From Verrucomicrobiota bacterium (GTDB lineage: Bacteria > Verrucomicrobiota > Verrucomicrobiia > Opitutales > UBA2995): 60,280 nt of DNA. A model generated the notes under the pieces. The model did no database searches, was not told where the DNA came from, and saw only the letters and a list, made by a program, of their open reading frames with translations. The DNA lies in contig JAQBYJ010000025.1 of assembly GCA_027622555.1 (NCBI GenBank), forward strand, positions 1-60,280. Direction: 5' to 3'. This document shows positions 1 to 60,280 of the stretch, piece after piece (the first letter of the stretch is position 1; each line of letters starts with the position of its first letter). The translations under genes and the position numbers were made by a program.

Positions 1-1
1 C

Positions 2-166
2 TTTGATGGAAAGGTAGATTGGAGTGTCCAGATGAATATCCGAAACTTGCTCGATGAAACCGATCTCCTGCCATTCCAGACTGATGGACCCAGGACGGGG
101 AAGGTTGTTCGTTGGAGTTACCAGGATCCACGGACTTTCCTCCTGACCAACACATTTAGGTTCTAA
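2..166 (+). CDS. TonB-dependent receptor, C-terminal end (partial)
   Basis: An open frame enters from the left edge and stops with TAA at 164-166, giving 54 visible residues. The end of the protein has alternating polar and hydrophobic residues and finishes in Phe-Arg-Phe. A terminal aromatic residue is typical of outer-membrane beta-barrels, and the segment around PRTFLLTN resembles the last strands of TonB-dependent receptors from Verrucomicrobiota. The family imports oligosaccharides or siderophores across the outer membrane using TonB energy. Its position just upstream of a sulfatase locus fits glycan uptake. The assignment rests on the tail only; another outer-membrane barrel is possible. 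Confidence 0.5.
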   Translation, partial: FDGKVDWSVQMNIRNLLDETDLLPFQTDGPRTGKVVRWSYQDPRTFLLTNTFRF

Positions 167-262
167 GGCTTGTGTTTTGTATGGTCATGGTGGTGCCGGG
201 CTGGTTTGGAACTCGTCGTTTTCTCCCGGACATGACCATGGTCCGACAACACTCCCCATTTT

Positions 263-2026
263 ATGACAAAGGATCTGTTAAAAATATACTCATGGGTGAC
301 GTATGCCTCCCTGGCTTTGCTTGGCGGATTATCTGCCGCAAAAAAGCCAAACATCCTATTGATACTTGCTGATGACACCGGGTATACGGACCTGGGTGCG
401 TTTGCCGAGCGAATAACAGGCACACCCACCCATCAACAGTTATACGAAACACCCAATCTGGATAAACTGGTCGGCGAAGGCACCGCTTTTCAGCAAGCCT
501 ACGCCTGCCCGTTGTGTTCGCCCACGCGTTCCAGTATTTTAACAGGCCGCTATGCCGGGAAGATCGGCTTCACCACCGCGACGCCGGGCAGTGTGCGGAC
601 CTTTTACAACCAGGGAATAGCTCCCCCTCCCGGATACCTGGCACAAGATGCCATCTACTGGGGGGATTCCATCCGGGAGCAACAGGCGCTTTGGAATGGC
701 TCTTCCTTGCAGGCTCTGCCTTCCGGCCAGGCAAATGATCTGGGACGCGATGCAATCACCTTGGCCGAGGCACTCAATCAGGATGGCTACCGCTCCGCCT
801 TCATCGGGAAGTGGCACCTCGGAGGGCATGGCTCCAAGGGCTATGAACCCCACGACCAGGGCTTTGAGGAAATTGCCTATATTGATGCGGGAGGATCAGT
901 CTATTTCGATTGGCGTAAAATTTGGGACAATCATAAACCGGTTCATCCCCGCATGCCCCAAGACAAGCTCTATAATGGAAAGTCTGGCAAGGAAACCGGC
1001 GAGAAATATCTAACAGATGATCTCTCGGCGCAAGCCTCTGCCTTCATCCGGTCGCACGTTAAGACGCGTGGCGGTCAACCCTTCTTTCTCTATTTCTGCC
1101 AGTTGGCTTTGCATGGTCCGATCCAGGCAAAAAAGGAAGATGTTGATTACTTTGAGTCAAAACCCACCAAAGGTTGGAATAATCACACCAATGCGACCTA
1201 TGCGGGCATGGTTAAAAGTTTGGACGAGTCGGTGGGTTCCCTGGTGGACGTTCTCAAAGAAACGGACCAGTTGGAAAACACTCTGATTGTTTTCATGAGC
1301 GACAACGGCGGCGTTTCATGGCCCATGAATCAACAAACAAGGGCCGATGATTCCAGGGCCACCTGGAATGCTCCGCTCAAAGGCGGCAAAGCCATGCTTT
1401 TTGAAGGCGGTATCCGTGTGCCGCTCTTTTTCTACTGGAAAGGAAAGATCAAAGGTGGCCAGTGGGTGGATCGGGCAGTCGATTGCAATGACATTTTTCC
1501 TACCATCCTGGAAATGGCCGGTGTGGACGTGAAGCCGTACCAAAAACCTTCCCTGGGTCCCGCCATCGATGGGCAAAGTCTGGTGGGTTTAATTGAGAAT
1601 CCCACCGGAGAACAAACATCTTATGACCGCGACACTTTCTTCTGGCATTACCCGTTCAACGTGATTGTGCACAACCCGGTGGACGGCATGCCACTCGCCC
1701 CGCACTCGGCCATTCGGAAGGGCCCGCATAAACTCATCTACGATTGGTCGGGCCGGCTTTGGTTGTACAATATCGATGAGGATATTTCCGAAACACAAAA
1801 TCTGGCCGGTGCAAAACCCGAACTGACGCGCGCCTTGTTTTCCGAACTCAATGAATGGCTTGGCGAGAATGTCGCGGATAAGTATCTGCCGACCTTGAAC
1901 CCGGGTTACAATCCGGCTTCAGATGGGCGTTCCTATCCCTTTGTCGATTACCGTGCTTTGCTGTTGGGTGACTCATACAAGATTAAGCCTAAGCCCAGAC
2001 ACAGCGTGAACAACCTGCATAAGTAA
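263..2026 (+). CDS. Secreted sulfatase (type I, formylglycine-dependent)
   Basis: A 587-residue arylsulfatase-family hydrolase that should remove sulfate esters from a glycan or small substrate in the periplasm or outside the cell. An N-terminal hydrophobic stretch (about residues 8-26, ending Leu-Ser-Ala-Ala) looks like a signal peptide. The metal-binding start NILLILADD is at 30-38. The active-site signature is C85-S-P-T-R89, where Cys85 would be converted to formylglycine. K183-W-H185 and the metal-binding D347-N348-G-G are present. Length and motif order are normal for family S1, so the gene looks intact. The substrate cannot be read from sequence. No strong Shine-Dalgarno is visible before the ATG. 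It lies 96 bp after the receptor tail and 90 bp before the next gene, suggesting a shared transcription unit. Confidence 0.93.
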   Translation: MTKDLLKIYSWVTYASLALLGGLSAAKKPNILLILADDTGYTDLGAFAERITGTPTHQQLYETPNLDKLVGEGTAFQQAYACPLCSPTRSSILTGRYAGKIGFTTATPGSVRTFYNQGIAPPPGYLAQDAIYWGDSIREQQALWNGSSLQALPSGQANDLGRDAITLAEALNQDGYRSAFIGKWHLGGHGSKGYEPHDQGFEEIAYIDAGGSVYFDWRKIWDNHKPVHPRMPQDKLYNGKSGKETGEKYLTDDLSAQASAFIRSHVKTRGGQPFFLYFCQLALHGPIQAKKEDVDYFESKPTKGWNNHTNATYAGMVKSLDESVGSLVDVLKETDQLENTLIVFMSDNGGVSWPMNQQTRADDSRATWNAPLKGGKAMLFEGGIRVPLFFYWKGKIKGGQWVDRAVDCNDIFPTILEMAGVDVKPYQKPSLGPAIDGQSLVGLIENPTGEQTSYDRDTFFWHYPFNVIVHNPVDGMPLAPHSAIRKGPHKLIYDWSGRLWLYNIDEDISETQNLAGAKPELTRALFSELNEWLGENVADKYLPTLNPGYNPASDGRSYPFVDYRALLLGDSYKIKPKPRHSVNNLHK

Positions 2027-2116
2027 GGGAATTTCTTAGATTCTTTTTAGTTTCGGTGATACATTGCCATAAATGACCCATTCTCGATAAAGTTTATACC
2101 CCCATTTGCCAGCCCT

Positions 2117-3430
2117 ATGAATTATTCCAGACGCCAGATTATTAAGCTCGGAGCTTTGTCCGGGATGGGTTGTCTGGTGGCTTCGGAATTATCCGTATTG
2201 GCCGATGAGCAGGATCGTATTCGATCCGGCAAAAAGTCGGATCTGATTATCACCAACGCGGAACAGTTTGTGGTCGATGTGCGGGACGAAGGTGAAGAGA
2301 TTCGGCGCGGAGAAGTCCGGCGGCATTTTGTCTATAAAATTTCCACCAACTCAGGCATAACCGGCTACAGTTTCGGGCGCGGTCATCCGCTTGAGGACTT
2401 GCCAAGGGTTCGGGAGATTCTGTTTGGAAAAGATCCGTTTGCGGTGGATCAATTTCTTGCCGGGGGACTTTGCCAGGTCGGTAGTTGGGAACACGCCGTC
2501 TGGGATGTGCAAGGCAAAGCTCTGGATATGCCGGTTCATCGTTTGCTGGGCGGAGCGGTCAGGGACAAGATCCGGGTTTACCTGACCATCGTCTGGCCGG
2601 GCAAGGATGACCAGTCGGATGTGTCATACGAGCGGCAGGCCGAGGATATCAAATTTTTCCAGGACCGGGGATTCAAAGGCGTAAAGATCCGTTGCTGGCG
2701 GCCCCAGATCATGGACGACGTGGAAGCCTTGAAGGAGATCCGGCGCGCGGTCGGGCCCGACTTCCCGATTATGTTCGATCGCACCGGGCAGCGGGCGCCC
2801 TGGGTATGGTCTTACGATGAAGCCCTGAAGGTGGCTCGCGGCATGGAGGAGCATGGGGCCTATTGGATTGAAGAGCCTTTTGAGAGGGAAAACTACACCT
2901 CGTCTTTTCGCGATCTACTTCCGCTGGAGCAATCTCCATCCTTCCAATCGATTTCCCGTTCGGCCAAATTGCGCCAGGAAGTTGGACTACGCATTACCGG
3001 TGGGGAAGGGGACAACGATACGCGTTTGTTTGCCCAGTACTTGGCCCATGACGCCTTCGACATTCTGCAACCGGATGTGATTTTAGCCGGAGGTATTTTG
3101 GTGTGTAAGCAGATTTCCGATATGGTCCGGGCGTTTGACAAACCAGTCAGGATGGTGCCCCACGGTATCCATGGTCTTCCACTGGCCGGCTTCCTCCAGG
3201 TGGCGGCCTTTTCACCCACCACGAATTGGCAAGAGTTGGTGATGACTTCGCCGGGCATGCTGCCCGAGGAGACCCTCGCTCCCGGGAAGCGGCTCCTGAA
3301 AAACAAAGACGTATTCCGCGTCGAGGATGGATTGATGTCTATCCCGCAGGGTCCGGGGCTGGGGCTTGAAGTCGATGAAGCAGCGCTCGACCACTACCGG
3401 GTGCGATCAGAAAAAGGGAGCTCCAGGTAA
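2117..3430 (+). CDS. Mandelate racemase/muconate lactonizing enzyme family protein, Tat-exported
   Basis: A 437-residue enolase-superfamily enzyme. Members abstract a proton alpha to a carboxylate, usually to racemise or dehydrate acid sugars. The N-terminus carries RRQIIK followed by a hydrophobic run, a twin-arginine type signal, so the enzyme may act in the periplasm. The catalytic motif K190-x-R192, metal ligands at D221, the IEE motif (252-253) and GGE297, and a His motif at 349-352 follow the family order. A mixed sequence context with sulfatases suggests it handles an acid sugar released from a sulfated glycan; this is inference. The stop codon overlaps the ATG of the next sulfatase by one base (TAATG), so the two genes are probably translationally coupled. 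Confidence 0.85.
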   Translation: MNYSRRQIIKLGALSGMGCLVASELSVLADEQDRIRSGKKSDLIITNAEQFVVDVRDEGEEIRRGEVRRHFVYKISTNSGITGYSFGRGHPLEDLPRVREILFGKDPFAVDQFLAGGLCQVGSWEHAVWDVQGKALDMPVHRLLGGAVRDKIRVYLTIVWPGKDDQSDVSYERQAEDIKFFQDRGFKGVKIRCWRPQIMDDVEALKEIRRAVGPDFPIMFDRTGQRAPWVWSYDEALKVARGMEEHGAYWIEEPFERENYTSSFRDLLPLEQSPSFQSISRSAKLRQEVGLRITGGEGDNDTRLFAQYLAHDAFDILQPDVILAGGILVCKQISDMVRAFDKPVRMVPHGIHGLPLAGFLQVAAFSPTTNWQELVMTSPGMLPEETLAPGKRLLKNKDVFRVEDGLMSIPQGPGLGLEVDEAALDHYRVRSEKGSSR

Positions 3431-5517
3431 TGACTCTTTCATCCAATGGTTGGAAGGTGATTTGCTTAGCGGTTTTATGGCCGTTATGCTCCGAAGCTAG
3501 CGAAAAGATGAACGTGGTGTTCATTTTGGCCGATGATTTGGGCTGGAGTGATACCACTCTCTACGGAAATACCAGCTTCTACGAAACGCCTAATATAGAG
3601 CGTCTGGCCAACAGGGGTATGCTTTTTAGCAACGCCTATACGGCACACCCGCTCTGTTCCCCGACCCGCGCCAGTATCATGACGGGACAAGAACCGGGAC
3701 GGATAGGATTTACCTCAGCCGCCGGCCATGTGGAGCAAGTTGTTCTCAAAGCCTCGCTACCTACTCGTGCCCGACCCGACCGCAAAGCGCTGACTCCGCA
3801 GTCCGTTACCCGGCTCAACACCGACTATGTTACCCTGGCAGAGACCTTGCGGCAGTCGGGCTACGTGACGGGCCATTTTGGTAAATGGCATCTGGGCAAA
3901 GAACCCTATTCACCGCTCGAACAGGGGTTCGATATCGATGTGCCTCACTGGCCCGGTCCCGGTCCAGCCGGTTCCTATGTTGCCCCCTGGAAGTTTCCCA
4001 ATGAACTGGATTTTGATCCGGCCACTCCCGACGAGCATATCGAAGACCGCATGGCGAAAGAAGCCGTCGCCTTCCTCGAAGCACACCGCGACGAGGCCTT
4101 CTTTTTAAACTATTGGGCCTTTTCGGTACACACGCCTTTCGACGCAAAACCATCGCTCATCGATAAGTACGCGGCCAAGGCCGATCCGAACAACCCACAG
4201 CGAGTGCCCCTCTATGCTGCCATGGTTGAAAGCCTGGATGACGCGGTCGGCACCTTGCTCGATGCTTTGGACCGTCTCCAACTCAGCGAAAACACCATTA
4301 TCATTTTCTTCTCTGACAATGGCGGTATCCTGTTCAGTCTCATCGATGGAGTTCCTCCTACCAGCAATGCCCCTCTTCGCGGCGGCAAGGCGACCATCTA
4401 CGACGGAGGTACGAGGGTGCCCTGCGCGGTCATCTGGCCGGGACACCTTCAATCCGGCAGCGAAACGGATGCCTTTCTTACTAGTACCGACTGGTATCCC
4501 ACCATCCTGGAAATGCTCTCCCTTCCAAAACCGGCGGAACTGCGCTTTGACGGAGTTAGCCAAGTACCGGCACTAAAAGGAACGGACAATCCCCGTTCCG
4601 ATCTCACCTGTTTCGTTCCCCACTATTATCCGAAATCGGGCAACATCCCGTCCACTTATCACCGGGAAGGCGACTGGAAACTCATCCGCTTCCATGCGGA
4701 TGGTGACAACGGAGCCGATCGATTTGAGCTATACAACCTCAAGAACGACCTTGGTGAAACCAAAGATCTCTCGGGCGATCATGGTATTCCTGGAGTTCCG
4801 CGAGGTAAAACCAACTGTTACGATCTGGCAATCCAGGCACCGTTGCTCATGAGATGGCCAGGACACATACAGCCTGGCCGAACCGTAGACGACTTTGTCA
4901 ATCTGATGGATCTAGGACCTACACTACTTGAACTTGCTGAGGCAGAAGTTTCGGAAAGTATGACCGGGCGCAGTTTTCTCGAACAAATCAAGAGCAAGCA
5001 AAGTGGCTGGATTGATCCCCAACGAGACCATGTTTTCGTAGGCCGGGAGCGCCACTATCACAGTGCGCGAGCCGGTAACTTACCTTACCCTATGCGAGCG
5101 GTTCGGAATAAAGACTACCTGTATATCAAAAACTTTAAGCCCGAACGTTGGCCTATGGGAGATCCCTATAACTGGAATACAGCCCAGAAGCCCACCTACG
5201 ACGAGCTGCATACTCAAACAGCCGTTACCACGACCGACCTGGATGCAAGCCTCACCAAGGCCTATATGTTCACCCATCTTGATGATCACTTCGAACTCAC
5301 CCTCGGCAAACGGCCAGTGGAAGAGCTCTACGATTTAAAAACCGATCCCGACCAACTACACAATCTGGCTGAAGAGCCATCCAGGGCAGCCGTATTGAAA
5401 GAACTGAGACAGCAGGTCGATGCAGTGATGCTCGCTACCAACGATCCAAGACTAACGGATAGCTTTGATTATCTGCCTTACTCAGACTCCACCAAGCCCC
5501 GAGTCAGTGTGCGATGA
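3430..5517 (+). CDS. Sulfatase with chimeric C-terminal half (apparent in-frame fusion of two sulfatases)
   Basis: 695 residues, much longer than a usual 450-600 residue sulfatase. Residues 1 to about 448 read as a nearly complete sulfatase: signal peptide, LADD metal motif, C76-S-P-T-R80, K152-W-H154, D296-N297-G-G, then the NAPLRGGK and ELYNLKNDLGETKDL stretches that normally come near the C-terminus. At 450-452 there is a second metal-type motif D-H-G followed by PRGKTNCYD, APLLMRWPG and NLMDLGPTLLEL. These are the mid-to-C-terminal elements of a different sulfatase type, continuing to its own ELYDLKTDPDQ tail near 640. The join near nt 4770-4785 keeps frame. The front half still has all active-site residues, so activity is possible. 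The back half lacks its own FGly domain. It overlaps the next gene by ATGA. An assembly collapse is an alternative explanation. Confidence 0.85.
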   Translation: MTLSSNGWKVICLAVLWPLCSEASEKMNVVFILADDLGWSDTTLYGNTSFYETPNIERLANRGMLFSNAYTAHPLCSPTRASIMTGQEPGRIGFTSAAGHVEQVVLKASLPTRARPDRKALTPQSVTRLNTDYVTLAETLRQSGYVTGHFGKWHLGKEPYSPLEQGFDIDVPHWPGPGPAGSYVAPWKFPNELDFDPATPDEHIEDRMAKEAVAFLEAHRDEAFFLNYWAFSVHTPFDAKPSLIDKYAAKADPNNPQRVPLYAAMVESLDDAVGTLLDALDRLQLSENTIIIFFSDNGGILFSLIDGVPPTSNAPLRGGKATIYDGGTRVPCAVIWPGHLQSGSETDAFLTSTDWYPTILEMLSLPKPAELRFDGVSQVPALKGTDNPRSDLTCFVPHYYPKSGNIPSTYHREGDWKLIRFHADGDNGADRFELYNLKNDLGETKDLSGDHGIPGVPRGKTNCYDLAIQAPLLMRWPGHIQPGRTVDDFVNLMDLGPTLLELAEAEVSESMTGRSFLEQIKSKQSGWIDPQRDHVFVGRERHYHSARAGNLPYPMRAVRNKDYLYIKNFKPERWPMGDPYNWNTAQKPTYDELHTQTAVTTTDLDASLTKAYMFTHLDDHFELTLGKRPVEELYDLKTDPDQLHNLAEEPSRAAVLKELRQQVDAVMLATNDPRLTDSFDYLPYSDSTKPRVSVR

Positions 5518-6932
5518 AGTTACTCCGATCCGAACCTATGACAATCCGTAAAATACTTAACGTACCGGTAAGGTGGATGGGGGCACCGATACTTGGATTG
5601 TGTATTCCAATGCTCTCGGCTGAAACAGGTAATCGCGATGACCCGACGACTGCAGAGAACAGCCGCGTCGAATACCTCGACAACGGTGTTGTTCGAATTG
5701 GGATAGACCTTTCCATCGGCGGAGCCATCACCTATTTCGCCGACCAAGAAAGGGGCATCAACATGGTCAACAGTCATGACTGGGGAAGGCAGATACAGAT
5801 GTCCTTTTACTCTTATCCCAGGCCCTTTGAACCCAATGGTAAGAAACCTTTGGAACGTTGGAAAGGATTGGGCTGGAATCCGATTCAATCCGGTGACGTC
5901 TTTGAGAACCGTTCCCAGGTGATTGATTTCACCAACGATGGTGAAACGCTGTATGTGAAGTGCATTCCCATGCATTGGCCTCTGGATAACCAGCCTGGGG
6001 AGTGTACCTTCGAAACCTGGATTCAGTTGGAAGGCGCCACGGCCAAAGTCAGATCGCGCCTCAACAACCATCGCAGTGATACGGCCCAATATCGGGCTCG
6101 CTCCCAGGAGCTGCCGGCCGTCTACACTAACGGGCCCTGGTATCGATTAATCACCTACCAAGGTCCGCAACCGTTTTCCGGAGATGAGCTGACAGAGATC
6201 CCCATCAAAGATAAAAAGCCGGGCGAGTTTCCCTGGTCCCGCTTTCAGGCTACAGAAAACTGGGCTGCGCTGGTCGATGAAGAGGGACATGGCTTGGGAG
6301 TCTGGAATTACGGTTCGAGCAAGTTTCTGGGAGGATTCCATGGCAAGCCGGGTATGGGAGGTCCCAAGGATGGGCCCACAGGATACATTGCCCCGTTGCA
6401 CGACGACATTCTCGATCACAACATTCAGTATGAGTACAGCTATCAATTGATCGCGGGGACCATCGAAGAGATTCGTGACTATGTTTACGGTAATTCCTCC
6501 GGTCCGGTAAAGCGCTTCGACTTTTCTTCAGACCGCCAACACTGGACTTATGAGAACGCCTCAGACTCCGGGTGGCCTGTCCGCGCCGGACTCCAGGTAA
6601 AACTCGATCAGGACCAGCCGCGATTAATCAGTCCTCTGGGTTGCTGGAATGCCGATGACTATCCCGCGATCTCTATCACCGCCGCCTTCAAAACAGATGA
6701 GCAACGCGCATACCTCCAATGGATGCCTTTTGATCCGGAAGCCGAATCGCCAAAATCCATCGCTTTCAAAATCGTTCCCGACGGTAAATTGAGAACTTAT
6801 ACCATTGAGCTGAAAGGGAAACCAGGATACGAAGGCGCTATTCGGCAATTTATTCTGCTTCCGAGCAAACGAGGCTCAGCGGGCCATTCTATGACCCTTC
6901 AAAAATTCGAACTTGTACCCGCAAATGATTAG
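5514..6932 (+). CDS. Secreted protein of unknown function in a sulfatase locus
   Basis: 472 residues, not assigned to a named family. A hydrophobic segment near residues 17-35 ending at Ala-Glu suggests export; an internal ATG at 5538 is an alternative start giving a shorter signal peptide. The body is rich in Trp, Tyr, Gly and Asp, with conserved-looking blocks such as NSHDWGRQIQMSFY, GECTFETW, TGYIAPL and GLGVWNYG. This is the look of a beta-rich carbohydrate-active or carbohydrate-binding protein, and similar proteins appear beside sulfatases in Verrucomicrobiota and Planctomycetota. No catalytic motif is recognised. The ATGA overlap with the preceding sulfatase implies one transcript and a linked role. 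Treat a lyase or hydrolase function as a hypothesis only. Confidence 0.75.
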   Translation: MKLLRSEPMTIRKILNVPVRWMGAPILGLCIPMLSAETGNRDDPTTAENSRVEYLDNGVVRIGIDLSIGGAITYFADQERGINMVNSHDWGRQIQMSFYSYPRPFEPNGKKPLERWKGLGWNPIQSGDVFENRSQVIDFTNDGETLYVKCIPMHWPLDNQPGECTFETWIQLEGATAKVRSRLNNHRSDTAQYRARSQELPAVYTNGPWYRLITYQGPQPFSGDELTEIPIKDKKPGEFPWSRFQATENWAALVDEEGHGLGVWNYGSSKFLGGFHGKPGMGGPKDGPTGYIAPLHDDILDHNIQYEYSYQLIAGTIEEIRDYVYGNSSGPVKRFDFSSDRQHWTYENASDSGWPVRAGLQVKLDQDQPRLISPLGCWNADDYPAISITAAFKTDEQRAYLQWMPFDPEAESPKSIAFKIVPDGKLRTYTIELKGKPGYEGAIRQFILLPSKRGSAGHSMTLQKFELVPAND

Positions 6933-6963
6933 CAATTCCAATTTGCAGAACGGAGTTATCGAT

Positions 6964-7785
6964 ATGAAGAAATATGGTGTCTATTATATACTCATGCTGT
7001 TTCTGGCGGCCACGTGTTTAGAAGCGGCTCAGCCCAACATCATCTTCATTGTAACCGATGACCATGGTCACAATGATTTGCAGGCGACGGATTTGCGAAA
7101 GGAGGTAGACATGCCTAATGTGCACCGGCTTTCGACCAACGGTGTATTGATGACCCAGGCTTACTGCACGGCTCCGCAATGCGTGCCGTCGAGGGCGGGC
7201 ATCGTCACGGGGCGATATCAACAGCGTTTTGGCATTGATGCCAACGGAGAGGGCCCGCTGCCCGCTTCGCAGAAATCCATTGCTTCTCGTTTGAAAGACT
7301 TCGGCTATACAACCGGGCATGTGGGCAAGTGGCATCTTGAGCCCAACCGGGAGACCACAAAATGGCTCGCCGAGAACGGCTACAAGAGCATGGCGGACGT
7401 GCCAGAATCGGTCGTTAGCAACCATCGGTCCCAGGCGTTTGGCTACGATGAATATGCGCAGGGAACAGGGAATCAGTACTGGTCCAATTTCGCTGTAAAC
7501 GGGAAGAGCTTCCCGGCGACAGACGTAAACTACCTTTGGAACGATGGATGCAAACCTTGGACACGCCCCATTACGAGGGAGGCTTCCACAAGAGCCTTTA
7601 TGAATTCATCGAGAATCGCTGGGGCTTTCGTGAGGATGCTCAAACTCGGGAAAGGAAGGTGCAGTGAGATTTCGTTCCCTAAAAAACCGGTAATAGAAAA
7701 ATTGAACAAACAATGGATGAAATGTTTGCCGGTTTCAATATGTGCCGAGCTGGAGTTCGGTGTTCCCAGATTACCTAGAAATTAA
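6964..7785 (+). pseudogene. Truncated sulfatase (5' part only, foreign or shifted tail)
   Basis: The ATG at 6964 has GGAG at 6952-6955, and a further ATG upstream at 6913 is less likely. A signal peptide and NIIFIVTDDHG metal motif are followed by the formylglycine signature C-V-P-S-R and GHVGKWHLEP. Homology to sulfatases continues to about residue 189 (nt 7530, ATDVN). After that the frame becomes unlike any sulfatase: the central SDNG metal motif and C-terminal subdomain are missing. In the neighbouring frame, nt 7533-7667 read more protein-like (HYEGGFHKSLYEF) and stop at 7665-7667, suggesting the remnant of a second gene joined here out of frame. Half of the catalytic domain is lost, so the product is very unlikely to be active. 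It runs 4 bp into the convergent SDR gene. Confidence 0.75.
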
Positions 7786-8570
7786 TACTGACCTTCGCTC
7801 ACACTCCAGCCGCCATCGACTGAAAGTATCTGGCCGGTGGTGAATCTGGAGCTGTCGCTTAGGAAATAGATGGCGGCTTGATCCAGGTCAGAGGGTCGAC
7901 CGATGCGTCCTCCATCGAGCGGTTGTTTGGTGGCAATAAATTTCTGAATGGTATCATCCTCAGCAGCGCGTTGTGCCATGGGTGTTTCAACCAGCGCAGG
8001 GGCAAGCACGTTGAAACGAATGTTTTTGTCAGCGTAGTAAGCTGCTACTGATTTGGTGAAACCAATGATTGCTGCCTTCGATGCCGCGTAAGCGTGACTG
8101 GCAAAATATTTTGAGGAAGGGGAGTAGCCGAGTACCGAACCCAGGTTTAGTACAGATCCTCCGGTACCCAGTTCGAGAAAACGACGTGCCGCGGCGCGGT
8201 TGGATTGAAAGAGAGAAGTCAGGTTCCAGTTCAGGGTTTTTTCCCAACCCTCGTCGGTGATCTCATGGAGAGGTCCATCGCCAAATTTCCGGCCGCTTCC
8301 TCCGGCGACGTGGTAAAGACCATGGAAGCCACCAAAACTCTCCAGTGCCAAGTCGATGGCTTTATCTGCGGTATCAGGAGCGGTGGCGTCGGCGGCCAAT
8401 GTGATCCCATTTTCGCCGAGTTCTGTTGCGATGGATTTGCAGCTTTCTTCCGAGCGTCCGACCACGACCACTTTGGCTCCGGCTTTTACGCAGGCTTTAG
8501 CAGCACTACCGCCTATGCCAGTGGTGCCGCCAATGATGACGATGACTTTTCCGATTAATTCGATGGTCAC
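7782..8570 (-). CDS. SDR family oxidoreductase
   Basis: A 262-residue classical short-chain dehydrogenase/reductase using NAD(P)(H). The Rossmann glycine motif TTGIGG is at 16-21, the catalytic residues Ser145, Tyr161 and Lys165 are in the expected YxxxK arrangement, and Asn116 sits in the NWNL motif. The C-terminal SVDGGW is typical. The start is a GTG at 8570 (reverse strand) with no visible Shine-Dalgarno, but the next residues fit the family start. It is the last gene of a six-gene minus-strand run with two Gfo/Idh/MocA enzymes, so it probably oxidises or reduces a sugar or polyol intermediate. Its substrate cannot be deduced. Confidence 0.9.
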   Translation of the reverse strand: MTIELIGKVIVIIGGTTGIGGSAAKACVKAGAKVVVVGRSEESCKSIATELGENGITLAADATAPDTADKAIDLALESFGGFHGLYHVAGGSGRKFGDGPLHEITDEGWEKTLNWNLTSLFQSNRAAARRFLELGTGGSVLNLGSVLGYSPSSKYFASHAYAASKAAIIGFTKSVAAYYADKNIRFNVLAPALVETPMAQRAAEDDTIQKFIATKQPLDGGRIGRPSDLDQAAIYFLSDSSRFTTGQILSVDGGWSVSEGQY

Positions 8571-8692
8571 GATGGTGGACGAGGAAGTGCATCAGGCAAG
8601 TCAGAAGCTTGCAGGTCTTAAAGGGAAGGGTGGATAGCTTCCAGTCGCACCTTGCCGAAGCTTCTAGCGTAGGCTGGCTATGCCGCCGGAGT

Positions 8693-9826
8693 TTAACTAT
8701 TCGTTTTAGGCTGACATCGATCATCCAGCTGCCGATGACTACCGACCTTTACGGTTTGTCCTGAATCTGCGGACCCGATGACCGCAAAAACGGCTGCGAG
8801 TGTGTCCAAGTTATTCCTCGCTGAGTTGAATGGTTGGCGGCCTTCGTCTATCGCGCAAAGCAACTCGCCCATCGTTCCACGAAATCCGTCGTTGAACCAT
8901 TCGCCTTCAAGCTTGGCGGTGGCAACACCTTCCTCATTTTCGAGTTTTACTTCATCGATTTTGCAGACTGTGCCGGAGGCGTTGATAGTTCCTTTGGAAC
9001 CCGTTATGGTAAAACGTTCCAGATTTCGGTGTTTGCTGTGTCCATCAAATCCAAGGGTGGCGAATCCATTGGCAAACTGAAGAACGGCACCGCCCATCAT
9101 GGGTGGATCTATGGTTTGCTCGCTTGCTTTGCGCAGACTTCCGGTTGCCAGTTCGGCTGATTGGCCTTTGAAGAAATTGACGGCCATATCAATCCAGTGA
9201 ACAGCAAAATCGTAAAGGATGATGTGATGGATGGTTTCGAATGGAGTCCCTTTGATCCAGGTATGGTCCCAGTTCAGAAAAATATTTGCGGAGTGAACTT
9301 CTCCTATAAGGCCTTTGTTAATTGCCTGCTGTATGTAGCGCACATAAGGAGCCCAGCGACCGTTCTGGTTGACGGCTAGCTTCAGGCCTTTTTCATCGGC
9401 TAGGTCTGCGAGCTTGGCGGCGACATCGATGTCGAGCGCGAAGGGCTTTTGGCTGAGTACGTGTTTTCCCGCATGGAGGGCGGCTTCGACGGCTGCAGCT
9501 CTGGGACCCGGATGTAGGGCGATATCGACTACGTCTATTCTAACGTCCGACAGCAGATCATTGTAATCGGTATAGCAGGTTGCCTCAGGATAAAATTCTT
9601 TTTTCCGGTCTTCTGCTGCCTGAATATTCAAGTCGCAGAGAGCTACGACCTCCAGGTCGTCTTCCTTGTAAGCGGTCAAATGGTGAGAGGTAATTCCGCC
9701 ACAACCAATGAGCCCGATCTTGGGGCGAAAGGTTTTGGGCAGGCGTGGTCGGTAGTCCAGTTCTGGAGCTGGGATTTGTTTTACCTTACTGTCGGAGGTG
9801 AGGGTGTAATTGGTGTCGTCGGACAT
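8693..9826 (-). CDS. Gfo/Idh/MocA family oxidoreductase
   Basis: 377 residues. An N-terminal Rossmann fold for NAD(P) has GLIGCGGIT at 38-46, and a C-terminal alpha/beta domain begins around 150. The conserved EKP motif of the family appears as Q126-K127-P128, so the catalytic Lys is kept but the Glu is changed. There is no signal peptide. These enzymes oxidise or reduce sugars, inositols and amino sugars. The N-terminal 30 residues are a non-conserved extension. It is followed downstream by the SDR gene. A palindromic element separates it from the Gfo/Idh gene upstream, so expression of the downstream pair could be modulated there. Confidence 0.88.
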   Translation of the reverse strand: MSDDTNYTLTSDSKVKQIPAPELDYRPRLPKTFRPKIGLIGCGGITSHHLTAYKEDDLEVVALCDLNIQAAEDRKKEFYPEATCYTDYNDLLSDVRIDVVDIALHPGPRAAAVEAALHAGKHVLSQKPFALDIDVAAKLADLADEKGLKLAVNQNGRWAPYVRYIQQAINKGLIGEVHSANIFLNWDHTWIKGTPFETIHHIILYDFAVHWIDMAVNFFKGQSAELATGSLRKASEQTIDPPMMGGAVLQFANGFATLGFDGHSKHRNLERFTITGSKGTINASGTVCKIDEVKLENEEGVATAKLEGEWFNDGFRGTMGELLCAIDEGRQPFNSARNNLDTLAAVFAVIGSADSGQTVKVGSHRQLDDRCQPKTNS

Positions 9827-9847
9827 GCTTGAGAGTGATGTTTTGAA

Positions 9848-9914
9848 GGAGCGGCTTTACGCCGCGATTGCTTTGAGATTGCACATATGGATCGCGGCGT
9901 AAAGCCGCTCCTAC
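9848..9914. repeat. Perfect 21-bp inverted repeat, REP-like (GTAG-headed)
   Basis: Bases 9848-9868 and 9891-9911 are exact reverse complements with a 22-bp spacer, and CTAC (9911-9914) gives the GTAG tetranucleotide at the head when read on the minus strand. The arms contain GGAGCGGCTTTACGCC. This is the form of bacterial REP palindromes mobilised by TnpA-REP (RAYT) proteins. It lies between two co-directional genes and overlaps the stop codon of the gene at 9911-10984. As RNA it would form a very stable hairpin without a U-tract, so RNA stabilisation or partial termination is possible. Confidence 0.8.
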
Positions 9915-10984
9915 AGTTTAATAGATACTGTTGATTTGGTTTCAGCACTTCTGGCGGCAGCATCGACCACGAGTTGACCAATTCTGGAGGTCTCAGCGCT
10001 GAGCGGGCCATCGATGGGTAGCTTGTTTTCCAGGCAGTGGATCACGTAGGGAATCGGGGCATGGAAGGGATGTTGAAGATCGTCCGAGGGAATGGTTTTA
10101 CCTTCAGGGTTTTCACGAGTTTGTAAACGGATGGTAGGTTCCAAATCGTAGGAAGCAATGGTGCCTTCGGAACCTACTATGTTGAAGCCGCACTTCGGCT
10201 GGGGTTGATGCGTCCACGGATCGGTAAAGGTACCCCACTTGGTTTCGAATTTTGAAAGTGTTCCGTCGGCATAGCGGCAAATCGTGATGCTGTGTTCGTC
10301 TACTTCCAACGCTGGGTCGCCACCGGTGATCGTTGTGACTTCTTCGGGGACTTGTCCGCCATTATACCAAGCTGCCAGGGTCGTGCCATAACCCAGGTAA
10401 TCAAGGAGTGATCCTCCGCCTTCGCTTTTTTTATAGAACCAGCTTTCTGCTTTCCTTTCGGCGGTGACATCCAATGTCACCTTGTCTGCCCCGTGGGCGA
10501 GTGGGCCTCGGTTCCCGTCGTAAAAGTGAACTTCGCGGACGGTTCCAATCTTCCCTTCGCTGACGAGCCGAAATGCCGTGGCGTGCGATGAGTACCAACG
10601 CAAAGGCCAATTGATTATCAATTGCTGTCCTTCCTGAATAGCAGCGAGCATGCGGTCGGCATTCTTCAAGTTGTCGGCAAAGGGTTTTTCGACAAAGAGA
10701 TGTTTTCCGTAGGGTGCGATTTTTTCAACGTAATCAGCGTGGCGGGCGGTGGAAGCGCAAATGACAACCAGATCCGGATCGGTGGAGCGCATACAGGCAT
10801 CCACATCTGTGAACACTCGATCAGAAGGAATGGGAAAATTTTCTACTGCAGCCTGCATACGTGATGGATCCTCATCACAGATGCCCACGATCTCTGCATG
10901 AGGATGATCAAACGCCTGCCTGAGCAGATCGCCCATGTGAAAGTGATCGAAATTGATGCCGGCTATTTTCCAGATCTTGCTCAT
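9911..10984 (-). CDS. Gfo/Idh/MocA family oxidoreductase
   Basis: 357 residues from the ATG at 10984, which starts directly before the Rossmann strand (MSKIWKIAGI). A longer reading from 11029 adds 15 residues that do not fit the family. The catalytic EKP motif is intact at E99-K100-P101, within HLFVEKPFADN. The C-terminal substrate domain includes GNRGPLAHGADK. It is different enough from the neighbouring paralogue at 8693-9826 to suggest a separate step in the same pathway. The stop codon TAG lies inside the GTAG head of the palindrome at 9848-9914. It is preceded by the SIS-domain gene on the same strand. Confidence 0.88.
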   Translation of the reverse strand: MSKIWKIAGINFDHFHMGDLLRQAFDHPHAEIVGICDEDPSRMQAAVENFPIPSDRVFTDVDACMRSTDPDLVVICASTARHADYVEKIAPYGKHLFVEKPFADNLKNADRMLAAIQEGQQLIINWPLRWYSSHATAFRLVSEGKIGTVREVHFYDGNRGPLAHGADKVTLDVTAERKAESWFYKKSEGGGSLLDYLGYGTTLAAWYNGGQVPEEVTTITGGDPALEVDEHSITICRYADGTLSKFETKWGTFTDPWTHQPQPKCGFNIVGSEGTIASYDLEPTIRLQTRENPEGKTIPSDDLQHPFHAPIPYVIHCLENKLPIDGPLSAETSRIGQLVVDAAARSAETKSTVSIKL

Positions 10985-11180
10985 GCCTTCTTGTTCAAAA
11001 GATTGAGAAGTGATGAATAGCAAGGCCACAGACTGGAACTCACAGAGGGAGCATAGTTGTCTATGTGACCGAAGGAGTTACTGGCTGAAACGCAGCTAGT
11101 CGCGCTTGTCGATCTTAGCCTTTTTAAGACAATCGAGGTTTCAAGCATGTTATGTTTTTTAGGAATGAAACTTCGTGTAT

Positions 11181-11999
11181 TCATTCAATTACTTTGGCTC
11201 TTGAAGGCGGTTGAATGGAAGGTTTGCCCAGGTTGGCGTAATACTTCGCGATACGGCGTCCATGCTCATCGTAGGCGGATTGAAATAATTCGTTCGCTTT
11301 TTCGGCACCGACAATTGCTCCTGCGGTAAGTACTTTGGGAGGGTGCCCTGCAGCGGTTAATCTCTGGGCCACTTCAGCCTTAATAGAGTTCACCAGAAGG
11401 CAGCCTCCGATGGTGGAACCGGGGGAGACCGGTGTATCCAATCCCTCGACATAAACCATGGCATCGCCAACGGGTGCACCTGAGTCCAAAACCAGCTCGG
11501 CGAAATCGGAGAGTTTTTTTCCGCGATCGTCCTTGGTCGTCGATGCTTCCGAGTGAAGCTTACTGATGAGTGCAACCACTTTTACACCTGCTTTTTGAAA
11601 TTGTTCTGCTATCTCGATGGGAACACGATTGCAACCGCTCGATGAAACGACCAGGGCACTGTCCTGGTCACTTAGATCGAAGTTTCTTAGAATCTGCTCA
11701 GCTAATCCGGAGACGTTTTCCAGATACATAGCTTGTCTCTGACCGTTGGCACCGACTACCAGGTTGTGAAACGTGAGCGAGAGTTCGACAATCGGATTAA
11801 AGCCGGGAAATGAACCATAGCGCGGCCACATTTCTTCCGTCATTATTCGGCTGTGACCGGATCCAAATAAGTGAACCATGCGGCCTGCCAATATGGTTTC
11901 GGCGAACCAGTCGGCAGCCTGATTGATGGCGTTTTCCTGTGCTGCCACGGCATCAATGAGTCCGCGAGATTTTTTGAGGTATTGTTGTGTAGGTGTCAT
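11181..11999 (-). CDS. SIS domain sugar isomerase-like protein (UPF0309 type)
   Basis: 272 residues with a SIS (sugar isomerase) fold: HLFGSGHSR near 43-51 and SSSGCNR near 118-124 are phosphosugar-binding loops, and the remainder matches the general arrangement of the UPF0309 group. Members bind phosphosugars and act as isomerases, deaminases or regulators; the reaction of this subgroup is not defined. There is no helix-turn-helix domain, so an enzymatic role is more likely than regulation. The GVKVVALISK segment is a typical second beta-alpha unit. Its location between a UlaG-like hydrolase and two Gfo/Idh oxidoreductases supports sugar phosphate catabolism. Confidence 0.82.
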   Translation of the reverse strand: MTPTQQYLKKSRGLIDAVAAQENAINQAADWFAETILAGRMVHLFGSGHSRIMTEEMWPRYGSFPGFNPIVELSLTFHNLVVGANGQRQAMYLENVSGLAEQILRNFDLSDQDSALVVSSSGCNRVPIEIAEQFQKAGVKVVALISKLHSEASTTKDDRGKKLSDFAELVLDSGAPVGDAMVYVEGLDTPVSPGSTIGGCLLVNSIKAEVAQRLTAAGHPPKVLTAGAIVGAEKANELFQSAYDEHGRRIAKYYANLGKPSIQPPSRAKVIE

Positions 12000-12035
12000 G
12001 GATGAAAGGATAAAAAAGGTGTCAGTGTTCAGGTG

Positions 12036-12884
12036 TCAGGATTTTGAGAATGTAGCTTTTTCTCCATTGCGGAGGATGTGGCAGTTGACGTTTTGTTTTG
12101 CGCAGGCCGTTCCGAAATCAATGGGGTCGGCGGTGTTGAATTCGAACATGTCGTAGTGGTGGGGGATGGCTGTGCCTATGTTGCAATCGGAGGCGAGCTG
12201 GGCAGCTTCTTCGGTATTTAAATTTCCGGCGACGCGGCGTTCAGGTTTGTAGCCATTGATGGGGAGAAATGCTAAATCGATTGAGAATCGATTCAGGCGA
12301 TGGGTCAGGCCGTCGTAGAGGCGTGTATCACCACTGTGGTAGATGGTCCAGGGGCCGAGCTCGATTACGAAACCCATAAAGTGGTGTTCGCCTTTGTCGT
12401 TTGTTTTTAATTCGTCGTGTGCTGATGCAAGTCCATGGAATGCGATTCCTTCAAGCTCGATCGATACTCCATCGTTGAGTCCCATCGGCCAATCGGGATC
12501 GCAGGCCATCCGCGTTGCGACGAATTCACGGTTCGCTTCGGGAATGATAAATTGTGTTTTAGGATTTGCTTCAAATAATGCGAGGAGCGTTTCCTGGTCG
12601 AGATGGTCTGTGTGATTGTGACTGGAAGTGATAACGTCGATTCCTTCCAGGCGAATGGGGTCAATGACAAGTTCGGTGATTCGGTTATGTGGTTTGTCCG
12701 TCTCAGCATATTTGCGCGTTAGCGAATCGGACAGGTAAGGATCGAATAGCACGGTCCTTCCATTGCACATGACAAGAAATCCACTTTGACCGAGCCACCA
12801 GGTGTGGAGTGCGTGGGATTCATCATCACGCGCTGCCGCTATATCTGCGAGTAGCGCGTCGTCCTTTTGAAAAGCCTCTTTCAT
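12036..12884 (-). CDS. MBL fold metallo-hydrolase, UlaG-like
   Basis: 282 residues from the ATG at 12884; a TTG codon one position earlier is not needed. The metal-binding motif H89-N-H91-T-D93-H94 is intact, followed by further His/Asp ligands (YHSGDTRL; GTAIPHHYDMFEF). The arrangement fits UlaG, an L-ascorbate-6-phosphate lactonase, and related lactonases that also use the metallo-beta-lactamase fold. The ATG overlaps the stop of the MetE-like gene by one base (TGATG), showing tight coupling. A lactonase would fit between oxidoreductases that generate sugar lactones, but the true substrate is unknown. Confidence 0.85.
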   Translation of the reverse strand: MKEAFQKDDALLADIAAARDDESHALHTWWLGQSGFLVMCNGRTVLFDPYLSDSLTRKYAETDKPHNRITELVIDPIRLEGIDVITSSHNHTDHLDQETLLALFEANPKTQFIIPEANREFVATRMACDPDWPMGLNDGVSIELEGIAFHGLASAHDELKTNDKGEHHFMGFVIELGPWTIYHSGDTRLYDGLTHRLNRFSIDLAFLPINGYKPERRVAGNLNTEEAAQLASDCNIGTAIPHHYDMFEFNTADPIDFGTACAKQNVNCHILRNGEKATFSKS

Positions 12885-13927
12885 CAAGCGTTCGGTAGGC
12901 CGAGCTCCTTACGGACGATCTTTGCTCCAGCTACCATATTCTGCAGTTTTTGTTTGGCCGCCCAGCGGGCGGTTTGAGACAGACCGCAATCGGGAGCGAA
13001 TACGAGTCGGTCGGCGGGAGCAAATTCCAGGCAGCGTTTGATAATCGCGGCAACGTCTTCGGGTGTTTCGATGTAATAACTCTTCACATCGATGATACCC
13101 ACGGCCGCATCCATTTTCTTGCTGATGGCTTCGATGAGATCGAGATAGACGAAATTGGTGGTGCAGGTTTCGATGTGCATCTCATCGACATGCATATCGA
13201 GAAACGCAGGAAACATTGCGCGCGGTGTGCGTTTGCCTACACCTCTTGCTTTATAGTTTCCAAAACACAAATGAGAGCAAATGCGGGTTTTCCCAACGGC
13301 GGGTTCCACGGTGCGGTTGAAGAGATCTACGAATACTTCTGGATCCGCTTTGTAAGCATAGCAGCTCATTGAAGGCTCATCGACGCAGATTTCTTTACAT
13401 CCTGCGGCGACAAGATCTTCAATCTCTTTTTGCACAATGGGTAAAAGCGCCTCGGTAATAGCGTAACGATGTGGATACTGATCGTTGGGGAGCAGACGAC
13501 CACTCATGGTGAATGGACCTGGGATACTCGCCTTGAGTGCTTGACCTTCCGGAGCCAGTCGTTTTAGGCGTTCAAATTCTTCAACTGCACCCAGTCCGTT
13601 GGGAGCGGAGAGCTCCCCGGAGATGGCGTGTTTACCACGCTGGTCATGAGCGGGAGGTCCGTAGATCCTCGGTGACGCGCTTTCGAGTTCGATCCCGTTT
13701 ATGTATCCGTAAAAGGACAGATTGAAGTCGAAGCGCGTTTGCTCGCCATCGGTGATTACATCCAGTCCAGCAGTGGTTTGATCATGGATCGCAGCGATAA
13801 CCGCGTCCTCTTGCATCTCTTTGATGTCGTTTTCGCCAAACTGCGTGAGATTCTGACTAGCGAATTCGAGCCATCCGGGGAACGGGTAGCTGCCGATGAC
13901 CGACGTTCTTAAAGGTGTACTTTCCAT
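12884..13927 (-). CDS. MetE C-terminal-domain-like zinc methyltransferase
   Basis: 347 residues equivalent to the catalytic (C-terminal) half of cobalamin-independent methionine synthase, without the N-terminal half. The start TSVIGSYPFP matches the barrel start of the family. The zinc site appears complete: H219-x-C221, E253 and C314, with the DEPSMS motif at 183-188 and ITDGEQ at 58-63. Such stand-alone proteins transfer methyl or alkyl groups between thiols and diverse donors. Whether this one makes methionine is not clear. It heads a six-gene minus-strand set with sugar-type enzymes, which is unusual for a methionine gene and suggests demethylation or thiol-alkyl transfer on a catabolic substrate. 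Confidence 0.83.
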   Translation of the reverse strand: MESTPLRTSVIGSYPFPGWLEFASQNLTQFGENDIKEMQEDAVIAAIHDQTTAGLDVITDGEQTRFDFNLSFYGYINGIELESASPRIYGPPAHDQRGKHAISGELSAPNGLGAVEEFERLKRLAPEGQALKASIPGPFTMSGRLLPNDQYPHRYAITEALLPIVQKEIEDLVAAGCKEICVDEPSMSCYAYKADPEVFVDLFNRTVEPAVGKTRICSHLCFGNYKARGVGKRTPRAMFPAFLDMHVDEMHIETCTTNFVYLDLIEAISKKMDAAVGIIDVKSYYIETPEDVAAIIKRCLEFAPADRLVFAPDCGLSQTARWAAKQKLQNMVAGAKIVRKELGLPNA

Positions 13928-14126
13928 AGGTGGGTTAATGATTTCAAACCCAACATTCGAAGCAAGACATTAAGGAGCAGTTTGCTGATAAAGTGTTATG
14001 TTGATACCTGTTAGCTTCCGTTTGGATGGAGAGATAATGGTCTTCGGACGGATTTTGAAGTAAGAATTAGTGAAGTGGTTTATAGAGGGTCCGATTCTTT
14101 CTACGGGGTAGTATTCATCGGAAACA

Positions 14127-14261
14127 AATGTTGGACCGACTTTAGTCGGGAACTGCATTCCCCTGGGAACGCCAAGCCCCAGCTTGGCATCTTGGATGGT
14201 GATTGAAATTCGACGAACCAACCTTTCTGAATATCGGACCGCTCGGCGTGTCGGTCCCTAC
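14127..14261. repeat. Composite GTAG-type palindromic element
   Basis: The left arm contains GGACCGACTTTAGTCGGG; a middle hairpin GCCAAGC-cccA-GCTTGGC follows; the right arm GGACCG...CGGTCC ends in CTAC at 14258-14261, the reverse complement of a GTAG head. The middle part (from the cccctgggaacgc to the aagccccagcttggc) is almost identical, in opposite orientation, to the middle of the element at 23902-23988. This recurrence in two distant intergenic regions supports a dispersed REP/BIME-like family. Confidence 0.7.
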
Positions 14262-14430
14262 CTTCTTATCTGTGTGAATCTGCGTTTATCTGTGGTTAAG
14301 AAACTACAACTAAAAATCTTTTTACTACGAAAATCGCTAAATTACGCAGAAAACTGAAAGCATTTCTTTATAACAGAATAATGGGTACAGAATCATAGTT
14401 GTTTTGATCCCTTTGAAGGAGTGGCAGGAT

Positions 14431-14496
14431 GGGTCCGATTCTTCTATAGGCTAGTATTCATCGAAAAAAAATGTAGGACCGACTTTAGTCGGGAAT
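14431..14496. repeat. Second copy of a 65-bp module ending in a GTAG palindrome
   Basis: This copy matches 14087-14153 over gggtccgattct, tagtattcatcg and the palindrome GGACCGACTTTAGTCGGG, with small differences (for example cttctataggc against ctttctacgggg). GTAG is at 14473-14476. The two copies are 340 bp apart in the same orientation, so this may be a local duplication or two insertions of one element. Confidence 0.7.
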
Positions 14497-14545
14497 CCGC
14501 TTGTGCTCCAGACCGGGAAGACGACATCCAACTGTTAAACCTTTT

Positions 14546-15268
14546 CTACAGTCCGGCTGGTTGCAAAACGAGCTCAGCGATTCGTGCACGCGAGGGAGCG
14601 GTTGCAACGTAAAGACAGGCGTCGGCGACATCTTGTGGCTGCAGTGCCATGGCGAGAACATCGTCCGGGGTAGCAACAGGGCGCTGAAGTACTAAGGGTG
14701 TGTCGCATAAGCCGGGATAAATAACCGTGGTTCGAATACCGTGCTTTTGTTGTTCTTTAAAGGTGCCGTGAGCAAGGCCGGATAAGGCATGTTTGGAAGC
14801 TTGATAAGAAACGCCCGAGACATCCGGTGATTGCACGCAGGTAGAAGATACGAAAATAATAAGTCCCTCCTGTTGTTTTTGCATGGGTGCCAGGACGGCT
14901 TTTACGCAGTTGAAAGCACCGGTGGTATTAGTCGCTAACATCATATCCCACGTCTCATGAGTTAGCGTTTCCAGACTTCTTTGTGGGATATTTGTACCCG
15001 TGGCATAAACGAGAATGTCTATGCGCCCAAATCGTTCGAGAGTCTGCGTAATCAACTGGTGGACCTCGGCAGGATCGCGTGCATCGGTTTGACAGGCTAA
15101 GCAATTATTACCCAACTCATTTGCGAGTTTCTCGAGAACGTCAGCTCGTCGAGCGGCAATTGACAATTGAGCTCCTGCTCGAGCAAACGTTTTGGCAATG
15201 GCTTTGCCCATTCCGCTACTAGCTCCAATAACAATCGCGACTTTACCTTCCATAGTGGGATTCGACAT
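14546..15268 (-). CDS. SDR family oxidoreductase
   Basis: 240 residues from the ATG at 15268; a TTG-initiated frame from 15310 adds 14 residues before the family start and is less likely. The NAD(P)-binding motif GASSGMG is at 15-21, Ser141/142 and Tyr155-x3-Lys159 form the catalytic set, and N114 sits in ATNTTG. The C-terminal part ends ELVLQPAGL, a form common in SDRs annotated as 3-ketoacyl reductases or general dehydrogenases. It stands alone, 64 bp from the next gene on the same strand, and its substrate is unknown. Confidence 0.88.
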   Translation of the reverse strand: MSNPTMEGKVAIVIGASSGMGKAIAKTFARAGAQLSIAARRADVLEKLANELGNNCLACQTDARDPAEVHQLITQTLERFGRIDILVYATGTNIPQRSLETLTHETWDMMLATNTTGAFNCVKAVLAPMQKQQEGLIIFVSSTCVQSPDVSGVSYQASKHALSGLAHGTFKEQQKHGIRTTVIYPGLCDTPLVLQRPVATPDDVLAMALQPQDVADACLYVATAPSRARIAELVLQPAGL

Positions 15269-15331
15269 GGAGTAAAATTTCTCTTTTTGGTAAAATCCGA
15301 GCAATAACAAAGTGCCAACAACTGGAATGGA

Positions 15332-16399
15332 TTATTCCTTGTTGAATGTAATCAAAGACACTTCCTTGCAATCGGAACAGGTGGAAAAGCCTTCACGGAA
15401 TTGGGCCTGACAACAGGGGCAATAACTGGCGGTTTCTTTACTTGATTTTTCAGGAGCTAAAAACAGAGACTCTTTTTCAATTCCTTCCCGCTTAAGAAAT
15501 TCCTGCAGCTCATTTTTAAACAATGGGCTGAGGTTTTGATTGGGACCGTATTCCATTTTGCGCCAATAAGACGAAATCTGTGCGCAAAGATCTTTAGGAG
15601 AAAGTAAGGCCGCGGATATTGCCAAAGGATGCTGCAGGGAAAGGGCATTACTCAACAAGTGTTGACCGACATGGATGGCCTGCCAGGGAAAAAGAGAACT
15701 GAGGCCGATAATCAAACTGTATTTCCGTTTACCCGGGTAAAGCCTACGAGCTACAAAGTAGGCCAGGAAGGCTTGAAAAATCACAAAGCAAATAGTGATG
15801 GCGAGAGTGATGGCAAAGTGAAGAGAACCTTTATTGAAAATATAGGAGTAGGGGATAATCGCGAAACAAAGCAGTATGAGAAATACACCATTGAAACGAA
15901 GCGTACTCGTGGCAATTTTAGCTTTTTGAATAATTCGTTTCGATCGAGTACTACTTAATTGTTTCCGGTAGAATTCTCGAATATGCTTGGTTCGTTTTAC
16001 CTCAGGTGTTTGGGCAAAATCGTGTAGCAACTGTGCCGAAGCAGCTGCCTGAATTCCACTTGGAAAATCAAATTTATATTTCTTGTTAAAGTAGAGTGTG
16101 GACCCTTCCTGTTTGATTTGAAGTTCATCCCAGGAAAGTAATGCGCCTCCAGTGAGCTTAAGAGTTGCCGAGTTGAATGTATAAGGGAGCTCAGATCCGA
16201 TAAACTGTGGAAAGAATAATCCTGGAAGAGGCGAAAAGAAAATCGCTCGTCTGCGGCCATAAAGCAGATCCGTCGCAACGGATTGCTTCCATCGATTAAA
16301 ATACCTGACGAAACTGACTGAATGTGGTCTTACCCAATAAATACTTTCCCACAGGTAAAAAGCAGAAAGAATTAAAATGAAGGACTGACCGTCACTCAT
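15332..16399 (-). CDS. Membrane protein with C-terminal zinc ribbon, function unknown
   Basis: 355 residues, not recognised. A hydrophobic N-terminus, then a soluble stretch rich in Lys and Phe, then two or three strong membrane segments (roughly residues 170-240: GVFLILLCFAIIPYSYIF, AITLAITICFVIFQAFLAY, and a weaker one at SLIIGLSSLFPW). The last 30 residues hold C327-P-C-C330 and C341-x2-C344, a likely zinc ribbon on the cytoplasmic side. It is 27 bp downstream of the DUF2167 gene on the same strand, so the two are probably co-transcribed. A role in envelope assembly or stress is possible but not shown. Confidence 0.7.
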   Translation of the reverse strand: MSDGQSFILILSAFYLWESIYWVRPHSVSFVRYFNRWKQSVATDLLYGRRRAIFFSPLPGLFFPQFIGSELPYTFNSATLKLTGGALLSWDELQIKQEGSTLYFNKKYKFDFPSGIQAAASAQLLHDFAQTPEVKRTKHIREFYRKQLSSTRSKRIIQKAKIATSTLRFNGVFLILLCFAIIPYSYIFNKGSLHFAITLAITICFVIFQAFLAYFVARRLYPGKRKYSLIIGLSSLFPWQAIHVGQHLLSNALSLQHPLAISAALLSPKDLCAQISSYWRKMEYGPNQNLSPLFKNELQEFLKREGIEKESLFLAPEKSSKETASYCPCCQAQFREGFSTCSDCKEVSLITFNKE

Positions 16400-16426
16400 A
16401 TGAGATAAACTCGAGGCACAGGACTT

Positions 16427-17287
16427 TTATTCTCGGCCTACTATTTTTTTGAAAAACTTGGCTATGGCTCCTCCGACCACCGCTAAACCAATCAAAATAG
16501 GTTTTAAGAATTTGGCGAGAAATCCCGTTTTGGCTGCTGCGAAAAGTGCCCCTCCAGCAATTAGGCCGGTTAACCCATATTTTGCGATCTTATCGCCTTC
16601 TTTGAATTCAGCATAAGTGTTGCCCGATGTATAGCTGTAATTTGTAAGGAGTTGCTGGTAATCAGGCAAAATGGATTCCAAAGCGTTAGGGTCGCAAACA
16701 AGGGTGGCGTTCATGATTCCACGTCGTCCCAATAGCTTGGTAAAGAAGTTTACGGTGATGCCACCGTCCTCACCTTGGAGTTGTATTGCCCATTCCAAAT
16801 TATTGGTTGCCGGGTTGTAGTTTGGTGGTACGGCCCATCCGACAAGCGTGAGCGTTTCAAGCCCCATTTCCTGCCGCCGTTCGTTTCCTGCCGCGTTCCC
16901 AGCCTTTAGATCTTTGAGAATTGCATCCGCATCAAGCGAATCCTTCTCATCATCTTTGACGTAGCCTTCTTTGCTGAATTCAAAAACGACAAACCAGCTC
17001 AGGTCTTCTGGACAAATGAGTCCGCTCTCGATTTCGGTTGGAATATTTCCAAACAACTCCATCAAGCGCCGAGTGTCCTTCTTCTGGATGAAACTATAAC
17101 CCTCGGGTATTTCTATGGTGGCAAGACCATCGAGATCCCCAGTCCCTTCATTCTGCCAGTTCATTGCCTGTAGCTCTTTCTGGAAAGGAGTAAGCTCAGC
17201 TTCTGCACCTTCAGACGCTTCTTGAGCGTTTAGTGAAACTGCGAAGGCGGCGAATAGAAGAATGAGGTACAATAATTTGGATTTCAT
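16427..17287 (-). CDS. DUF2167 family membrane protein
   Basis: 286 residues with a clear signal peptide (KLLYLILLFAAFAVSLNA) and a C-terminal hydrophobic pair (residues about 240-280) ending in Lys/Arg-rich tail, so a type I-like membrane protein with an exported middle. The middle contains the DUF2167 pattern: AVPPNYNPATNNLEWA, GGITVNFFTKLLGRRG and the G-D/Y-A-x-F segment before the membrane part. DUF2167 is widespread in Gram-negatives and its function is unknown. It leads a two-gene minus-strand unit with the zinc-ribbon membrane protein. Confidence 0.85.
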   Translation of the reverse strand: MKSKLLYLILLFAAFAVSLNAQEASEGAEAELTPFQKELQAMNWQNEGTGDLDGLATIEIPEGYSFIQKKDTRRLMELFGNIPTEIESGLICPEDLSWFVVFEFSKEGYVKDDEKDSLDADAILKDLKAGNAAGNERRQEMGLETLTLVGWAVPPNYNPATNNLEWAIQLQGEDGGITVNFFTKLLGRRGIMNATLVCDPNALESILPDYQQLLTNYSYTSGNTYAEFKEGDKIAKYGLTGLIAGGALFAAAKTGFLAKFLKPILIGLAVVGGAIAKFFKKIVGRE

Positions 17288-17622
17288 TGTTTTATATTAT
17301 GGGAGTTTTTTGATAATGACAGCATGGGTCTCAAAGGCCAAAAGGAAGAATTCCTTGGCAAAAACTAAATGCTGCGTGGAGGGTTGGAGGTGAATCATTG
17401 GTTTTCTGCGAAATATCGAGATAAACTTTGTACAGGCCAAGAGAAGACGACAATAAATAAAACCAGATATTCAATTTTTCCGGCTTTGTGGAAATTGAGT
17501 TGAAAGACGACGCATCGCACATCGTTTTTTTCAGTAATCATAGAAAGACGATTACTTACCAGTCCGAGAAGTATTCGACCTATGTTTCCAGCCCGTATAC
17601 ACGCGTTTCTTTGGACTAAAAA
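17288..17622. other. Intergenic, nothing recognised
   Basis: 335 bp upstream of the DUF2167 gene and downstream of the RluA-type gene, both on the minus strand. It should contain the promoter of the DUF2167 gene. No RNA gene, repeat or convincing terminator was seen; short reading frames look random. Confidence 0.5.
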
Positions 17623-18345
17623 CTAGACCTGCTTCGATTCCTGCATAAGCGATCTGAAGTAGGAAGGGATAGGCGAATCGAAGGTCATTTTTTCCTTGGA
17701 AAAGGGATGTTTTAAACTCAGAGACCCAGCGTGGAGAGCGAGTCTCTTAACGGATTTCTCTTCCTTCCTTCCGTATAATTTATCTCCGACAACATGATGG
17801 CCCTTTTCAGCAAAATGAACGCGGATCTGGTTTTTTCTTCCCGTTTGCAGATCTATTTCAAGTAGCGAGTATTTGTTGGATTCCGATAAAACCTTATAAC
17901 CGGTTTTCGCCAATTTCCCCAACGCAGGGTCTTTCACCGAATACATGTTATAGGCGCTATTCTCGGCGAGGTAAGAGGTGATGACGTCCTTTTTATCATC
18001 AAGTTTTCCGTGGACCACCGCGAAATATTTTTTCTGAAAGTTCGGCCATTCGTCCTGGAGAAATCGTTTAGCGGGTTCGTTCTTGGCGAACACGATCACT
18101 CCTGAGGTATCCTTGTCCAGGCGATGCACAATGTACAGCTGCCTTTTGGATTTTGGATCTCCTTTTCGTACATAGTCATTTAGTAGGAAGTAGGCTGTAT
18201 TTTCTCGAGGTCGATCCGTGCTTATAGTTAATAACCCGCTCACCTTATCGACCACGATCAGGTCGTGATCTTCGTAGATAACAGGAACCCCTCTTGGTTG
18301 ATATCGTTTGGGAGGACATTTGAAAGGTTTTCGGGATGGTGGCAT
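17623..18345 (-). CDS. RluA family pseudouridine synthase
   Basis: 240 residues. The family catalytic motif HRLDKDTSG is at 74-82 with Asp77 as the nucleophile, and YEDHDLIVVDKVSGLLT (24-40) is the usual start of the RluA fold. A second conserved block, LEIDLQTGRKNQIRVHF, is present, and the family Arg/Lys tail follows. There is no S4 domain, so it is the short form that modifies rRNA or tRNA uridines; the exact site cannot be told. The next gene on the minus strand starts 335 bp away, so it is probably monocistronic. Confidence 0.92.
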   Translation of the reverse strand: MPPSRKPFKCPPKRYQPRGVPVIYEDHDLIVVDKVSGLLTISTDRPRENTAYFLLNDYVRKGDPKSKRQLYIVHRLDKDTSGVIVFAKNEPAKRFLQDEWPNFQKKYFAVVHGKLDDKKDVITSYLAENSAYNMYSVKDPALGKLAKTGYKVLSESNKYSLLEIDLQTGRKNQIRVHFAEKGHHVVGDKLYGRKEEKSVKRLALHAGSLSLKHPFSKEKMTFDSPIPSYFRSLMQESKQV

Positions 18346-18440
18346 TGGGGCTAGTCAACCAGCTGATAAGGAAAGGTCAGTACTTAAACGCAGAATTAAA
18401 AGTCAGAGAATCACCCTGTTTTCCGGGACGTTCGGCGGCG

Positions 18441-18497
18441 GTGCCTGCCTTCGCGGAAGGCTACGGCACGGTGCGACAGGGACCGCACCCGCCCTAC
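18441..18497. repeat. Double-hairpin GTAG-type palindromic element
   Basis: Two adjacent inverted repeats: GTGCC..CCTTC with GAAGG..GGCAC around a GCG loop (18441-18469), and GGTGCG with CGCACC (18470-18489), followed by CTAC at 18494-18497. Read on the minus strand this gives a GTAG head and a GC-rich palindrome, the same plan as the elements at 9848 and 14127. It is placed between the divergent RluA-type and glyoxalase-like genes. Confidence 0.6.
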
Positions 18498-18736
18498 CTG
18501 TTTGTCTGTGGAAAACCGGAAATCAATTGCGTTAATCTCCGAACTCCCCGAACTTTTGGTTACGCCCTTAAGCATTGGATTCCGGTCTGAAATCTTGACA
18601 TGTACAAATATTTTGAGTTCTTTAATTTTGGTTTTCCGGAAGCCTCCAGTTCGCGGGAAGGGCATAGCCCACCGGCTCCATTAATTTAAAAATTATCTGT
18701 CCTGAGCGAACGACAGCTATTTAGGAGCCGAAAATC

Positions 18737-19402
18737 ATGACTAAAAAAATCGATAGCTTTACCGTTCCAGGAGCAAGTTTTGATAACCTGAAGAAACAGG
18801 CGAAGAGCCTTCTGAAACAGGTTAAGGAGAATAATCCTCATGGGGTGAATCGTCTTTCCCGGGCCAATGTATCTCTGTTGGGGAAACATGGTGAACCTGG
18901 AGCATGCAAACTCGCGGATGCTCAACGAGTCATTGCCCATGAAAATGGATGTAACTCATGGACCGAGTTAAAGAATCAAGTGGAGAGGAATGCCATTTCA
19001 AAACCGATGTACGAAGAGAATATCCAGGTTTTAGGGATTGATCAGATTTGGTTGGATTGTGCCAATCTTGAAGAAACGGAACGTTTTTATGGCGATATTC
19101 TCGGGCTAAAGAAAGTGGGCGAAGTTCCTGGGCAAATGCTTTTTTTCGATTGTGGGGGAGTGAATCTGTTATTGGGACTAAAGAAAGAAATTTCTCCGAA
19201 TTCCATTCTTTATCTAAATATCGGTGATACTGAAGCTGCGATTCAATCGGCCTATAATCGACTTAAATTGGAAAATGCCTCTGTGGGAGACTCCCCACAT
19301 TGTATCGCGAAGAATTGGAACGGTTTTGATGTATGGATGGCCTTCTTTAAAGATCCTTCAGGCAACCAACTTGCTTTCAAGTGCAACATTCCGGTCCAGT
19401 AG
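18737..19402 (+). CDS. VOC (glyoxalase-like) family protein with an ankyrin-type leader
   Basis: 221 residues. The ATG has a good Shine-Dalgarno (AGGAG at 18723-18727). Residues 1-90 hold a helical leader with the LADAQRVIAHENG and SWTELKNQVE pattern normally found in front of ankyrin repeats or VOC domains. Residues about 95-220 form a vicinal-oxygen-chelate domain (DQIWLDCANLEETERFYGDILGL, then FFKDPSGNQLAF). VOC proteins include dioxygenases, glyoxalase I and resistance proteins; metal residues could not be assigned with certainty. It is transcribed apart from its neighbours, and its substrate is unknown. Confidence 0.8.
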   Translation: MTKKIDSFTVPGASFDNLKKQAKSLLKQVKENNPHGVNRLSRANVSLLGKHGEPGACKLADAQRVIAHENGCNSWTELKNQVERNAISKPMYEENIQVLGIDQIWLDCANLEETERFYGDILGLKKVGEVPGQMLFFDCGGVNLLLGLKKEISPNSILYLNIGDTEAAIQSAYNRLKLENASVGDSPHCIAKNWNGFDVWMAFFKDPSGNQLAFKCNIPVQ

Positions 19403-19498
19403 AATGACTTTGATCATTAACTCTGCTTGGAAACTAGAATTGGGGTAGACAGCGGAAAAAGATGCTGGCTAGCTTGGATGGTTTGTTAATCTACTATT

Positions 19499-20605
19499 GT
19501 GACTCCCGAATCTATTGCTGCTGAATTTGATGTGCCTGGCCAGGTCGTAACTGTACTGAGTATTGATACTGGAAATGTGAACGATACCTACCGGGTTATA
19601 AAACGGACTACGTATTCCGAGGTCCAATTTGTGTTGCAGCGGATTAGCCAGGCCGTGTTTCCCGAACCGGAGTTGGTCATGGCGAACATGAGGGCGATTA
19701 CAGATTATAGCCACGAACGTTTGGAGCAGCAGTTGACAAATTCAAACCGTATTTGGCAGCTGCCAAAAGTTATCACTACTTTGGACGGAAAAGATTTTTT
19801 CGTAGATGCGAGAGGAAGTTATTGGCGGGCCTTGTCGATGATCGCTTCTGCAACATCCTATGAAAAAGTGATGAACGTTGAGCATGCTCATGAAGCAGGC
19901 TATGTATTAGGACATTTTCAGAGAATCATCGCGGATTTTCCAATTGATCAGTTAGCGGATACCTTACCCGGTTTTCATATCACGCCGGGTTATTTGAGTT
20001 ACCACGATAAGGTTGTACAAACCGATAGAGCCCAGCAAAAACTTGCCGCTTCGTTTGAAGCCCGGCGTATTGAAGCATTTATTCAGGAGCGCCGTGATTT
20101 TGTGCCTGTCCTTGAAGACGCACTGGCACGAGGTGAGCTCAAGCTCCGGCCGATCCACGGGGATCCCAAGATAACGAATATCATGATGGATAACATCACC
20201 GGGAAAGGGACTGCAATTATTGATCTGGATACCGTGAAACCAGGGTTGATTCATTACGATTTTGGAGATTGTGTTCGATCTGTTTGCAATCCGGTTGGTG
20301 AAGAAGCAAAGGACCTCAATAACGTGCTTGTTGATTTGGATTCTTTTGAGGCCTTGGTTCGGGGTTACCTTAAGCAGGCTCGAAATTTCCTCACAGATTG
20401 GGATCACAAATACCTCTACGACTCGGTCCGGTTGATTTCTTTCGAGTTGGGCCTGCGTTTTTTTACGGATTACCTGGCTGGGGACGTATATTTTAAAATC
20501 AATTACGAGTCGCAGAATCTGAATCGCGGTCGCGTCCAAATGAAGCTCTGTGAAAGTATTGAGGCACGGGAGTCGATGCTTCGACGCGTGCTCGGAAGTG
20601 TGTAG
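19499..20605 (+). CDS. Aminoglycoside phosphotransferase-fold kinase, N-acetylhexosamine kinase-like
   Basis: 368 residues starting with GTG. The kinase catalytic loop is H220-G-D222 with Asn227, and the metal Asp is in I241-D-L-D244-T followed by VKPGLIHYDFGD. That exact style (IDLDT then PGL-YDFGD) is close to NahK, an anomeric kinase for N-acetylhexosamines, and less like antibiotic kinases. The N-terminal lobe has the NDTYRV block typical of this group. A role in amino-sugar salvage is likely but inferred. It is separated from the next gene by 52 bp on the same strand. Confidence 0.82.
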   Translation: MTPESIAAEFDVPGQVVTVLSIDTGNVNDTYRVIKRTTYSEVQFVLQRISQAVFPEPELVMANMRAITDYSHERLEQQLTNSNRIWQLPKVITTLDGKDFFVDARGSYWRALSMIASATSYEKVMNVEHAHEAGYVLGHFQRIIADFPIDQLADTLPGFHITPGYLSYHDKVVQTDRAQQKLAASFEARRIEAFIQERRDFVPVLEDALARGELKLRPIHGDPKITNIMMDNITGKGTAIIDLDTVKPGLIHYDFGDCVRSVCNPVGEEAKDLNNVLVDLDSFEALVRGYLKQARNFLTDWDHKYLYDSVRLISFELGLRFFTDYLAGDVYFKINYESQNLNRGRVQMKLCESIEARESMLRRVLGSV

Positions 20606-20657
20606 AGATACCCGATTTGCCGTGACTGATGGCTAATGTCGTTTAGGATGTTTTCGT

Positions 20658-22925
20658 ATGAAGCAACATCCCCTGTTTTCTCTGTTAATTTTGTCAATCG
20701 GGATTGTATCCACGGGCTCGATCTCCGCTGATTCCGAGGTCGTGGGTTACCGCCCTGACGAGGCTTCCAAAATGAAATCCCTCGAAGCGCGTTACGATAC
20801 GCTACTCGATGCAGATAATCTTCGCAGTTGGATGAAACACATGACCGATCGGCCTCATCATGCCGGATCTCCGAAGACGAAGGAAAATGCGGAGTTCATG
20901 GCAAATCTCTTTCGGTCTTGGGGGTATGATACCACTATCGAAACGTACCACGTTCTGTTCCCCACGCCCAAGCTTCGGGAGCTTCATCAATTGAAACCTA
21001 TACCCGTGAAACTTTCACTTACCGAGGAGGTGATGGATTCGGATTCTGTCGCCGAGGCGCTGCGTCAGGAAGGCTTACCGCCATTTAATGCGTATTCGGC
21101 CGATGGTGACGTGGTTGGAACCGTAGTTTATGTAAATGAAGGACTTCCCCGGGATTACGAAGTTTTGGAGCAAAACGGAATAGACGTGAGGGGCAAAATT
21201 GTCCTGGCGCGATACGGCGGATCCTGGCGTGGAATCAAACCCAAGGTTGCCTATGAAAATGGAGCGATTGGTTGCATCATTTTCAATGATCCTTCCGCCG
21301 ATGGTTTTGCTGAAGGTGCGGCTTATCCGGACGGTGCCTTCAAACATGAATCTGCCGTTCAACGTGGATCGGTCGTAGATCTTCCCGTTCGTCCAGGCGA
21401 TCCCCTAACGCCCAACTACGGTGCTACGCGGGATGCTGAAAGGTTGTCTGTTTTAGAGTCTGAAACAGTGATGAAGATTCCGGTATTGCCGATTTCGGAA
21501 GCGGATGCCGCCATACTAATGAAGACGCTCGACGGGCGGGTGGCCCCAAGCTCCTGGAGAGGAGCACTTCCGTTAACCTATCGGTTTGGAGGAGGCGGAG
21601 GAACGGTGGTCCGGTTGAATGTGGCTTTTCATTGGGACCAAATTCCGGCTTATAACGTAATTGCCAAATACCGTGGATCCGAATTTCCGGACGAGTGGGT
21701 CATTCGTGGAAATCACCACGATGCCTGGGTAATCGGCGCACGAGATCCGATAAGTGGAATGGTAGCTGTGCTGGAACAAGCGCGTGCATTTTCCGAACTG
21801 ATCAAACAAGGCTGGAAACCCAAACGGACGCTTGTTTTTTGCGGTTGGGATGCAGAAGAACCCGGCTTGCTGGGATCCACGGAATGGGCAGAGGACCATG
21901 CGGCTTTACTTCAAGAGAAGACGGTTGCCTACATAAACACCGATGGTTGCTCGCGAGGGTTTTTAAGCATTGGTGGCGCTCACTCATTAGAGCGTATGGC
22001 AGCGCAAGTCTCCCAGGATGTTTTGGATCCGCAAACTCAAGTATCGGTTTCAGATCGAAAGCGGTCTGAGATTCTTGTGAACGGATCTCCTGAGCTGCGA
22101 AAGCTCATTCAATCAAGTAAAGGGTTACCTTTGAGCGCCTTGGGCTCCGGGTCGGATTACACGGTATTCCTGCAGCATCTGGGAATCCCAACCTTTAACG
22201 TGGCTTTTGGTGGAGAAGGAATTGGCGGCGAGTACCACACCAGTTTTGATACCTTTGATCATTTTAACCAGTTTGTGGACCCCGGGTATGAATACGGCAT
22301 TGCCTTAACGAAAGTTTGCGGCCGATTGACCATGCGAATTGCGGATGCTGAAGTTGTGCCGATTCAGTTTTCCAATGCGAGCAAGACGTATTCCGGCTAC
22401 GCTGATGAACTCGTGAAGCTTCTGGATAAGGAACGCGAAGCGATTGAATTACACAACACACTCGTAAATCAGGGGCATATAAAAAATGCGGCAGATCCGA
22501 CCTGGTCGTTCGTGAATCCAGCCACAAAGGACGAGGCACCTTTTCTAAATTTTGCCCCCTTGCTCAACGGATTGAAACGTTTGGAAATAGTCAGTAGCAA
22601 CTTCCAGGAGAATTGGGACAAGTACTTTTCCGGAACGGTTACTTTGAGCCGTGAAAAAACTGAACAATTGAATAAACTTTTGTACCAGTCGGAACAGGCC
22701 CTGATTCGAGAAGAGGGATTACCGCGCAGGCCCTGGTTTCGACATCAGGTATATGCACCAGGCTTTTACACGGGTTACGGCGTCAAAACCTTTCCGGGCA
22801 TCCGGGAAGCGATTGAGGAAGGTAAATGGAGTGAGGCGGAGGAGCAGGTTCAGTTTGCTGCCAATGCCATATCGGCCTACGCTGGTCGAGTGGAGCAGGC
22901 GACGGCACTACTGACCCCCGAATGA
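20658..22925 (+). CDS. M28 family metallopeptidase, glutamate carboxypeptidase II-like
   Basis: 755 residues with a signal peptide (about 1-24). Domain order matches the transferrin-receptor/GCPII group: an N-terminal region, a protease-associated (PA) domain around 140-330, the M28 zinc peptidase domain around 330-560, and a C-terminal helical dimer-type domain around 610-745. The di-zinc ligands align as His353, Asp363, Glu401, Asp429 and His527, with Glu400 as the catalytic base (DAEEPGLLGS) and GEYHTSFDTFDHF at the last His. All are present, so an active exported carboxypeptidase or aminopeptidase is likely. Substrate is unknown; acidic dipeptides are the family preference. Confidence 0.92.
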   Translation: MKQHPLFSLLILSIGIVSTGSISADSEVVGYRPDEASKMKSLEARYDTLLDADNLRSWMKHMTDRPHHAGSPKTKENAEFMANLFRSWGYDTTIETYHVLFPTPKLRELHQLKPIPVKLSLTEEVMDSDSVAEALRQEGLPPFNAYSADGDVVGTVVYVNEGLPRDYEVLEQNGIDVRGKIVLARYGGSWRGIKPKVAYENGAIGCIIFNDPSADGFAEGAAYPDGAFKHESAVQRGSVVDLPVRPGDPLTPNYGATRDAERLSVLESETVMKIPVLPISEADAAILMKTLDGRVAPSSWRGALPLTYRFGGGGGTVVRLNVAFHWDQIPAYNVIAKYRGSEFPDEWVIRGNHHDAWVIGARDPISGMVAVLEQARAFSELIKQGWKPKRTLVFCGWDAEEPGLLGSTEWAEDHAALLQEKTVAYINTDGCSRGFLSIGGAHSLERMAAQVSQDVLDPQTQVSVSDRKRSEILVNGSPELRKLIQSSKGLPLSALGSGSDYTVFLQHLGIPTFNVAFGGEGIGGEYHTSFDTFDHFNQFVDPGYEYGIALTKVCGRLTMRIADAEVVPIQFSNASKTYSGYADELVKLLDKEREAIELHNTLVNQGHIKNAADPTWSFVNPATKDEAPFLNFAPLLNGLKRLEIVSSNFQENWDKYFSGTVTLSREKTEQLNKLLYQSEQALIREEGLPRRPWFRHQVYAPGFYTGYGVKTFPGIREAIEEGKWSEAEEQVQFAANAISAYAGRVEQATALLTPE

Positions 22926-23075
22926 TTTTTGGAGTAGCGAACACAAAAGGCTTCCGACTTCTTTGTTGCCAGAGTAGCGCCGCAAAAAGTTGGACTTAGC
23001 GGTGTTGGCGAAATCTCTATGGGTTTGGACCGGCTCTTGACTATTGACTATTGACCCTCTTTCTCCTCTCCCTCA

Positions 23076-23571
23076 TTACCAGATGCTCTGACCGCTGCCA
23101 TTACTGCTCCACATGTGCAAAGTCAGTTTCCATGTGCCATCCGGCTGAAGTTTTAGGATGTCTACATATTTCTGGTCGAAAGGGTGTTGCGTTTGAGTTG
23201 AGCGATCTACGTACACACCAGTAGTAGTGAATCGACGAAGCGCCATTTCCTTTCCGATTTCAAGGGGCGCGATATTTTGCGCCCGAATTTCTAGCTCGTA
23301 ACTGCTGAAGAAATCTACAGACCAATCCCGAATCGCATCTCGCCCCACTATTGGTGCTGAGTTTTGCGGCATCCATACCGCGTCCACCGCGACATCGGCA
23401 ACGTAGGCGTCTGCCATTTCACTTGGGCTGGGCGCACTCTGAAAAGATTGAAGGCGTTGCGCGTACATCGATTCGATTGCGTGTTGAGCGTCCGATTCCT
23501 GGCTCAGACGATCAGTGCAACCTGAGAGTAATACGCAAAGGATAAGGGGGGGTAAGTTTACTCAATTTCAT
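23076..23571 (-). pseudogene. NTF2-fold (SnoaL/DUF4440-like) lipoprotein with a frameshift at a C7 run
   Basis: The intact part from the ATG at 23468 (130 residues) is a small NTF2-like domain. Upstream in the same frame the reading continues through LLSGC-TD, a clear lipobox, with no start codon. An ATG at 23571 (MKLSKLTP) lies in another frame, and the two frames meet at a run of seven C on the minus strand (plus 23546-23552). With six C the reading would be MKLSKLTPLILCVLLSGC, a perfect lipoprotein signal, giving a 164-residue protein. Either a sequence error or a real off-state through slippage explains it. Domain function (ketosteroid isomerase-like fold) is not known here. It stands alone on the minus strand. 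Confidence 0.7.
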
Positions 23572-24190
23572 CGGGATTATTGGGGCTGAGTCATTTATTC
23601 TCACCTAACGCTGAAGTCTCTGATGGATTGGGGTTGTCCATATGGGGTCGATGTTCATATTTCATATTCATAATAATTTGCCCTATCTCTCTCAGTAGAA
23701 AAGTGAATGAAGTTATACAAATAAATCACATCACTCTACCAAGAACAATCTTAGCGAAGAGATAAGGGTCACGTCTTGGATCTCGACAAATAGTCCATCC
23801 CGATTTCTTTGATTATTCGCTTGGGACAGCCGGCTGGATCAAAAGTTGGATTATCAAGTGGACCAACTGATACCAATAAATTGATTGGTTTTAGATGAGT
23901 AGTAGGAGCAACTTTATTCGCGAGCTTTTGTTCAAATGCCAAGCTGGGGCTTTGCGTTCCCAGGGGTCGCGACTCAAGTTGTTCCTACAAAAAATCGAGG
24001 ATGACTATTTCTTTGGTGAATCAGCCCAAAGAATTCGGTGCGGGGAGACCCTAAGCAATTCACTCGACTTGGGGTATTCGTTGGATCCGCTGGCCAGAAT
24101 TTAGACATTTTTCAAAACCACACTCCATATTGTCCTAAGAGAAGTTTACGGCTTGCCAACACCGGAGGCGTCTCCTCAGTAATGTAGGGC
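23572..24190. other. Intergenic region with a palindromic element, upstream of lolD-like gene
   Basis: About 620 bp between divergent genes. Apart from the palindromic element at 23902-23988 nothing protein-like was seen in any frame. It should carry the promoter for the lolD-like operon; no consensus pair is convincing. The expected partner gene for the ATPase (a LolC/LolE-type permease) is not found here. Confidence 0.5.
23902..23988. repeat. BIME-like element with two GTAG heads in inverted orientation
   Basis: GTAGGAGCAACTTTATTCGCGAGC opens at 23902 and its imperfect inverse closes at CTAC 23985-23988 (reads GTAGGAACAACTTGAGTCGCG on the minus strand). The middle, gccaagctggggctttgcg with cccagggg, matches the middle of the element at 14127-14261 in reverse orientation. 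Two facing GTAG-headed REP units are the usual form of a BIME. Confidence 0.72.
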
Positions 24191-24898
24191 GTGCAAGTAG
24201 AAGAAAACAGTCTAGCTATACTCGAGGCGGAAGAGATCGTAAAATCTTTTCCAAATGGGGGAGACATTATTCAGGTATTACACGGGGTTACTTTCAAATT
24301 ATTGGAAGGTCAGACTGTTTCGATCCAAGGTGAATCGGGTTGTGGCAAGACGACTTTTCTTAATATTATCTCCGGATTGGAGTCCTTTGATAGCGGCCTC
24401 TTAAACTGGAACAGGCAGTCCATAGGGAAACAGTCTGCTTCTTCTTTAGCCACGCTTCGGGCCAAAGAGTTGGGACTCATTTTTCAGGCCTACTATTTGT
24501 TGCCTGAACTCAATGTATTGGATAACGTAATACTTGCATCCAGGCTTTTAGGTCGCTCGGGTTCCAATCGCAAAGAGCGTGCCCGCCAATTACTTGAACG
24601 AGTTGGCTTGAAGGACAGAATGCGTTTTTCAGTTGAAAAACTATCTGGTGGAGAACGTCAGCGTGTGGCAATTGCGAGGGCGTTGATGAATAACCCCAAA
24701 CTTATTCTCGCAGATGAACCAACCGGAAATTTGGATGAGAGCACCGGCAACTCAATTATCGAATTATTGCTGAGTATTGCCCGGGAGGAAGGCGCAAGTT
24801 TGATCCTGGTTACTCATAATTCGGCACACGCCGCGAAAACGGATGTCCAGTATCGGCTGCATCTTGGAAAATTAGAACAAGTTACAAATGAATCCTGA
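24191..24898 (+). CDS. lolD: ABC transporter ATP-binding protein, LolD-like
   Basis: 235 residues from a GTG start. Walker A GESGCGKT (47-54), Q-loop Gln99, signature LSGGE (151-155), Walker B LILADE (171-176) and the H-loop HN near 205 are all present, so the ATPase looks active. The ERQRVAIARAL stretch and overall length match LolD/MacB-type ATPases that drive lipoprotein release (LolCDE) or related exports. No permease gene adjoins it, so the partner must be encoded elsewhere. It shares 11 bp with the next gene, so the three genes lolD, Gfo/Idh and lpxB form one operon. Gene symbol is by similarity and not certain. Confidence 0.8.
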   Translation: MQVEENSLAILEAEEIVKSFPNGGDIIQVLHGVTFKLLEGQTVSIQGESGCGKTTFLNIISGLESFDSGLLNWNRQSIGKQSASSLATLRAKELGLIFQAYYLLPELNVLDNVILASRLLGRSGSNRKERARQLLERVGLKDRMRFSVEKLSGGERQRVAIARALMNNPKLILADEPTGNLDESTGNSIIELLLSIAREEGASLILVTHNSAHAAKTDVQYRLHLGKLEQVTNES

Positions 24899-25823
24899 GA
24901 AACCCATTCGATGTGGAGTCGCTGGCGTTGGCTACCTGGGTCAGCATCATGCCCGTATTTATTCTGAGCTAGAGCAGAGTGAGCTTGTTGGTGTTTATGA
25001 AGTGGATCCAGTCCGGGGCCAGGAAATCGCTGATAAATTTGGCTGTAAGCTTTTTCAATCACTCGATGAATTGGCAGATGCTTGTGATGCGATCAGTGTT
25101 GTTGTGCCAACGGATAAACACCGGGAGGTTGCCGTGCCTCTCCTGGAGAAAGGATGCCACCTTCTGATCGAAAAACCACTTTGTGTAAGTAGTGCCGAAG
25201 CGGAGGTGATCCTGGAAGCTGCAAATCGCAATAATTGCCTTATCCAGGTTGGCCATATTGAACACTACAATCCCGTAACCAGCTACCTCGAAAAAGCGGT
25301 GGAAAAACCACTTTTCATAACTGCGGATCGTTTGGCCCCTTTTACTCCACGCGGAACCGAAGTTGGTGTAGTACTCGATCTTATGATACACGATCTGGGT
25401 GTGATTCTTCACCTGGTTCGGTCACCCATTAAAAAAGTGGAGTCTGTTGGAGTAAACGTTCTTTCGCCAACGGAAGATATAGCCAATGCCCGAATTACCT
25501 TTGCAAATGGTGCGGTTGCAAATGTAAACACCAGTCGGGTAAGCGAAAAGAAAGTTCGGGAAATCCGGGTGTTTCAAGATAATGCCTATCTGTCTATTGA
25601 TTTCATGAATCAACAGGGTCATTTTGTGAAGCGCGACGGCTTGCAGCTCCATAAAGAAGAAATCCCGATTGAAAAGGGTGAGCCCCTGAAAATCGAATTG
25701 GCTTCATTTCTCGACTGTATTACCAACATGGAAAATCCCAAGGTAGATGCCACGCTTGGCAAGCAAGCTTTGGAATTGGCGATCCGTATTACGGAGCAAA
25801 TTCGCGAACGTTCTGCTGGATGA
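24888..25823 (+). CDS. Gfo/Idh/MocA family oxidoreductase in a lipid A operon
   Basis: 311 residues. Rossmann motif VAGVGYLGQHH at 11-21, catalytic EKP at E95-K96-P97, and the VGHIEHYNP block at about 122-130 that is typical of UDP-sugar type members. It overlaps lolD upstream by 11 bp and lpxB downstream by four (ATGA), so it is very likely part of envelope or lipid A sugar metabolism. In other bacteria a related enzyme (GnnA) oxidises UDP-GlcNAc for 3-amino lipid A, but its partner aminotransferase is not in this window, so that role is only a suggestion. Confidence 0.85.
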   Translation: MNPEKPIRCGVAGVGYLGQHHARIYSELEQSELVGVYEVDPVRGQEIADKFGCKLFQSLDELADACDAISVVVPTDKHREVAVPLLEKGCHLLIEKPLCVSSAEAEVILEAANRNNCLIQVGHIEHYNPVTSYLEKAVEKPLFITADRLAPFTPRGTEVGVVLDLMIHDLGVILHLVRSPIKKVESVGVNVLSPTEDIANARITFANGAVANVNTSRVSEKKVREIRVFQDNAYLSIDFMNQQGHFVKRDGLQLHKEEIPIEKGEPLKIELASFLDCITNMENPKVDATLGKQALELAIRITEQIRERSAG

Positions 25824-26995
25824 GTTTTGTGCCTGAACTGGCTGCCGAACTGGACGCACCGGTTCAATCTTCGGTAGATATCCTGGTGATCGCTGGCGAA
25901 CACTCGGGTGATGAGCATGCTGCCGTGATGGTTAAAGAGTTACTTTTAAATCGTCCTGAACTAAAAGTTGCTGCCATCGGCGGTCCTCAACTCGAAGCGG
26001 CTGGTGCCCAGTTACTGTTTGATTTAACAGATCTTTCGGTAGTGGGTTTTGTGGAAGTGTTGAAGCACTACAAATATTTTAAAAAATTATTTGGTGCAGT
26101 TCTAAATTGGATAAATAAATACAAACCACGGGCGGTCGTCTTCGTTGACTACCCTGGTTTTAACCTTCGACTTGCCAAGGCACTGAATAAAGCAGGGATT
26201 GCGAAAAAAGCCGGGGGCGATATTTTATTGCTTTACTACATAAGTCCGCAGATTTGGGCATGGAAAGAAAAGCGGAAATATGAAATGGCCGAATGGTTGG
26301 ATGGTTTGTCGGTTATTTTTCCTTTCGAAGTTGAATGTTTCGCTGATACGAATCTGGAAACCACTTTCGTCGGACATCCTTTTCTTCAAAGTAAACAAGA
26401 TTGTGAGTTGGTCTATGATCCGGAAGGTAAGATCCTTCTCCTCGCAGGTAGTCGAATTGCGAACGTGAAACGGGTTCTTCCGCTCTTACTGAATTCTTAT
26501 ACCTGTTATCTGAAAAAGTATGATTCGAAAGATGCTACCCTTATATATCCGAGCGACACGATTTTAGAGGAGATAACAATCGTTTTAGATTCTTTTCCAG
26601 ATCTCAAAGATAAGGTTCATGTTGTTCGAAACGAGGGCAGCATTTCCGCAAGCGCTGTGCTGACTACCTCTGGAACCATGTCCTTGCGCTGTGGATTGGC
26701 TGGAATACCGGGTCGAATTGTTCACGCGGTTAATTTATTTTCCTATGTTCTCGGGCGCATGGTCCTGACTATCCCGTATATTGGAATCGCCAATTTATTA
26801 CTCAAGAAGCCGTTTTACCCCGAGTTTATTCAGGGTAAGGCTAAACCGGATGTGTTAGCGGATGAACTTCATCGATGTCTTTCAGATAGTTCGGTGATCA
26901 GGGAGGCGCAGGAAGGGAGCGAGGAGCTCAAGAATCTTCTTCAGCCTGGGAATTCGGAAACGCCGTGGAGTTGGGTTGTCCGTTTTATTGACTAG
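25820..26995 (+). CDS. lpxB: Lipid-A-disaccharide synthase
   Basis: 391 residues. LpxB joins UDP-2,3-diacylglucosamine and lipid X into the lipid A disaccharide at the inner face of the cytoplasmic membrane. The family start GEHSGDEHAA and GGPQLEAAGA, the STRASPQIWAWK-like block (YYISPQIWAWK), and the C-terminal TIPYIGIANLLLKKPFYPEF match. Length is typical. The ATG overlaps the stop of the preceding gene (ATGA). Its presence supports lipopolysaccharide with a disaccharide lipid A. It converges on hemA with 25 bp between, and no terminator hairpin is visible in that gap. Confidence 0.94.
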   Translation: MSFVPELAAELDAPVQSSVDILVIAGEHSGDEHAAVMVKELLLNRPELKVAAIGGPQLEAAGAQLLFDLTDLSVVGFVEVLKHYKYFKKLFGAVLNWINKYKPRAVVFVDYPGFNLRLAKALNKAGIAKKAGGDILLLYYISPQIWAWKEKRKYEMAEWLDGLSVIFPFEVECFADTNLETTFVGHPFLQSKQDCELVYDPEGKILLLAGSRIANVKRVLPLLLNSYTCYLKKYDSKDATLIYPSDTILEEITIVLDSFPDLKDKVHVVRNEGSISASAVLTTSGTMSLRCGLAGIPGRIVHAVNLFSYVLGRMVLTIPYIGIANLLLKKPFYPEFIQGKAKPDVLADELHRCLSDSSVIREAQEGSEELKNLLQPGNSETPWSWVVRFID

Positions 26996-27020
26996 AATCG
27001 CCTTCGGAACAGTTCACAAT

Positions 27021-28091
27021 CTAAGTCTGTTGGACGCTTTTTGATTCGGTAGTACTATTATCCCCTGACGACCTCTGATTATCTATAAGGTGAGCGACTT
27101 TCCTTTCGATATGCTCCATACATATTCCATGTTCCCGCTTACGCGCGCTAAGATTCAAATCCGCAATCTCGGCCAAGTCATCAAGGTTGTAGAGAAATAT
27201 ATTGGGAAGATGACTTATGTTCGGGTCGATGTCGCGGGGTAGGGCGAGATCGAGTAAGCAAAGGGGGCGGATGGCGCGCTTTTTGAGAAAGGATTTTATG
27301 CGGGATTCTGTGAGAATAAAATCTGGAGAAGCGGTGGAACAGAGCACTACATCGGCTTCGAGCAGGTGGCAATCGAGGCTTTCAAATGGAACTGGCTTAC
27401 CTCCGTGCGTATTTGCGAGGTCCCTGGCCTTTTCAAATGTTCGGTTACTTATTGTCAGGTTTTTCACTCCGCGACTTCGGAGAGCTGCAATCGTTTTTTC
27501 AGCAATATCCCCAGCTCCAATAACCAGTGCAGTCGAGTTGTGGAGTTTTCCGAATACTTTAATCGCAAGATCTACAGCGACAGTAGCCACATTGATTTGG
27601 CCTTTCCCAATATTGGTATTGGAACGAATCCATTTGGTTGACTGAAAACTCTTTTGAAACGCTTTGTTGAGCTGAGTGCCGACACAGCGTTGTTTTGCCG
27701 CATAGAGAAATGACTGTTTCACCTGGCCGGTTATTTCCGTCTCTCCAACGATTTGAGAATCGAGACCAGCAGTGACGGAAAACAGATGTGTCAATGCTTG
27801 CTTCCCTTCTAAGGTTTTTGATTTTTCAAAAAGTTCCACTGGTTCAACCTTCAAAACCTTTGCTACAATTGCGGCGAGGATTTGATAGTTGGATTCGTAG
27901 GAGACTCCATAAATCTCCAGTCGGTTGCAGGTGCTTAAAATCGTCAATTCATTGATCCAATCTTCATTATTTAATAGCGTGTAGATTTGATCCAACTGAT
28001 CGGGAGCAGGACTTATTTTTTCCCGGTACTCGATGGGAGCTGAATGATGACTGACCGTCCAGCAAAAGAATATGCGTTTTGGGTCAATCAT
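27021..28091 (-). CDS. hemA: Glutamyl-tRNA reductase
   Basis: 356 residues, shorter than the usual 410-430 because the C-terminal dimerisation helix region is reduced. HemA makes glutamate-1-semialdehyde, the first step of C5 tetrapyrrole synthesis. The N-terminal catalytic motif STCNRLEIYG carries the nucleophilic Cys55, and the NADPH-binding domain GAGDIAEKT near 185-193 and the NRTFEKA block follow. Its ATG overlaps the stop of the ccsA-like gene (ATGA), and hemH precedes that gene, so heme synthesis and cytochrome maturation are linked in one operon. No sign of damage apart from the short tail. Confidence 0.93.
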   Translation of the reverse strand: MIDPKRIFFCWTVSHHSAPIEYREKISPAPDQLDQIYTLLNNEDWINELTILSTCNRLEIYGVSYESNYQILAAIVAKVLKVEPVELFEKSKTLEGKQALTHLFSVTAGLDSQIVGETEITGQVKQSFLYAAKQRCVGTQLNKAFQKSFQSTKWIRSNTNIGKGQINVATVAVDLAIKVFGKLHNSTALVIGAGDIAEKTIAALRSRGVKNLTISNRTFEKARDLANTHGGKPVPFESLDCHLLEADVVLCSTASPDFILTESRIKSFLKKRAIRPLCLLDLALPRDIDPNISHLPNIFLYNLDDLAEIADLNLSARKREHGICMEHIERKVAHLIDNQRSSGDNSTTESKSVQQT

Positions 28092-28942
28092 TCCGAAGGA
28101 ACTAATTCCGAAATTGACTTATTGGGGTCACTCAAGGAGCGATTTTTCCCGACCGGCCAAATGGATAGAATTGCAATTAAAAACAGGACCACGCAGGTAA
28201 GCGCTAGTTTGCGGGCGAATAATCGGTTGGTTAAACGGAGTCCAAATACGATCAAATAAGCTAACCATACGGCTATGCTGGAAAAGAATTTCGGAGCGTT
28301 TACTTCAGCGAGGTTTTGACTCCAATATATTGAGCCAACCAACAGGGAAACAGTTAATACGCCGGTACCCGCCGCCAGCATTCGCAGGCTCATTGATTCA
28401 GACTCAACTAGTGAAGGTAGAAAAGCGTATACTCCTTTGAATTGATGTCTTTTTAATGCGAAATTTTGCAGCAGGTAGAGCGTGGAGCTTACCGCTAGCA
28501 TTCCAAATATGCCATATGAGAAAACGGCCAGGGAGGCATGAAACTCAATCGAAGCGCTGACTTTTGAAATATGCGCAGGGTAGGCTGAGTCCCAGGTCGG
28601 ATTCGCGAAGGATAAAATTGACAATAGTACTGCTAGCCCAGCTGTGAAAAAACCGAACAAACTCATCCGAAATGCCGGGCCTAAAACCAGAAAGCAGAAG
28701 GTCAATGACCAGATAACAAACTGGACAATTTCAAAGGTATTTCCGACTGGGCAGCCGCTAACCTCGAGTCCTCTCAAATAAAGGCCATAGGTATGGATAG
28801 CGTATCCGCCAGCTATCAGCATATAGAGCAGCCATCTCGGATGATGCCTGCCTCGCAGCAGGTAAAAAATTGCCGTAATAAATCCGAGTGTGTATAGCAG
28901 GTTGCCTATACCTATCCACAAGACGTCTATATTTGGATTCAT
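28088..28942 (-). CDS. Cytochrome c assembly protein, CcsA/HemX type
   Basis: 284 residues from the ATG at 28942 (an upstream TTG at 28984 is less likely). About seven or eight membrane segments. The segment pattern with conserved His and Trp (for example in the SIEFHASLAVFSYGIFGML block) fits the CcsA/HemX cytochrome c biogenesis family that brings heme to apocytochromes in system II, although the full WGxxWxWD signature was not found and a HemX-type role tied to hemA stability is the alternative. It sits between hemH (26 bp gap) and hemA (4 bp overlap). The neighbours make a heme-related role very likely. Confidence 0.82.
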   Translation of the reverse strand: MNPNIDVLWIGIGNLLYTLGFITAIFYLLRGRHHPRWLLYMLIAGGYAIHTYGLYLRGLEVSGCPVGNTFEIVQFVIWSLTFCFLVLGPAFRMSLFGFFTAGLAVLLSILSFANPTWDSAYPAHISKVSASIEFHASLAVFSYGIFGMLAVSSTLYLLQNFALKRHQFKGVYAFLPSLVESESMSLRMLAAGTGVLTVSLLVGSIYWSQNLAEVNAPKFFSSIAVWLAYLIVFGLRLTNRLFARKLALTCVVLFLIAILSIWPVGKNRSLSDPNKSISELVPSE

Positions 28943-28968
28943 AATGATGGGCAATTTTCTTGGATTTC

Positions 28969-29988
28969 CTAACTCAAGGCCCAATCCTGGATTCTATTGG
29001 CGATTACCGAAATCCAGGCAGGGTGTTCATTTAAGCAAGGAATCATCGTGAATGATTCTCCTCCGGCTTCAAGAAACTCTTTGCGGCCTTCCATTTCTAT
29101 TTCTTCCAGAGTTTCTAAGCAGTCCGCCACAAATGCCGGACAAATAACGGTGATCTTTTTGACTCCTTGTTTTGGGAACTCCTGAAGAACGTGATCGGTA
29201 TAGGGCTTGAGCCAGGGTTCGCGGCCTAACCGAGATTGAAATGAAACTGAAAATTTTTCCACCGGTAGTCCGAGTTTCTTTGTCATGGCCTTCACTGTTT
29301 CAAAACACTGGTGCCTGTAGCATGTACTCTGTACGGGATGACAAACATTGCAGCAATCCGGTGTAGTCATGCAATGGGCTTTAGATGAGTCGGCTTTTTT
29401 TAGATGCCTTTCAGGGATACTATGAAAACTGAAAAGAACCTTATCCAGATCATCCTTTATATATGGTTTTGCGTTTTCGACCATGGCGTTGATGTAATCC
29501 TCATCTTTATAAAAAGGCTGCATCACCGAGCATGTGATACCGGGCGCCTGGAGTTTCAACTCCTCCATTACCCGAACCAATACTGTCTCATAACTGGACA
29601 TAGCATAGTGAGGATACATCGGGAGGATAAATAGCTTCTCAACTCCTTTTGCTTTCAATCGAGTGATTGCCTCGGGGATGGAATCCGATCCATAACGCAT
29701 CGCCAACTCGATAGGGATTTCGACCTTTTCCTGGACTTTTTTTTGCACTTGTTTGCTGGTTACAATGAGAGGGCTTCCTTCTTTGGTCCAAACTTTGGTA
29801 TACGCTTCTGCAGATTTTTTGGGTCGAGTAGGTAATATCAATCCCCGGACAACCAGGTTTCGAACAAATGGAGATGAGTCGAGAACGCGTCCATCCAAGA
29901 GAAACTCTTTAAGGTAGCGACGGACATCAGAGACGGACGTTGAATCGGGAGAACCGAGATTAAGGATCAAGGAAGCTTTTCTAGCCAT
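28969..29988 (-). CDS. hemH: Ferrochelatase
   Basis: 339 residues. HemH inserts iron into protoporphyrin IX. The N-terminal NLGSPDST and VRRYLKEFLLD blocks and the metal/substrate motif FSFHSIPERHL match the family. A Cys-rich insert after it (TPDCCNVCHPVQSTC) resembles the short insert seen in some bacterial ferrochelatases and could hold an iron-sulfur cluster or metal. The SFQSRLGREPWLKPYT block with its conserved Gln-Ser-Arg is intact. It is first in the minus-strand run hemH, ccsA-like, hemA. The Cys-rich insert is the only unusual feature. Confidence 0.94.
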   Translation of the reverse strand: MARKASLILNLGSPDSTSVSDVRRYLKEFLLDGRVLDSSPFVRNLVVRGLILPTRPKKSAEAYTKVWTKEGSPLIVTSKQVQKKVQEKVEIPIELAMRYGSDSIPEAITRLKAKGVEKLFILPMYPHYAMSSYETVLVRVMEELKLQAPGITCSVMQPFYKDEDYINAMVENAKPYIKDDLDKVLFSFHSIPERHLKKADSSKAHCMTTPDCCNVCHPVQSTCYRHQCFETVKAMTKKLGLPVEKFSVSFQSRLGREPWLKPYTDHVLQEFPKQGVKKITVICPAFVADCLETLEEIEMEGRKEFLEAGGESFTMIPCLNEHPAWISVIANRIQDWALS

Positions 29989-30689
29989 ACGCTTAACCTT
30001 CTAATTGCAGGCATCCTGTCAATAACCGTGCTTAGAAATTTAGTCACAATTTTAGGTCAGGCAGTTTTAAATAACTTTAAAACATAAGATAATAAGACTA
30101 AATATCAATAAGGTCAGATTGAAACACAGTTTCAGTTACCCATGTTTAGCCTAAATACAGATTTGATAAAGAAACTGAGAAGTCTGGACGTCTGGGTGAT
30201 GGTTTTGGCACTTGGAGACTTATTTCCAGCTGCCAATCATAAATTTTTGTGCCTTACATAAGCCGTATCCGTCGGTGTTTTGGCGTCAGACTTTTATTAG
30301 CAGCAACATGTAAAGCTCCGGTATGGTGAGAACAACGATTTGTGGACTCATTTTTTAGGGAAGAGGAAGGCAGGAGTCTGAAGCTGGCGTCTTCGGTTAT
30401 CCTGCGAAATCTAGAGGCGGCAAACGGATGGATTCAAGATCATAGATCGCACAGCAGCATATGAAGGTTCGAATGATACTGGATTTGACAAAACCGATAC
30501 GATCGTGAAATCCGGCTGGCCCCTGCAGCTTCAAATTATAACCATTTTAATTTAAAACTGGCTGCACAGGCATTCAAGTGGATGAAACTTACCCGGGGTT
30601 ATCTAAAGAAGAGATTCGAGCGAATCCTTTTTTATTTCACATTGACGCATGGCAGGGGAATCACACCTTCAAGGATCTTGATAATAGCC
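29989..30689. other. Long intergenic region upstream of trpA
   Basis: About 700 bp between divergent hemH and trpA. A 39-codon frame at 30142-30261 exists, but it lacks a ribosome site and shows no recognisable pattern. A longer N-terminal reading of trpA from 30582 adds 36 residues that do not belong to the family. No RNA gene was recognised. Confidence 0.5.
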
Positions 30690-31493
30690 ATGGACCGAAT
30701 AGTCGCAGAATTTGAACGAGCCAAATTGGAAAACCGCAAAACTTTCATCGCCTATGTTTGCGCCGGAGATCCGAATTGTGAGACTTCCCTGGAAGCCTGT
30801 AAGACCCTTCTTGACGCAGGCGTTCACATTCTTGAGCTGGGTGTTCCATTCTCCGATCCTTTAGCAGATGGTTGGACCAATCAATGTGCTGCCAAGCGTT
30901 CGCTCGACAGCGGATTTACGAAGAAAGATCTTTTCACTCTGGTTAGAAGAATTCGCGAAATAAATCAGGTCGTTCCGATAGTATTTTACGTCTATTACAA
31001 TCAGATTTTCTCCCAAGGTGTTGAGGCTTACTTACAGGAAGCCCTGGACGCCGGAGTAGATGCTCTGCTTGCGTTGGACCTGCCTCCTGTTGAAGCGGAG
31101 AGCTATCTCGATTTGTGCGCTAAAGTGGGGATGAAAACCGTCTTCATTGTTGCACCGACAACGCCTGAAAATCGAATTGGCGAAATAGCCGAAGCGTCAA
31201 CGGGATTCGTTTATTATGTATCGCGCGAAGGAGTAACCGGGGTTAGGGATTCTCTGGAAGAAAGCCTTCCACAGAAAGTCCGTATTATAAAAAGAAATAC
31301 AGATAAACCTGTAGTTGTTGGTTTTGGGATTTCCAGGCAAACCCAGGTTCGTGAAGTTGCCGAGATTGCTGACGGCGTGGTTGTCGGTAGTGCGATCGTC
31401 AATGTCATCGCCGACCGTTTGGATGATAAAGAGGCGATGCTCTCAGGTCTAAAGAATTTCGTTAAGGAGCTTTCAGCAGGGGTTGTTCTGTAA
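30690..31493 (+). CDS. trpA: Tryptophan synthase alpha subunit
   Basis: 267 residues from the ATG at 30690; the standard length supports this start. TrpA cleaves indole-3-glycerol phosphate to indole and glyceraldehyde 3-phosphate. The catalytic Glu49 and Asp60 fall at the same positions as in the enteric enzyme, within E-L-G-V-P-F-S-D-P-L-A-D-G. The phosphate-binding GFGIS and GVVVGSAIV near the end are intact. No trpB, trpC or trpF is adjacent, so the gene is isolated here, with long gaps on both sides. AAGGA at 30671 is a weak, distant ribosome site. Confidence 0.95.
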   Translation: MDRIVAEFERAKLENRKTFIAYVCAGDPNCETSLEACKTLLDAGVHILELGVPFSDPLADGWTNQCAAKRSLDSGFTKKDLFTLVRRIREINQVVPIVFYVYYNQIFSQGVEAYLQEALDAGVDALLALDLPPVEAESYLDLCAKVGMKTVFIVAPTTPENRIGEIAEASTGFVYYVSREGVTGVRDSLEESLPQKVRIIKRNTDKPVVVGFGISRQTQVREVAEIADGVVVGSAIVNVIADRLDDKEAMLSGLKNFVKELSAGVVL

Positions 31494-32643
31494 GCAAGTT
31501 TTCAGGAAGTGCTTATTTCTATATTCCAGTTCTTCTTTGAGAGGTAGGATTTCTCGGTCGATGAGTTAAGTTTTCACCTGGCGGTGTAAGAAGGTGGGGT
31601 AGTCGATAAGTTCAATTTCATCTTTTTCATTCTCGACTATTTCGCTCATTGATTCCGCCCAATCATCGGAGTTTAGGTAATGGTGCTTCCTCAGTTGTAT
31701 GTATGTGACCATGACTCCATTATAATCTTAGTTCATTGCTAATCCCACCAATGAAGTCTCGAGCTTTAAGATGAAATTGACCGCATTGTTGATCCGTGCC
31801 GTTACGAGTTTCCTTTTAGCGCAGTAATCTTTGCGGTGGCAGTCTGTGTAATCGTTTTAGATTCGGAATAAAGCCAGAAAGAGATGATACCCTACATTCC
31901 CCTGGTGGGCGATAATCGCATAGTTCGAGGTAACCGTACCAAGTATAAGTCCATTCACCACTAGAAATCTTCGATTCTTATACTTGAGTAAGCAGTCTTC
32001 CTCATCTCTAAAGCTCTAAAATGGATGGGCTGAATCTTCAAAGGACCTCACCATGCTTTCCGCAAAAGTGGATGACTTGAGTCATTTTTGCTCAATTTAC
32101 TCTAAAACCATGTGAATGAAGGGTGTACAGTGCTCATTCCGGTTCCGTTGCGGCATTTTGGCTCCCAGCATCAATAATGTTGCCGTTTAAAGTGTGAGTT
32201 TTGCAGTGCGAATGCTTCTGGAAATGGGAAACTTTCTTGGCTTTGCTATTTCTCGTACCAAGGTGGATTTCCGCCAAAATTATTGTTTTTAATGGCAGCG
32301 CGGTTTTTTACACGGCATTGTGAATAAGTTGGCAATAACTGCAAATTGCGCGTTTTTGAGCTCTAATTCGATCACACTATCTGCCTGGGAAAACTCTTTA
32401 ATCTTCCCGAAACATTCGAATTTCTGTTATGAAAAAACGACCCCGATTCGCGCAGTGTATGGAGTTTTCTGTTACGAATTCGGCCATTTTAGGGCAGATT
32501 TCAGTTTTGAAATCGGCCTGAATGAGGTCGGATAATCGGACTTTTTCTCATCGAAATCGGAGTTGTGAATAAAATCCGATTTTACCTCCTGAAATAAAGA
32601 ATCGAGTGGAGTATCAAGCATTTTCTTGTTTGCCAAGCAGAAG
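31494..32643. other. 1.15-kb stretch with little coding signal
   Basis: Between trpA and a minus-strand glycosyltransferase. Apart from one 48-codon minus-strand frame (31566-31712) nothing protein-like was recognised. An 8-bp stem AAATCGGA / TCCGATTT with a 13-base loop occurs near 32558-32586 and may be a terminator or a protein site. The composition is AT-rich relative to the flanks. It may be a decayed gene region. Confidence 0.45.
31566..31712 (-). CDS. Small open frame, 48 residues, function unknown
   Basis: ATG at 31712, TAA at 31568-31566. The composition (many Glu, Asp, His, Tyr; DDWAESMSEIVENE) reads like an acidic soluble protein more than random sequence. GGAG occurs but is only two bases from the ATG, too close for a normal ribosome site. 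An upstream in-frame stop lies just before it. It may be the end of a decayed larger gene or a small protein of its own. Confidence 0.3.
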   Translation of the reverse strand: MVTYIQLRKHHYLNSDDWAESMSEIVENEKDEIELIDYPTFLHRQVKT

Positions 32644-33780
32644 TTATTCACAATGGTTTTTTGCCTCTTCAACGTCCTGAAGGTAGCTTTGAAGGATGGT
32701 GTCCCAGCTCAATCCTTCTGCGGTTATTCTGGCGCTTTTTCTTACTTCATCCCAAACGCTCTGATTCGAAAACATCTGCTTCGAAAGCTCTAAAAAGGCG
32801 TCAGAATCATCGAAAGGAGCCAACCAGCCGTTTCTGCCATGGTTGATGTACTTGCCAGGTGCTGCGTAGTTATATCCTAATACGGCGAGACCACTGGCCA
32901 TCGCTTCAGTGACCACATTGCCAAACGTTTCGGTTGTACTTGGGAATAAAAACGCATCTCCAGATGCGTAGTACCGGGCTAAGTCCCCTCCACGTTGCAT
33001 GCCTGCGAATATCAGTTCTGGATGCGCCTTACTAATTGCGGTTCGTTCAGGGCCGTCTCCTACTAAGACAAATTTCATTTCCGGACAAATGGGCAAAACT
33101 TTCTCATAGGCTTTAACCGCTAAAGGGATGTTTTTCTCTCCGGCCAAGCGCCCCACATATATCATGACAGGTTGATTTTCGGATACACCCCAGGAAGCTC
33201 TAAGCTCGGGATCTCTTTTTGAGGGACTAAACAATTCCGTATCTACTCCTCGGCCCATGATTTTGAGGTTTTTAAAACCATTCGCTTTGAGATCACTTCG
33301 GAGATCTTCACTCGGGACGAGTGTGAGTCGCGTTTTGTTGTGAAAAATTTTCAGACCAGCTAATCCCAATCCTGTCAGCCAACCAAGATGATAGTACTCA
33401 CCGTAAGAATGAAAGTTCGTGTGAAAACTAGACACAATTGGTATCCGGTTACTGCGTCCTGAAAAAAGTGCCTGCATTCCTAGTGGCCCTTCGGTTGCTA
33501 TATGAATGACATCTGGTTCAAATGCCTCCCATTCTCTTTTTAGCTGATTGAAGCCTGCCACCCCCATTTTCAGAATATCATAGCCGGGGATAGGTATGCC
33601 TAAAACAAGCTTTTCCGTGTAGCCCTCCGGTTTAGTTTCTCCATCTCCCTTAAACTGTTTTGGTCGGATCACATGTACCTGATGTCCTTTTATTACTAAT
33701 CCTGTAACCAGACGGTTTAGAGTCATTGACACACCATTGATCTCAGGGGGGAAGGTTTCTGTTACTAGGCAGATTTTCAA
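32644..33780 (-). CDS. Glycosyltransferase family 4 protein (GT-B)
   Basis: 378 residues from a TTG start at 33780; the family start (CLVTETFPPEINGVS) follows directly. The acceptor domain has EPDVIHIATEGPLG. The donor site VGRLAGEKNIPLAVKA and the E(x7)E motif in TTETFGNVVTEAMASG are intact, so it is a retaining nucleotide-sugar transferase of the GDP-mannose or UDP-sugar group, like PimB or SqdX. The acceptor is probably a lipid or envelope glycan, but it is not known. It is single, facing away from miaA with 135 bp between, and a Gly/Ala-rich region suggests a soluble or peripheral membrane protein. Confidence 0.9.
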   Translation of the reverse strand: MKICLVTETFPPEINGVSMTLNRLVTGLVIKGHQVHVIRPKQFKGDGETKPEGYTEKLVLGIPIPGYDILKMGVAGFNQLKREWEAFEPDVIHIATEGPLGMQALFSGRSNRIPIVSSFHTNFHSYGEYYHLGWLTGLGLAGLKIFHNKTRLTLVPSEDLRSDLKANGFKNLKIMGRGVDTELFSPSKRDPELRASWGVSENQPVMIYVGRLAGEKNIPLAVKAYEKVLPICPEMKFVLVGDGPERTAISKAHPELIFAGMQRGGDLARYYASGDAFLFPSTTETFGNVVTEAMASGLAVLGYNYAAPGKYINHGRNGWLAPFDDSDAFLELSKQMFSNQSVWDEVRKSARITAEGLSWDTILQSYLQDVEEAKNHCE

Positions 33781-33915
33781 GTTAGGTAGGCTGAATGAAA
33801 AGAGACCTTAAACTCATAGGCTATGCGACTCCGAGTTCAATTGGTTTTTTATAAAATATGCGTGACCGACAGCTTGAGTTGACCGAAACAAAGTTATCCT
33901 GAAGGATTTGAGATT

Positions 33916-34854
33916 GTGGACTCCATTCTCTACATATTAACCGGTTATACGGCTGTTGGAAAAACTAGCCTTTCTCTCGATTGGGCCCGCAGGAATAATG
34001 CTGAAATAGTCTCCTGTGATTCTCTTTTGTTTTATAAAAACATGGATGTGGGTACGGCAAAACCCACTCACTTCGAATTGGCTGAAGTGCCGCATCATCT
34101 CATTAATGTAGTGGAACCCTCTATTCAGTATTCGATTAAAAAATACTCGGAAGCCGTAAAGAAGGTTATATCTGATATTCATGCTCGCGGGAAGCGGGTT
34201 TTAATAGTTGGCGGAAGTGGCTTTTACTTAAATTCGTTTTTTATCGCTGTTGTAGATGGGCTGAAAATAGATCCGTTGGTTCAAATGCGTATTGAAAACC
34301 AATTTGAAAACCAATCTCTCGAAGCTTCTGTAGAAATACTTAAGGGGATGAACCCAGGTGGCTTGGGTGATCTTGATATCGAGAATCCTCGTCGTGTATT
34401 GAAGGCCTGGCTGCGATGTATCGGTTCTGGTAAAAGCTTGGAAGAATTGAGGCGAGATTTCGACAAAAAGCCTGGAGAATTTGATTCTTTTCAAAAGAAA
34501 TTGTTGGTTTTATCCCGCCCGCGGGAAGAGTTGCATAATCGAGTAGCCTCTCGTGTTAATGCCATGCTTTCAGCCGGTTTGGTCGAAGAGGTTCGGGGAT
34601 TAATTTCCTTGGGAATAGAAAGGAATCCAAGTGCCGCCCAAGCGATTGGCTACCGTGAAACCATCGCGTATCTGAAAGGGGAATTAAGTGAAGGTGCGCT
34701 GGGTGAAACAATTGTGAGGAATACCAGAAAGCTTCTGAAGAAACAGCGGACTTGGTTTAATAAATTTCTTTCACGTGAAGCAGTTATCGACGTTTCAAAT
34801 GTGAAAGCCTTGCCCGATGATTGGTATTCGGTGGCACCTCGAAAAACTGGTTAA
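33916..34854 (+). CDS. miaA: tRNA dimethylallyltransferase
   Basis: 312 residues from GTG. MiaA adds the isopentenyl group to A37 of tRNAs reading UNN codons. The P-loop is G10-Y-T-A-V-G-K-T17, and the SCDSLLFYKNMDVGTAKPT block matches the DSMQVYKGMDIGTAKP region of the family. The catalytic and tRNA-binding part RPREELHNRVASRVNAML and the IGYRE block are intact. It converges on the PpiD-like gene with 22 bp between. No hfq or other usual neighbour is adjacent. Confidence 0.94.
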   Translation: MDSILYILTGYTAVGKTSLSLDWARRNNAEIVSCDSLLFYKNMDVGTAKPTHFELAEVPHHLINVVEPSIQYSIKKYSEAVKKVISDIHARGKRVLIVGGSGFYLNSFFIAVVDGLKIDPLVQMRIENQFENQSLEASVEILKGMNPGGLGDLDIENPRRVLKAWLRCIGSGKSLEELRRDFDKKPGEFDSFQKKLLVLSRPREELHNRVASRVNAMLSAGLVEEVRGLISLGIERNPSAAQAIGYRETIAYLKGELSEGALGETIVRNTRKLLKKQRTWFNKFLSREAVIDVSNVKALPDDWYSVAPRKTG

Positions 34855-34876
34855 ACCAGCGTGCCTTTTCTCGCTA

Positions 34877-36562
34877 TTAAATTTCTTCCTGTGCCAGAGC
34901 AGTCCCAGACAAGGCCTTGGTCATCAGATCACCAATAATTGATTCCACGTTTGAAACTCTGCCAGCCTGTGAGTCCAGGTAGGTTTTGATCTCTTCAGAG
35001 TCTGAATCGAATTCTGGGACTACCTTCTCAACCACGTAGATAATAGTCCCATCGGTAGAGGTAGTAACCGAATCGGATAGATCACCTTTGTTAAGGTTGT
35101 CCAAATGAGCTAACAAGCCCTGAGCTAAACCTTCCGGGGTTTGTGCATTGCGCTTAAAGCTTTCAAATACTGCGTGGGTCAAGTTTTGAGCTTTGGCTGA
35201 AGCTTCGAATGTATCACCCCTGGCCATTGAACCGGCGATTGCTTTTTTAATCTCCACACCTTTCTCCACAAACAATTCCCGTTTTTTCCCTTCGATGTAA
35301 TCGGCTTTTACTTGGGCTTGGACCTCAGCGTAATCAGGCGTGTATGCAGCTTCTTCACCTTGGTAAATAAGTACCACGTAGTTATCGTTGTTTTGTAAGG
35401 GGTCCGAATAGTAGCGGTCGTCATTTAAATTAAATACGTGACTCAACGTCTGGATGGTCAATCCGTCTTGCATGATCACTGTGCTTTGCGGGTAAGAAAC
35501 TAATGGCCTAAGTTCTAGGCCTGCCTCAGAAAGGGCAGCTTCGAATTCCGGACTGCCGTTTTGAATATCTTTATCAAATAAATGATACGCAAACTCTTCA
35601 GCAATTATTTGAGCTTCTTTATTGGCCCGGTTTAGTCGAAGTTCTTCAATGATCTGCGTCTCCACATCTGCCAAAGTTACTTCAGGGGCTTCAGGCGTTT
35701 CAATAGTACCATCCTCATTTGTTATTATCTTTGGCTTTGGAACCGCTGCTTGATATCGAGCTTTGTTGGTGAAGAAATGGATGCTCTTTTCGCCTGCTTC
35801 TGGCTCGTACTCGTTGTCGATTTGTTTGCGGGGATCGAATAATATGTAACTCGCCTTGGTTTTGGCATCTACAAGGTACCTAAATTTATTGTTTTCAAAG
35901 TATGTGTTTAGGTCTTCTTCCGCAGGCTCAATTTCAATAGTGAAATCAACGTAGTTTGTTTTCGCTGTTTCCAGGGTCCATTCTGTGTTGCTAGCCTGAG
36001 CCGCATTGATCGCTTCAAACGGCAAGATATGACTCGGACCTTGTAGTATTTCGCGCAATTTATTCATGCGGAAATCGTCCTCAATAATTTTGGTTACGTA
36101 AGCCTCGGTCAACCCTCCCGCTTTGAGGGAGTCTACAAATGCATTAAAGCGTGATTGGTCGAACCCCTGCGTGCTGAAATCCATAAAGCCGGTCAGTTGT
36201 TGGACGTGGGCTTTGAATTCCTCTTTGGTGGGTCCTGGTAGACCAATTTCATCTGCAATATGGAGAAATGCTACTCTGGATAGCGAATAGTCTTGGATCT
36301 GTCCTCCGCTTGGTTGCCCGAAAAAGGATGGGTAAACGAGCGATAGGCTTATCTGGCCTGCCCCAAAGATCTCTTCTTGGTCTTTAGCCAAAGATAAATC
36401 GTAGCCAAGGAACGGTTGCTCTTGGTAACGAGGACCGCTGCCTGGTCCAATTGGACTGAAATTTCCGATCGTAAATACGAAAGAAACGATCATTACCGCT
36501 AAGAGAATAACGAGTATCCACTTAAAGTGCTTAGTTAGATAGGTTTGAATCCAGTAGAACAT
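34877..36562 (-). CDS. SurA N-terminal / PpiD-like periplasmic chaperone, membrane-anchored
   Basis: 561 residues. One N-terminal membrane segment (about 14-33: WILVILLAVMIVSFVFTIG) places the rest in the periplasm, as in PpiD. A SurA_N-type helical region follows (FLHIADEIGLPGP, QGFDQSRFNAFVDSLKAGGLTEAYV). A rotamase (parvulin) domain is not evident; the C-terminal part is helical with many Ala, Glu and Gln. This suggests a PpiD-like chaperone for outer-membrane or secreted proteins without isomerase activity. It stands alone, converging on miaA. Confidence 0.8.
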   Translation of the reverse strand: MFYWIQTYLTKHFKWILVILLAVMIVSFVFTIGNFSPIGPGSGPRYQEQPFLGYDLSLAKDQEEIFGAGQISLSLVYPSFFGQPSGGQIQDYSLSRVAFLHIADEIGLPGPTKEEFKAHVQQLTGFMDFSTQGFDQSRFNAFVDSLKAGGLTEAYVTKIIEDDFRMNKLREILQGPSHILPFEAINAAQASNTEWTLETAKTNYVDFTIEIEPAEEDLNTYFENNKFRYLVDAKTKASYILFDPRKQIDNEYEPEAGEKSIHFFTNKARYQAAVPKPKIITNEDGTIETPEAPEVTLADVETQIIEELRLNRANKEAQIIAEEFAYHLFDKDIQNGSPEFEAALSEAGLELRPLVSYPQSTVIMQDGLTIQTLSHVFNLNDDRYYSDPLQNNDNYVVLIYQGEEAAYTPDYAEVQAQVKADYIEGKKRELFVEKGVEIKKAIAGSMARGDTFEASAKAQNLTHAVFESFKRNAQTPEGLAQGLLAHLDNLNKGDLSDSVTTSTDGTIIYVVEKVVPEFDSDSEEIKTYLDSQAGRVSNVESIIGDLMTKALSGTALAQEEI

Positions 36563-36687
36563 GGTATAAATACGAAAGCGGAAACGGTAGATAAGGGCCT
36601 ATGCTTGTCAATAGACTAAAGGTGCCATCTTAAAGCTACAATCTAACCAGTATCATTCAGCTGTCAGAGTGACTCTGGATTCTACTT

Positions 36688-37182
36688 TTAGAGGTTTTTC
36701 TCCAGCCACAAGACGTCCCAATATTTGTCGTATTTTCTGCCCGCCTCGGTGAAAATTCCAACTTTCTTAAAGCCGAACTTAAGATGCAGGGCCTCTGATG
36801 CTGGATTCGGGATGGTTATCCCTGCAAATGCACGGTTCAAATCTTCCTTGGCTAATGCTTGAAAGAGTTGTGTGTACAGGCGGGTTCCTATTCCTTTGGT
36901 GCAAGCATTCGGGTCTAGATAAATTGCCGTAGCCACCGAGGTGTCGTAAGCCGTTCGGTCGTGGAATTTAGTAGAGCCGGCGTAGCCCAGAATAGAGTTA
37001 TCCTCTTCGGCAATAAAAAGCTGATATGGGCCAGATTCTGAAAAACTGTTTATCCAGGTTTCTCTTTCTTCTAGTGTAAGAGGCTCAGTTTTAAAGTTAG
37101 CTGGAGTAATGTTTATATAATGATTGCCGATCCGATTGATTCCTGACGCATCTGCTGTTCTTGCGTGGCGAATTTCGATCAT
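36688..37182 (-). CDS. GNAT family N-acetyltransferase
   Basis: 164 residues. The start IEIRHARTADASGINRIGNHYI and the acetyl-CoA motif (IYLDPNACTKGIGTRLY near 91-107) match the phosphinothricin/methionine sulfone acetyltransferase type of GNAT. The fold ends with FKKVGIFTEAGRKYDKYWDVLWLEK, the usual last strand of this subgroup. Substrate cannot be read; amino acid analogues or protein N-termini are possible. Three bases separate it from the following minus-strand gene, indicating co-transcription with the BrkB/YihY gene upstream. Confidence 0.9.
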   Translation of the reverse strand: MIEIRHARTADASGINRIGNHYINITPANFKTEPLTLEERETWINSFSESGPYQLFIAEEDNSILGYAGSTKFHDRTAYDTSVATAIYLDPNACTKGIGTRLYTQLFQALAKEDLNRAFAGITIPNPASEALHLKFGFKKVGIFTEAGRKYDKYWDVLWLEKNL

Positions 37183-37185
37183 GGC

Positions 37186-38628
37186 TTAGGCAACTCCCGT
37201 TTCAAGGAGGTCCTCCAGCGTTTTTGTCTCCCAATCGTTTTGTATATTCATCTCAGCCTTATTGCTGTATTCGCGAATGAGCGGATCAACATCAAGAATT
37301 AACTCTTTGCCCTCAGAATTTCCGTAATCGTCCAATGCTTTCTTAAATTCGAACAGGTTAATTTTCGTTAGTGGCTTGGCTGGTTGGTAACGTTTAACAG
37401 TATTGCCTCTACCAACTTCGGATGTAAGGACCGTAATGAACCCCATATCCATGAGGTTGGCTAGTGACTCGTTTAGGATCTGCCCAGGTACTCGAAGTTT
37501 TTTGCTTAATTCTGGTGAAGAATAGGCGGGTTTACAGGCCTTGAATCTTCGGGCCACCAGTATAAGGGCCGCCAGGCTTAGCACTTCCCGAGTGGAGCGA
37601 CTGGTGTTTTCCCATGCCTGTTGATTGGCCAGGAAATTGGCATTCTGGATGGCGTAGGTTATTTGGCCTCCGATTAATATGATTACCCAAAAAACATAAA
37701 GTGCTATCATCAGAATCGGAATGATACCGAGCGATCCGTAAAGGCTTTCCTGATTTACCACGTACTTAACATACAGGAATGAGAGTTTTTTATTAAGTAC
37801 CAATAAAATCGATACTATGAATGCACCGCTCAAAGCTGGGAGGAAGTAAACCTGGGTGTTGGGGATGAAACGATAGAAACTTGCAAGAAGTATCAAGATG
37901 ATCAGTAGGGAAAGCAACGGTGCCAGCCATTGAATAAGTCGCAAAATATGTTCCCCGAAAGGCAAGCCCTCAACTAATTGGACGTAAGTCCCTGCGGAAT
38001 AAACGGCTAGTGCGGCAATAAATACAAAACCGCCAAGCGTAATGAAAATCCAGTAAGACCCTACGCTTTGAAACATGCCGCGACCGCGACGAACGCCCCA
38101 AATGTCGTTAAATGCCTTTTCAATTGCCATGAACAATTGGATGGCGATCACGACCAGCAGCAACAGGCCAATAACTCCAAAAGCCCCAGATTTTGCACTT
38201 TCAATAAATCCGTCCAGCCCATTTAACAAGTTTTCGTTGATCAACGTGTTCTGTGACAAGTTGGAACTCGATTCGAAATATTCGCCCAATGGAGGTGCCA
38301 GGAAGATTACGAAATTATTCATCAGTTCGAGCATTTTAGCTCGCTCCACCTGCTCCATTATTATTCCAGCGACTAGCAAGACAATCGCTGCCAGGGGGCC
38401 CAATGCTAGTAAGGAGCTATAACAGAGTGCTGCCGATCGGACAAAAACGTTATTTCGAATAAATCCTGTTTTAACCAGCGACAAGATACGAAGAACGTAA
38501 TAGGCGAACTCGGTCGCTTTGTTCCTGTCTTCATGCCCGGTTTCCCAAATCTCTTTTTTCAGGATTCGTCGAAACCTTCGATAGGGATCTTTCCACTTTG
38601 TTCTATATATTGTTCCTAGCGCACTCAT
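37186..38628 (-). CDS. YihY/virulence factor BrkB family membrane protein
   Basis: 480 residues from the ATG at 38628 (a TTG at 38634 is not needed). Six membrane segments in the N-terminal 330 residues (examples: AALCYSSLLALGPLAAIVLLVAG, GVIGLLLLVVIAIQLFMAI, GFVFIAALAVYSAGT). A soluble C-terminal domain (about 345-430) has a winged-helix look: SSPELSKKLRVPGQILNESLANLMDMGFI. The family is not a ribonuclease despite an older name; transport or envelope roles are debated. Its C-terminal domain resembles those of other YihY proteins in Gram-negatives. It precedes the GNAT gene by three bases. Confidence 0.88.
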   Translation of the reverse strand: MSALGTIYRTKWKDPYRRFRRILKKEIWETGHEDRNKATEFAYYVLRILSLVKTGFIRNNVFVRSAALCYSSLLALGPLAAIVLLVAGIIMEQVERAKMLELMNNFVIFLAPPLGEYFESSSNLSQNTLINENLLNGLDGFIESAKSGAFGVIGLLLLVVIAIQLFMAIEKAFNDIWGVRRGRGMFQSVGSYWIFITLGGFVFIAALAVYSAGTYVQLVEGLPFGEHILRLIQWLAPLLSLLIILILLASFYRFIPNTQVYFLPALSGAFIVSILLVLNKKLSFLYVKYVVNQESLYGSLGIIPILMIALYVFWVIILIGGQITYAIQNANFLANQQAWENTSRSTREVLSLAALILVARRFKACKPAYSSPELSKKLRVPGQILNESLANLMDMGFITVLTSEVGRGNTVKRYQPAKPLTKINLFEFKKALDDYGNSEGKELILDVDPLIREYSNKAEMNIQNDWETKTLEDLLETGVA

Positions 38629-38687
38629 TCTCAAAAATTGATTGCCAGGCCACTCTTCTTAAGCCGGTGACCAAAGTCAACGATGCG

Positions 38688-39461
38688 TCAGACTGCTGGA
38701 GGATTGAGATACAGGTAGTAGAGAAACATAAATGCCGCCATGCCTCCCACGGATCCGGGACCCGTAAGAATGAATAGAGAAGCTCGAGTGGTGAAGGTAT
38801 TAATAAAGGTGCTAACCATGCTTATCGAAATCAGAGCCGCCATGATCGGCTCGCCAAAGCTGTAGAAATAAAGGGCCAGGAAAGCTAATCCAACGGCTGC
38901 TCTGAAGCGTACGACCGGATAAATCGTGGTAACCGAAAGTGCCAGGCAAATAGTCAGAAATAAATCAATGACGACAGTAATCAGGAATGGATTGCTTATA
39001 ATAAGGTCCAGATTCTGTGTTCGAATGGTCCCCAGGTGCAGATAAAGAAACCCTACTGTCGATATCAGAAAGGTCAGGGTAAGCGCAAAACTGGTGCATC
39101 CAACTGTGCGGTGTTGCCACATTGCTTTGGCCTTTTTATTTTTTGTTTCTTCGGTATGACCTTCAGCGGCTGCCAGGATGTCTGCAATACTCAACTTGTC
39201 GGTCTCCTGGTCCTCCGGTTTGTTTAAAAGATGAAGGTCTTCATTCTCTTTTCTTTTTAAAACCAGCTTTTTTTCAGCAGGGAAAAGGATGTCTGCAAGA
39301 GTTTCATTTCCCTTTACAGCGATCCAAACCTCTTTGCCGTCGTCGTAGTAAAGCGTGTTTGGAGTTACTTTTTTTGATTCTGCGAGTGACTGCAGTTGCT
39401 CGATGTTATAGGGCCCTTTGGCCTCTTCCGAGTCTGGATAGCGAATAAAATATTCCGACAT
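38688..39461 (-). CDS. GYF_2 domain membrane protein
   Basis: 257 residues. Residues 1-60 form a GYF_2 domain (YFIRYPDSEEAKGPYNIEQLQSL, TLYYDDGKEVWIAV). A charged linker follows, and four hydrophobic segments (from about 120) span the membrane. GYF_2 proteins are common and poorly defined; they often appear beside DUF-type membrane domains. It is alone in this orientation, 60 bp before the BrkB gene. The function is not known. Confidence 0.82.
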   Translation of the reverse strand: MSEYFIRYPDSEEAKGPYNIEQLQSLAESKKVTPNTLYYDDGKEVWIAVKGNETLADILFPAEKKLVLKRKENEDLHLLNKPEDQETDKLSIADILAAAEGHTEETKNKKAKAMWQHRTVGCTSFALTLTFLISTVGFLYLHLGTIRTQNLDLIISNPFLITVVIDLFLTICLALSVTTIYPVVRFRAAVGLAFLALYFYSFGEPIMAALISISMVSTFINTFTTRASLFILTGPGSVGGMAAFMFLYYLYLNPPAV

Positions 39462-39594
39462 GGTGATGAGATAGGTGGAGGTGTGTCGCTTGAATTAACA
39501 ATGGGAATTCAAACAGTAAAAAGAAAAAACACCCGCTTTCGCAACTCAGCTGCCATTTTTTACAAAGTATTCAAGGCTGGGCGCTTATGAACTA

Positions 39595-40434
39595 TTATAG
39601 CTGAGATTTGTGGCTTCCGCTCCACTTCAATTTTGTTCTGACAACTTCGAAGTGGTTAAATTCCATTTGATGAATCAAAGACAATTTCAAGGGTGATAGT
39701 TCGAGAACGACACTTTCTCCCGGTTTTATGGTCAACAGGGCTGCCCCATCCAGAATAACCTTAAGGGTTTTAGTTTTAGAGGCATCATTGACTGTTAGTC
39801 GTTCTTTTGAATCAAAAATAATGGACCGGTTGCTCAGGGTGTGAGGACAAATCGGAGTCATTGTCAGGACTTTAGCATTGGGCGCAACGAGCGGTCCGCC
39901 GGCAGATAGATTATAAGCGGTTGAACCCGTTGGGGTGGTGAAAATGATGCCATCGCACAAGTAGTCAGTTATGGTGCCCGCTTCGTTGCACACGTTCAGA
40001 TTTAGAATCGCACCTGAGTGAATCTCCTTAATGACTGCATCATTTAATGCGGAAGCTGTTTTCCCGTTGGAGCCGGTCGCTTGAACCATGCTTCGTTCGG
40101 TTATACTGTAATTTCCCTTGAGTACTTCGGGGAAAAGTCGAACGGCTTCTTCACCAGAAAAGGTGGTGAGGAATCCCAAACCACCCCGATTTATTCCTAT
40201 TACCGGGACCGATTGAGTAGCACATTCTTCTGCAATTCCGAGCAATGTTCCATCACCTCCTATTACGCAACAAGCGCTGACATCTTTCAGGAAATCCCGA
40301 TCAAGCGGATATTTCGATGTGACGCGATGGTGCCGGCACTGTTGATCTGCAATTTTTATCAACTCAGCCGCCAATTCCGGAGCTCCATATTTTGTCTCGT
40401 TAATAAAAAATGCTATAGAATCAAGGGCATGCAT
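39595..40434 (-). CDS. nadK: NAD kinase
   Basis: 279 residues. NadK phosphorylates NAD to NADP. The conserved G59-G-D61-G-T63 motif, the NRGGLGFLTTF block and the TPTGSTAYNLSAGGPLV block are in order. Length is normal. It lies 133 bp downstream (in sequence) of the GYF gene and 82 bp from tlyA; both are on the minus strand. TlyA and NadK neighbours are common across bacteria, which supports the call. Confidence 0.95.
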   Translation of the reverse strand: MHALDSIAFFINETKYGAPELAAELIKIADQQCRHHRVTSKYPLDRDFLKDVSACCVIGGDGTLLGIAEECATQSVPVIGINRGGLGFLTTFSGEEAVRLFPEVLKGNYSITERSMVQATGSNGKTASALNDAVIKEIHSGAILNLNVCNEAGTITDYLCDGIIFTTPTGSTAYNLSAGGPLVAPNAKVLTMTPICPHTLSNRSIIFDSKERLTVNDASKTKTLKVILDGAALLTIKPGESVVLELSPLKLSLIHQMEFNHFEVVRTKLKWSGSHKSQL

Positions 40435-40516
40435 GGTATCAGTTCTGTTGAAAGACGGATTTAATGAGCCGATCTTCTATTGGCAATGACGCTTTTTTGG
40501 ATTCTTGAGGTTGTTC

Positions 40517-41284
40517 TTATCCCTTCTTCGTCGTGCCCAAAAGATATTCTCGATTTCCATCCCCACCTGAAATGGGTGATTCAATAGTGGCTTCGATGAA
40601 AACATCAGTGAGGTGTTTATTGATCCAGTCCTTAATTTCCTGAAGTAAGGCTTCCCGAATTTCATCGTCCTGAATCACTCCTCGACATTTATCGACGGTT
40701 TCTTTGTCCGCTTCAAATTGAGGTTTTACCAACGCTATCAGTTTGCCGCCTGTTTTTAGTAACGGCCAAATTGCTGGAAGAACTTTTTTCAATGAAATGA
40801 AGGAGAGGTCCATTACAACTATATCATAGTCAGGGTAGGGTAGTTGTTCCGGGGTCAAGTAGCGTGCATTTGTTTTTTCAATATTCGTCACTCTGGGATC
40901 TTGCAGGATTTTTTGGTGCAATTGAGCTCTGCCAACATCGACGCAAATAGCCGCCTTAGCTCCTCGCTGAAGTAAGCAATCTGTAAATCCACCGGTGGAT
41001 GCGCCGATATCCAGAATACGACTGCCTTCAACTGAAGTTGGGAACTTTTTTAGATAGGCTTCCAGTTTTTCGCCCCCTCGGCCAACGAACTGAGCAGGCT
41101 TGATGATATTTAACTCAATGTCCTGTGGATAGGTTTTCCCAGGTTTATCAAGTATTTCCGTCCCTCTCCGGACCTTACCGGCCAGTATGAGGCCCTTTGC
41201 TCGGGACCTGGTTTCACAATGTCCCAGCTCAACCAAGATATCATCTAATCGACGGTTTTTTCTCTCCACAGCGAGAATCCACAT
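40517..41284 (-). CDS. tlyA: TlyA family rRNA (cytidine-2'-O)-methyltransferase
   Basis: 255 residues from ATG 41284 (a TTG frame at 41305 is less likely). An S4 RNA-binding domain opens it (RLDDILVELGHCETRSRAKGL) and the SAM motif ILDIGASTGGFTDCLL near 89-104 starts the FtsJ-like methyltransferase. The VVMDLSFIS and VKPQFEADKE motifs match TlyA proteins that methylate 16S and 23S rRNA. Older names call it hemolysin A. It is divergent from mraZ with about 105 bp between. Confidence 0.92.
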   Translation of the reverse strand: MWILAVERKNRRLDDILVELGHCETRSRAKGLILAGKVRRGTEILDKPGKTYPQDIELNIIKPAQFVGRGGEKLEAYLKKFPTSVEGSRILDIGASTGGFTDCLLQRGAKAAICVDVGRAQLHQKILQDPRVTNIEKTNARYLTPEQLPYPDYDIVVMDLSFISLKKVLPAIWPLLKTGGKLIALVKPQFEADKETVDKCRGVIQDDEIREALLQEIKDWINKHLTDVFIEATIESPISGGDGNREYLLGTTKKG

Positions 41285-41333
41285 TGAACCGCCTACAAAG
41301 AGCAAAAAAAAATGCCAAAAAAAGACTGATAAC

Positions 41334-41366
41334 TTGACTTGTGGAGCAAAGTGTCGCGAAATGTCG
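41334..41366 (+). promoter_or_regulatory. Candidate mraZ promoter with MraZ-type repeats
   Basis: TTGACT at 41334-41339 resembles a -35 box. Directly after it are three pentamers, TGGAG (41342), TGTCG (41352) and TGTCG (41362), each spaced by five bases. MraZ in other bacteria binds three TGGGN repeats with five-base spacers just upstream of its own gene. The match is partial, as only the TG start and spacing are strict. If real it would autoregulate the whole dcw cluster. Confidence 0.38.
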
Positions 41367-41390
41367 ACTCATCCCACAAGATGATGACTA

Positions 41391-41879
41391 ATGCTATCTT
41401 CCAATAACAGGAAATTTGCAGGGGGATATCTTCATTCCCTTGATTCCAAGAACCGTGTAACCGTCCCCAGAAAGTGGCGGTTCGACGGCGATGATACCGA
41501 CTCTGCGTACCTGGCAATTCCTCAGCCCGTTGGCTATATTTGGCTTTGCCCACCCAGAAAGGTGGAACAGTTGGAAGAAACGATGGAATCCATCCTGCCG
41601 TCTGATTTGGAGGGACAAAACTTCATCATGTACGTCATGGAAAAGTCGGAGATGGTTACTTGCGACAAAAGTGGTCGTGTGGTGCTTACCCCGGATTTGA
41701 TCGAGCATGCCGGCCTGGAGAATCAAGCCAAGCTCGTCGGCATGTTTGGTTCATGGGCTATCTGGAACCCTGAGCGTTACGAAAAATTTAAAGCAGATGC
41801 ATTTTCGCTCGATATCGGACCTCAAGGTCGCCGCCTCCTTAACGTCATGGAGAAAATTTGGAAAACAGGAATAATTTAA
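41391..41879 (+). CDS. mraZ: Transcriptional regulator MraZ
   Basis: 162 residues. MraZ is an AbrB-fold DNA-binding protein that opens most dcw clusters and regulates them. The first half has GYLHSLDSKNRVTVPRKW, the typical MraZ repeat; the second half has CDKSGRVVLTPDLIEHAGL and KLVGMFGSWAIWNPERYEKF. Both copies of the DxxxR pattern are kept. It starts the plus-strand cluster with a candidate operator upstream. No clear Shine-Dalgarno precedes the ATG. Confidence 0.95.
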   Translation: MLSSNNRKFAGGYLHSLDSKNRVTVPRKWRFDGDDTDSAYLAIPQPVGYIWLCPPRKVEQLEETMESILPSDLEGQNFIMYVMEKSEMVTCDKSGRVVLTPDLIEHAGLENQAKLVGMFGSWAIWNPERYEKFKADAFSLDIGPQGRRLLNVMEKIWKTGII

Positions 41880-41900
41880 CCCAAACCACGCCGCCCAAAT

Positions 41901-42119
41901 ATGAGACTAGTCAATTCACTATATTCTTCAGGAGTTTTAAACAATGGAAAGGTTCTTCATTGTAACGAATGGGATATCGGGGATTACCGAACAGATAGAA
42001 ATATTGCGTCGCGTCTCGTTCAAATTGCTCAACAGCGTTGGGAGGCACCTACGGAACCTAAAAAGATAGAAAAGCCATCAAGGTGGAAAATCGTTAAAAA
42101 TGTTTTGCGGATCGGATAG
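41901..42119 (+). CDS. Small dcw-linked open frame, function unknown
   Basis: 72 residues, placed between mraZ and rsmH, overlapping rsmH by 20 bp. It has no signal peptide. The first half is neutral (RLVNSLYSSGVLNNGKVLHCNEWDI split by Gly/Asn), and the end is basic (RWKIVKNVLRIG), which suggests a small soluble or nucleic-acid associated protein. Not recognised. The tight placement and normal codon choice argue that it is real. It may be a lineage-specific cell-division partner, but no evidence for a role is seen. Confidence 0.5.
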   Translation: MRLVNSLYSSGVLNNGKVLHCNEWDIGDYRTDRNIASRLVQIAQQRWEAPTEPKKIEKPSRWKIVKNVLRIG

Positions 42120-43071
42120 CCCTGCCAAAAGTAACGAATTTGGCAAAGGTCACCTCCCGGTACTACTCCGGGAGGTGCTTGGGCTTTTTGCGTCATCCGA
42201 TCGAAAAACCTACCTCGACGCTACCTTTGGAGGAGGAGGGCACACTCGAGCGCTGTTAGAGTCCGGTCCCACCGTTTCTGTCGTTGCTATTGACTGCGAT
42301 CCTGAAGCTGCGGAAAGAGCTCACGCACTTTCCGAAATGTTCCCTGGTCGTTTCCGCTTTTATGACTTGAATTTCTCGGAGCTTGATCGAGTCGAGGAAG
42401 GCAAGTTCGACGGAGTCCTTTTTGACTACGGAGTATCTTCCTACCATTTTGATCAACCGGGTCGTGGATTTTCTTTTCGTGCGAATGCACTCCCCGATAT
42501 GCGAATGAATCCGCGAGAAGGGGAGACCGCCGCTGAGTTTTTAGAAACCGCAAGCCGGGAAGACCTCATTCGTGCCGTCAAAGTGTACGGAGAAGAAACC
42601 TCTTGGAGGCGCATCGTCGATGCTATCATTGACGCCCGTGGCACTGAAACACTTCAAAATACGACAACTTTAGCTACGCTAATATCCAATACAATCCCAG
42701 CTCCCATCCGGAGGCGGAGTAAATTAAATCCTGCTACCAAAACCTTTCAAGGTGTGCGGATCGCGGTTAACCGTGAGCTCGATGTTATCGAGGCTGCCTT
42801 ACCTAAGGCTTTTAATTTACTTGCTCCGGATGGGGTCCTTGCTGCTATCAGCTTCCACTCGTTGGAAGACCGGATTGTTAAACGATATTTTCGTAAACTG
42901 TGCGGGCAGCCTATAGATCGAAAAGATAATACCCCCCAACAGTTGCGAACCGTTGTTGCAAAGGCGCTTACTCGAAAGCCTGTTACTGCCTCAGCAGAAG
43001 AGATTGCTCAGAACCCCAGGTCGCGATCCGCTAAGTTGCGGGCCGTCCGCAAGCTAGTAGGACTCGCCTGA
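42100..43071 (+). CDS. rsmH: 16S rRNA (cytosine(1402)-N(4))-methyltransferase
   Basis: 323 residues. RsmH (MraW) methylates C1402 in the ribosomal P site. The opening GHLPVLLREVLGLF, YLDATFGGGGHTRALLE, DGVLFDYGVSS and ISFHSLEDRIVKRYF are all present in order. The C-terminal helical region is complete, and LNPATKTFQGVRIAVN matches the typical dimer region. Its start overlaps a small ORF. A 10-bp perfect hairpin followed by a T-run lies within codons 18-30; see the separate feature. Three bases separate it from the ftsL-like gene. Confidence 0.95.
   Translation: MFCGSDSPAKSNEFGKGHLPVLLREVLGLFASSDRKTYLDATFGGGGHTRALLESGPTVSVVAIDCDPEAAERAHALSEMFPGRFRFYDLNFSELDRVEEGKFDGVLFDYGVSSYHFDQPGRGFSFRANALPDMRMNPREGETAAEFLETASREDLIRAVKVYGEETSWRRIVDAIIDARGTETLQNTTTLATLISNTIPAPIRRRSKLNPATKTFQGVRIAVNRELDVIEAALPKAFNLLAPDGVLAAISFHSLEDRIVKRYFRKLCGQPIDRKDNTPQQLRTVVAKALTRKPVTASAEEIAQNPRSRSAKLRAVRKLVGLA
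42151..42177 (+). promoter_or_regulatory. Perfect hairpin inside rsmH, terminator-like
   Basis: CACCTCCCGG (42151-42160) pairs with CCGGGAGGTG (42168-42177) around the 7-base loop TACTACT. Seven bases later there is a T5 run (42185-42189). The stem is GC-rich and perfect. It would form in the mRNA about 50 bases into the rsmH coding region and could act in transcriptional attenuation or slow ribosomes. It may be a by-product of codon choice. Confidence 0.45.
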
Positions 43072-43074
43072 GGG

Positions 43075-43473
43075 ATGAAATCGGGTTTTATTTATACACG
43101 CTGGTTGTTGACCATGACTTTTTTCAGTCTTATGGGCCTGCTTGCTTTTGGGATGATGACAGTTCATTCGAAGCGCACCATTCGTGATATCGCTGCGAGT
43201 CTGGACCGAAAGGAATCTGAGTTGGCCGAGTTGGGGCGACGTCAAGATATTCTCGATACGGACCTTGCCAGTTCTCTCAATCCCGATTATTTAAAACAAC
43301 TTGTTGCCTTAACTAATCTCCAGCTTGGTCCTCCAAGCGAGGATAGGGTCATCGTGGTTCGTTCCATGGATATTAACCACCAAGGATCATTTTCTACCAA
43401 TGTACCTGATCCATCTAATCCGTACCAGACTCGCTTAGAGTTAGCTAACAACGATCCCGGGGAAAATCAATAG
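43075..43473 (+). CDS. ftsL: FtsL-like cell division protein
   Basis: 132 residues. One membrane segment (about 10-28: LLTMTFFSLMGLLAFGMMT) with a short cytoplasmic head, then a coiled-coil-like region with Leu/Ile heptads (KRTIRDIAASLDRKESELAELGRRQDIL). This is the topology of FtsL, which binds FtsB and FtsQ and recruits FtsW/FtsI. Sequence identity in the family is always low, so the call depends on topology and position between rsmH and ftsI. It is longer than usual at the C-terminus. Confidence 0.7.
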   Translation: MKSGFIYTRWLLTMTFFSLMGLLAFGMMTVHSKRTIRDIAASLDRKESELAELGRRQDILDTDLASSLNPDYLKQLVALTNLQLGPPSEDRVIVVRSMDINHQGSFSTNVPDPSNPYQTRLELANNDPGENQ

Positions 43474-43475
43474 CT

Positions 43476-45257
43476 ATGACTCGCGGCTGTATACCTGTTA
43501 GTAGGCTCGTTTGGATTTTCGTCGCTTTTATGATCGGGTTTGGTGCCGTACTCGTACAATTGGTAGACCTTCAGGTGTTGGAGCGTGACGATCTTGTCAA
43601 AGAGAGTGAAAGAATTCGGACAAAGTTTGAAAAGATAGAGGCCCGTCGAGGTAACATTTATGACCGGAACCACAACCTGATTGCCACCACCCACACTGTA
43701 CGCCAGGTGGGTGTGGATCCGCAGGCGTTAAAACCTGAGGATAAACCCAATTGGCATAAATTAGCCAAGCTTTTGGAAATCTCTTATTCAGAAGTTTATC
43801 AAAAATTGAAGGGTGAGACCCGAGTATTGGATGATTCATCTAAGCCGGTTCGATGGCGTGTGTTGGCTGATAATATTGATGAAAAGGTTTATCGAGAAAT
43901 ATTAAATCTCGGCGTCGATGGAGTGTACGGCAACCGGCACTTCAAACGTGTTTATCCTCAAGCTTCTCTCGCCGCTCATGTTCTTGGCTACGTGAATAAA
44001 GAGGAGACAGCTGTGGCCGGTATCGAGAAGGCCATGGATTTCTATCTGAAAGGTCAGACTGGCTGGATTGAAACGGAGTGGGACGGGAAGCGTCAAGAAA
44101 TGTATCAATACCGTAAACGTCAGGTAGAAGCTACAGATGGATTTCACGTTGCTCTCACCTTGGATATGATGGTTCAGCATGTGCTTGAATTAGAACTAAA
44201 GGAGATTGCGAAGCTCAGACCTATGGGAGCATCAATTATTGTGAGCGATCCATCCACCGGTAATATTTTGGGCTTGGCTAATTGGCCGACTTTCGACCCG
44301 AACGAATATTTTAATACAATTAAATATCCGGTTTCCCAACAGCGCAATTTGGCAATATCTGATATTTATGAACCTGGGTCTACTTTTAAAATAGTACCTA
44401 TCGGGGCTGGACTGTCTGAGGAAATCATCAATCCCATGATGGAGATCAATTGTTCGCTCACTCGCGTTCCGTACCTCGGTCGGGTCGTTCATCTACCTGC
44501 AGATCATGGAGGGAAGGACTATGGCGTGCTCTCCATTGAAGATGTTATTGCCCACTCCAGTAATCGCGGTGCTGCCCAAATTGGGATTATGTTAGGCGAA
44601 CAGCGACTTTATAATTACGCAAAAGCTTTTGGTTTTGGTGAAAAAACAGGGATTCTCCTGGGTCCCGAACGTGAAGGGATTCTCAACAAACCTGCAGATT
44701 GGGATGGTTTGACAATCTCTCGGTTGCCTATGGGTCATGCAATAGCCGTCACGCCACTGCAGGCGCATTATGCTATGTCTGTTTTAGCCAATGATGGCGT
44801 GCTCATGACTCCTCAGGTGTTGTCTAGAGTAGAGGATTCGGAGGGAAACGTTATATCGAACTACCAACCAAAACCGATTCGCCAGGTCATCTCCTCAGTC
44901 GCAGCACGATCTCTTTCACGGATGCTTGTAAAAACGGTGAGTCCTGAGGGAACGGCTCCTCAAGCGCAGATTCCGGGGATGGAGGTCGCTGGCAAAACGG
45001 GTACCGCCCAAAGAGTTCTTGAAACGGGGGGGTATTCGGCGACCGACGTGGATGTTTCCTTTATCGGCTATTTCCCTGCCAGTGATCCCAGGTTAGTAAT
45101 TTCTGTGATCATTTACGATCCTCAGGAAGGGTTACGTTACGGCGGTCAATTAGCGGGCCCCTCTTTTAAAAGAGTGGCTGAACAATTAATACATTTATTG
45201 GGCATTTCACCTACAGCCCCGATCCGTGGCTTTCTAGCCATGGGCGAACAGGAGTAA
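43476..45257 (+). CDS. ftsI: Septal peptidoglycan transpeptidase (FtsI/PBP3)
   Basis: 593 residues. FtsI cross-links septal peptidoglycan. A single N-terminal membrane anchor (VWIFVAFMIGFGAVLVQLV) is followed by a PBP-dimer domain (ARRGNIYDRNHNLIA) and a transpeptidase domain. Catalytic motifs are S302-T-F-K305 with Ser302 as nucleophile, S361-S-N363, and K507-T-G-T510. All are intact and spaced normally. The C-terminus has no PASTA domain. It overlaps none but is 3 bp after the ftsL-like gene. Confidence 0.95.
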   Translation: MTRGCIPVSRLVWIFVAFMIGFGAVLVQLVDLQVLERDDLVKESERIRTKFEKIEARRGNIYDRNHNLIATTHTVRQVGVDPQALKPEDKPNWHKLAKLLEISYSEVYQKLKGETRVLDDSSKPVRWRVLADNIDEKVYREILNLGVDGVYGNRHFKRVYPQASLAAHVLGYVNKEETAVAGIEKAMDFYLKGQTGWIETEWDGKRQEMYQYRKRQVEATDGFHVALTLDMMVQHVLELELKEIAKLRPMGASIIVSDPSTGNILGLANWPTFDPNEYFNTIKYPVSQQRNLAISDIYEPGSTFKIVPIGAGLSEEIINPMMEINCSLTRVPYLGRVVHLPADHGGKDYGVLSIEDVIAHSSNRGAAQIGIMLGEQRLYNYAKAFGFGEKTGILLGPEREGILNKPADWDGLTISRLPMGHAIAVTPLQAHYAMSVLANDGVLMTPQVLSRVEDSEGNVISNYQPKPIRQVISSVAARSLSRMLVKTVSPEGTAPQAQIPGMEVAGKTGTAQRVLETGGYSATDVDVSFIGYFPASDPRLVISVIIYDPQEGLRYGGQLAGPSFKRVAEQLIHLLGISPTAPIRGFLAMGEQE

Positions 45258-45369
45258 ATAATACATGATCGGATTTGCAGACCTTGAAACACACACATTT
45301 AGTATTTATTATCGGACACAAAGACGCTGGGGAACTGGTATACCCGGAAAGAGGTCTTTAACTAAACAT

Positions 45370-46866
45370 ATGATCGCTACACTAGAGACCCTTTTCCCTG
45401 AAGCACTTCGGCTCAAGCATACGGGAAACTTGAAGCACCAAGTATCCGCCTTGGTGACGGATAGTCGAAGGGTGATCCCTGGAGCTGTGTTCTTTGCCAT
45501 TCCCGGTCTACGGACGAATGGAACATATTTTGTCGAAGAAGCGATTGACCGTGGAGCTGTTGCGGTCGTTTCTGAAAGCGACCGTATCTATCCACAAATA
45601 ACCACCATTCAGGTTGAAAACATTCGTCGAGTTGTCGCCCAGGTGGCGAGAAGCTACTATGGATCTCCTGATGAAAATTTGGAATTGATCGGCATTACCG
45701 GGACAAATGGAAAAACGACCGTTTCCTATTTGGTGCAAAATCTTTTAAATGGGTTGGTTGGCGGATCGAAAACAGGTCTCATTGGTACCGTGCAGTATGA
45801 TTTGGGCGAAAGGACTTTGCCCTCTTTTAAGACTACACCAGAAGCTATTGATACGTTTGCTCTTTTAAAACAAATGAAAGATGCCGGTTGTCGAAGGGGC
45901 GTTATGGAGGTCAGTAGCCATGGCATTGATCAACAACGCATCTTTGGTACAAACTTCGATGTAGCCGTTTTTCTAAACCTCACCCGAGATCACCTCGATT
46001 ACCACAAGGACCTTGAATCTTATTATCAGGTAAAGCGTAGACTTTTTACTGGTGAAATTGGCACAGTGCCCAAAGTTTCTGTGGTCAATTTAGACGATGC
46101 TTTTGGAAAACGACTGGTCGATGAATTAAGTGGGATCAGTCGGGTGGTGACCTTTTCAATTTCGAACCCTGATGCGGATTTTTATCTTTCACAATTTGAA
46201 TGTGACCACTCAGGTTCCCGATTTGTTTTGGAAGGACCCGGAGGCAGTCAAACGGTTCGCACGCGTTTACCGGGAGAATACAATTTGAGTAATATTTTGG
46301 CTGCTCTCGCGGTATGTGAAGGCCTCGGTCTGAATATAGAAACCATTCTTTATCGTCTCAATTCCTTTGCTGGAGTTCCTGGTCGAATGGAGCGAATTCC
46401 AGGAGCGACAGACTTTGATGTTTTCGTGGATTACGCTCATACCGACGATGCTCTGGATAAAGCGCTTGGCATGTTGCGAGGAATTACCCGTGGCAAATTG
46501 ATTGTTGCCTTTGGCTGTGGTGGAAATCGGGATAAGGACAAGCGCAAGTCCATGATGGAAGTGGCTCAGAAACACGCTGACTTTGTTTGTGCAACCTCTG
46601 ACAATCCTCGAGGTGAATCCGTCGAAAATATCTTATCCGACATGAAACAAGGCGTTACGAAACCCAGCGGAGTTGCGTTTATTGCCGATCGAAGAGCAGC
46701 CATCAGCCATGTGCTGGACATCGCCCAGCCGGGTGATACGGTTTTGATTGCCGGTAAGGGGCATGAAACCATGCAAGAATTTAAAGACCGGATCGTCCCT
46801 TTTGATGACCGTGTCGTTGCCAGAGAACTTCTTGAATTCAAACAATTGGTTAACAGAAAAAAGTGA
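45370..46866 (+). CDS. murE: UDP-MurNAc-tripeptide ligase (meso-DAP adding)
   Basis: 498 residues from ATG 45370. An alternative ATG at 45265 has a fair ribosome site (GGAG at 45251) but would add 35 residues not typical of MurE; the start is open. MurE adds the third residue of the stem peptide. The ATP loop GITGTNGKTT is at 108-117 and DNPR at 411-414, a motif known to select meso-diaminopimelate, so the wall is of the DAP type. The KGHETMQEF and DDR blocks near the end are intact. Its end overlaps the GTG of murF (GTGA). Confidence 0.93.
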   Translation: MIATLETLFPEALRLKHTGNLKHQVSALVTDSRRVIPGAVFFAIPGLRTNGTYFVEEAIDRGAVAVVSESDRIYPQITTIQVENIRRVVAQVARSYYGSPDENLELIGITGTNGKTTVSYLVQNLLNGLVGGSKTGLIGTVQYDLGERTLPSFKTTPEAIDTFALLKQMKDAGCRRGVMEVSSHGIDQQRIFGTNFDVAVFLNLTRDHLDYHKDLESYYQVKRRLFTGEIGTVPKVSVVNLDDAFGKRLVDELSGISRVVTFSISNPDADFYLSQFECDHSGSRFVLEGPGGSQTVRTRLPGEYNLSNILAALAVCEGLGLNIETILYRLNSFAGVPGRMERIPGATDFDVFVDYAHTDDALDKALGMLRGITRGKLIVAFGCGGNRDKDKRKSMMEVAQKHADFVCATSDNPRGESVENILSDMKQGVTKPSGVAFIADRRAAISHVLDIAQPGDTVLIAGKGHETMQEFKDRIVPFDDRVVARELLEFKQLVNRKK

Positions 46867-48257
46867 AACCCTTATCGACTAAACATTTTTCAAGCTGGAC
46901 CGGTGGTCAATGGATGGGGGATCCTCCGAAGGAGATAGTAGGATTTAACATAGACACGCGCACACTCAATCCCGGCGAGGTTTTTGTAGCTATAAAAACG
47001 GACCTGCGCGATGGACACGATTTTATTGAGGCTGCCAAGGCTAATGGAGCAAGTGCTGCGTTAGTTTCAAAACATCAGCCGCAGGTGGATCTGCCCCAGT
47101 TGGTCGTAAAGGATGCGCCACAAGCGTTACGTGAACTGGCGATTCAAGTTCGGATTGAATATTCCGGTACTGTTATTGGCGTAACAGGAAGTTGTGGAAA
47201 GACATCGACCAAAGAATTGTTAGCCGTGCTTTTGGGCGAACACACATTGAAGACTCCAGGAAATTTCAATAATCGATTGGGCGTTCCATTAACATTACTT
47301 CAATTGCGCGATGAGTATTCGAACGCAGTGATTGAAGTCGGTATGAGTACGCCCGGAGAAATCGCTTCATTGGCAAAAATTCTTCAACCCAAATATTCAA
47401 TCATAACCACGGTTGCTCCTGTCCATTTGCAAGGAGTGCCTTCGCTTGAAGGTGTTGCAGTAGAGAAAGCCGCTTTAGCGGAAGCATCCAGTAAACTTAC
47501 TATTTTGCCGGTGGAATGTTTTCGATTTTCTCCCTTTACCAAACTGAAGACTCCGTGCCTGATTGCCGGGAAACCCGAGCCTGGCCGCTCTTATCCGAGC
47601 GGGTCTTGCTTTGTCGATTTTAGTTTGGATCAGCAGGCCAAAAAGACAGACATTGTGCTTCGTCCGAAAGGGGGCTCGGTGCTTAGTTTCTCCGTTGACC
47701 GTACGAGTAATGGCATGGCGAGGAACATGGTCTTGTCTCTTCTTTTAGGGCTTGAACTAGGACTCGACCCTCATGCTTTGCAAACGCGCCTGGACGGTTG
47801 GGAATCAGCCGAACTTCGCTGTCAAAGGGACCGTGTTGGTGATCTCGATTTCTTTGTCGATTGCTACAATGCGAATCCCGCGAGCATGCGAGACTCCCTG
47901 GAATTTTTCAACGCGACCACTTCCGCTGATCTGCCCCGTTTTTATGTCATTGGCGGGATGAAAGATCTGGGCGAGTACACGGAAGAATACCACCATGAGT
48001 TAGGTCGTTCTTTTAAACTCAGGTCGGTGGATCGTCTATTTATGATTGGTGAGGAGATGCAAGGATTTCTCGCCGGGTTTCGAGCAGCAGGCCGCGACGA
48101 AGAACGTGTCCGATTATTTAATTCTCAAACCGATGTGATCAAAGAGCTTCGTCATTTGGAAGGCTCCGTTTTTTTAAAAGGCAGCAGAGCTTACGCCCTT
48201 GAAACCATTTACAATCAACTGAAAGAAATACACCGACCGGTGGAGACAACATGCTGA
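46863..48257 (+). CDS. murF: UDP-MurNAc-pentapeptide ligase
   Basis: 464 residues from GTG, overlapping the murE stop by four bases. MurF adds D-Ala-D-Ala to the tripeptide. The ATP motif GVTGSCGKTSTKE is at 106-118. The N-terminal FVAIKTDLRDGHDFIEAAKANGA and the NNRLGVPLTLL block match the family. The C-terminal domain ends normally with FLKGSRAYALE. Its D-Ala-D-Ala substrate must be made by a ddl elsewhere. Confidence 0.94.
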   Translation: MKPLSTKHFSSWTGGQWMGDPPKEIVGFNIDTRTLNPGEVFVAIKTDLRDGHDFIEAAKANGASAALVSKHQPQVDLPQLVVKDAPQALRELAIQVRIEYSGTVIGVTGSCGKTSTKELLAVLLGEHTLKTPGNFNNRLGVPLTLLQLRDEYSNAVIEVGMSTPGEIASLAKILQPKYSIITTVAPVHLQGVPSLEGVAVEKAALAEASSKLTILPVECFRFSPFTKLKTPCLIAGKPEPGRSYPSGSCFVDFSLDQQAKKTDIVLRPKGGSVLSFSVDRTSNGMARNMVLSLLLGLELGLDPHALQTRLDGWESAELRCQRDRVGDLDFFVDCYNANPASMRDSLEFFNATTSADLPRFYVIGGMKDLGEYTEEYHHELGRSFKLRSVDRLFMIGEEMQGFLAGFRAAGRDEERVRLFNSQTDVIKELRHLEGSVFLKGSRAYALETIYNQLKEIHRPVETTC

Positions 48258-49351
48258 GTTATCTGGCAGATTTCGAGAATTACTGGGGACCGCTCCGACT
48301 GTTTCGTTACATAACGTTTCGGGCGCTGTTTGGTTCTGCGACCGCATTAATTTTCGGATTTCTTATTGCCGGACCTTTGTTGAGTTACCTGCGGCAATTT
48401 AAACTCCACCAAGCGCTGAGAGACCAATCTGAAGTGGGTTCATTGGCGGCACTTCATGCAGGGAAAAAAGATACTCCCACCATGGGCGGATTAATGATTT
48501 ATTTTTCTGTTACCATTAGCACCATTCTTTGGGCCATCCCTAATATTTTTGTTATTACCGCTTTGGCCGTATACACTGGGCTAACTGCGTTGGGGTTTAT
48601 GGATGACTATGCTAAAGTGACCAAGAAAAACAGCGCAGGGTTGAACAAAAAGCAAAAACTCCTTTGGCAGACGCTTATCACTCTCGCTGCTTTGACTCTT
48701 CTTTTGCTTCATCCAGATAGTGCCAATAAGGTTCGAGAATTTTGGGTGCCGTTTTTCAAGAATCCCCTCTTTTTGATGCTTCCAATTCCCGTGCTGTTTG
48801 TCTTCCTATTTTTTATTTTGGTCGGTTCCTCAAACGCAATTAATCTCACGGATGGCATCGATGGCCTGGCGATTGGCTGCACCATTTCGGTTGCGCTCGT
48901 ATATTCAATTATGGCCTATGCTGCCGGTAATGCACTGATTGCCGACTATCTGTTTATCAGTTTCGTCCCAGGAGTTGGTGAGTTGAGTATTATTTGTGGT
49001 TGTCTGGTAGGGGCGGGGCTGGCCTTTCTTTGGTACAACTCGCATCCAGCCGAAGTTTTTATGGGGGATACCGGATCGCTTGCGCTTGGTGGTTTGATCG
49101 GCGTGGTTGCTTTTATGGTCCATCAACCTCTTACCTTGGTTATCGTGGGTGGCATTTTTGTTATGGAGGCCCTTTCTGTGATCATTCAGGTATTTTCGTA
49201 CAAAATCCGGAAAAAACGGGTGTTTAAAATGGCACCTATTCATCATCATTTTGAATTAAAGGGATGGCCGGAATCTAAAGTGGTAATCCGGTTTTGGATT
49301 TTATCACTGGCATTTGCTTTGGCAGGATTGGGGACCCTGAAATTACGTTAA
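48251..49351 (+). CDS. mraY: Phospho-MurNAc-pentapeptide transferase
   Basis: 366 residues, about ten membrane segments. MraY makes lipid I from UDP-MurNAc-pentapeptide and undecaprenyl phosphate. D118-D119-Y-A-K-V, N195 and L-T-D201 of NAINLTDGIDGLA, D273 of FMGDTGS, and the H331-H-H333 motif in MAPIHHHFELKG are all in place. Its ATG lies within the last seven bases of murF. It is followed by murD with four bases between. It looks fully intact. Confidence 0.96.
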   Translation: MLSYLADFENYWGPLRLFRYITFRALFGSATALIFGFLIAGPLLSYLRQFKLHQALRDQSEVGSLAALHAGKKDTPTMGGLMIYFSVTISTILWAIPNIFVITALAVYTGLTALGFMDDYAKVTKKNSAGLNKKQKLLWQTLITLAALTLLLLHPDSANKVREFWVPFFKNPLFLMLPIPVLFVFLFFILVGSSNAINLTDGIDGLAIGCTISVALVYSIMAYAAGNALIADYLFISFVPGVGELSIICGCLVGAGLAFLWYNSHPAEVFMGDTGSLALGGLIGVVAFMVHQPLTLVIVGGIFVMEALSVIIQVFSYKIRKKRVFKMAPIHHHFELKGWPESKVVIRFWILSLAFALAGLGTLKLR

Positions 49352-49355
49352 TCTC

Positions 49356-50636
49356 ATGCATCCGTCTTTTGATATTGAATCCTGGTTTAAAAAACCTGTC
49401 GCTATCTTTGGTGCTGGAATCAGCGGCAAGGCTGCTGCTGAGTTGGTAGAATTCAAAGGTGGTCATTCGATTGTTTACGATGAGGTAAATTCTGACTTTC
49501 CGCTTTGTTTTGAAAAAGAGGATGCAGAGAAACATGCGCTGGTAATCGCCAGCCCTGGTTTTTCAGCTAAACATCCCTGGATTGCAAAAGCACTGGCAGC
49601 TGGGTGCGAGGTTATGGGCGAACTTGATTTGGCCTGTCTTTTTTGGAAAGGGAAAATTGTGGCAGTAACTGGAACCAATGGAAAAACTACCTTGGTTGAA
49701 TTTATAACCCACTCGTTGATTTTCGCCGGTTTGGACGGTTACGCTGTCGGCAATATCGGATTTCCATTTGCGAGTTTGATTCAAAAACATAATTCAGCGG
49801 ATGCGTGGGCCGTTGTCGAAGTGAGCTCGTTTCAAGCGGAGCTCATGAAATACTTTAGAGCCGATAGTATCGTCTGGTCAAATTTTTCGGAAGATCACCT
49901 CGACCGTTATGGAAATATGAAAGACTATTTCCTTGCGAAAGTGCGACTACTTGATGTCGCAAAAGCCAGGACGGTTTTTATTGGCAAGGATGTGGATGCC
50001 CAATTTCGCGAGATTGGCTTAGCGGTTCCCAAGGAAACGTATGTTTTGGACCGGTCGTTCATTCGTGTTCCTGAAGGTTCGATTTTCAGTTTACGGCCAC
50101 AACGGGAGAATTTCCAATTTGCTGCTCTTTTATTTCGTTCCTGGGGTTATGATCCGGAAATGCTTCACGATTCAGTTCGAAGTTTTAAGCAAAGTCCACA
50201 TCGCCTTGCCCCAGTTGCCACGATTAATGGAGTGGAATTTTGGAACGACTCCAAGGCCACGAATTTCTCATCCGCGGAGGCAGCCCTAAAGCACTTCCAA
50301 AAACCTATTTATTGGGTTGGTGGTGGACGAACCAAGGGCGGGCGAATCGAAGCATTTGCTCAAAGAATCGGTCATCGTTTCAAGAAAGCATTCCTGTCTG
50401 GTGATACATCTGAGGACCTTTGCACCATTTTTCAAAGTATCCAGGTCCCTTGTGAGTCATTTGATTCTTTGGAAAATTCAGTTAAAGCCGCCTATCAACA
50501 GGCTACCGAAGGATCCATCGTCCTGTTTAGTCCGGGTTTTGCCAGCCAAAAACCTTTTAGAAATTACTCGGAACGAGGGAAAAGTTTTGAGAGAGTCATA
50601 TCAGACATCCAGGTTAGCATACAGCCAACGACATAA
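49356..50636 (+). CDS. murD: UDP-MurNAc-L-alanine:D-glutamate ligase
   Basis: 426 residues. MurD adds D-Glu to UDP-MurNAc-L-Ala. N-terminal UDP-binding Rossmann-like part VAIFGAGISGKAA; ATP loop GTNGKTT at about 106-112; central SSFQAE and NDSKATN blocks; C-terminal LFSPGFASQKPFRNYSERGKSF is typical. Length is normal for the family, slightly short. Seven bases separate it from the LysM gene downstream. Confidence 0.94.
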   Translation: MHPSFDIESWFKKPVAIFGAGISGKAAAELVEFKGGHSIVYDEVNSDFPLCFEKEDAEKHALVIASPGFSAKHPWIAKALAAGCEVMGELDLACLFWKGKIVAVTGTNGKTTLVEFITHSLIFAGLDGYAVGNIGFPFASLIQKHNSADAWAVVEVSSFQAELMKYFRADSIVWSNFSEDHLDRYGNMKDYFLAKVRLLDVAKARTVFIGKDVDAQFREIGLAVPKETYVLDRSFIRVPEGSIFSLRPQRENFQFAALLFRSWGYDPEMLHDSVRSFKQSPHRLAPVATINGVEFWNDSKATNFSSAEAALKHFQKPIYWVGGGRTKGGRIEAFAQRIGHRFKKAFLSGDTSEDLCTIFQSIQVPCESFDSLENSVKAAYQQATEGSIVLFSPGFASQKPFRNYSERGKSFERVISDIQVSIQPTT

Positions 50637-50642
50637 TTTATC

Positions 50643-51785
50643 ATGAAAGCTCACGTATTTATTTCAGTTTTAGCATTCCACGTAGTGGTTATCGCAGGGT
50701 TATACCTGCTGTCAGCCTGTTCCAGCAGCAGTGGACCCGCACCGTCTCCCGAGCAAACAAATTCCCCATCAACCGGAGGTTCTACTTACGATGGCTATTC
50801 AGCACCTAATCGTCCCACTGAAAATGATGACATTGTCGTAACTGAATACAATCAGCCTCAGTCGAATCGAGGAATTGATTCTGCATTTAATAGTGGATCG
50901 AATGCTTACTCAACTTCGCCGACTAACTCGCGCGAGAACCGTGCGCAACCGACCCGCCCAGGTAGCGGTCCGTACGATTCGTATCAACAACCAGTCTTGA
51001 ACCCTGATTTACAAGACGAAGAGGTTCTCCAACCTTTAACCGGTTTTGATACTACGACTCCAGCTGTTCAGTACTCGGTTAAAAAGGGCGATAATCTTTG
51101 GAAAATTTCGCGAGATTTCAGTATCGCTCTAAAAGATTTGTTGGCAGCCAATGGGCTTAGCGAAAATTCAACAATAAATATAGGCCAGAGCCTGGTGATC
51201 CCATCTGAAACATCTGGACCTCCTATTCAACGTTTCGTCGCCGAACAAGACAGCCAATCCGAGGTGTATACCATTACCAAAGGAGACACGCTTTCTCGTA
51301 TCGCCAAGCAATTTAACACAACGGTTAATGATATCAAAATTGCCAATGCTTTAAAGTCCGATGTGATTCAACTGGGTCAGCGTCTGACCATCCCGGTTAA
51401 TAGTGTTTCCACACGCGGAGTAAGTGCGACCCCCACTCAAACCTACAGCACTCCTGCCGTAGCTCCGACTCCTCAAACCAGACAGTCGAATTTTGATGGA
51501 ATTATCCATGTTGTTCAATCCGGTGAAACTCCCGGAGCTATCGCGAAAATGTATGGGATAACCACGAGCCAACTCATGAAAGATAACGGTATCCAGAATG
51601 CCCGTTCACTTCAAGTGGGTCAAAAGTTGGAGATTCGTTTAGGCGTTGCACAACCGAGTCTGGCGGTTCCTCCATCGAGCCGGCCAAGCAATACGCAACC
51701 AGTTGCGACTCCCAACCAATTTGAAGATTCCGTTTTCGGCGACCTTGAAAACTTTCCGGAAGTCGAAGTTGTTCCACGATCCTAA
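50643..51785 (+). CDS. Lipoprotein with three LysM domains
   Basis: 380 residues. Residues 1-25 form a lipoprotein signal with lipobox L-S-A-C26. A low-complexity Ser/Thr/Pro/Asn linker runs to about 140. Three LysM modules follow: about 143-188 (YSVKKGDNLWKISRDF), 207-253 (YTITKGDTLSRIAKQF) and 286-332 (HVVQSGETPGAIAKMY). LysM binds GlcNAc in peptidoglycan. There is no peptidase or amidase domain, so it may anchor or organise the envelope. Its place between murD and ftsW suggests a role at the septum; that is inference. It is not found in the E. coli cluster. Confidence 0.88.
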   Translation: MKAHVFISVLAFHVVVIAGLYLLSACSSSSGPAPSPEQTNSPSTGGSTYDGYSAPNRPTENDDIVVTEYNQPQSNRGIDSAFNSGSNAYSTSPTNSRENRAQPTRPGSGPYDSYQQPVLNPDLQDEEVLQPLTGFDTTTPAVQYSVKKGDNLWKISRDFSIALKDLLAANGLSENSTINIGQSLVIPSETSGPPIQRFVAEQDSQSEVYTITKGDTLSRIAKQFNTTVNDIKIANALKSDVIQLGQRLTIPVNSVSTRGVSATPTQTYSTPAVAPTPQTRQSNFDGIIHVVQSGETPGAIAKMYGITTSQLMKDNGIQNARSLQVGQKLEIRLGVAQPSLAVPPSSRPSNTQPVATPNQFEDSVFGDLENFPEVEVVPRS

Positions 51786-51816
51786 CCAATTCCAAAGCTC
51801 TCCCACACCGCTCTGA

Positions 51817-52977
51817 ATGAGTAAAGCCAAAAAAGAAGCACCTAATCCTGGTCATTCTTTCTATCAACGATTACTGATCATTATCAGTGTTTCTACGCTC
51901 ATATTAATTGGATTGATATCCATCTTTAGTGCAACCCAATCACTGGATGCGGGTTCCTACAAATTCCTCGAACGTCAAATCATGTGGCTTGGCATTTCTG
52001 TCGTAAGTGGAGTGTTTGTTTCCCTGGTGGATCTCGATCGTTTGAAAAAGTTGGTTCCCTTGGCAGCCTTGTTTGCCGTAGTTGTATTGATTGCGGTGCT
52101 CATACCCAAGATTGGACATTTGGTAAATGGAAGTCGCCGTTGGATAACCTTTGGTTCGATTGGTTTTCAACCATCCGAATTTGCCAAGATTCCGTTTGTA
52201 TTTTTGATAGCCTATTACCTGAGTACGAACCAGCGGTATTTGAAGACGTTGATGCGTGGTTTTGCCATTCCCCTTGGAATGATCGGAGTGTTTTGTGTAC
52301 TAGTTATTCTGGAGCCTGACTTTGGTACGTGTGCGCTCTATGGTGCAGTCGGAGTGATGCTATTGTTTTTAGCCGGAACTCGTCTCACTTATCTGATTCC
52401 TAGCGTTATCGGAGGTGGAACTTTATTCGTGTATTTGATATTCCAGGATGCAGTACGATTGCGTCGCCTGATGTCGTTCCTGGATGTGGAAGCTAATAAG
52501 CTCGGTGGAGCTTATCAACTCCATCAGGGCCGGATGGCTATGGGAAATGGTGGCATGACGGGAGTAGGTGCCGGAGACGGACGTTTTCAAAACAGCTTTT
52601 TGCCTGAAGCGCATACCGATTTTATTTTTTCTATCATCGGTGAAGAATTCGGCTTTATGGTCACCTGCCTTATAGTCGTACTATTTATGATCATTTTTTG
52701 CACTATCATTTTCTCGATGAGACGTGCGCCGAATCTCTTCCAAGGCTTACTTGTGTTGGGTTCGTTGCTGATGATTGCCATGCAGGCATTGATCAATATG
52801 GGTGTAGTTACCGGGCTTTTGCCCACCAAAGGAATGTCTCTTCCGTTTATTAGTTATGGTGGATCAAACCTTGTGGTCATGTGTGTGTTTACTGGAGTGC
52901 TGATCAACTGTCTTCGAAGTTGGGAAAGTCTTCCCATACGGACAGAGCGGCGGAAACTTGTTGAGATTCGGGGCTAA
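51817..52977 (+). CDS. ftsW: SEDS peptidoglycan polymerase FtsW
   Basis: 386 residues with about ten membrane segments. FtsW is the septal glycosyltransferase partner of FtsI. Conserved blocks include LEPDFGTCALYGAVG, EAHTDFIFSIIGEEFG and LPFISYGGSNLVVM. The last is the family signature near the C-terminus. It ends one base into the ATG of murG (TAATG). Length and motifs are normal, and the cluster position beside murG is typical. Confidence 0.95.
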   Translation: MSKAKKEAPNPGHSFYQRLLIIISVSTLILIGLISIFSATQSLDAGSYKFLERQIMWLGISVVSGVFVSLVDLDRLKKLVPLAALFAVVVLIAVLIPKIGHLVNGSRRWITFGSIGFQPSEFAKIPFVFLIAYYLSTNQRYLKTLMRGFAIPLGMIGVFCVLVILEPDFGTCALYGAVGVMLLFLAGTRLTYLIPSVIGGGTLFVYLIFQDAVRLRRLMSFLDVEANKLGGAYQLHQGRMAMGNGGMTGVGAGDGRFQNSFLPEAHTDFIFSIIGEEFGFMVTCLIVVLFMIIFCTIIFSMRRAPNLFQGLLVLGSLLMIAMQALINMGVVTGLLPTKGMSLPFISYGGSNLVVMCVFTGVLINCLRSWESLPIRTERRKLVEIRG

Positions 52978-54110
52978 TGGCCAAGATACTAATAGTATGT
53001 GGAGGTACCGGTGGGCACCTTACTCCGGGTATCGCCATTGCTGAAGAGCTCACGCTTCGAAGGCATCATTGTACCTTGGTTGTCTCTCGAAAAAAAGTAG
53101 ATTCAAGACTCATCCGGAACTACCCGATGATGGAGTTTATCGAAGCACCGGGTGCACCATTTGCATGGCGTCCCGTTGCGCTTGTCAGATTTATCTGGGT
53201 ACAAATTACAGCATTCATTTTTGCTCTACGATTATTGTCACAAAAAAAACCGGATCTTATTCTTGGGTTTGGTGGTTTCGTTTCCGCAGGTATTGCATTG
53301 CCTGGTTGTATGAAAGGAATACCTTTCGCTTTGCATGAGGCTAACCGGGTCGTTGGTCGATCGAATCGTTTACTGAGTCGATTTGCAAGTAAGATATTTC
53401 TTCCAAAGGGAGTTGTATTTCGAGGTATCCAAATCAGCAAAATTCAATATGCAGGTCTGCCTCTTCGTAAAGAGTTTGTACCTATGATTAAAGAAACGGC
53501 GCGTGAGCTTCTTGGAATTAGTCCGTCTGGAAAACTGTTGGTTGTTTTTGGAGGTAGCCAAGGTGCGAGTTCGCTTAACAATTGGGCGAAAGACAACGCC
53601 AAGGCATTGGCGGAGCGTGGCATTTCTATTTATTGCCTGATTGGAATGAACAAGGATATTCCAATCGAAACAGATTTCGATACGGCATCTTGGGGTGTGG
53701 TTAAAGCTTGGTACGTTCCTTTTTCCGATAACATGCCTGCTGTGTTGTCTGCAGCCGATCTTGTTGTTTCTCGAGCTGGCGCCGGAAGTATTGGGGAAAT
53801 TATTCGCTGTCGAGTTCCTTCAGTACTTGTTCCATATCCTTTTGCTCGTGATGATCATCAAAGCGCCAACGCTGAGTATGTCGCCCGCCAGGATGCCGCA
53901 CATGTTCTGGAAGATTCCCAACTCGATTCTCTGTTTGATTTAGTTATTCGACTTTTATTTGAAGAATCAGAAAACAAGCGTTTGAAGGAGAATCTTAATT
54001 CCATGGATCTACCTGAAGAGGCAATTCTGATCGCCGATGCCCTTGAGGATTTAATTCCGGTAAAGTTGGAAAGATCCACGGCTACAACCCTTCCGTCTCG
54101 AGAAGTATGA
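52977..54110 (+). CDS. murG: UDP-GlcNAc transferase MurG
   Basis: 377 residues. MurG turns lipid I into lipid II. The N-terminal G-loop GGTGGHLTPG is at 9-18. FGGFVSAGIALPG, HEANRVVGRSNRLL, the second G-loop VVFGGSQGASSLN, and ADLVVSRAGAGSIGEI followed by VPYPFARDDHQSANAEY match the family. Active-site elements are complete. It overlaps the murCB gene by ATGA at its end. Confidence 0.95.
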   Translation: MAKILIVCGGTGGHLTPGIAIAEELTLRRHHCTLVVSRKKVDSRLIRNYPMMEFIEAPGAPFAWRPVALVRFIWVQITAFIFALRLLSQKKPDLILGFGGFVSAGIALPGCMKGIPFALHEANRVVGRSNRLLSRFASKIFLPKGVVFRGIQISKIQYAGLPLRKEFVPMIKETARELLGISPSGKLLVVFGGSQGASSLNNWAKDNAKALAERGISIYCLIGMNKDIPIETDFDTASWGVVKAWYVPFSDNMPAVLSAADLVVSRAGAGSIGEIIRCRVPSVLVPYPFARDDHQSANAEYVARQDAAHVLEDSQLDSLFDLVIRLLFEESENKRLKENLNSMDLPEEAILIADALEDLIPVKLERSTATTLPSREV

Positions 54111-56452
54111 TCACGATTGAATCAGATCTTGCTTCAAAGCATTTCCACATGATCGGAGTTGGCGGTATGGGAATGGCACCACTTGCGATATTTCTGAAGC
54201 AAGCCGGTTGTCGGGTTACCGGGGAAGACGATAATTTTCATCCAAGAGTACATCAAATGCTTTTGGGCAATGGGGTTGAAATAAGTAACAAACCCGATTG
54301 GGGATCCGCAGATGGTATAATCTATTCAAATGCGATCGGTTTGAACCACCCGGGATTAAAAAGTGCGTTGGCTCAAAAAGTTCCATCTATGCGTCGCGGT
54401 GAATTCCTGGCGGCACTCAGTAAGTGTTTTAAAACAATTGCGATAGCCGGATCTCATGGGAAAACCACTACTTGTGGTCTTTTGATTTACGCGCTGACTC
54501 AATCTGGGATCGACTTCAACTACATCCTGGGCGGACTCTTTTCTGAAGACAGGCTCCTACCTGGGCATTCTAACAAGGAAAGTCTGTGGTTGGTAATTGA
54601 AGTGGATGAAAGCGATGGCAGTATAGAGTCCTTTGTTCCAGCGATTTGTTTGTTGGTAAATGTCGATTGGGACCATGCTGACTATTACCAAACGAAAAAC
54701 AAATGTACGGAAACCTTTCGTCAGCTAATAAAACGCACGTCCGAGCACGTGTTCTTGAACCGTTCTTGCGAATTATCAAGGGGCTTGGATCTCAGTGGAA
54801 TCGATGCCGCGATTCATACCTTTGGTGAAAATGGTGAAGCTCAACTTACCCGTTTTTCGAATGGCACCATGGAAGTCAGTGGGTCATTGCCAAGTTGTAC
54901 ATTGAAAGTTCCCTTTGACGAACCTTTCAATGCTCAAAACGCATTGGCCGCCCTCAGTGTTGTTCATTTATTAAAAGGAAAACTAAATGATTCGTTGCTA
55001 GCCGCATTTCCAGGGCTATGGAGACGTCAGGAAGTTCTTTTCGAAAAAAACGGATTTTCAGTAGTAGAGGATTACGGTCATCATCCTACAGAAATTCGAA
55101 AACTCTTTGAAGCATTCCATTTAAAGGGTGGTTCAATAAGCGTGGTTTTTCAGCCCCACCGATATTCCCGAACACTCCAGTTCAAATCTGAATTTGCGGA
55201 GGTCCTTTCTCAGGCAGATCGATTACTTATGATGGAAGTTTATGGAGCTGGTGAAGACCCAATTCCAGGTGGGACTGGCACAGATCTGTTTAATGCCTAC
55301 TCCGAAATTGCCCCGGATCGAGAATCGTATTTCTGCAAAGATCAAAAGGCCGTTTTGGAACAACTCGCGAAGTTGAAACAAGCCTCTGGCGTTTTATTGT
55401 TTTTAGGTGCGGGAAATATTCATAATGTTGCTGCCGAGTATGTATCAAATCTCAACAATAATGAGGCGATTTCCAACGATGAATTTCTGTCCGATTTAAA
55501 GGGACGTCTTGGCCGTGATTCTTTGCTTAAATCCAATGAGCCTTTGGCGTTCAAAACGACGCTTCGTGTAGGCGGGTTCGCTGATTACTATGCCGAACCG
55601 GCAAGTGAAACCGATTTACAGGTTCTGTTGCGCAAAGCAGCGAAATATGGGGTGAAAATCCACTTTCTAGGAAGAGGATCCAATGTGGTGATTCCCGATT
55701 CAGGTGTGCGTGGGTTGGTTATTCGCCTATCGAAACCCTTCTTTCAAAAAATAGAAGTCATGGAAGACGGGCGCGTTCGAGCGGGTGCAGGAGTGAGGCT
55801 GAAAGAACTCTGTGGCTTTATGCGCAAACTCGGAGTGGCTGGTTTCGAATTTCTTGAAGGAATTCCAGGTAACGTTGGCGGTGCATTGCGCATGAATGCC
55901 GGTGCAATGGGGGGCTGGGTTTCTGAGGTAATTTCGGAAGTTGTTCTTATGAATTACCGCGGGGACATTTCGAACATTTCCGTTGAGGACCTCCATTTTG
56001 GTTACCGTCATTGTCATGAACTCAATGATGCTATCGGACTAGCCATTGTTTGTAAAACGGGTGAAGCGTCTTCGGTCCAAACGATTCAGCACACTATGGA
56101 CGCCTATCAAAATTCACGTAAAGAGTCCCAACCTCGATTGCCGAGCGCTGGTTGCAGTTTTAAAAACCCGGAGGGTTCTGCTGCGGGAAAGCTGATTGAC
56201 CAATCAGGGCTAAAAGGATTTTCAGTAGGCGGAGCCGAAGTCTCGGATGTGCACGCGAACTTTATTGTGAACCGCGGAACTGCGACTGCATCCGATGTTA
56301 TATCCCTAATAAACGAATTACGCAAAAAAGTGTACCAGAAAACCGGATATGAGCTTGAACCCGAGGTCATTTTGTTCGGTGATAAATGGGAGAATTATTT
56401 AGATTCGCTGCCAAAAGAGTCTTGTACTTCGCTTCCTGTTTCCCAACCTTGA
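54107..56452 (+). CDS. murC/murB: Bifunctional MurC-MurB fusion
   Basis: 781 residues. Residues 1 to about 450 are MurC (UDP-MurNAc:L-alanine ligase) with HMIGVGGMGMAPLA and the ATP motif G115-S-H-G-K-T-T-T. After a linker at about 450-480, the rest is MurB (UDP-GlcNAc-enolpyruvate reductase): LRVGGFADYYAEP near 486, FLGRGSNVVI, GIPGNVGGALRMNAGAMGG near 585, and the catalytic Ser block AGCSFKNPEGSAAGKLID near 680, ending ELEPEVILFG. Both parts look active. One protein makes UDP-MurNAc and adds the first amino acid. It overlaps murG by four bases and is 25 bp before ftsQ. Confidence 0.95.
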   Translation: MITIESDLASKHFHMIGVGGMGMAPLAIFLKQAGCRVTGEDDNFHPRVHQMLLGNGVEISNKPDWGSADGIIYSNAIGLNHPGLKSALAQKVPSMRRGEFLAALSKCFKTIAIAGSHGKTTTCGLLIYALTQSGIDFNYILGGLFSEDRLLPGHSNKESLWLVIEVDESDGSIESFVPAICLLVNVDWDHADYYQTKNKCTETFRQLIKRTSEHVFLNRSCELSRGLDLSGIDAAIHTFGENGEAQLTRFSNGTMEVSGSLPSCTLKVPFDEPFNAQNALAALSVVHLLKGKLNDSLLAAFPGLWRRQEVLFEKNGFSVVEDYGHHPTEIRKLFEAFHLKGGSISVVFQPHRYSRTLQFKSEFAEVLSQADRLLMMEVYGAGEDPIPGGTGTDLFNAYSEIAPDRESYFCKDQKAVLEQLAKLKQASGVLLFLGAGNIHNVAAEYVSNLNNNEAISNDEFLSDLKGRLGRDSLLKSNEPLAFKTTLRVGGFADYYAEPASETDLQVLLRKAAKYGVKIHFLGRGSNVVIPDSGVRGLVIRLSKPFFQKIEVMEDGRVRAGAGVRLKELCGFMRKLGVAGFEFLEGIPGNVGGALRMNAGAMGGWVSEVISEVVLMNYRGDISNISVEDLHFGYRHCHELNDAIGLAIVCKTGEASSVQTIQHTMDAYQNSRKESQPRLPSAGCSFKNPEGSAAGKLIDQSGLKGFSVGGAEVSDVHANFIVNRGTATASDVISLINELRKKVYQKTGYELEPEVILFGDKWENYLDSLPKESCTSLPVSQP

Positions 56453-56477
56453 TATCCCAATTACCTGCTGACCAATC

Positions 56478-57407
56478 ATGCCAAAGAATAACAATAAAAA
56501 AACCCCGGAATCAACCTGGCAAAGAATACCTCAAAGAGCTGGAAAACAATCAATTACAAGAGAATCGCGCATTATGCGCATACGCCGGCTTTTGCGACTC
56601 AGCGCCATAAGTTTGGGAACAGGTTCACTTGTACTGGGATTATCGTTACTCGGGTATTACTTTGTAAATACTCCCCCAAAACAGGCTCTTCATGATGTTG
56701 CCTCTTCTTTTGTTGAAATCGAAATCGAAACGGATGGTGTGCTTCCCCCGTCCTGGATTGAATATCGGATGGCCCTTGAGAATAATTTGGGGTTACTGCA
56801 GATCGATATGACTTCCGTAAAATCTGCACTTGAAAGCTACCCGCAGATCAAAGAGGCCTCCGTCGAAAGGGAGTTTCCTAGTAAACTCCACGTTCGGGTC
56901 CGTGAACGGATGCCCGTTTTTCGAATAAAGGTTAAGGATGAGATCGGTGAATCACAGATTTACATGGTCGATGAAGAGGGGTTTGTGTTTAAAAATATTC
57001 GTTTTCCTGATCAAGCGATCAATCATTTACCCTTTATTGCAGGCGTAGATCTTCAACGGAACGATAGTGGATATCATCCCATTACTTCTGTCCCCTGTTT
57101 GGCGGAATTATACAAGGTTGCTTGCTCTGAATATCCTGAACTCGCCCGAGAGTGGAGTATCTTATTTGCCGATCGATTGATCAGGGGCAAGAATTTTACT
57201 AAAGGGTATATCCGGGTGCATTCTCTAAGTGTTCCGGAGATATTATTCAGTCCTAAACAATTTGCTGATCAGTTAGAAAAACTTGATTACATTCTCGACA
57301 GCCAGGGTGGGCCATCTGTATCTTTTGTCTCCCGGGTGAACCTCTCCGTTTTGGACCAGCCAACTGTTGAATTCGCCAGTCCTTCTTATCCTAACAACTC
57401 ATATTAA
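56478..57407 (+). CDS. ftsQ: Cell division protein FtsQ
   Basis: 309 residues. A basic cytoplasmic head (many Lys/Arg), one membrane segment at about 46-65 (GTGSLVLGLSLLGYYFV), then a POTRA-type domain (about 100-145: LENNLGLLQIDMTSVKSALESYPQIKEASVEREFPSKLHVRVRE, broken by variable residues). FtsQ ties FtsL/FtsB to the early divisome. The PSKLHVRV motif is the most reliable mark. The rest of the beta domain is divergent. Position between murCB and ftsA supports the call. Confidence 0.85.
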   Translation: MPKNNNKKTPESTWQRIPQRAGKQSITRESRIMRIRRLLRLSAISLGTGSLVLGLSLLGYYFVNTPPKQALHDVASSFVEIEIETDGVLPPSWIEYRMALENNLGLLQIDMTSVKSALESYPQIKEASVEREFPSKLHVRVRERMPVFRIKVKDEIGESQIYMVDEEGFVFKNIRFPDQAINHLPFIAGVDLQRNDSGYHPITSVPCLAELYKVACSEYPELAREWSILFADRLIRGKNFTKGYIRVHSLSVPEILFSPKQFADQLEKLDYILDSQGGPSVSFVSRVNLSVLDQPTVEFASPSYPNNSY

Positions 57408-57428
57408 TCCTTCCCTTTTCTTCCTATC

Positions 57429-58640
57429 GTGAACTCCAAAATCATAGGAGCCATAGAGATTGGTACCAGTAAAACCGTCGTACTCATCGGCGAGATCGTA
57501 AACGAAAAAACTCTTAATATTGTCGGCATGGGAGTCTCCTCAAGTCGCGGTGTTAAGAAGGGTGAAATAATCGACTTCAATGCGGCCAGTGACTGCACTC
57601 ATGCAGCGATTATGGCAGCTGAGGAGAGTGCAGGTGTTCGCGTAGATGGCGTTTATCTGGCTCAATCTGGTAGGCATCTTGAGACGTTCTATAATGATGC
57701 TGAAGTGACGGTTAAATCCTCCGACAACATTGTAAATCGTTCTGATATTCGTCGCCTGCTTACCGAGGCTAAGAGTAAACAATTATCTGAAGATCGAGCG
57801 ATTATTCACCACATCCGAACCGGTTTTGTGTTGGATGGTGATCCGGTAGATAATCCAGAGCATATGGAAGGCCACAAGCTGGGTGTGGGTTATTGGAATA
57901 TTCACGGATCGGTTAAAAAGATGAGTGATTCAATTCATATCATCAATGGTTTCGGTCTTCATGTGGAAGACCTGATTGTTAGTTCCCTTGCTTCGGGTAA
58001 GATGGTTACCACCGAAGAGGAACGGAAGAGTGGGGTGCTCGTAATCGATATTGGCAGTGGATCAACTGACTACGTTTTATTTAATAATGGATATGTTACC
58101 CATACCGGTGTTATAGCGGTGGGTGGAGATCACATAACCAATGATTTGAGCATCGGCCTTCGGACGAATGCCAAGTTGGCTGAAATGCTTAAAGTTAAAA
58201 ATGGCAAGGCCATGCTTGAGCCAAAATCAAAAGACGACAAAGTCATGCTCATAGGCGATCTGACTATTGGTGACCGTTCCATCTCGCGCTCAGTCGTATG
58301 TCAGATAATCAACGCCCGAGTTGATGAGCTCTTTAAGTTGATTCGGGGGGACAAGAATGTTGCCCATTACTTTTCCAACCGGCAAATTTCTTCCGTGGTG
58401 TTAACTGGTGGTTCATCCCAATTACAAGAGATAGACCGGTTGGGTGAAAAGATATTTGGCCTTCCCGTAACGCTCGGTGAAAATCCATCCTGGGTTGCTT
58501 CCGATCTCGCCGGACCAGATTTTAGCACCGCCTTGGGACTCCTTTATTTTGGATTCAGTTACAAAGACGATAATCTGATTCCCAAGGAAGGTAAACGAAC
58601 CAAGCTTATGAAGGGCGTTAAACAACTACTTGGCTTTTAA
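57429..58640 (+). CDS. ftsA: Cell division protein FtsA
   Basis: 403 residues from GTG. FtsA is an actin-like ATPase that ties FtsZ to the membrane. The phosphate loop region GAIEIGTSKTVVLIGE, the VLVIDIGSGSTDYVLF block and the SSVVLTGGSSQLQEID block are all typical. The C-terminal amphipathic helix KRTKLMKGVKQLLGF is present, so membrane anchoring is likely. A GTG start is chosen because it lies directly in front of the first strand. Its stop is 10 bp before the ftsZ ATG. Confidence 0.94.
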   Translation: MNSKIIGAIEIGTSKTVVLIGEIVNEKTLNIVGMGVSSSRGVKKGEIIDFNAASDCTHAAIMAAEESAGVRVDGVYLAQSGRHLETFYNDAEVTVKSSDNIVNRSDIRRLLTEAKSKQLSEDRAIIHHIRTGFVLDGDPVDNPEHMEGHKLGVGYWNIHGSVKKMSDSIHIINGFGLHVEDLIVSSLASGKMVTTEEERKSGVLVIDIGSGSTDYVLFNNGYVTHTGVIAVGGDHITNDLSIGLRTNAKLAEMLKVKNGKAMLEPKSKDDKVMLIGDLTIGDRSISRSVVCQIINARVDELFKLIRGDKNVAHYFSNRQISSVVLTGGSSQLQEIDRLGEKIFGLPVTLGENPSWVASDLAGPDFSTALGLLYFGFSYKDDNLIPKEGKRTKLMKGVKQLLGF

Positions 58641-58650
58641 TTTTGACCTC

Positions 58651-59901
58651 ATGGAATCTCAAGCACTTTTCGAAAACCCGGTTCGTATTAAAATTGTAGG
58701 CGTTGGAGGAGCCGGAAACAATGCGGTTGACCGCATCCGTATGGATATGGAGCAACTCGATGGGTTGAGCCTGGCCTGTGTTAACACGGATCTGAAAACG
58801 TTGTCCGACTCGCCGGTTGGAGAAACGCATCTCATTGGTAGAAATATTACCCGAGGTCTTGGAACAGGTGGGGATCCGGAGTTGGGCAGGAAAGCCGCCG
58901 AGTCCGATCGCGAAATCATTACCCGTCTGGTGGATGGTTTCGAGCTTATCTTTATAGTGGCCAGTCTGGGTGGCGGTACAGGAGTTGGTCTATCGCCCGT
59001 GATTGCTGAAATTGCCAAACAAAAGGGCGCTCTGGTCATTGCTTTTGTGAATATGCCCTTCACTTTTGAGGGAGAGCGTAGGTTTAAAATGGCGAACTCT
59101 GCCTTAAAAGAGCTCCGCGATATTGCCGATGCGGTAATACCTCTTCCGAATGATATGCTACTTCAGGAAGAATCCGCCCAGGATTCTGTACTGAACGCAT
59201 TCTCAAAAGCTGATGAATGGATAACTCGTGGAGTAAAGTCCATATGGTCTATATTGCTCAAGACCGGGTTGATTAACGTGAATTTTTCCACACTTCGCGA
59301 AGTGTTCAATATTCGTGGAGGAAAAACTTTATTTGGATTCGGAGTCGGTCAGGGGCCAAATTTTATTCAGAATGCGTTGGATGACCTCGTTCTCTGTCCG
59401 TTGCTGCACGTGCCCGATTTCTCGAAGGTTGCCGACAATCTTTTGGTAAATATTGTAGGTGGGACAGATCTACAGATGTCACAGGTTCAAGAGATTATGA
59501 CTTTTGTAACCGAAAAGTTTGGTAGCCGAGAAAACACAGTTTTAGGAGCTGTAATAGACGAAGGTAAAACCAATACAGTTGAGATCTGCGTCCTGGGTAC
59601 GACCGATGCGGGAGCGATGCGAAGTTTTAGAAAAACGCGAGTTTCCCCCGCACACCGTTTACCAGAACCCAGGAACCAGGTCCCGGTTAGGGCTGTTTCT
59701 CTTCGCGAGAAAACGACCGCCGGTGAAGTTCGCAAAATGGGCCAAATGGACCTTATCCCCAAGATTCAACAAGAATTGGGTTTTGATGGGATTGATGAGA
59801 ATCGTGGATTTTTTGAAGAAACAGGCCGGAATGTGCACGACGGATTGGACTTGGATGTTCCTACTTATTTGAGAAGAGGAATACGCGTAGTGCTTCATTA
59901 A
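58651..59901 (+). CDS. ftsZ: Tubulin-like cell division GTPase FtsZ, divergent T7 loop
   Basis: 416 residues from the ATG at 58651; a TTG frame seven codons earlier overlaps ftsA and is not needed. FtsZ builds the division ring. GTP side: GVGGAGNNAVDRI, G107-G-G-T-G-V-G113 (usually GGGTGTGAAP), PFTFEG-E-R-R with Glu140, PLPNDML, and Asp188 are present. The T7 loop, normally N-x-D-F-x-D, reads N209-V-N211-F-S-T214, so both catalytic aspartates are changed. A C-terminal conserved peptide DVPTYLRR (about 400-407) for FtsA binding is kept after a short linker. Binding of GTP and polymerisation remain plausible, but stimulated hydrolysis is not. It is the last cluster gene. Confidence 0.95.
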   Translation: MESQALFENPVRIKIVGVGGAGNNAVDRIRMDMEQLDGLSLACVNTDLKTLSDSPVGETHLIGRNITRGLGTGGDPELGRKAAESDREIITRLVDGFELIFIVASLGGGTGVGLSPVIAEIAKQKGALVIAFVNMPFTFEGERRFKMANSALKELRDIADAVIPLPNDMLLQEESAQDSVLNAFSKADEWITRGVKSIWSILLKTGLINVNFSTLREVFNIRGGKTLFGFGVGQGPNFIQNALDDLVLCPLLHVPDFSKVADNLLVNIVGGTDLQMSQVQEIMTFVTEKFGSRENTVLGAVIDEGKTNTVEICVLGTTDAGAMRSFRKTRVSPAHRLPEPRNQVPVRAVSLREKTTAGEVRKMGQMDLIPKIQQELGFDGIDENRGFFEETGRNVHDGLDLDVPTYLRRGIRVVLH

Positions 59902-60208
59902 TCACCACGCTGATCCTCTTCTGAGCTGATATCACCAGTATATTGTATCTGTGACCCCGGTTCATCCTCCAGGCTTCGATATGGCCAACTTTTTTGACGA
60001 CGCAGATTGATCGTGCTGATTTCGAGCAACCTTCAATTTTGTAAGCTCCCTATTGTCAAGTTGCCCTCTTGTGCTTGACTGAGACTCCGTTCGCGTCCTT
60101 AAAAAATCTTCTTCGGTATTTCTCAATCTTTATTCCATTCATTAAAGGGCACTTTGATAAATTAACTCATTGACAGTCAGTTGCTTATATACAATAAGAA
60201 GGTTATAT
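59902..60208. other. Intergenic region downstream of ftsZ, may include an IS end
   Basis: About 300 bp with no gene recognised. The left end of the insertion element whose transposase starts at 60209 must lie within it, but its terminal inverted repeat cannot be fixed without the right end. No clear terminator hairpin was seen after ftsZ. Bases 60080-60208 are AT-rich, as expected for an IS promoter region. Confidence 0.5.
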
Positions 60209-60280
60209 ATGAAATGCTATCAACCTTCCTTTTTTGATGAAGCCGAACGTTATATCAAGTTGGACAAGCTCAAGGACCCG
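60209..60280 (+). mobile_element. IS5-type transposase, N-terminal fragment (cut by window end)
   Basis: ATG at 60209 with AAGG at 60199-60202 as ribosome site. The visible 24 residues contain QPSFFDEAERYIKL-DKLKDP, a start typical of IS5/IS1182-group DDE transposases (QxSFFD, then L..L.DP). The rest, including the DDE residues, lies outside the window. It places a mobile element immediately behind the division cluster. Confidence 0.6.

Follow-up and report, generated by a model that had tools for sequence, protein, structure and literature searches.

Breakdown of GTP by FtsZ is normally enabled by two acids of the T7 (synergy) loop, for which the canonical form is N-x-D-F-x-D, with D209 and D212 as the acids in Escherichia coli. 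To our knowledge, these two aspartates are treated as universal in the papers on the mechanism of FtsZ. In beta-tubulin the catalytic acid of the T7 loop is replaced by a non-acid and the GTP which it faces is stable, while the alpha-tubulin partner keeps its acid. The ftsZ2 mutant of E. coli (D212G) is reportedly viable with very low GTPase activity.

The hydrolysis motif of FtsZ is quoted as NxDxx[D/E] (PMC12583498), and the GTPase rate of the Bacillus subtilis protein is quoted as about 0.8 Pi/FtsZ/min in PMC11987601. The E. coli D212A mutant is left with 7% of GTPase activity and Arabidopsis FtsZ1 D275A with about 15% (PMC8142252). In Staphylococcus aureus FtsZ, D210 swings to position the attacking water and D213 supplies the environment; D210N and D213N each abolish assembly alone, a K+ ion in the neighbouring subunit's T7 loop is locked in place by the glutamine equivalent to E. 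coli Q47, and the Q48A change lowers GTPase about six-fold and yields stable filaments (PMC8936486). The Q47K and D209C forms of E. coli FtsZ fail to support division (PMC13423816), and therefore in the S. aureus and E. coli backgrounds changes of this type inactivate the protein rather than slow it. Among Verrucomicrobiota, ftsZ is known as an essential gene of Verrucomicrobium spinosum (PMC12283558). In the passages of PMC1845146 matched by the literature search, the V. spinosum FtsZ is called "canonical" with eight positions unlike all other phyla, and these passages carry no mention of the T7 loop.

The window, i.e. the whole analyzed stretch of 60,280 nucleotides, comes from a genome of Opitutales (Verrucomicrobiota) and carries ftsZ as the last gene of a dcw cluster which is complete upstream, directly after ftsQ-ftsA (Table 1). 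The start given for ftsZ in the list of open reading frames is TTG 58630, overlapping the 3′ end of ftsA; the ATG at 58651 (MESQALF...) agrees with the N-termini of relatives (MESQ/MDSQ) and was preferred, and the residues of the window FtsZ are numbered from it. A MurC-MurB fusion, likewise reported for V. spinosum, is present in the dcw cluster at window positions 54107-56452. At the contig end (60209-60280) there is a truncated open reading frame beginning MKCYQPSFFDEAERYIKLDKLKDP, which we take to resemble the N-terminus of an IS5-type transposase.

Table 1. Location of ftsZ, its functional segments and its neighbours in the window
Feature	Position	Strand	Remarks
Rest of dcw cluster	43476..57407	+	ftsI-type PBP, murE, murF, mraY, murD, LysM protein, ftsW, murG, murC-murB fusion, ftsQ
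ftsA	57429..58640	+	Immediately 5′ of ftsZ
ftsZ	58651..59901	+	416 aa from ATG 58651; PF00091 4.1e-40, PF12327 1.1e-10
K49	58795..58797	+	At E. coli Q47 / S. aureus Q48 position (facing-subunit residue)
Tubulin signature GGGTGVG	58969..58989	+	T4 loop, core intact
T7 (synergy) loop NVNFST	59275..59292	+	N211, T214 in place of E. coli D209, D212
E217	59299..59301	+	E. coli position 215; acid specific to the family, one helical turn inside H8; candidate substitute acid
C-terminal peptide	59851..59898	+	Conserved region ending LDVPTYLRRGIRVVLH

The window protein is an FtsZ by its descent, fold, neighbourhood and C-terminal peptide. Both Pfam domains score above their cut-offs (PF00091 138.5 bits against 33, PF12327 42.1 bits against 27), while the NCBIfam ftsZ equivalog TIGR00065, which is the sole family match (E 9e-81), stays at 271.9 bits and does not reach its cut-off of 295.2. 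In the AlphaFold2 model the core is predicted with confidence (pLDDT mostly above 80-90) and H8 is placed at 212-218, and the best 50 PDB matches of the model are all FtsZ chains, nearly all with a TMt of 0.85-0.93. Membership of BtubA/BtubB does not apply, as the nearest relatives are FtsZ and there is one gene rather than an A/B pair. A genome-wide search with the tubulin/FtsZ family (genome of 6.0 Mb, 95.8% complete) gave the window ftsZ as its single match and no second FtsZ or tubulin; the suggestion of a sequence-only reading of this DNA that another tubulin homologue may do the turning over was hence left unsupported.

The T7 loop is encoded as N209 (AAC, 59275-59277), V210 (GTG), N211 (AAT, 59281-59283), F212 (TTT), S213 (TCC) and T214 (ACA, 59290-59292). 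On alignment with solved FtsZ chains, N211 falls opposite D209 and T214 opposite D212 of E. coli, and NVNFST departs from the NxDxx[D/E] motif. The replacement of both aspartates, which the sequence-only reading had pointed out, was borne out by this alignment and by MAFFT and HMMER, and it is confirmed that both catalytic T7 acids are absent from the window FtsZ. Because the hydrolysis motif fails and the score lies under the equivalog cut-off, the label "canonical FtsZ GTPase" should not be applied. That reading was also right that the remaining GTP pocket and the C-terminal FtsA peptide are kept: E140, D188 and GGGTG are present, and the motif DLDVPTYLR[RK]G, which is likely FtsA-binding, is conserved across the FtsZs of Opitutales. 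It had missed the lysine at the position of Q47. In the GTP-binding motif (GGGTGVG against GGGTG[T/S]G) the core is kept and the sixth residue is V, with A in the sister species; N207, D45, R142, E138, N165 and GGG[TS]G are kept in every species of the window's genus, and the first five of these are conserved in 8/8 members of the family.

Four of the six species of the window's genus carry N-[VI]-N-F-S-T in this loop and the other two carry NVDISS; in the sister genus the loop is NLDFSS in both members. Among the four N/T species the codons for Asn (AAT/AAC) and Thr (ACA/ACG/ACC) vary synonymously, and in the FtsZ core the pN values within the genus lie at 0.04-0.10, one close pair having 0.016, while synonymous differences approach or reach saturation. 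Since silent positions change and the residues themselves do not, and pN is low against a saturated pS, the protein is a maintained one, and the gene, as judged from these codon comparisons, is under strong purifying selection and reflects neither decay nor error. Chance is excluded because all 88 control FtsZs described below read N-D-D and four species have N/T in different synonymous codons. It is thus highly improbable that the loop comes from a sequencing error or a decaying gene, or belongs to a disused FtsZ in an organism that divides by other means, even though the window is an assembled contig and FtsZ was not detected in some families of the order with small genomes. These readings are opposed by the occurrence of N/T in four species under different codons, by the purifying selection, by the presence of one copy only, and by a reading frame, pocket and cluster that are all intact; the earlier statement that ftsZ is not decayed and sits in an intact cluster also holds. 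Sequencing error or frameshift at the T7 loop is ruled out by the synonymous codon variety and purifying selection, and decay is likewise refuted.

Positions 209 and 212 were surveyed in the FtsZs of 255 Verrucomicrobiota genomes, one genome per species, where the sampling of clades is uneven and percentages describe the sample. They were read by MAFFT and by HMMER, which disagreed on two rows only, both unalignable. The controls were taken from the top-scoring matches that this type of search gave in Bacteroidota (30), Bacillota (29) and Patescibacteria (29), and both acids are present in 88/88 of them. In Verrucomicrobiota both acids are present in 47 FtsZs, only 209 in 137, only 212 in 57 and neither in 14, of which three, all from one family, have an unalignable region. 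The window's own family (n=8) is divided equally between only 209 (4) and neither (4). The rest of the order (n=107) has only 209 in 100, both in 4, neither in 2 and only 212 in 1; the rest of the class (n=72) has only 212 in 44, both in 18, neither in 6 and only 209 in 4; and the rest of the phylum (n=68) has only 209 in 29, both in 25, only 212 in 12 and neither in 2. The FtsZs with only 209 are thus mostly Opitutales and those with only 212 are mostly from the rest of the class. Exactly one acid is kept in 194/255 and at least one in 241/255; despite this tendency, independent-pair tests for a correlated loss of 209 and 212 were far from significant.

Relatives of the window FtsZ do not all read D-x-x-D, and the earlier proposal of a clade trait stood in part: the loss of the second Asp is order-wide, but the loss of both acids with an intact pocket was seen only in four of six species of one genus. 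Where neither acid is present in other aligned FtsZs, N207, D45, R142 or the G-box is mostly missing as well; one of these FtsZs keeps N207, D45, R142 and the GGGTG box with a quite different loop (NVTPGI). On these alignments the window's genus appears to be the only clade found in which neither acid remains and the tested active site and the loop are otherwise intact.

Some further patterns were observed in the survey. In the class outside the order, the reciprocal pattern occurs: D209 is changed to G, T, S or H with D212 kept, often there is an Asp at 211 (xGLDDL), and N207 is mostly lost in these FtsZs. Four FtsZs and their relatives are very divergent; both their tubulin signature, which is damaged (e.g. 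CAGGFAGG, GGDFGST), and their T7 dyad are affected, the latter being lost, and judging by these motifs they may be unable to bind GTP. In four families of the order, with genomes of 0.8-1.0 Mb that are mostly 83-95% complete, FtsZ was not detected, in contrast to the other members of the order; FtsZ-free division is possible in these reduced symbiont-like lineages.

A tree was built by FastTree with the T7 columns left out; its branches are long and its deep details uncertain. Opitutales form a supported clade in it, nearly all without acid 212 and with a few apparent regains. From the predominance of only-209 FtsZs in Opitutales and the intact controls, it follows that the loss of the second Asp is an old order-wide trait. 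The simplest history would be one loss of D212, at the base of Opitutales or close to it, and a later loss of D209 within the window's genus. The larger finding from these comparisons is that the T7 dyad has broken down across the phylum, with single losses that are reciprocal between clades; the window's genus is the end point of this breakdown, where both acids are lost and the active site is otherwise intact. A search of the open-access literature, subscription papers being outside it, found no earlier report of this T7 pattern in Verrucomicrobiota.

The charge could in principle have moved instead of being lost: E217, which lies on H8 a single turn away from T214, would supply it, K49 would replace the K+ ion, and hydrolysis would be near normal. 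E217 is present in 8/8 members of the family, in 4% of the other Opitutales and in 0/60 canonical FtsZs, and position 47 is K or R in 8/8 family members (K in the window FtsZ, R in the sister genus). Both changes lie at the subunit interface to which the T7 loop belongs. Shifted acids may occur elsewhere too, as many Verrucomicrobiia without D209 have an Asp at the adjacent 211. However, the four family members that retain D209 have E217 just as well, and therefore it did not arise as a replacement of D209. Q47 (E. coli numbering), found in 87/88 controls, has given way to other residues in over half of the surveyed Verrucomicrobiota FtsZs whatever the state of the dyad, and within the phylum its loss is not associated with dyad loss (28/47 vs 115/203). 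We consider such a moved acid unlikely. The idea of Q47K as a compensation for the lost acids was also considered and is speculative, since position 47 is loose phylum-wide and shows no association with the dyad state.

The reading which we prefer, with a probability of roughly 0.57, is that the window FtsZ is a working Z-ring protein whose subunit interface has been rebuilt on polar uncharged T7 residues and which hydrolyzes GTP slowly with an acid-poor site. As the only FtsZ of the organism it would very likely form its Z-ring. The subunits would bind GTP in the intact pocket and assemble head to tail, and the T7 loop of the next subunit would contact the gamma-phosphate via N209, N211 and T214. 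These residues could hydrogen-bond the attacking water, but hydrolysis would be slow because they cannot serve as charged acids. The ring would then be longer-lived and its turnover more reliant on outside factors, and the state would have arisen by the two steps of loss given above. Polymerization, slow hydrolysis, formation of the ring and its use in division, and altered dynamics are what we infer for the window FtsZ. The single copy, the complete dcw cluster, the purifying selection, the intact pocket and the FtsZ fold count for a slow-GTPase Z-ring, as does the presence of both acids in only 47/255 members of the phylum against 88/88 controls. The essentiality of ftsZ in V. spinosum also speaks for it, and the residual activities of E. 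coli D212A and Arabidopsis D275A, together with the viability of ftsZ2, speak for slow hydrolysis. The inactivating mutants of S. aureus and E. coli and the equivalog score under its cut-off count against it.

A protein that does not hydrolyze GTP at all is quite unlikely. Its GTP-bound filaments would be a static scaffold, turned over by proteolysis, depolymerizers or dilution. Neither acid is left in the loop, single losses already cut the activity strongly in E. coli and Arabidopsis (PMC8142252), and hydrolysis-impaired filaments of S. aureus (Q48A, R143K) are straight and stable (PMC8936486); yet the retention of at least one acid in 241/255 Verrucomicrobiota FtsZs suggests that one is normally needed. 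It is correspondingly doubtful that the genus divides with a Z-ring FtsZ which uses no acidic T7 residue and is essentially GTPase-dead, in a phylum that has repeatedly dismantled the dyad. If this were true, treadmilling of FtsZ driven by hydrolysis would be dispensable or replaced in the window's genus.

In a phylum with cultured and genetically tractable members such as V. spinosum, the pair is broken in roughly four-fifths of the sampled genomes; the acid that is lost differs reciprocally between clades, and in one genus most species have neither. These FtsZs offer natural proteins with which to test if division requires GTP hydrolysis to be fast and FtsZ to treadmill, and natural variants for assigning the catalytic roles residue by residue. 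They also bear on whether cleft-directed drugs would act on Verrucomicrobiota.

In comparison with known systems, the window FtsZ shares the fold, the G-box, N207/D45/R142, the FtsA neighbour and the C-terminal peptide with the canonical FtsZs of E. coli, B. subtilis and S. aureus, and differs from them by D209N, D212T, Q47K and an extra E at position 215. Like E. coli ftsZ2 (D212G), D212A and Arabidopsis FtsZ1 D275A, mutants whose GTPase is low, it has no acid at 212; unlike these laboratory mutants, its state is natural, old and fixed, and the first acid is lost too. The FtsZ-like protein of Nitrosopumilus maritimus similarly lacks the NVDFAD loop, but it is also without the GTP-binding motif and formed no polymer in yeast (PMC3684127), whereas the pocket of the window FtsZ is intact. 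A non-acid at the catalytic T7 position is also the condition of beta-tubulin, although here every subunit lacks the acid. Finally, a broken T7 dyad is common in other FtsZs of Verrucomicrobiota, most of which keep one acid, whereas the window's genus mostly keeps none.
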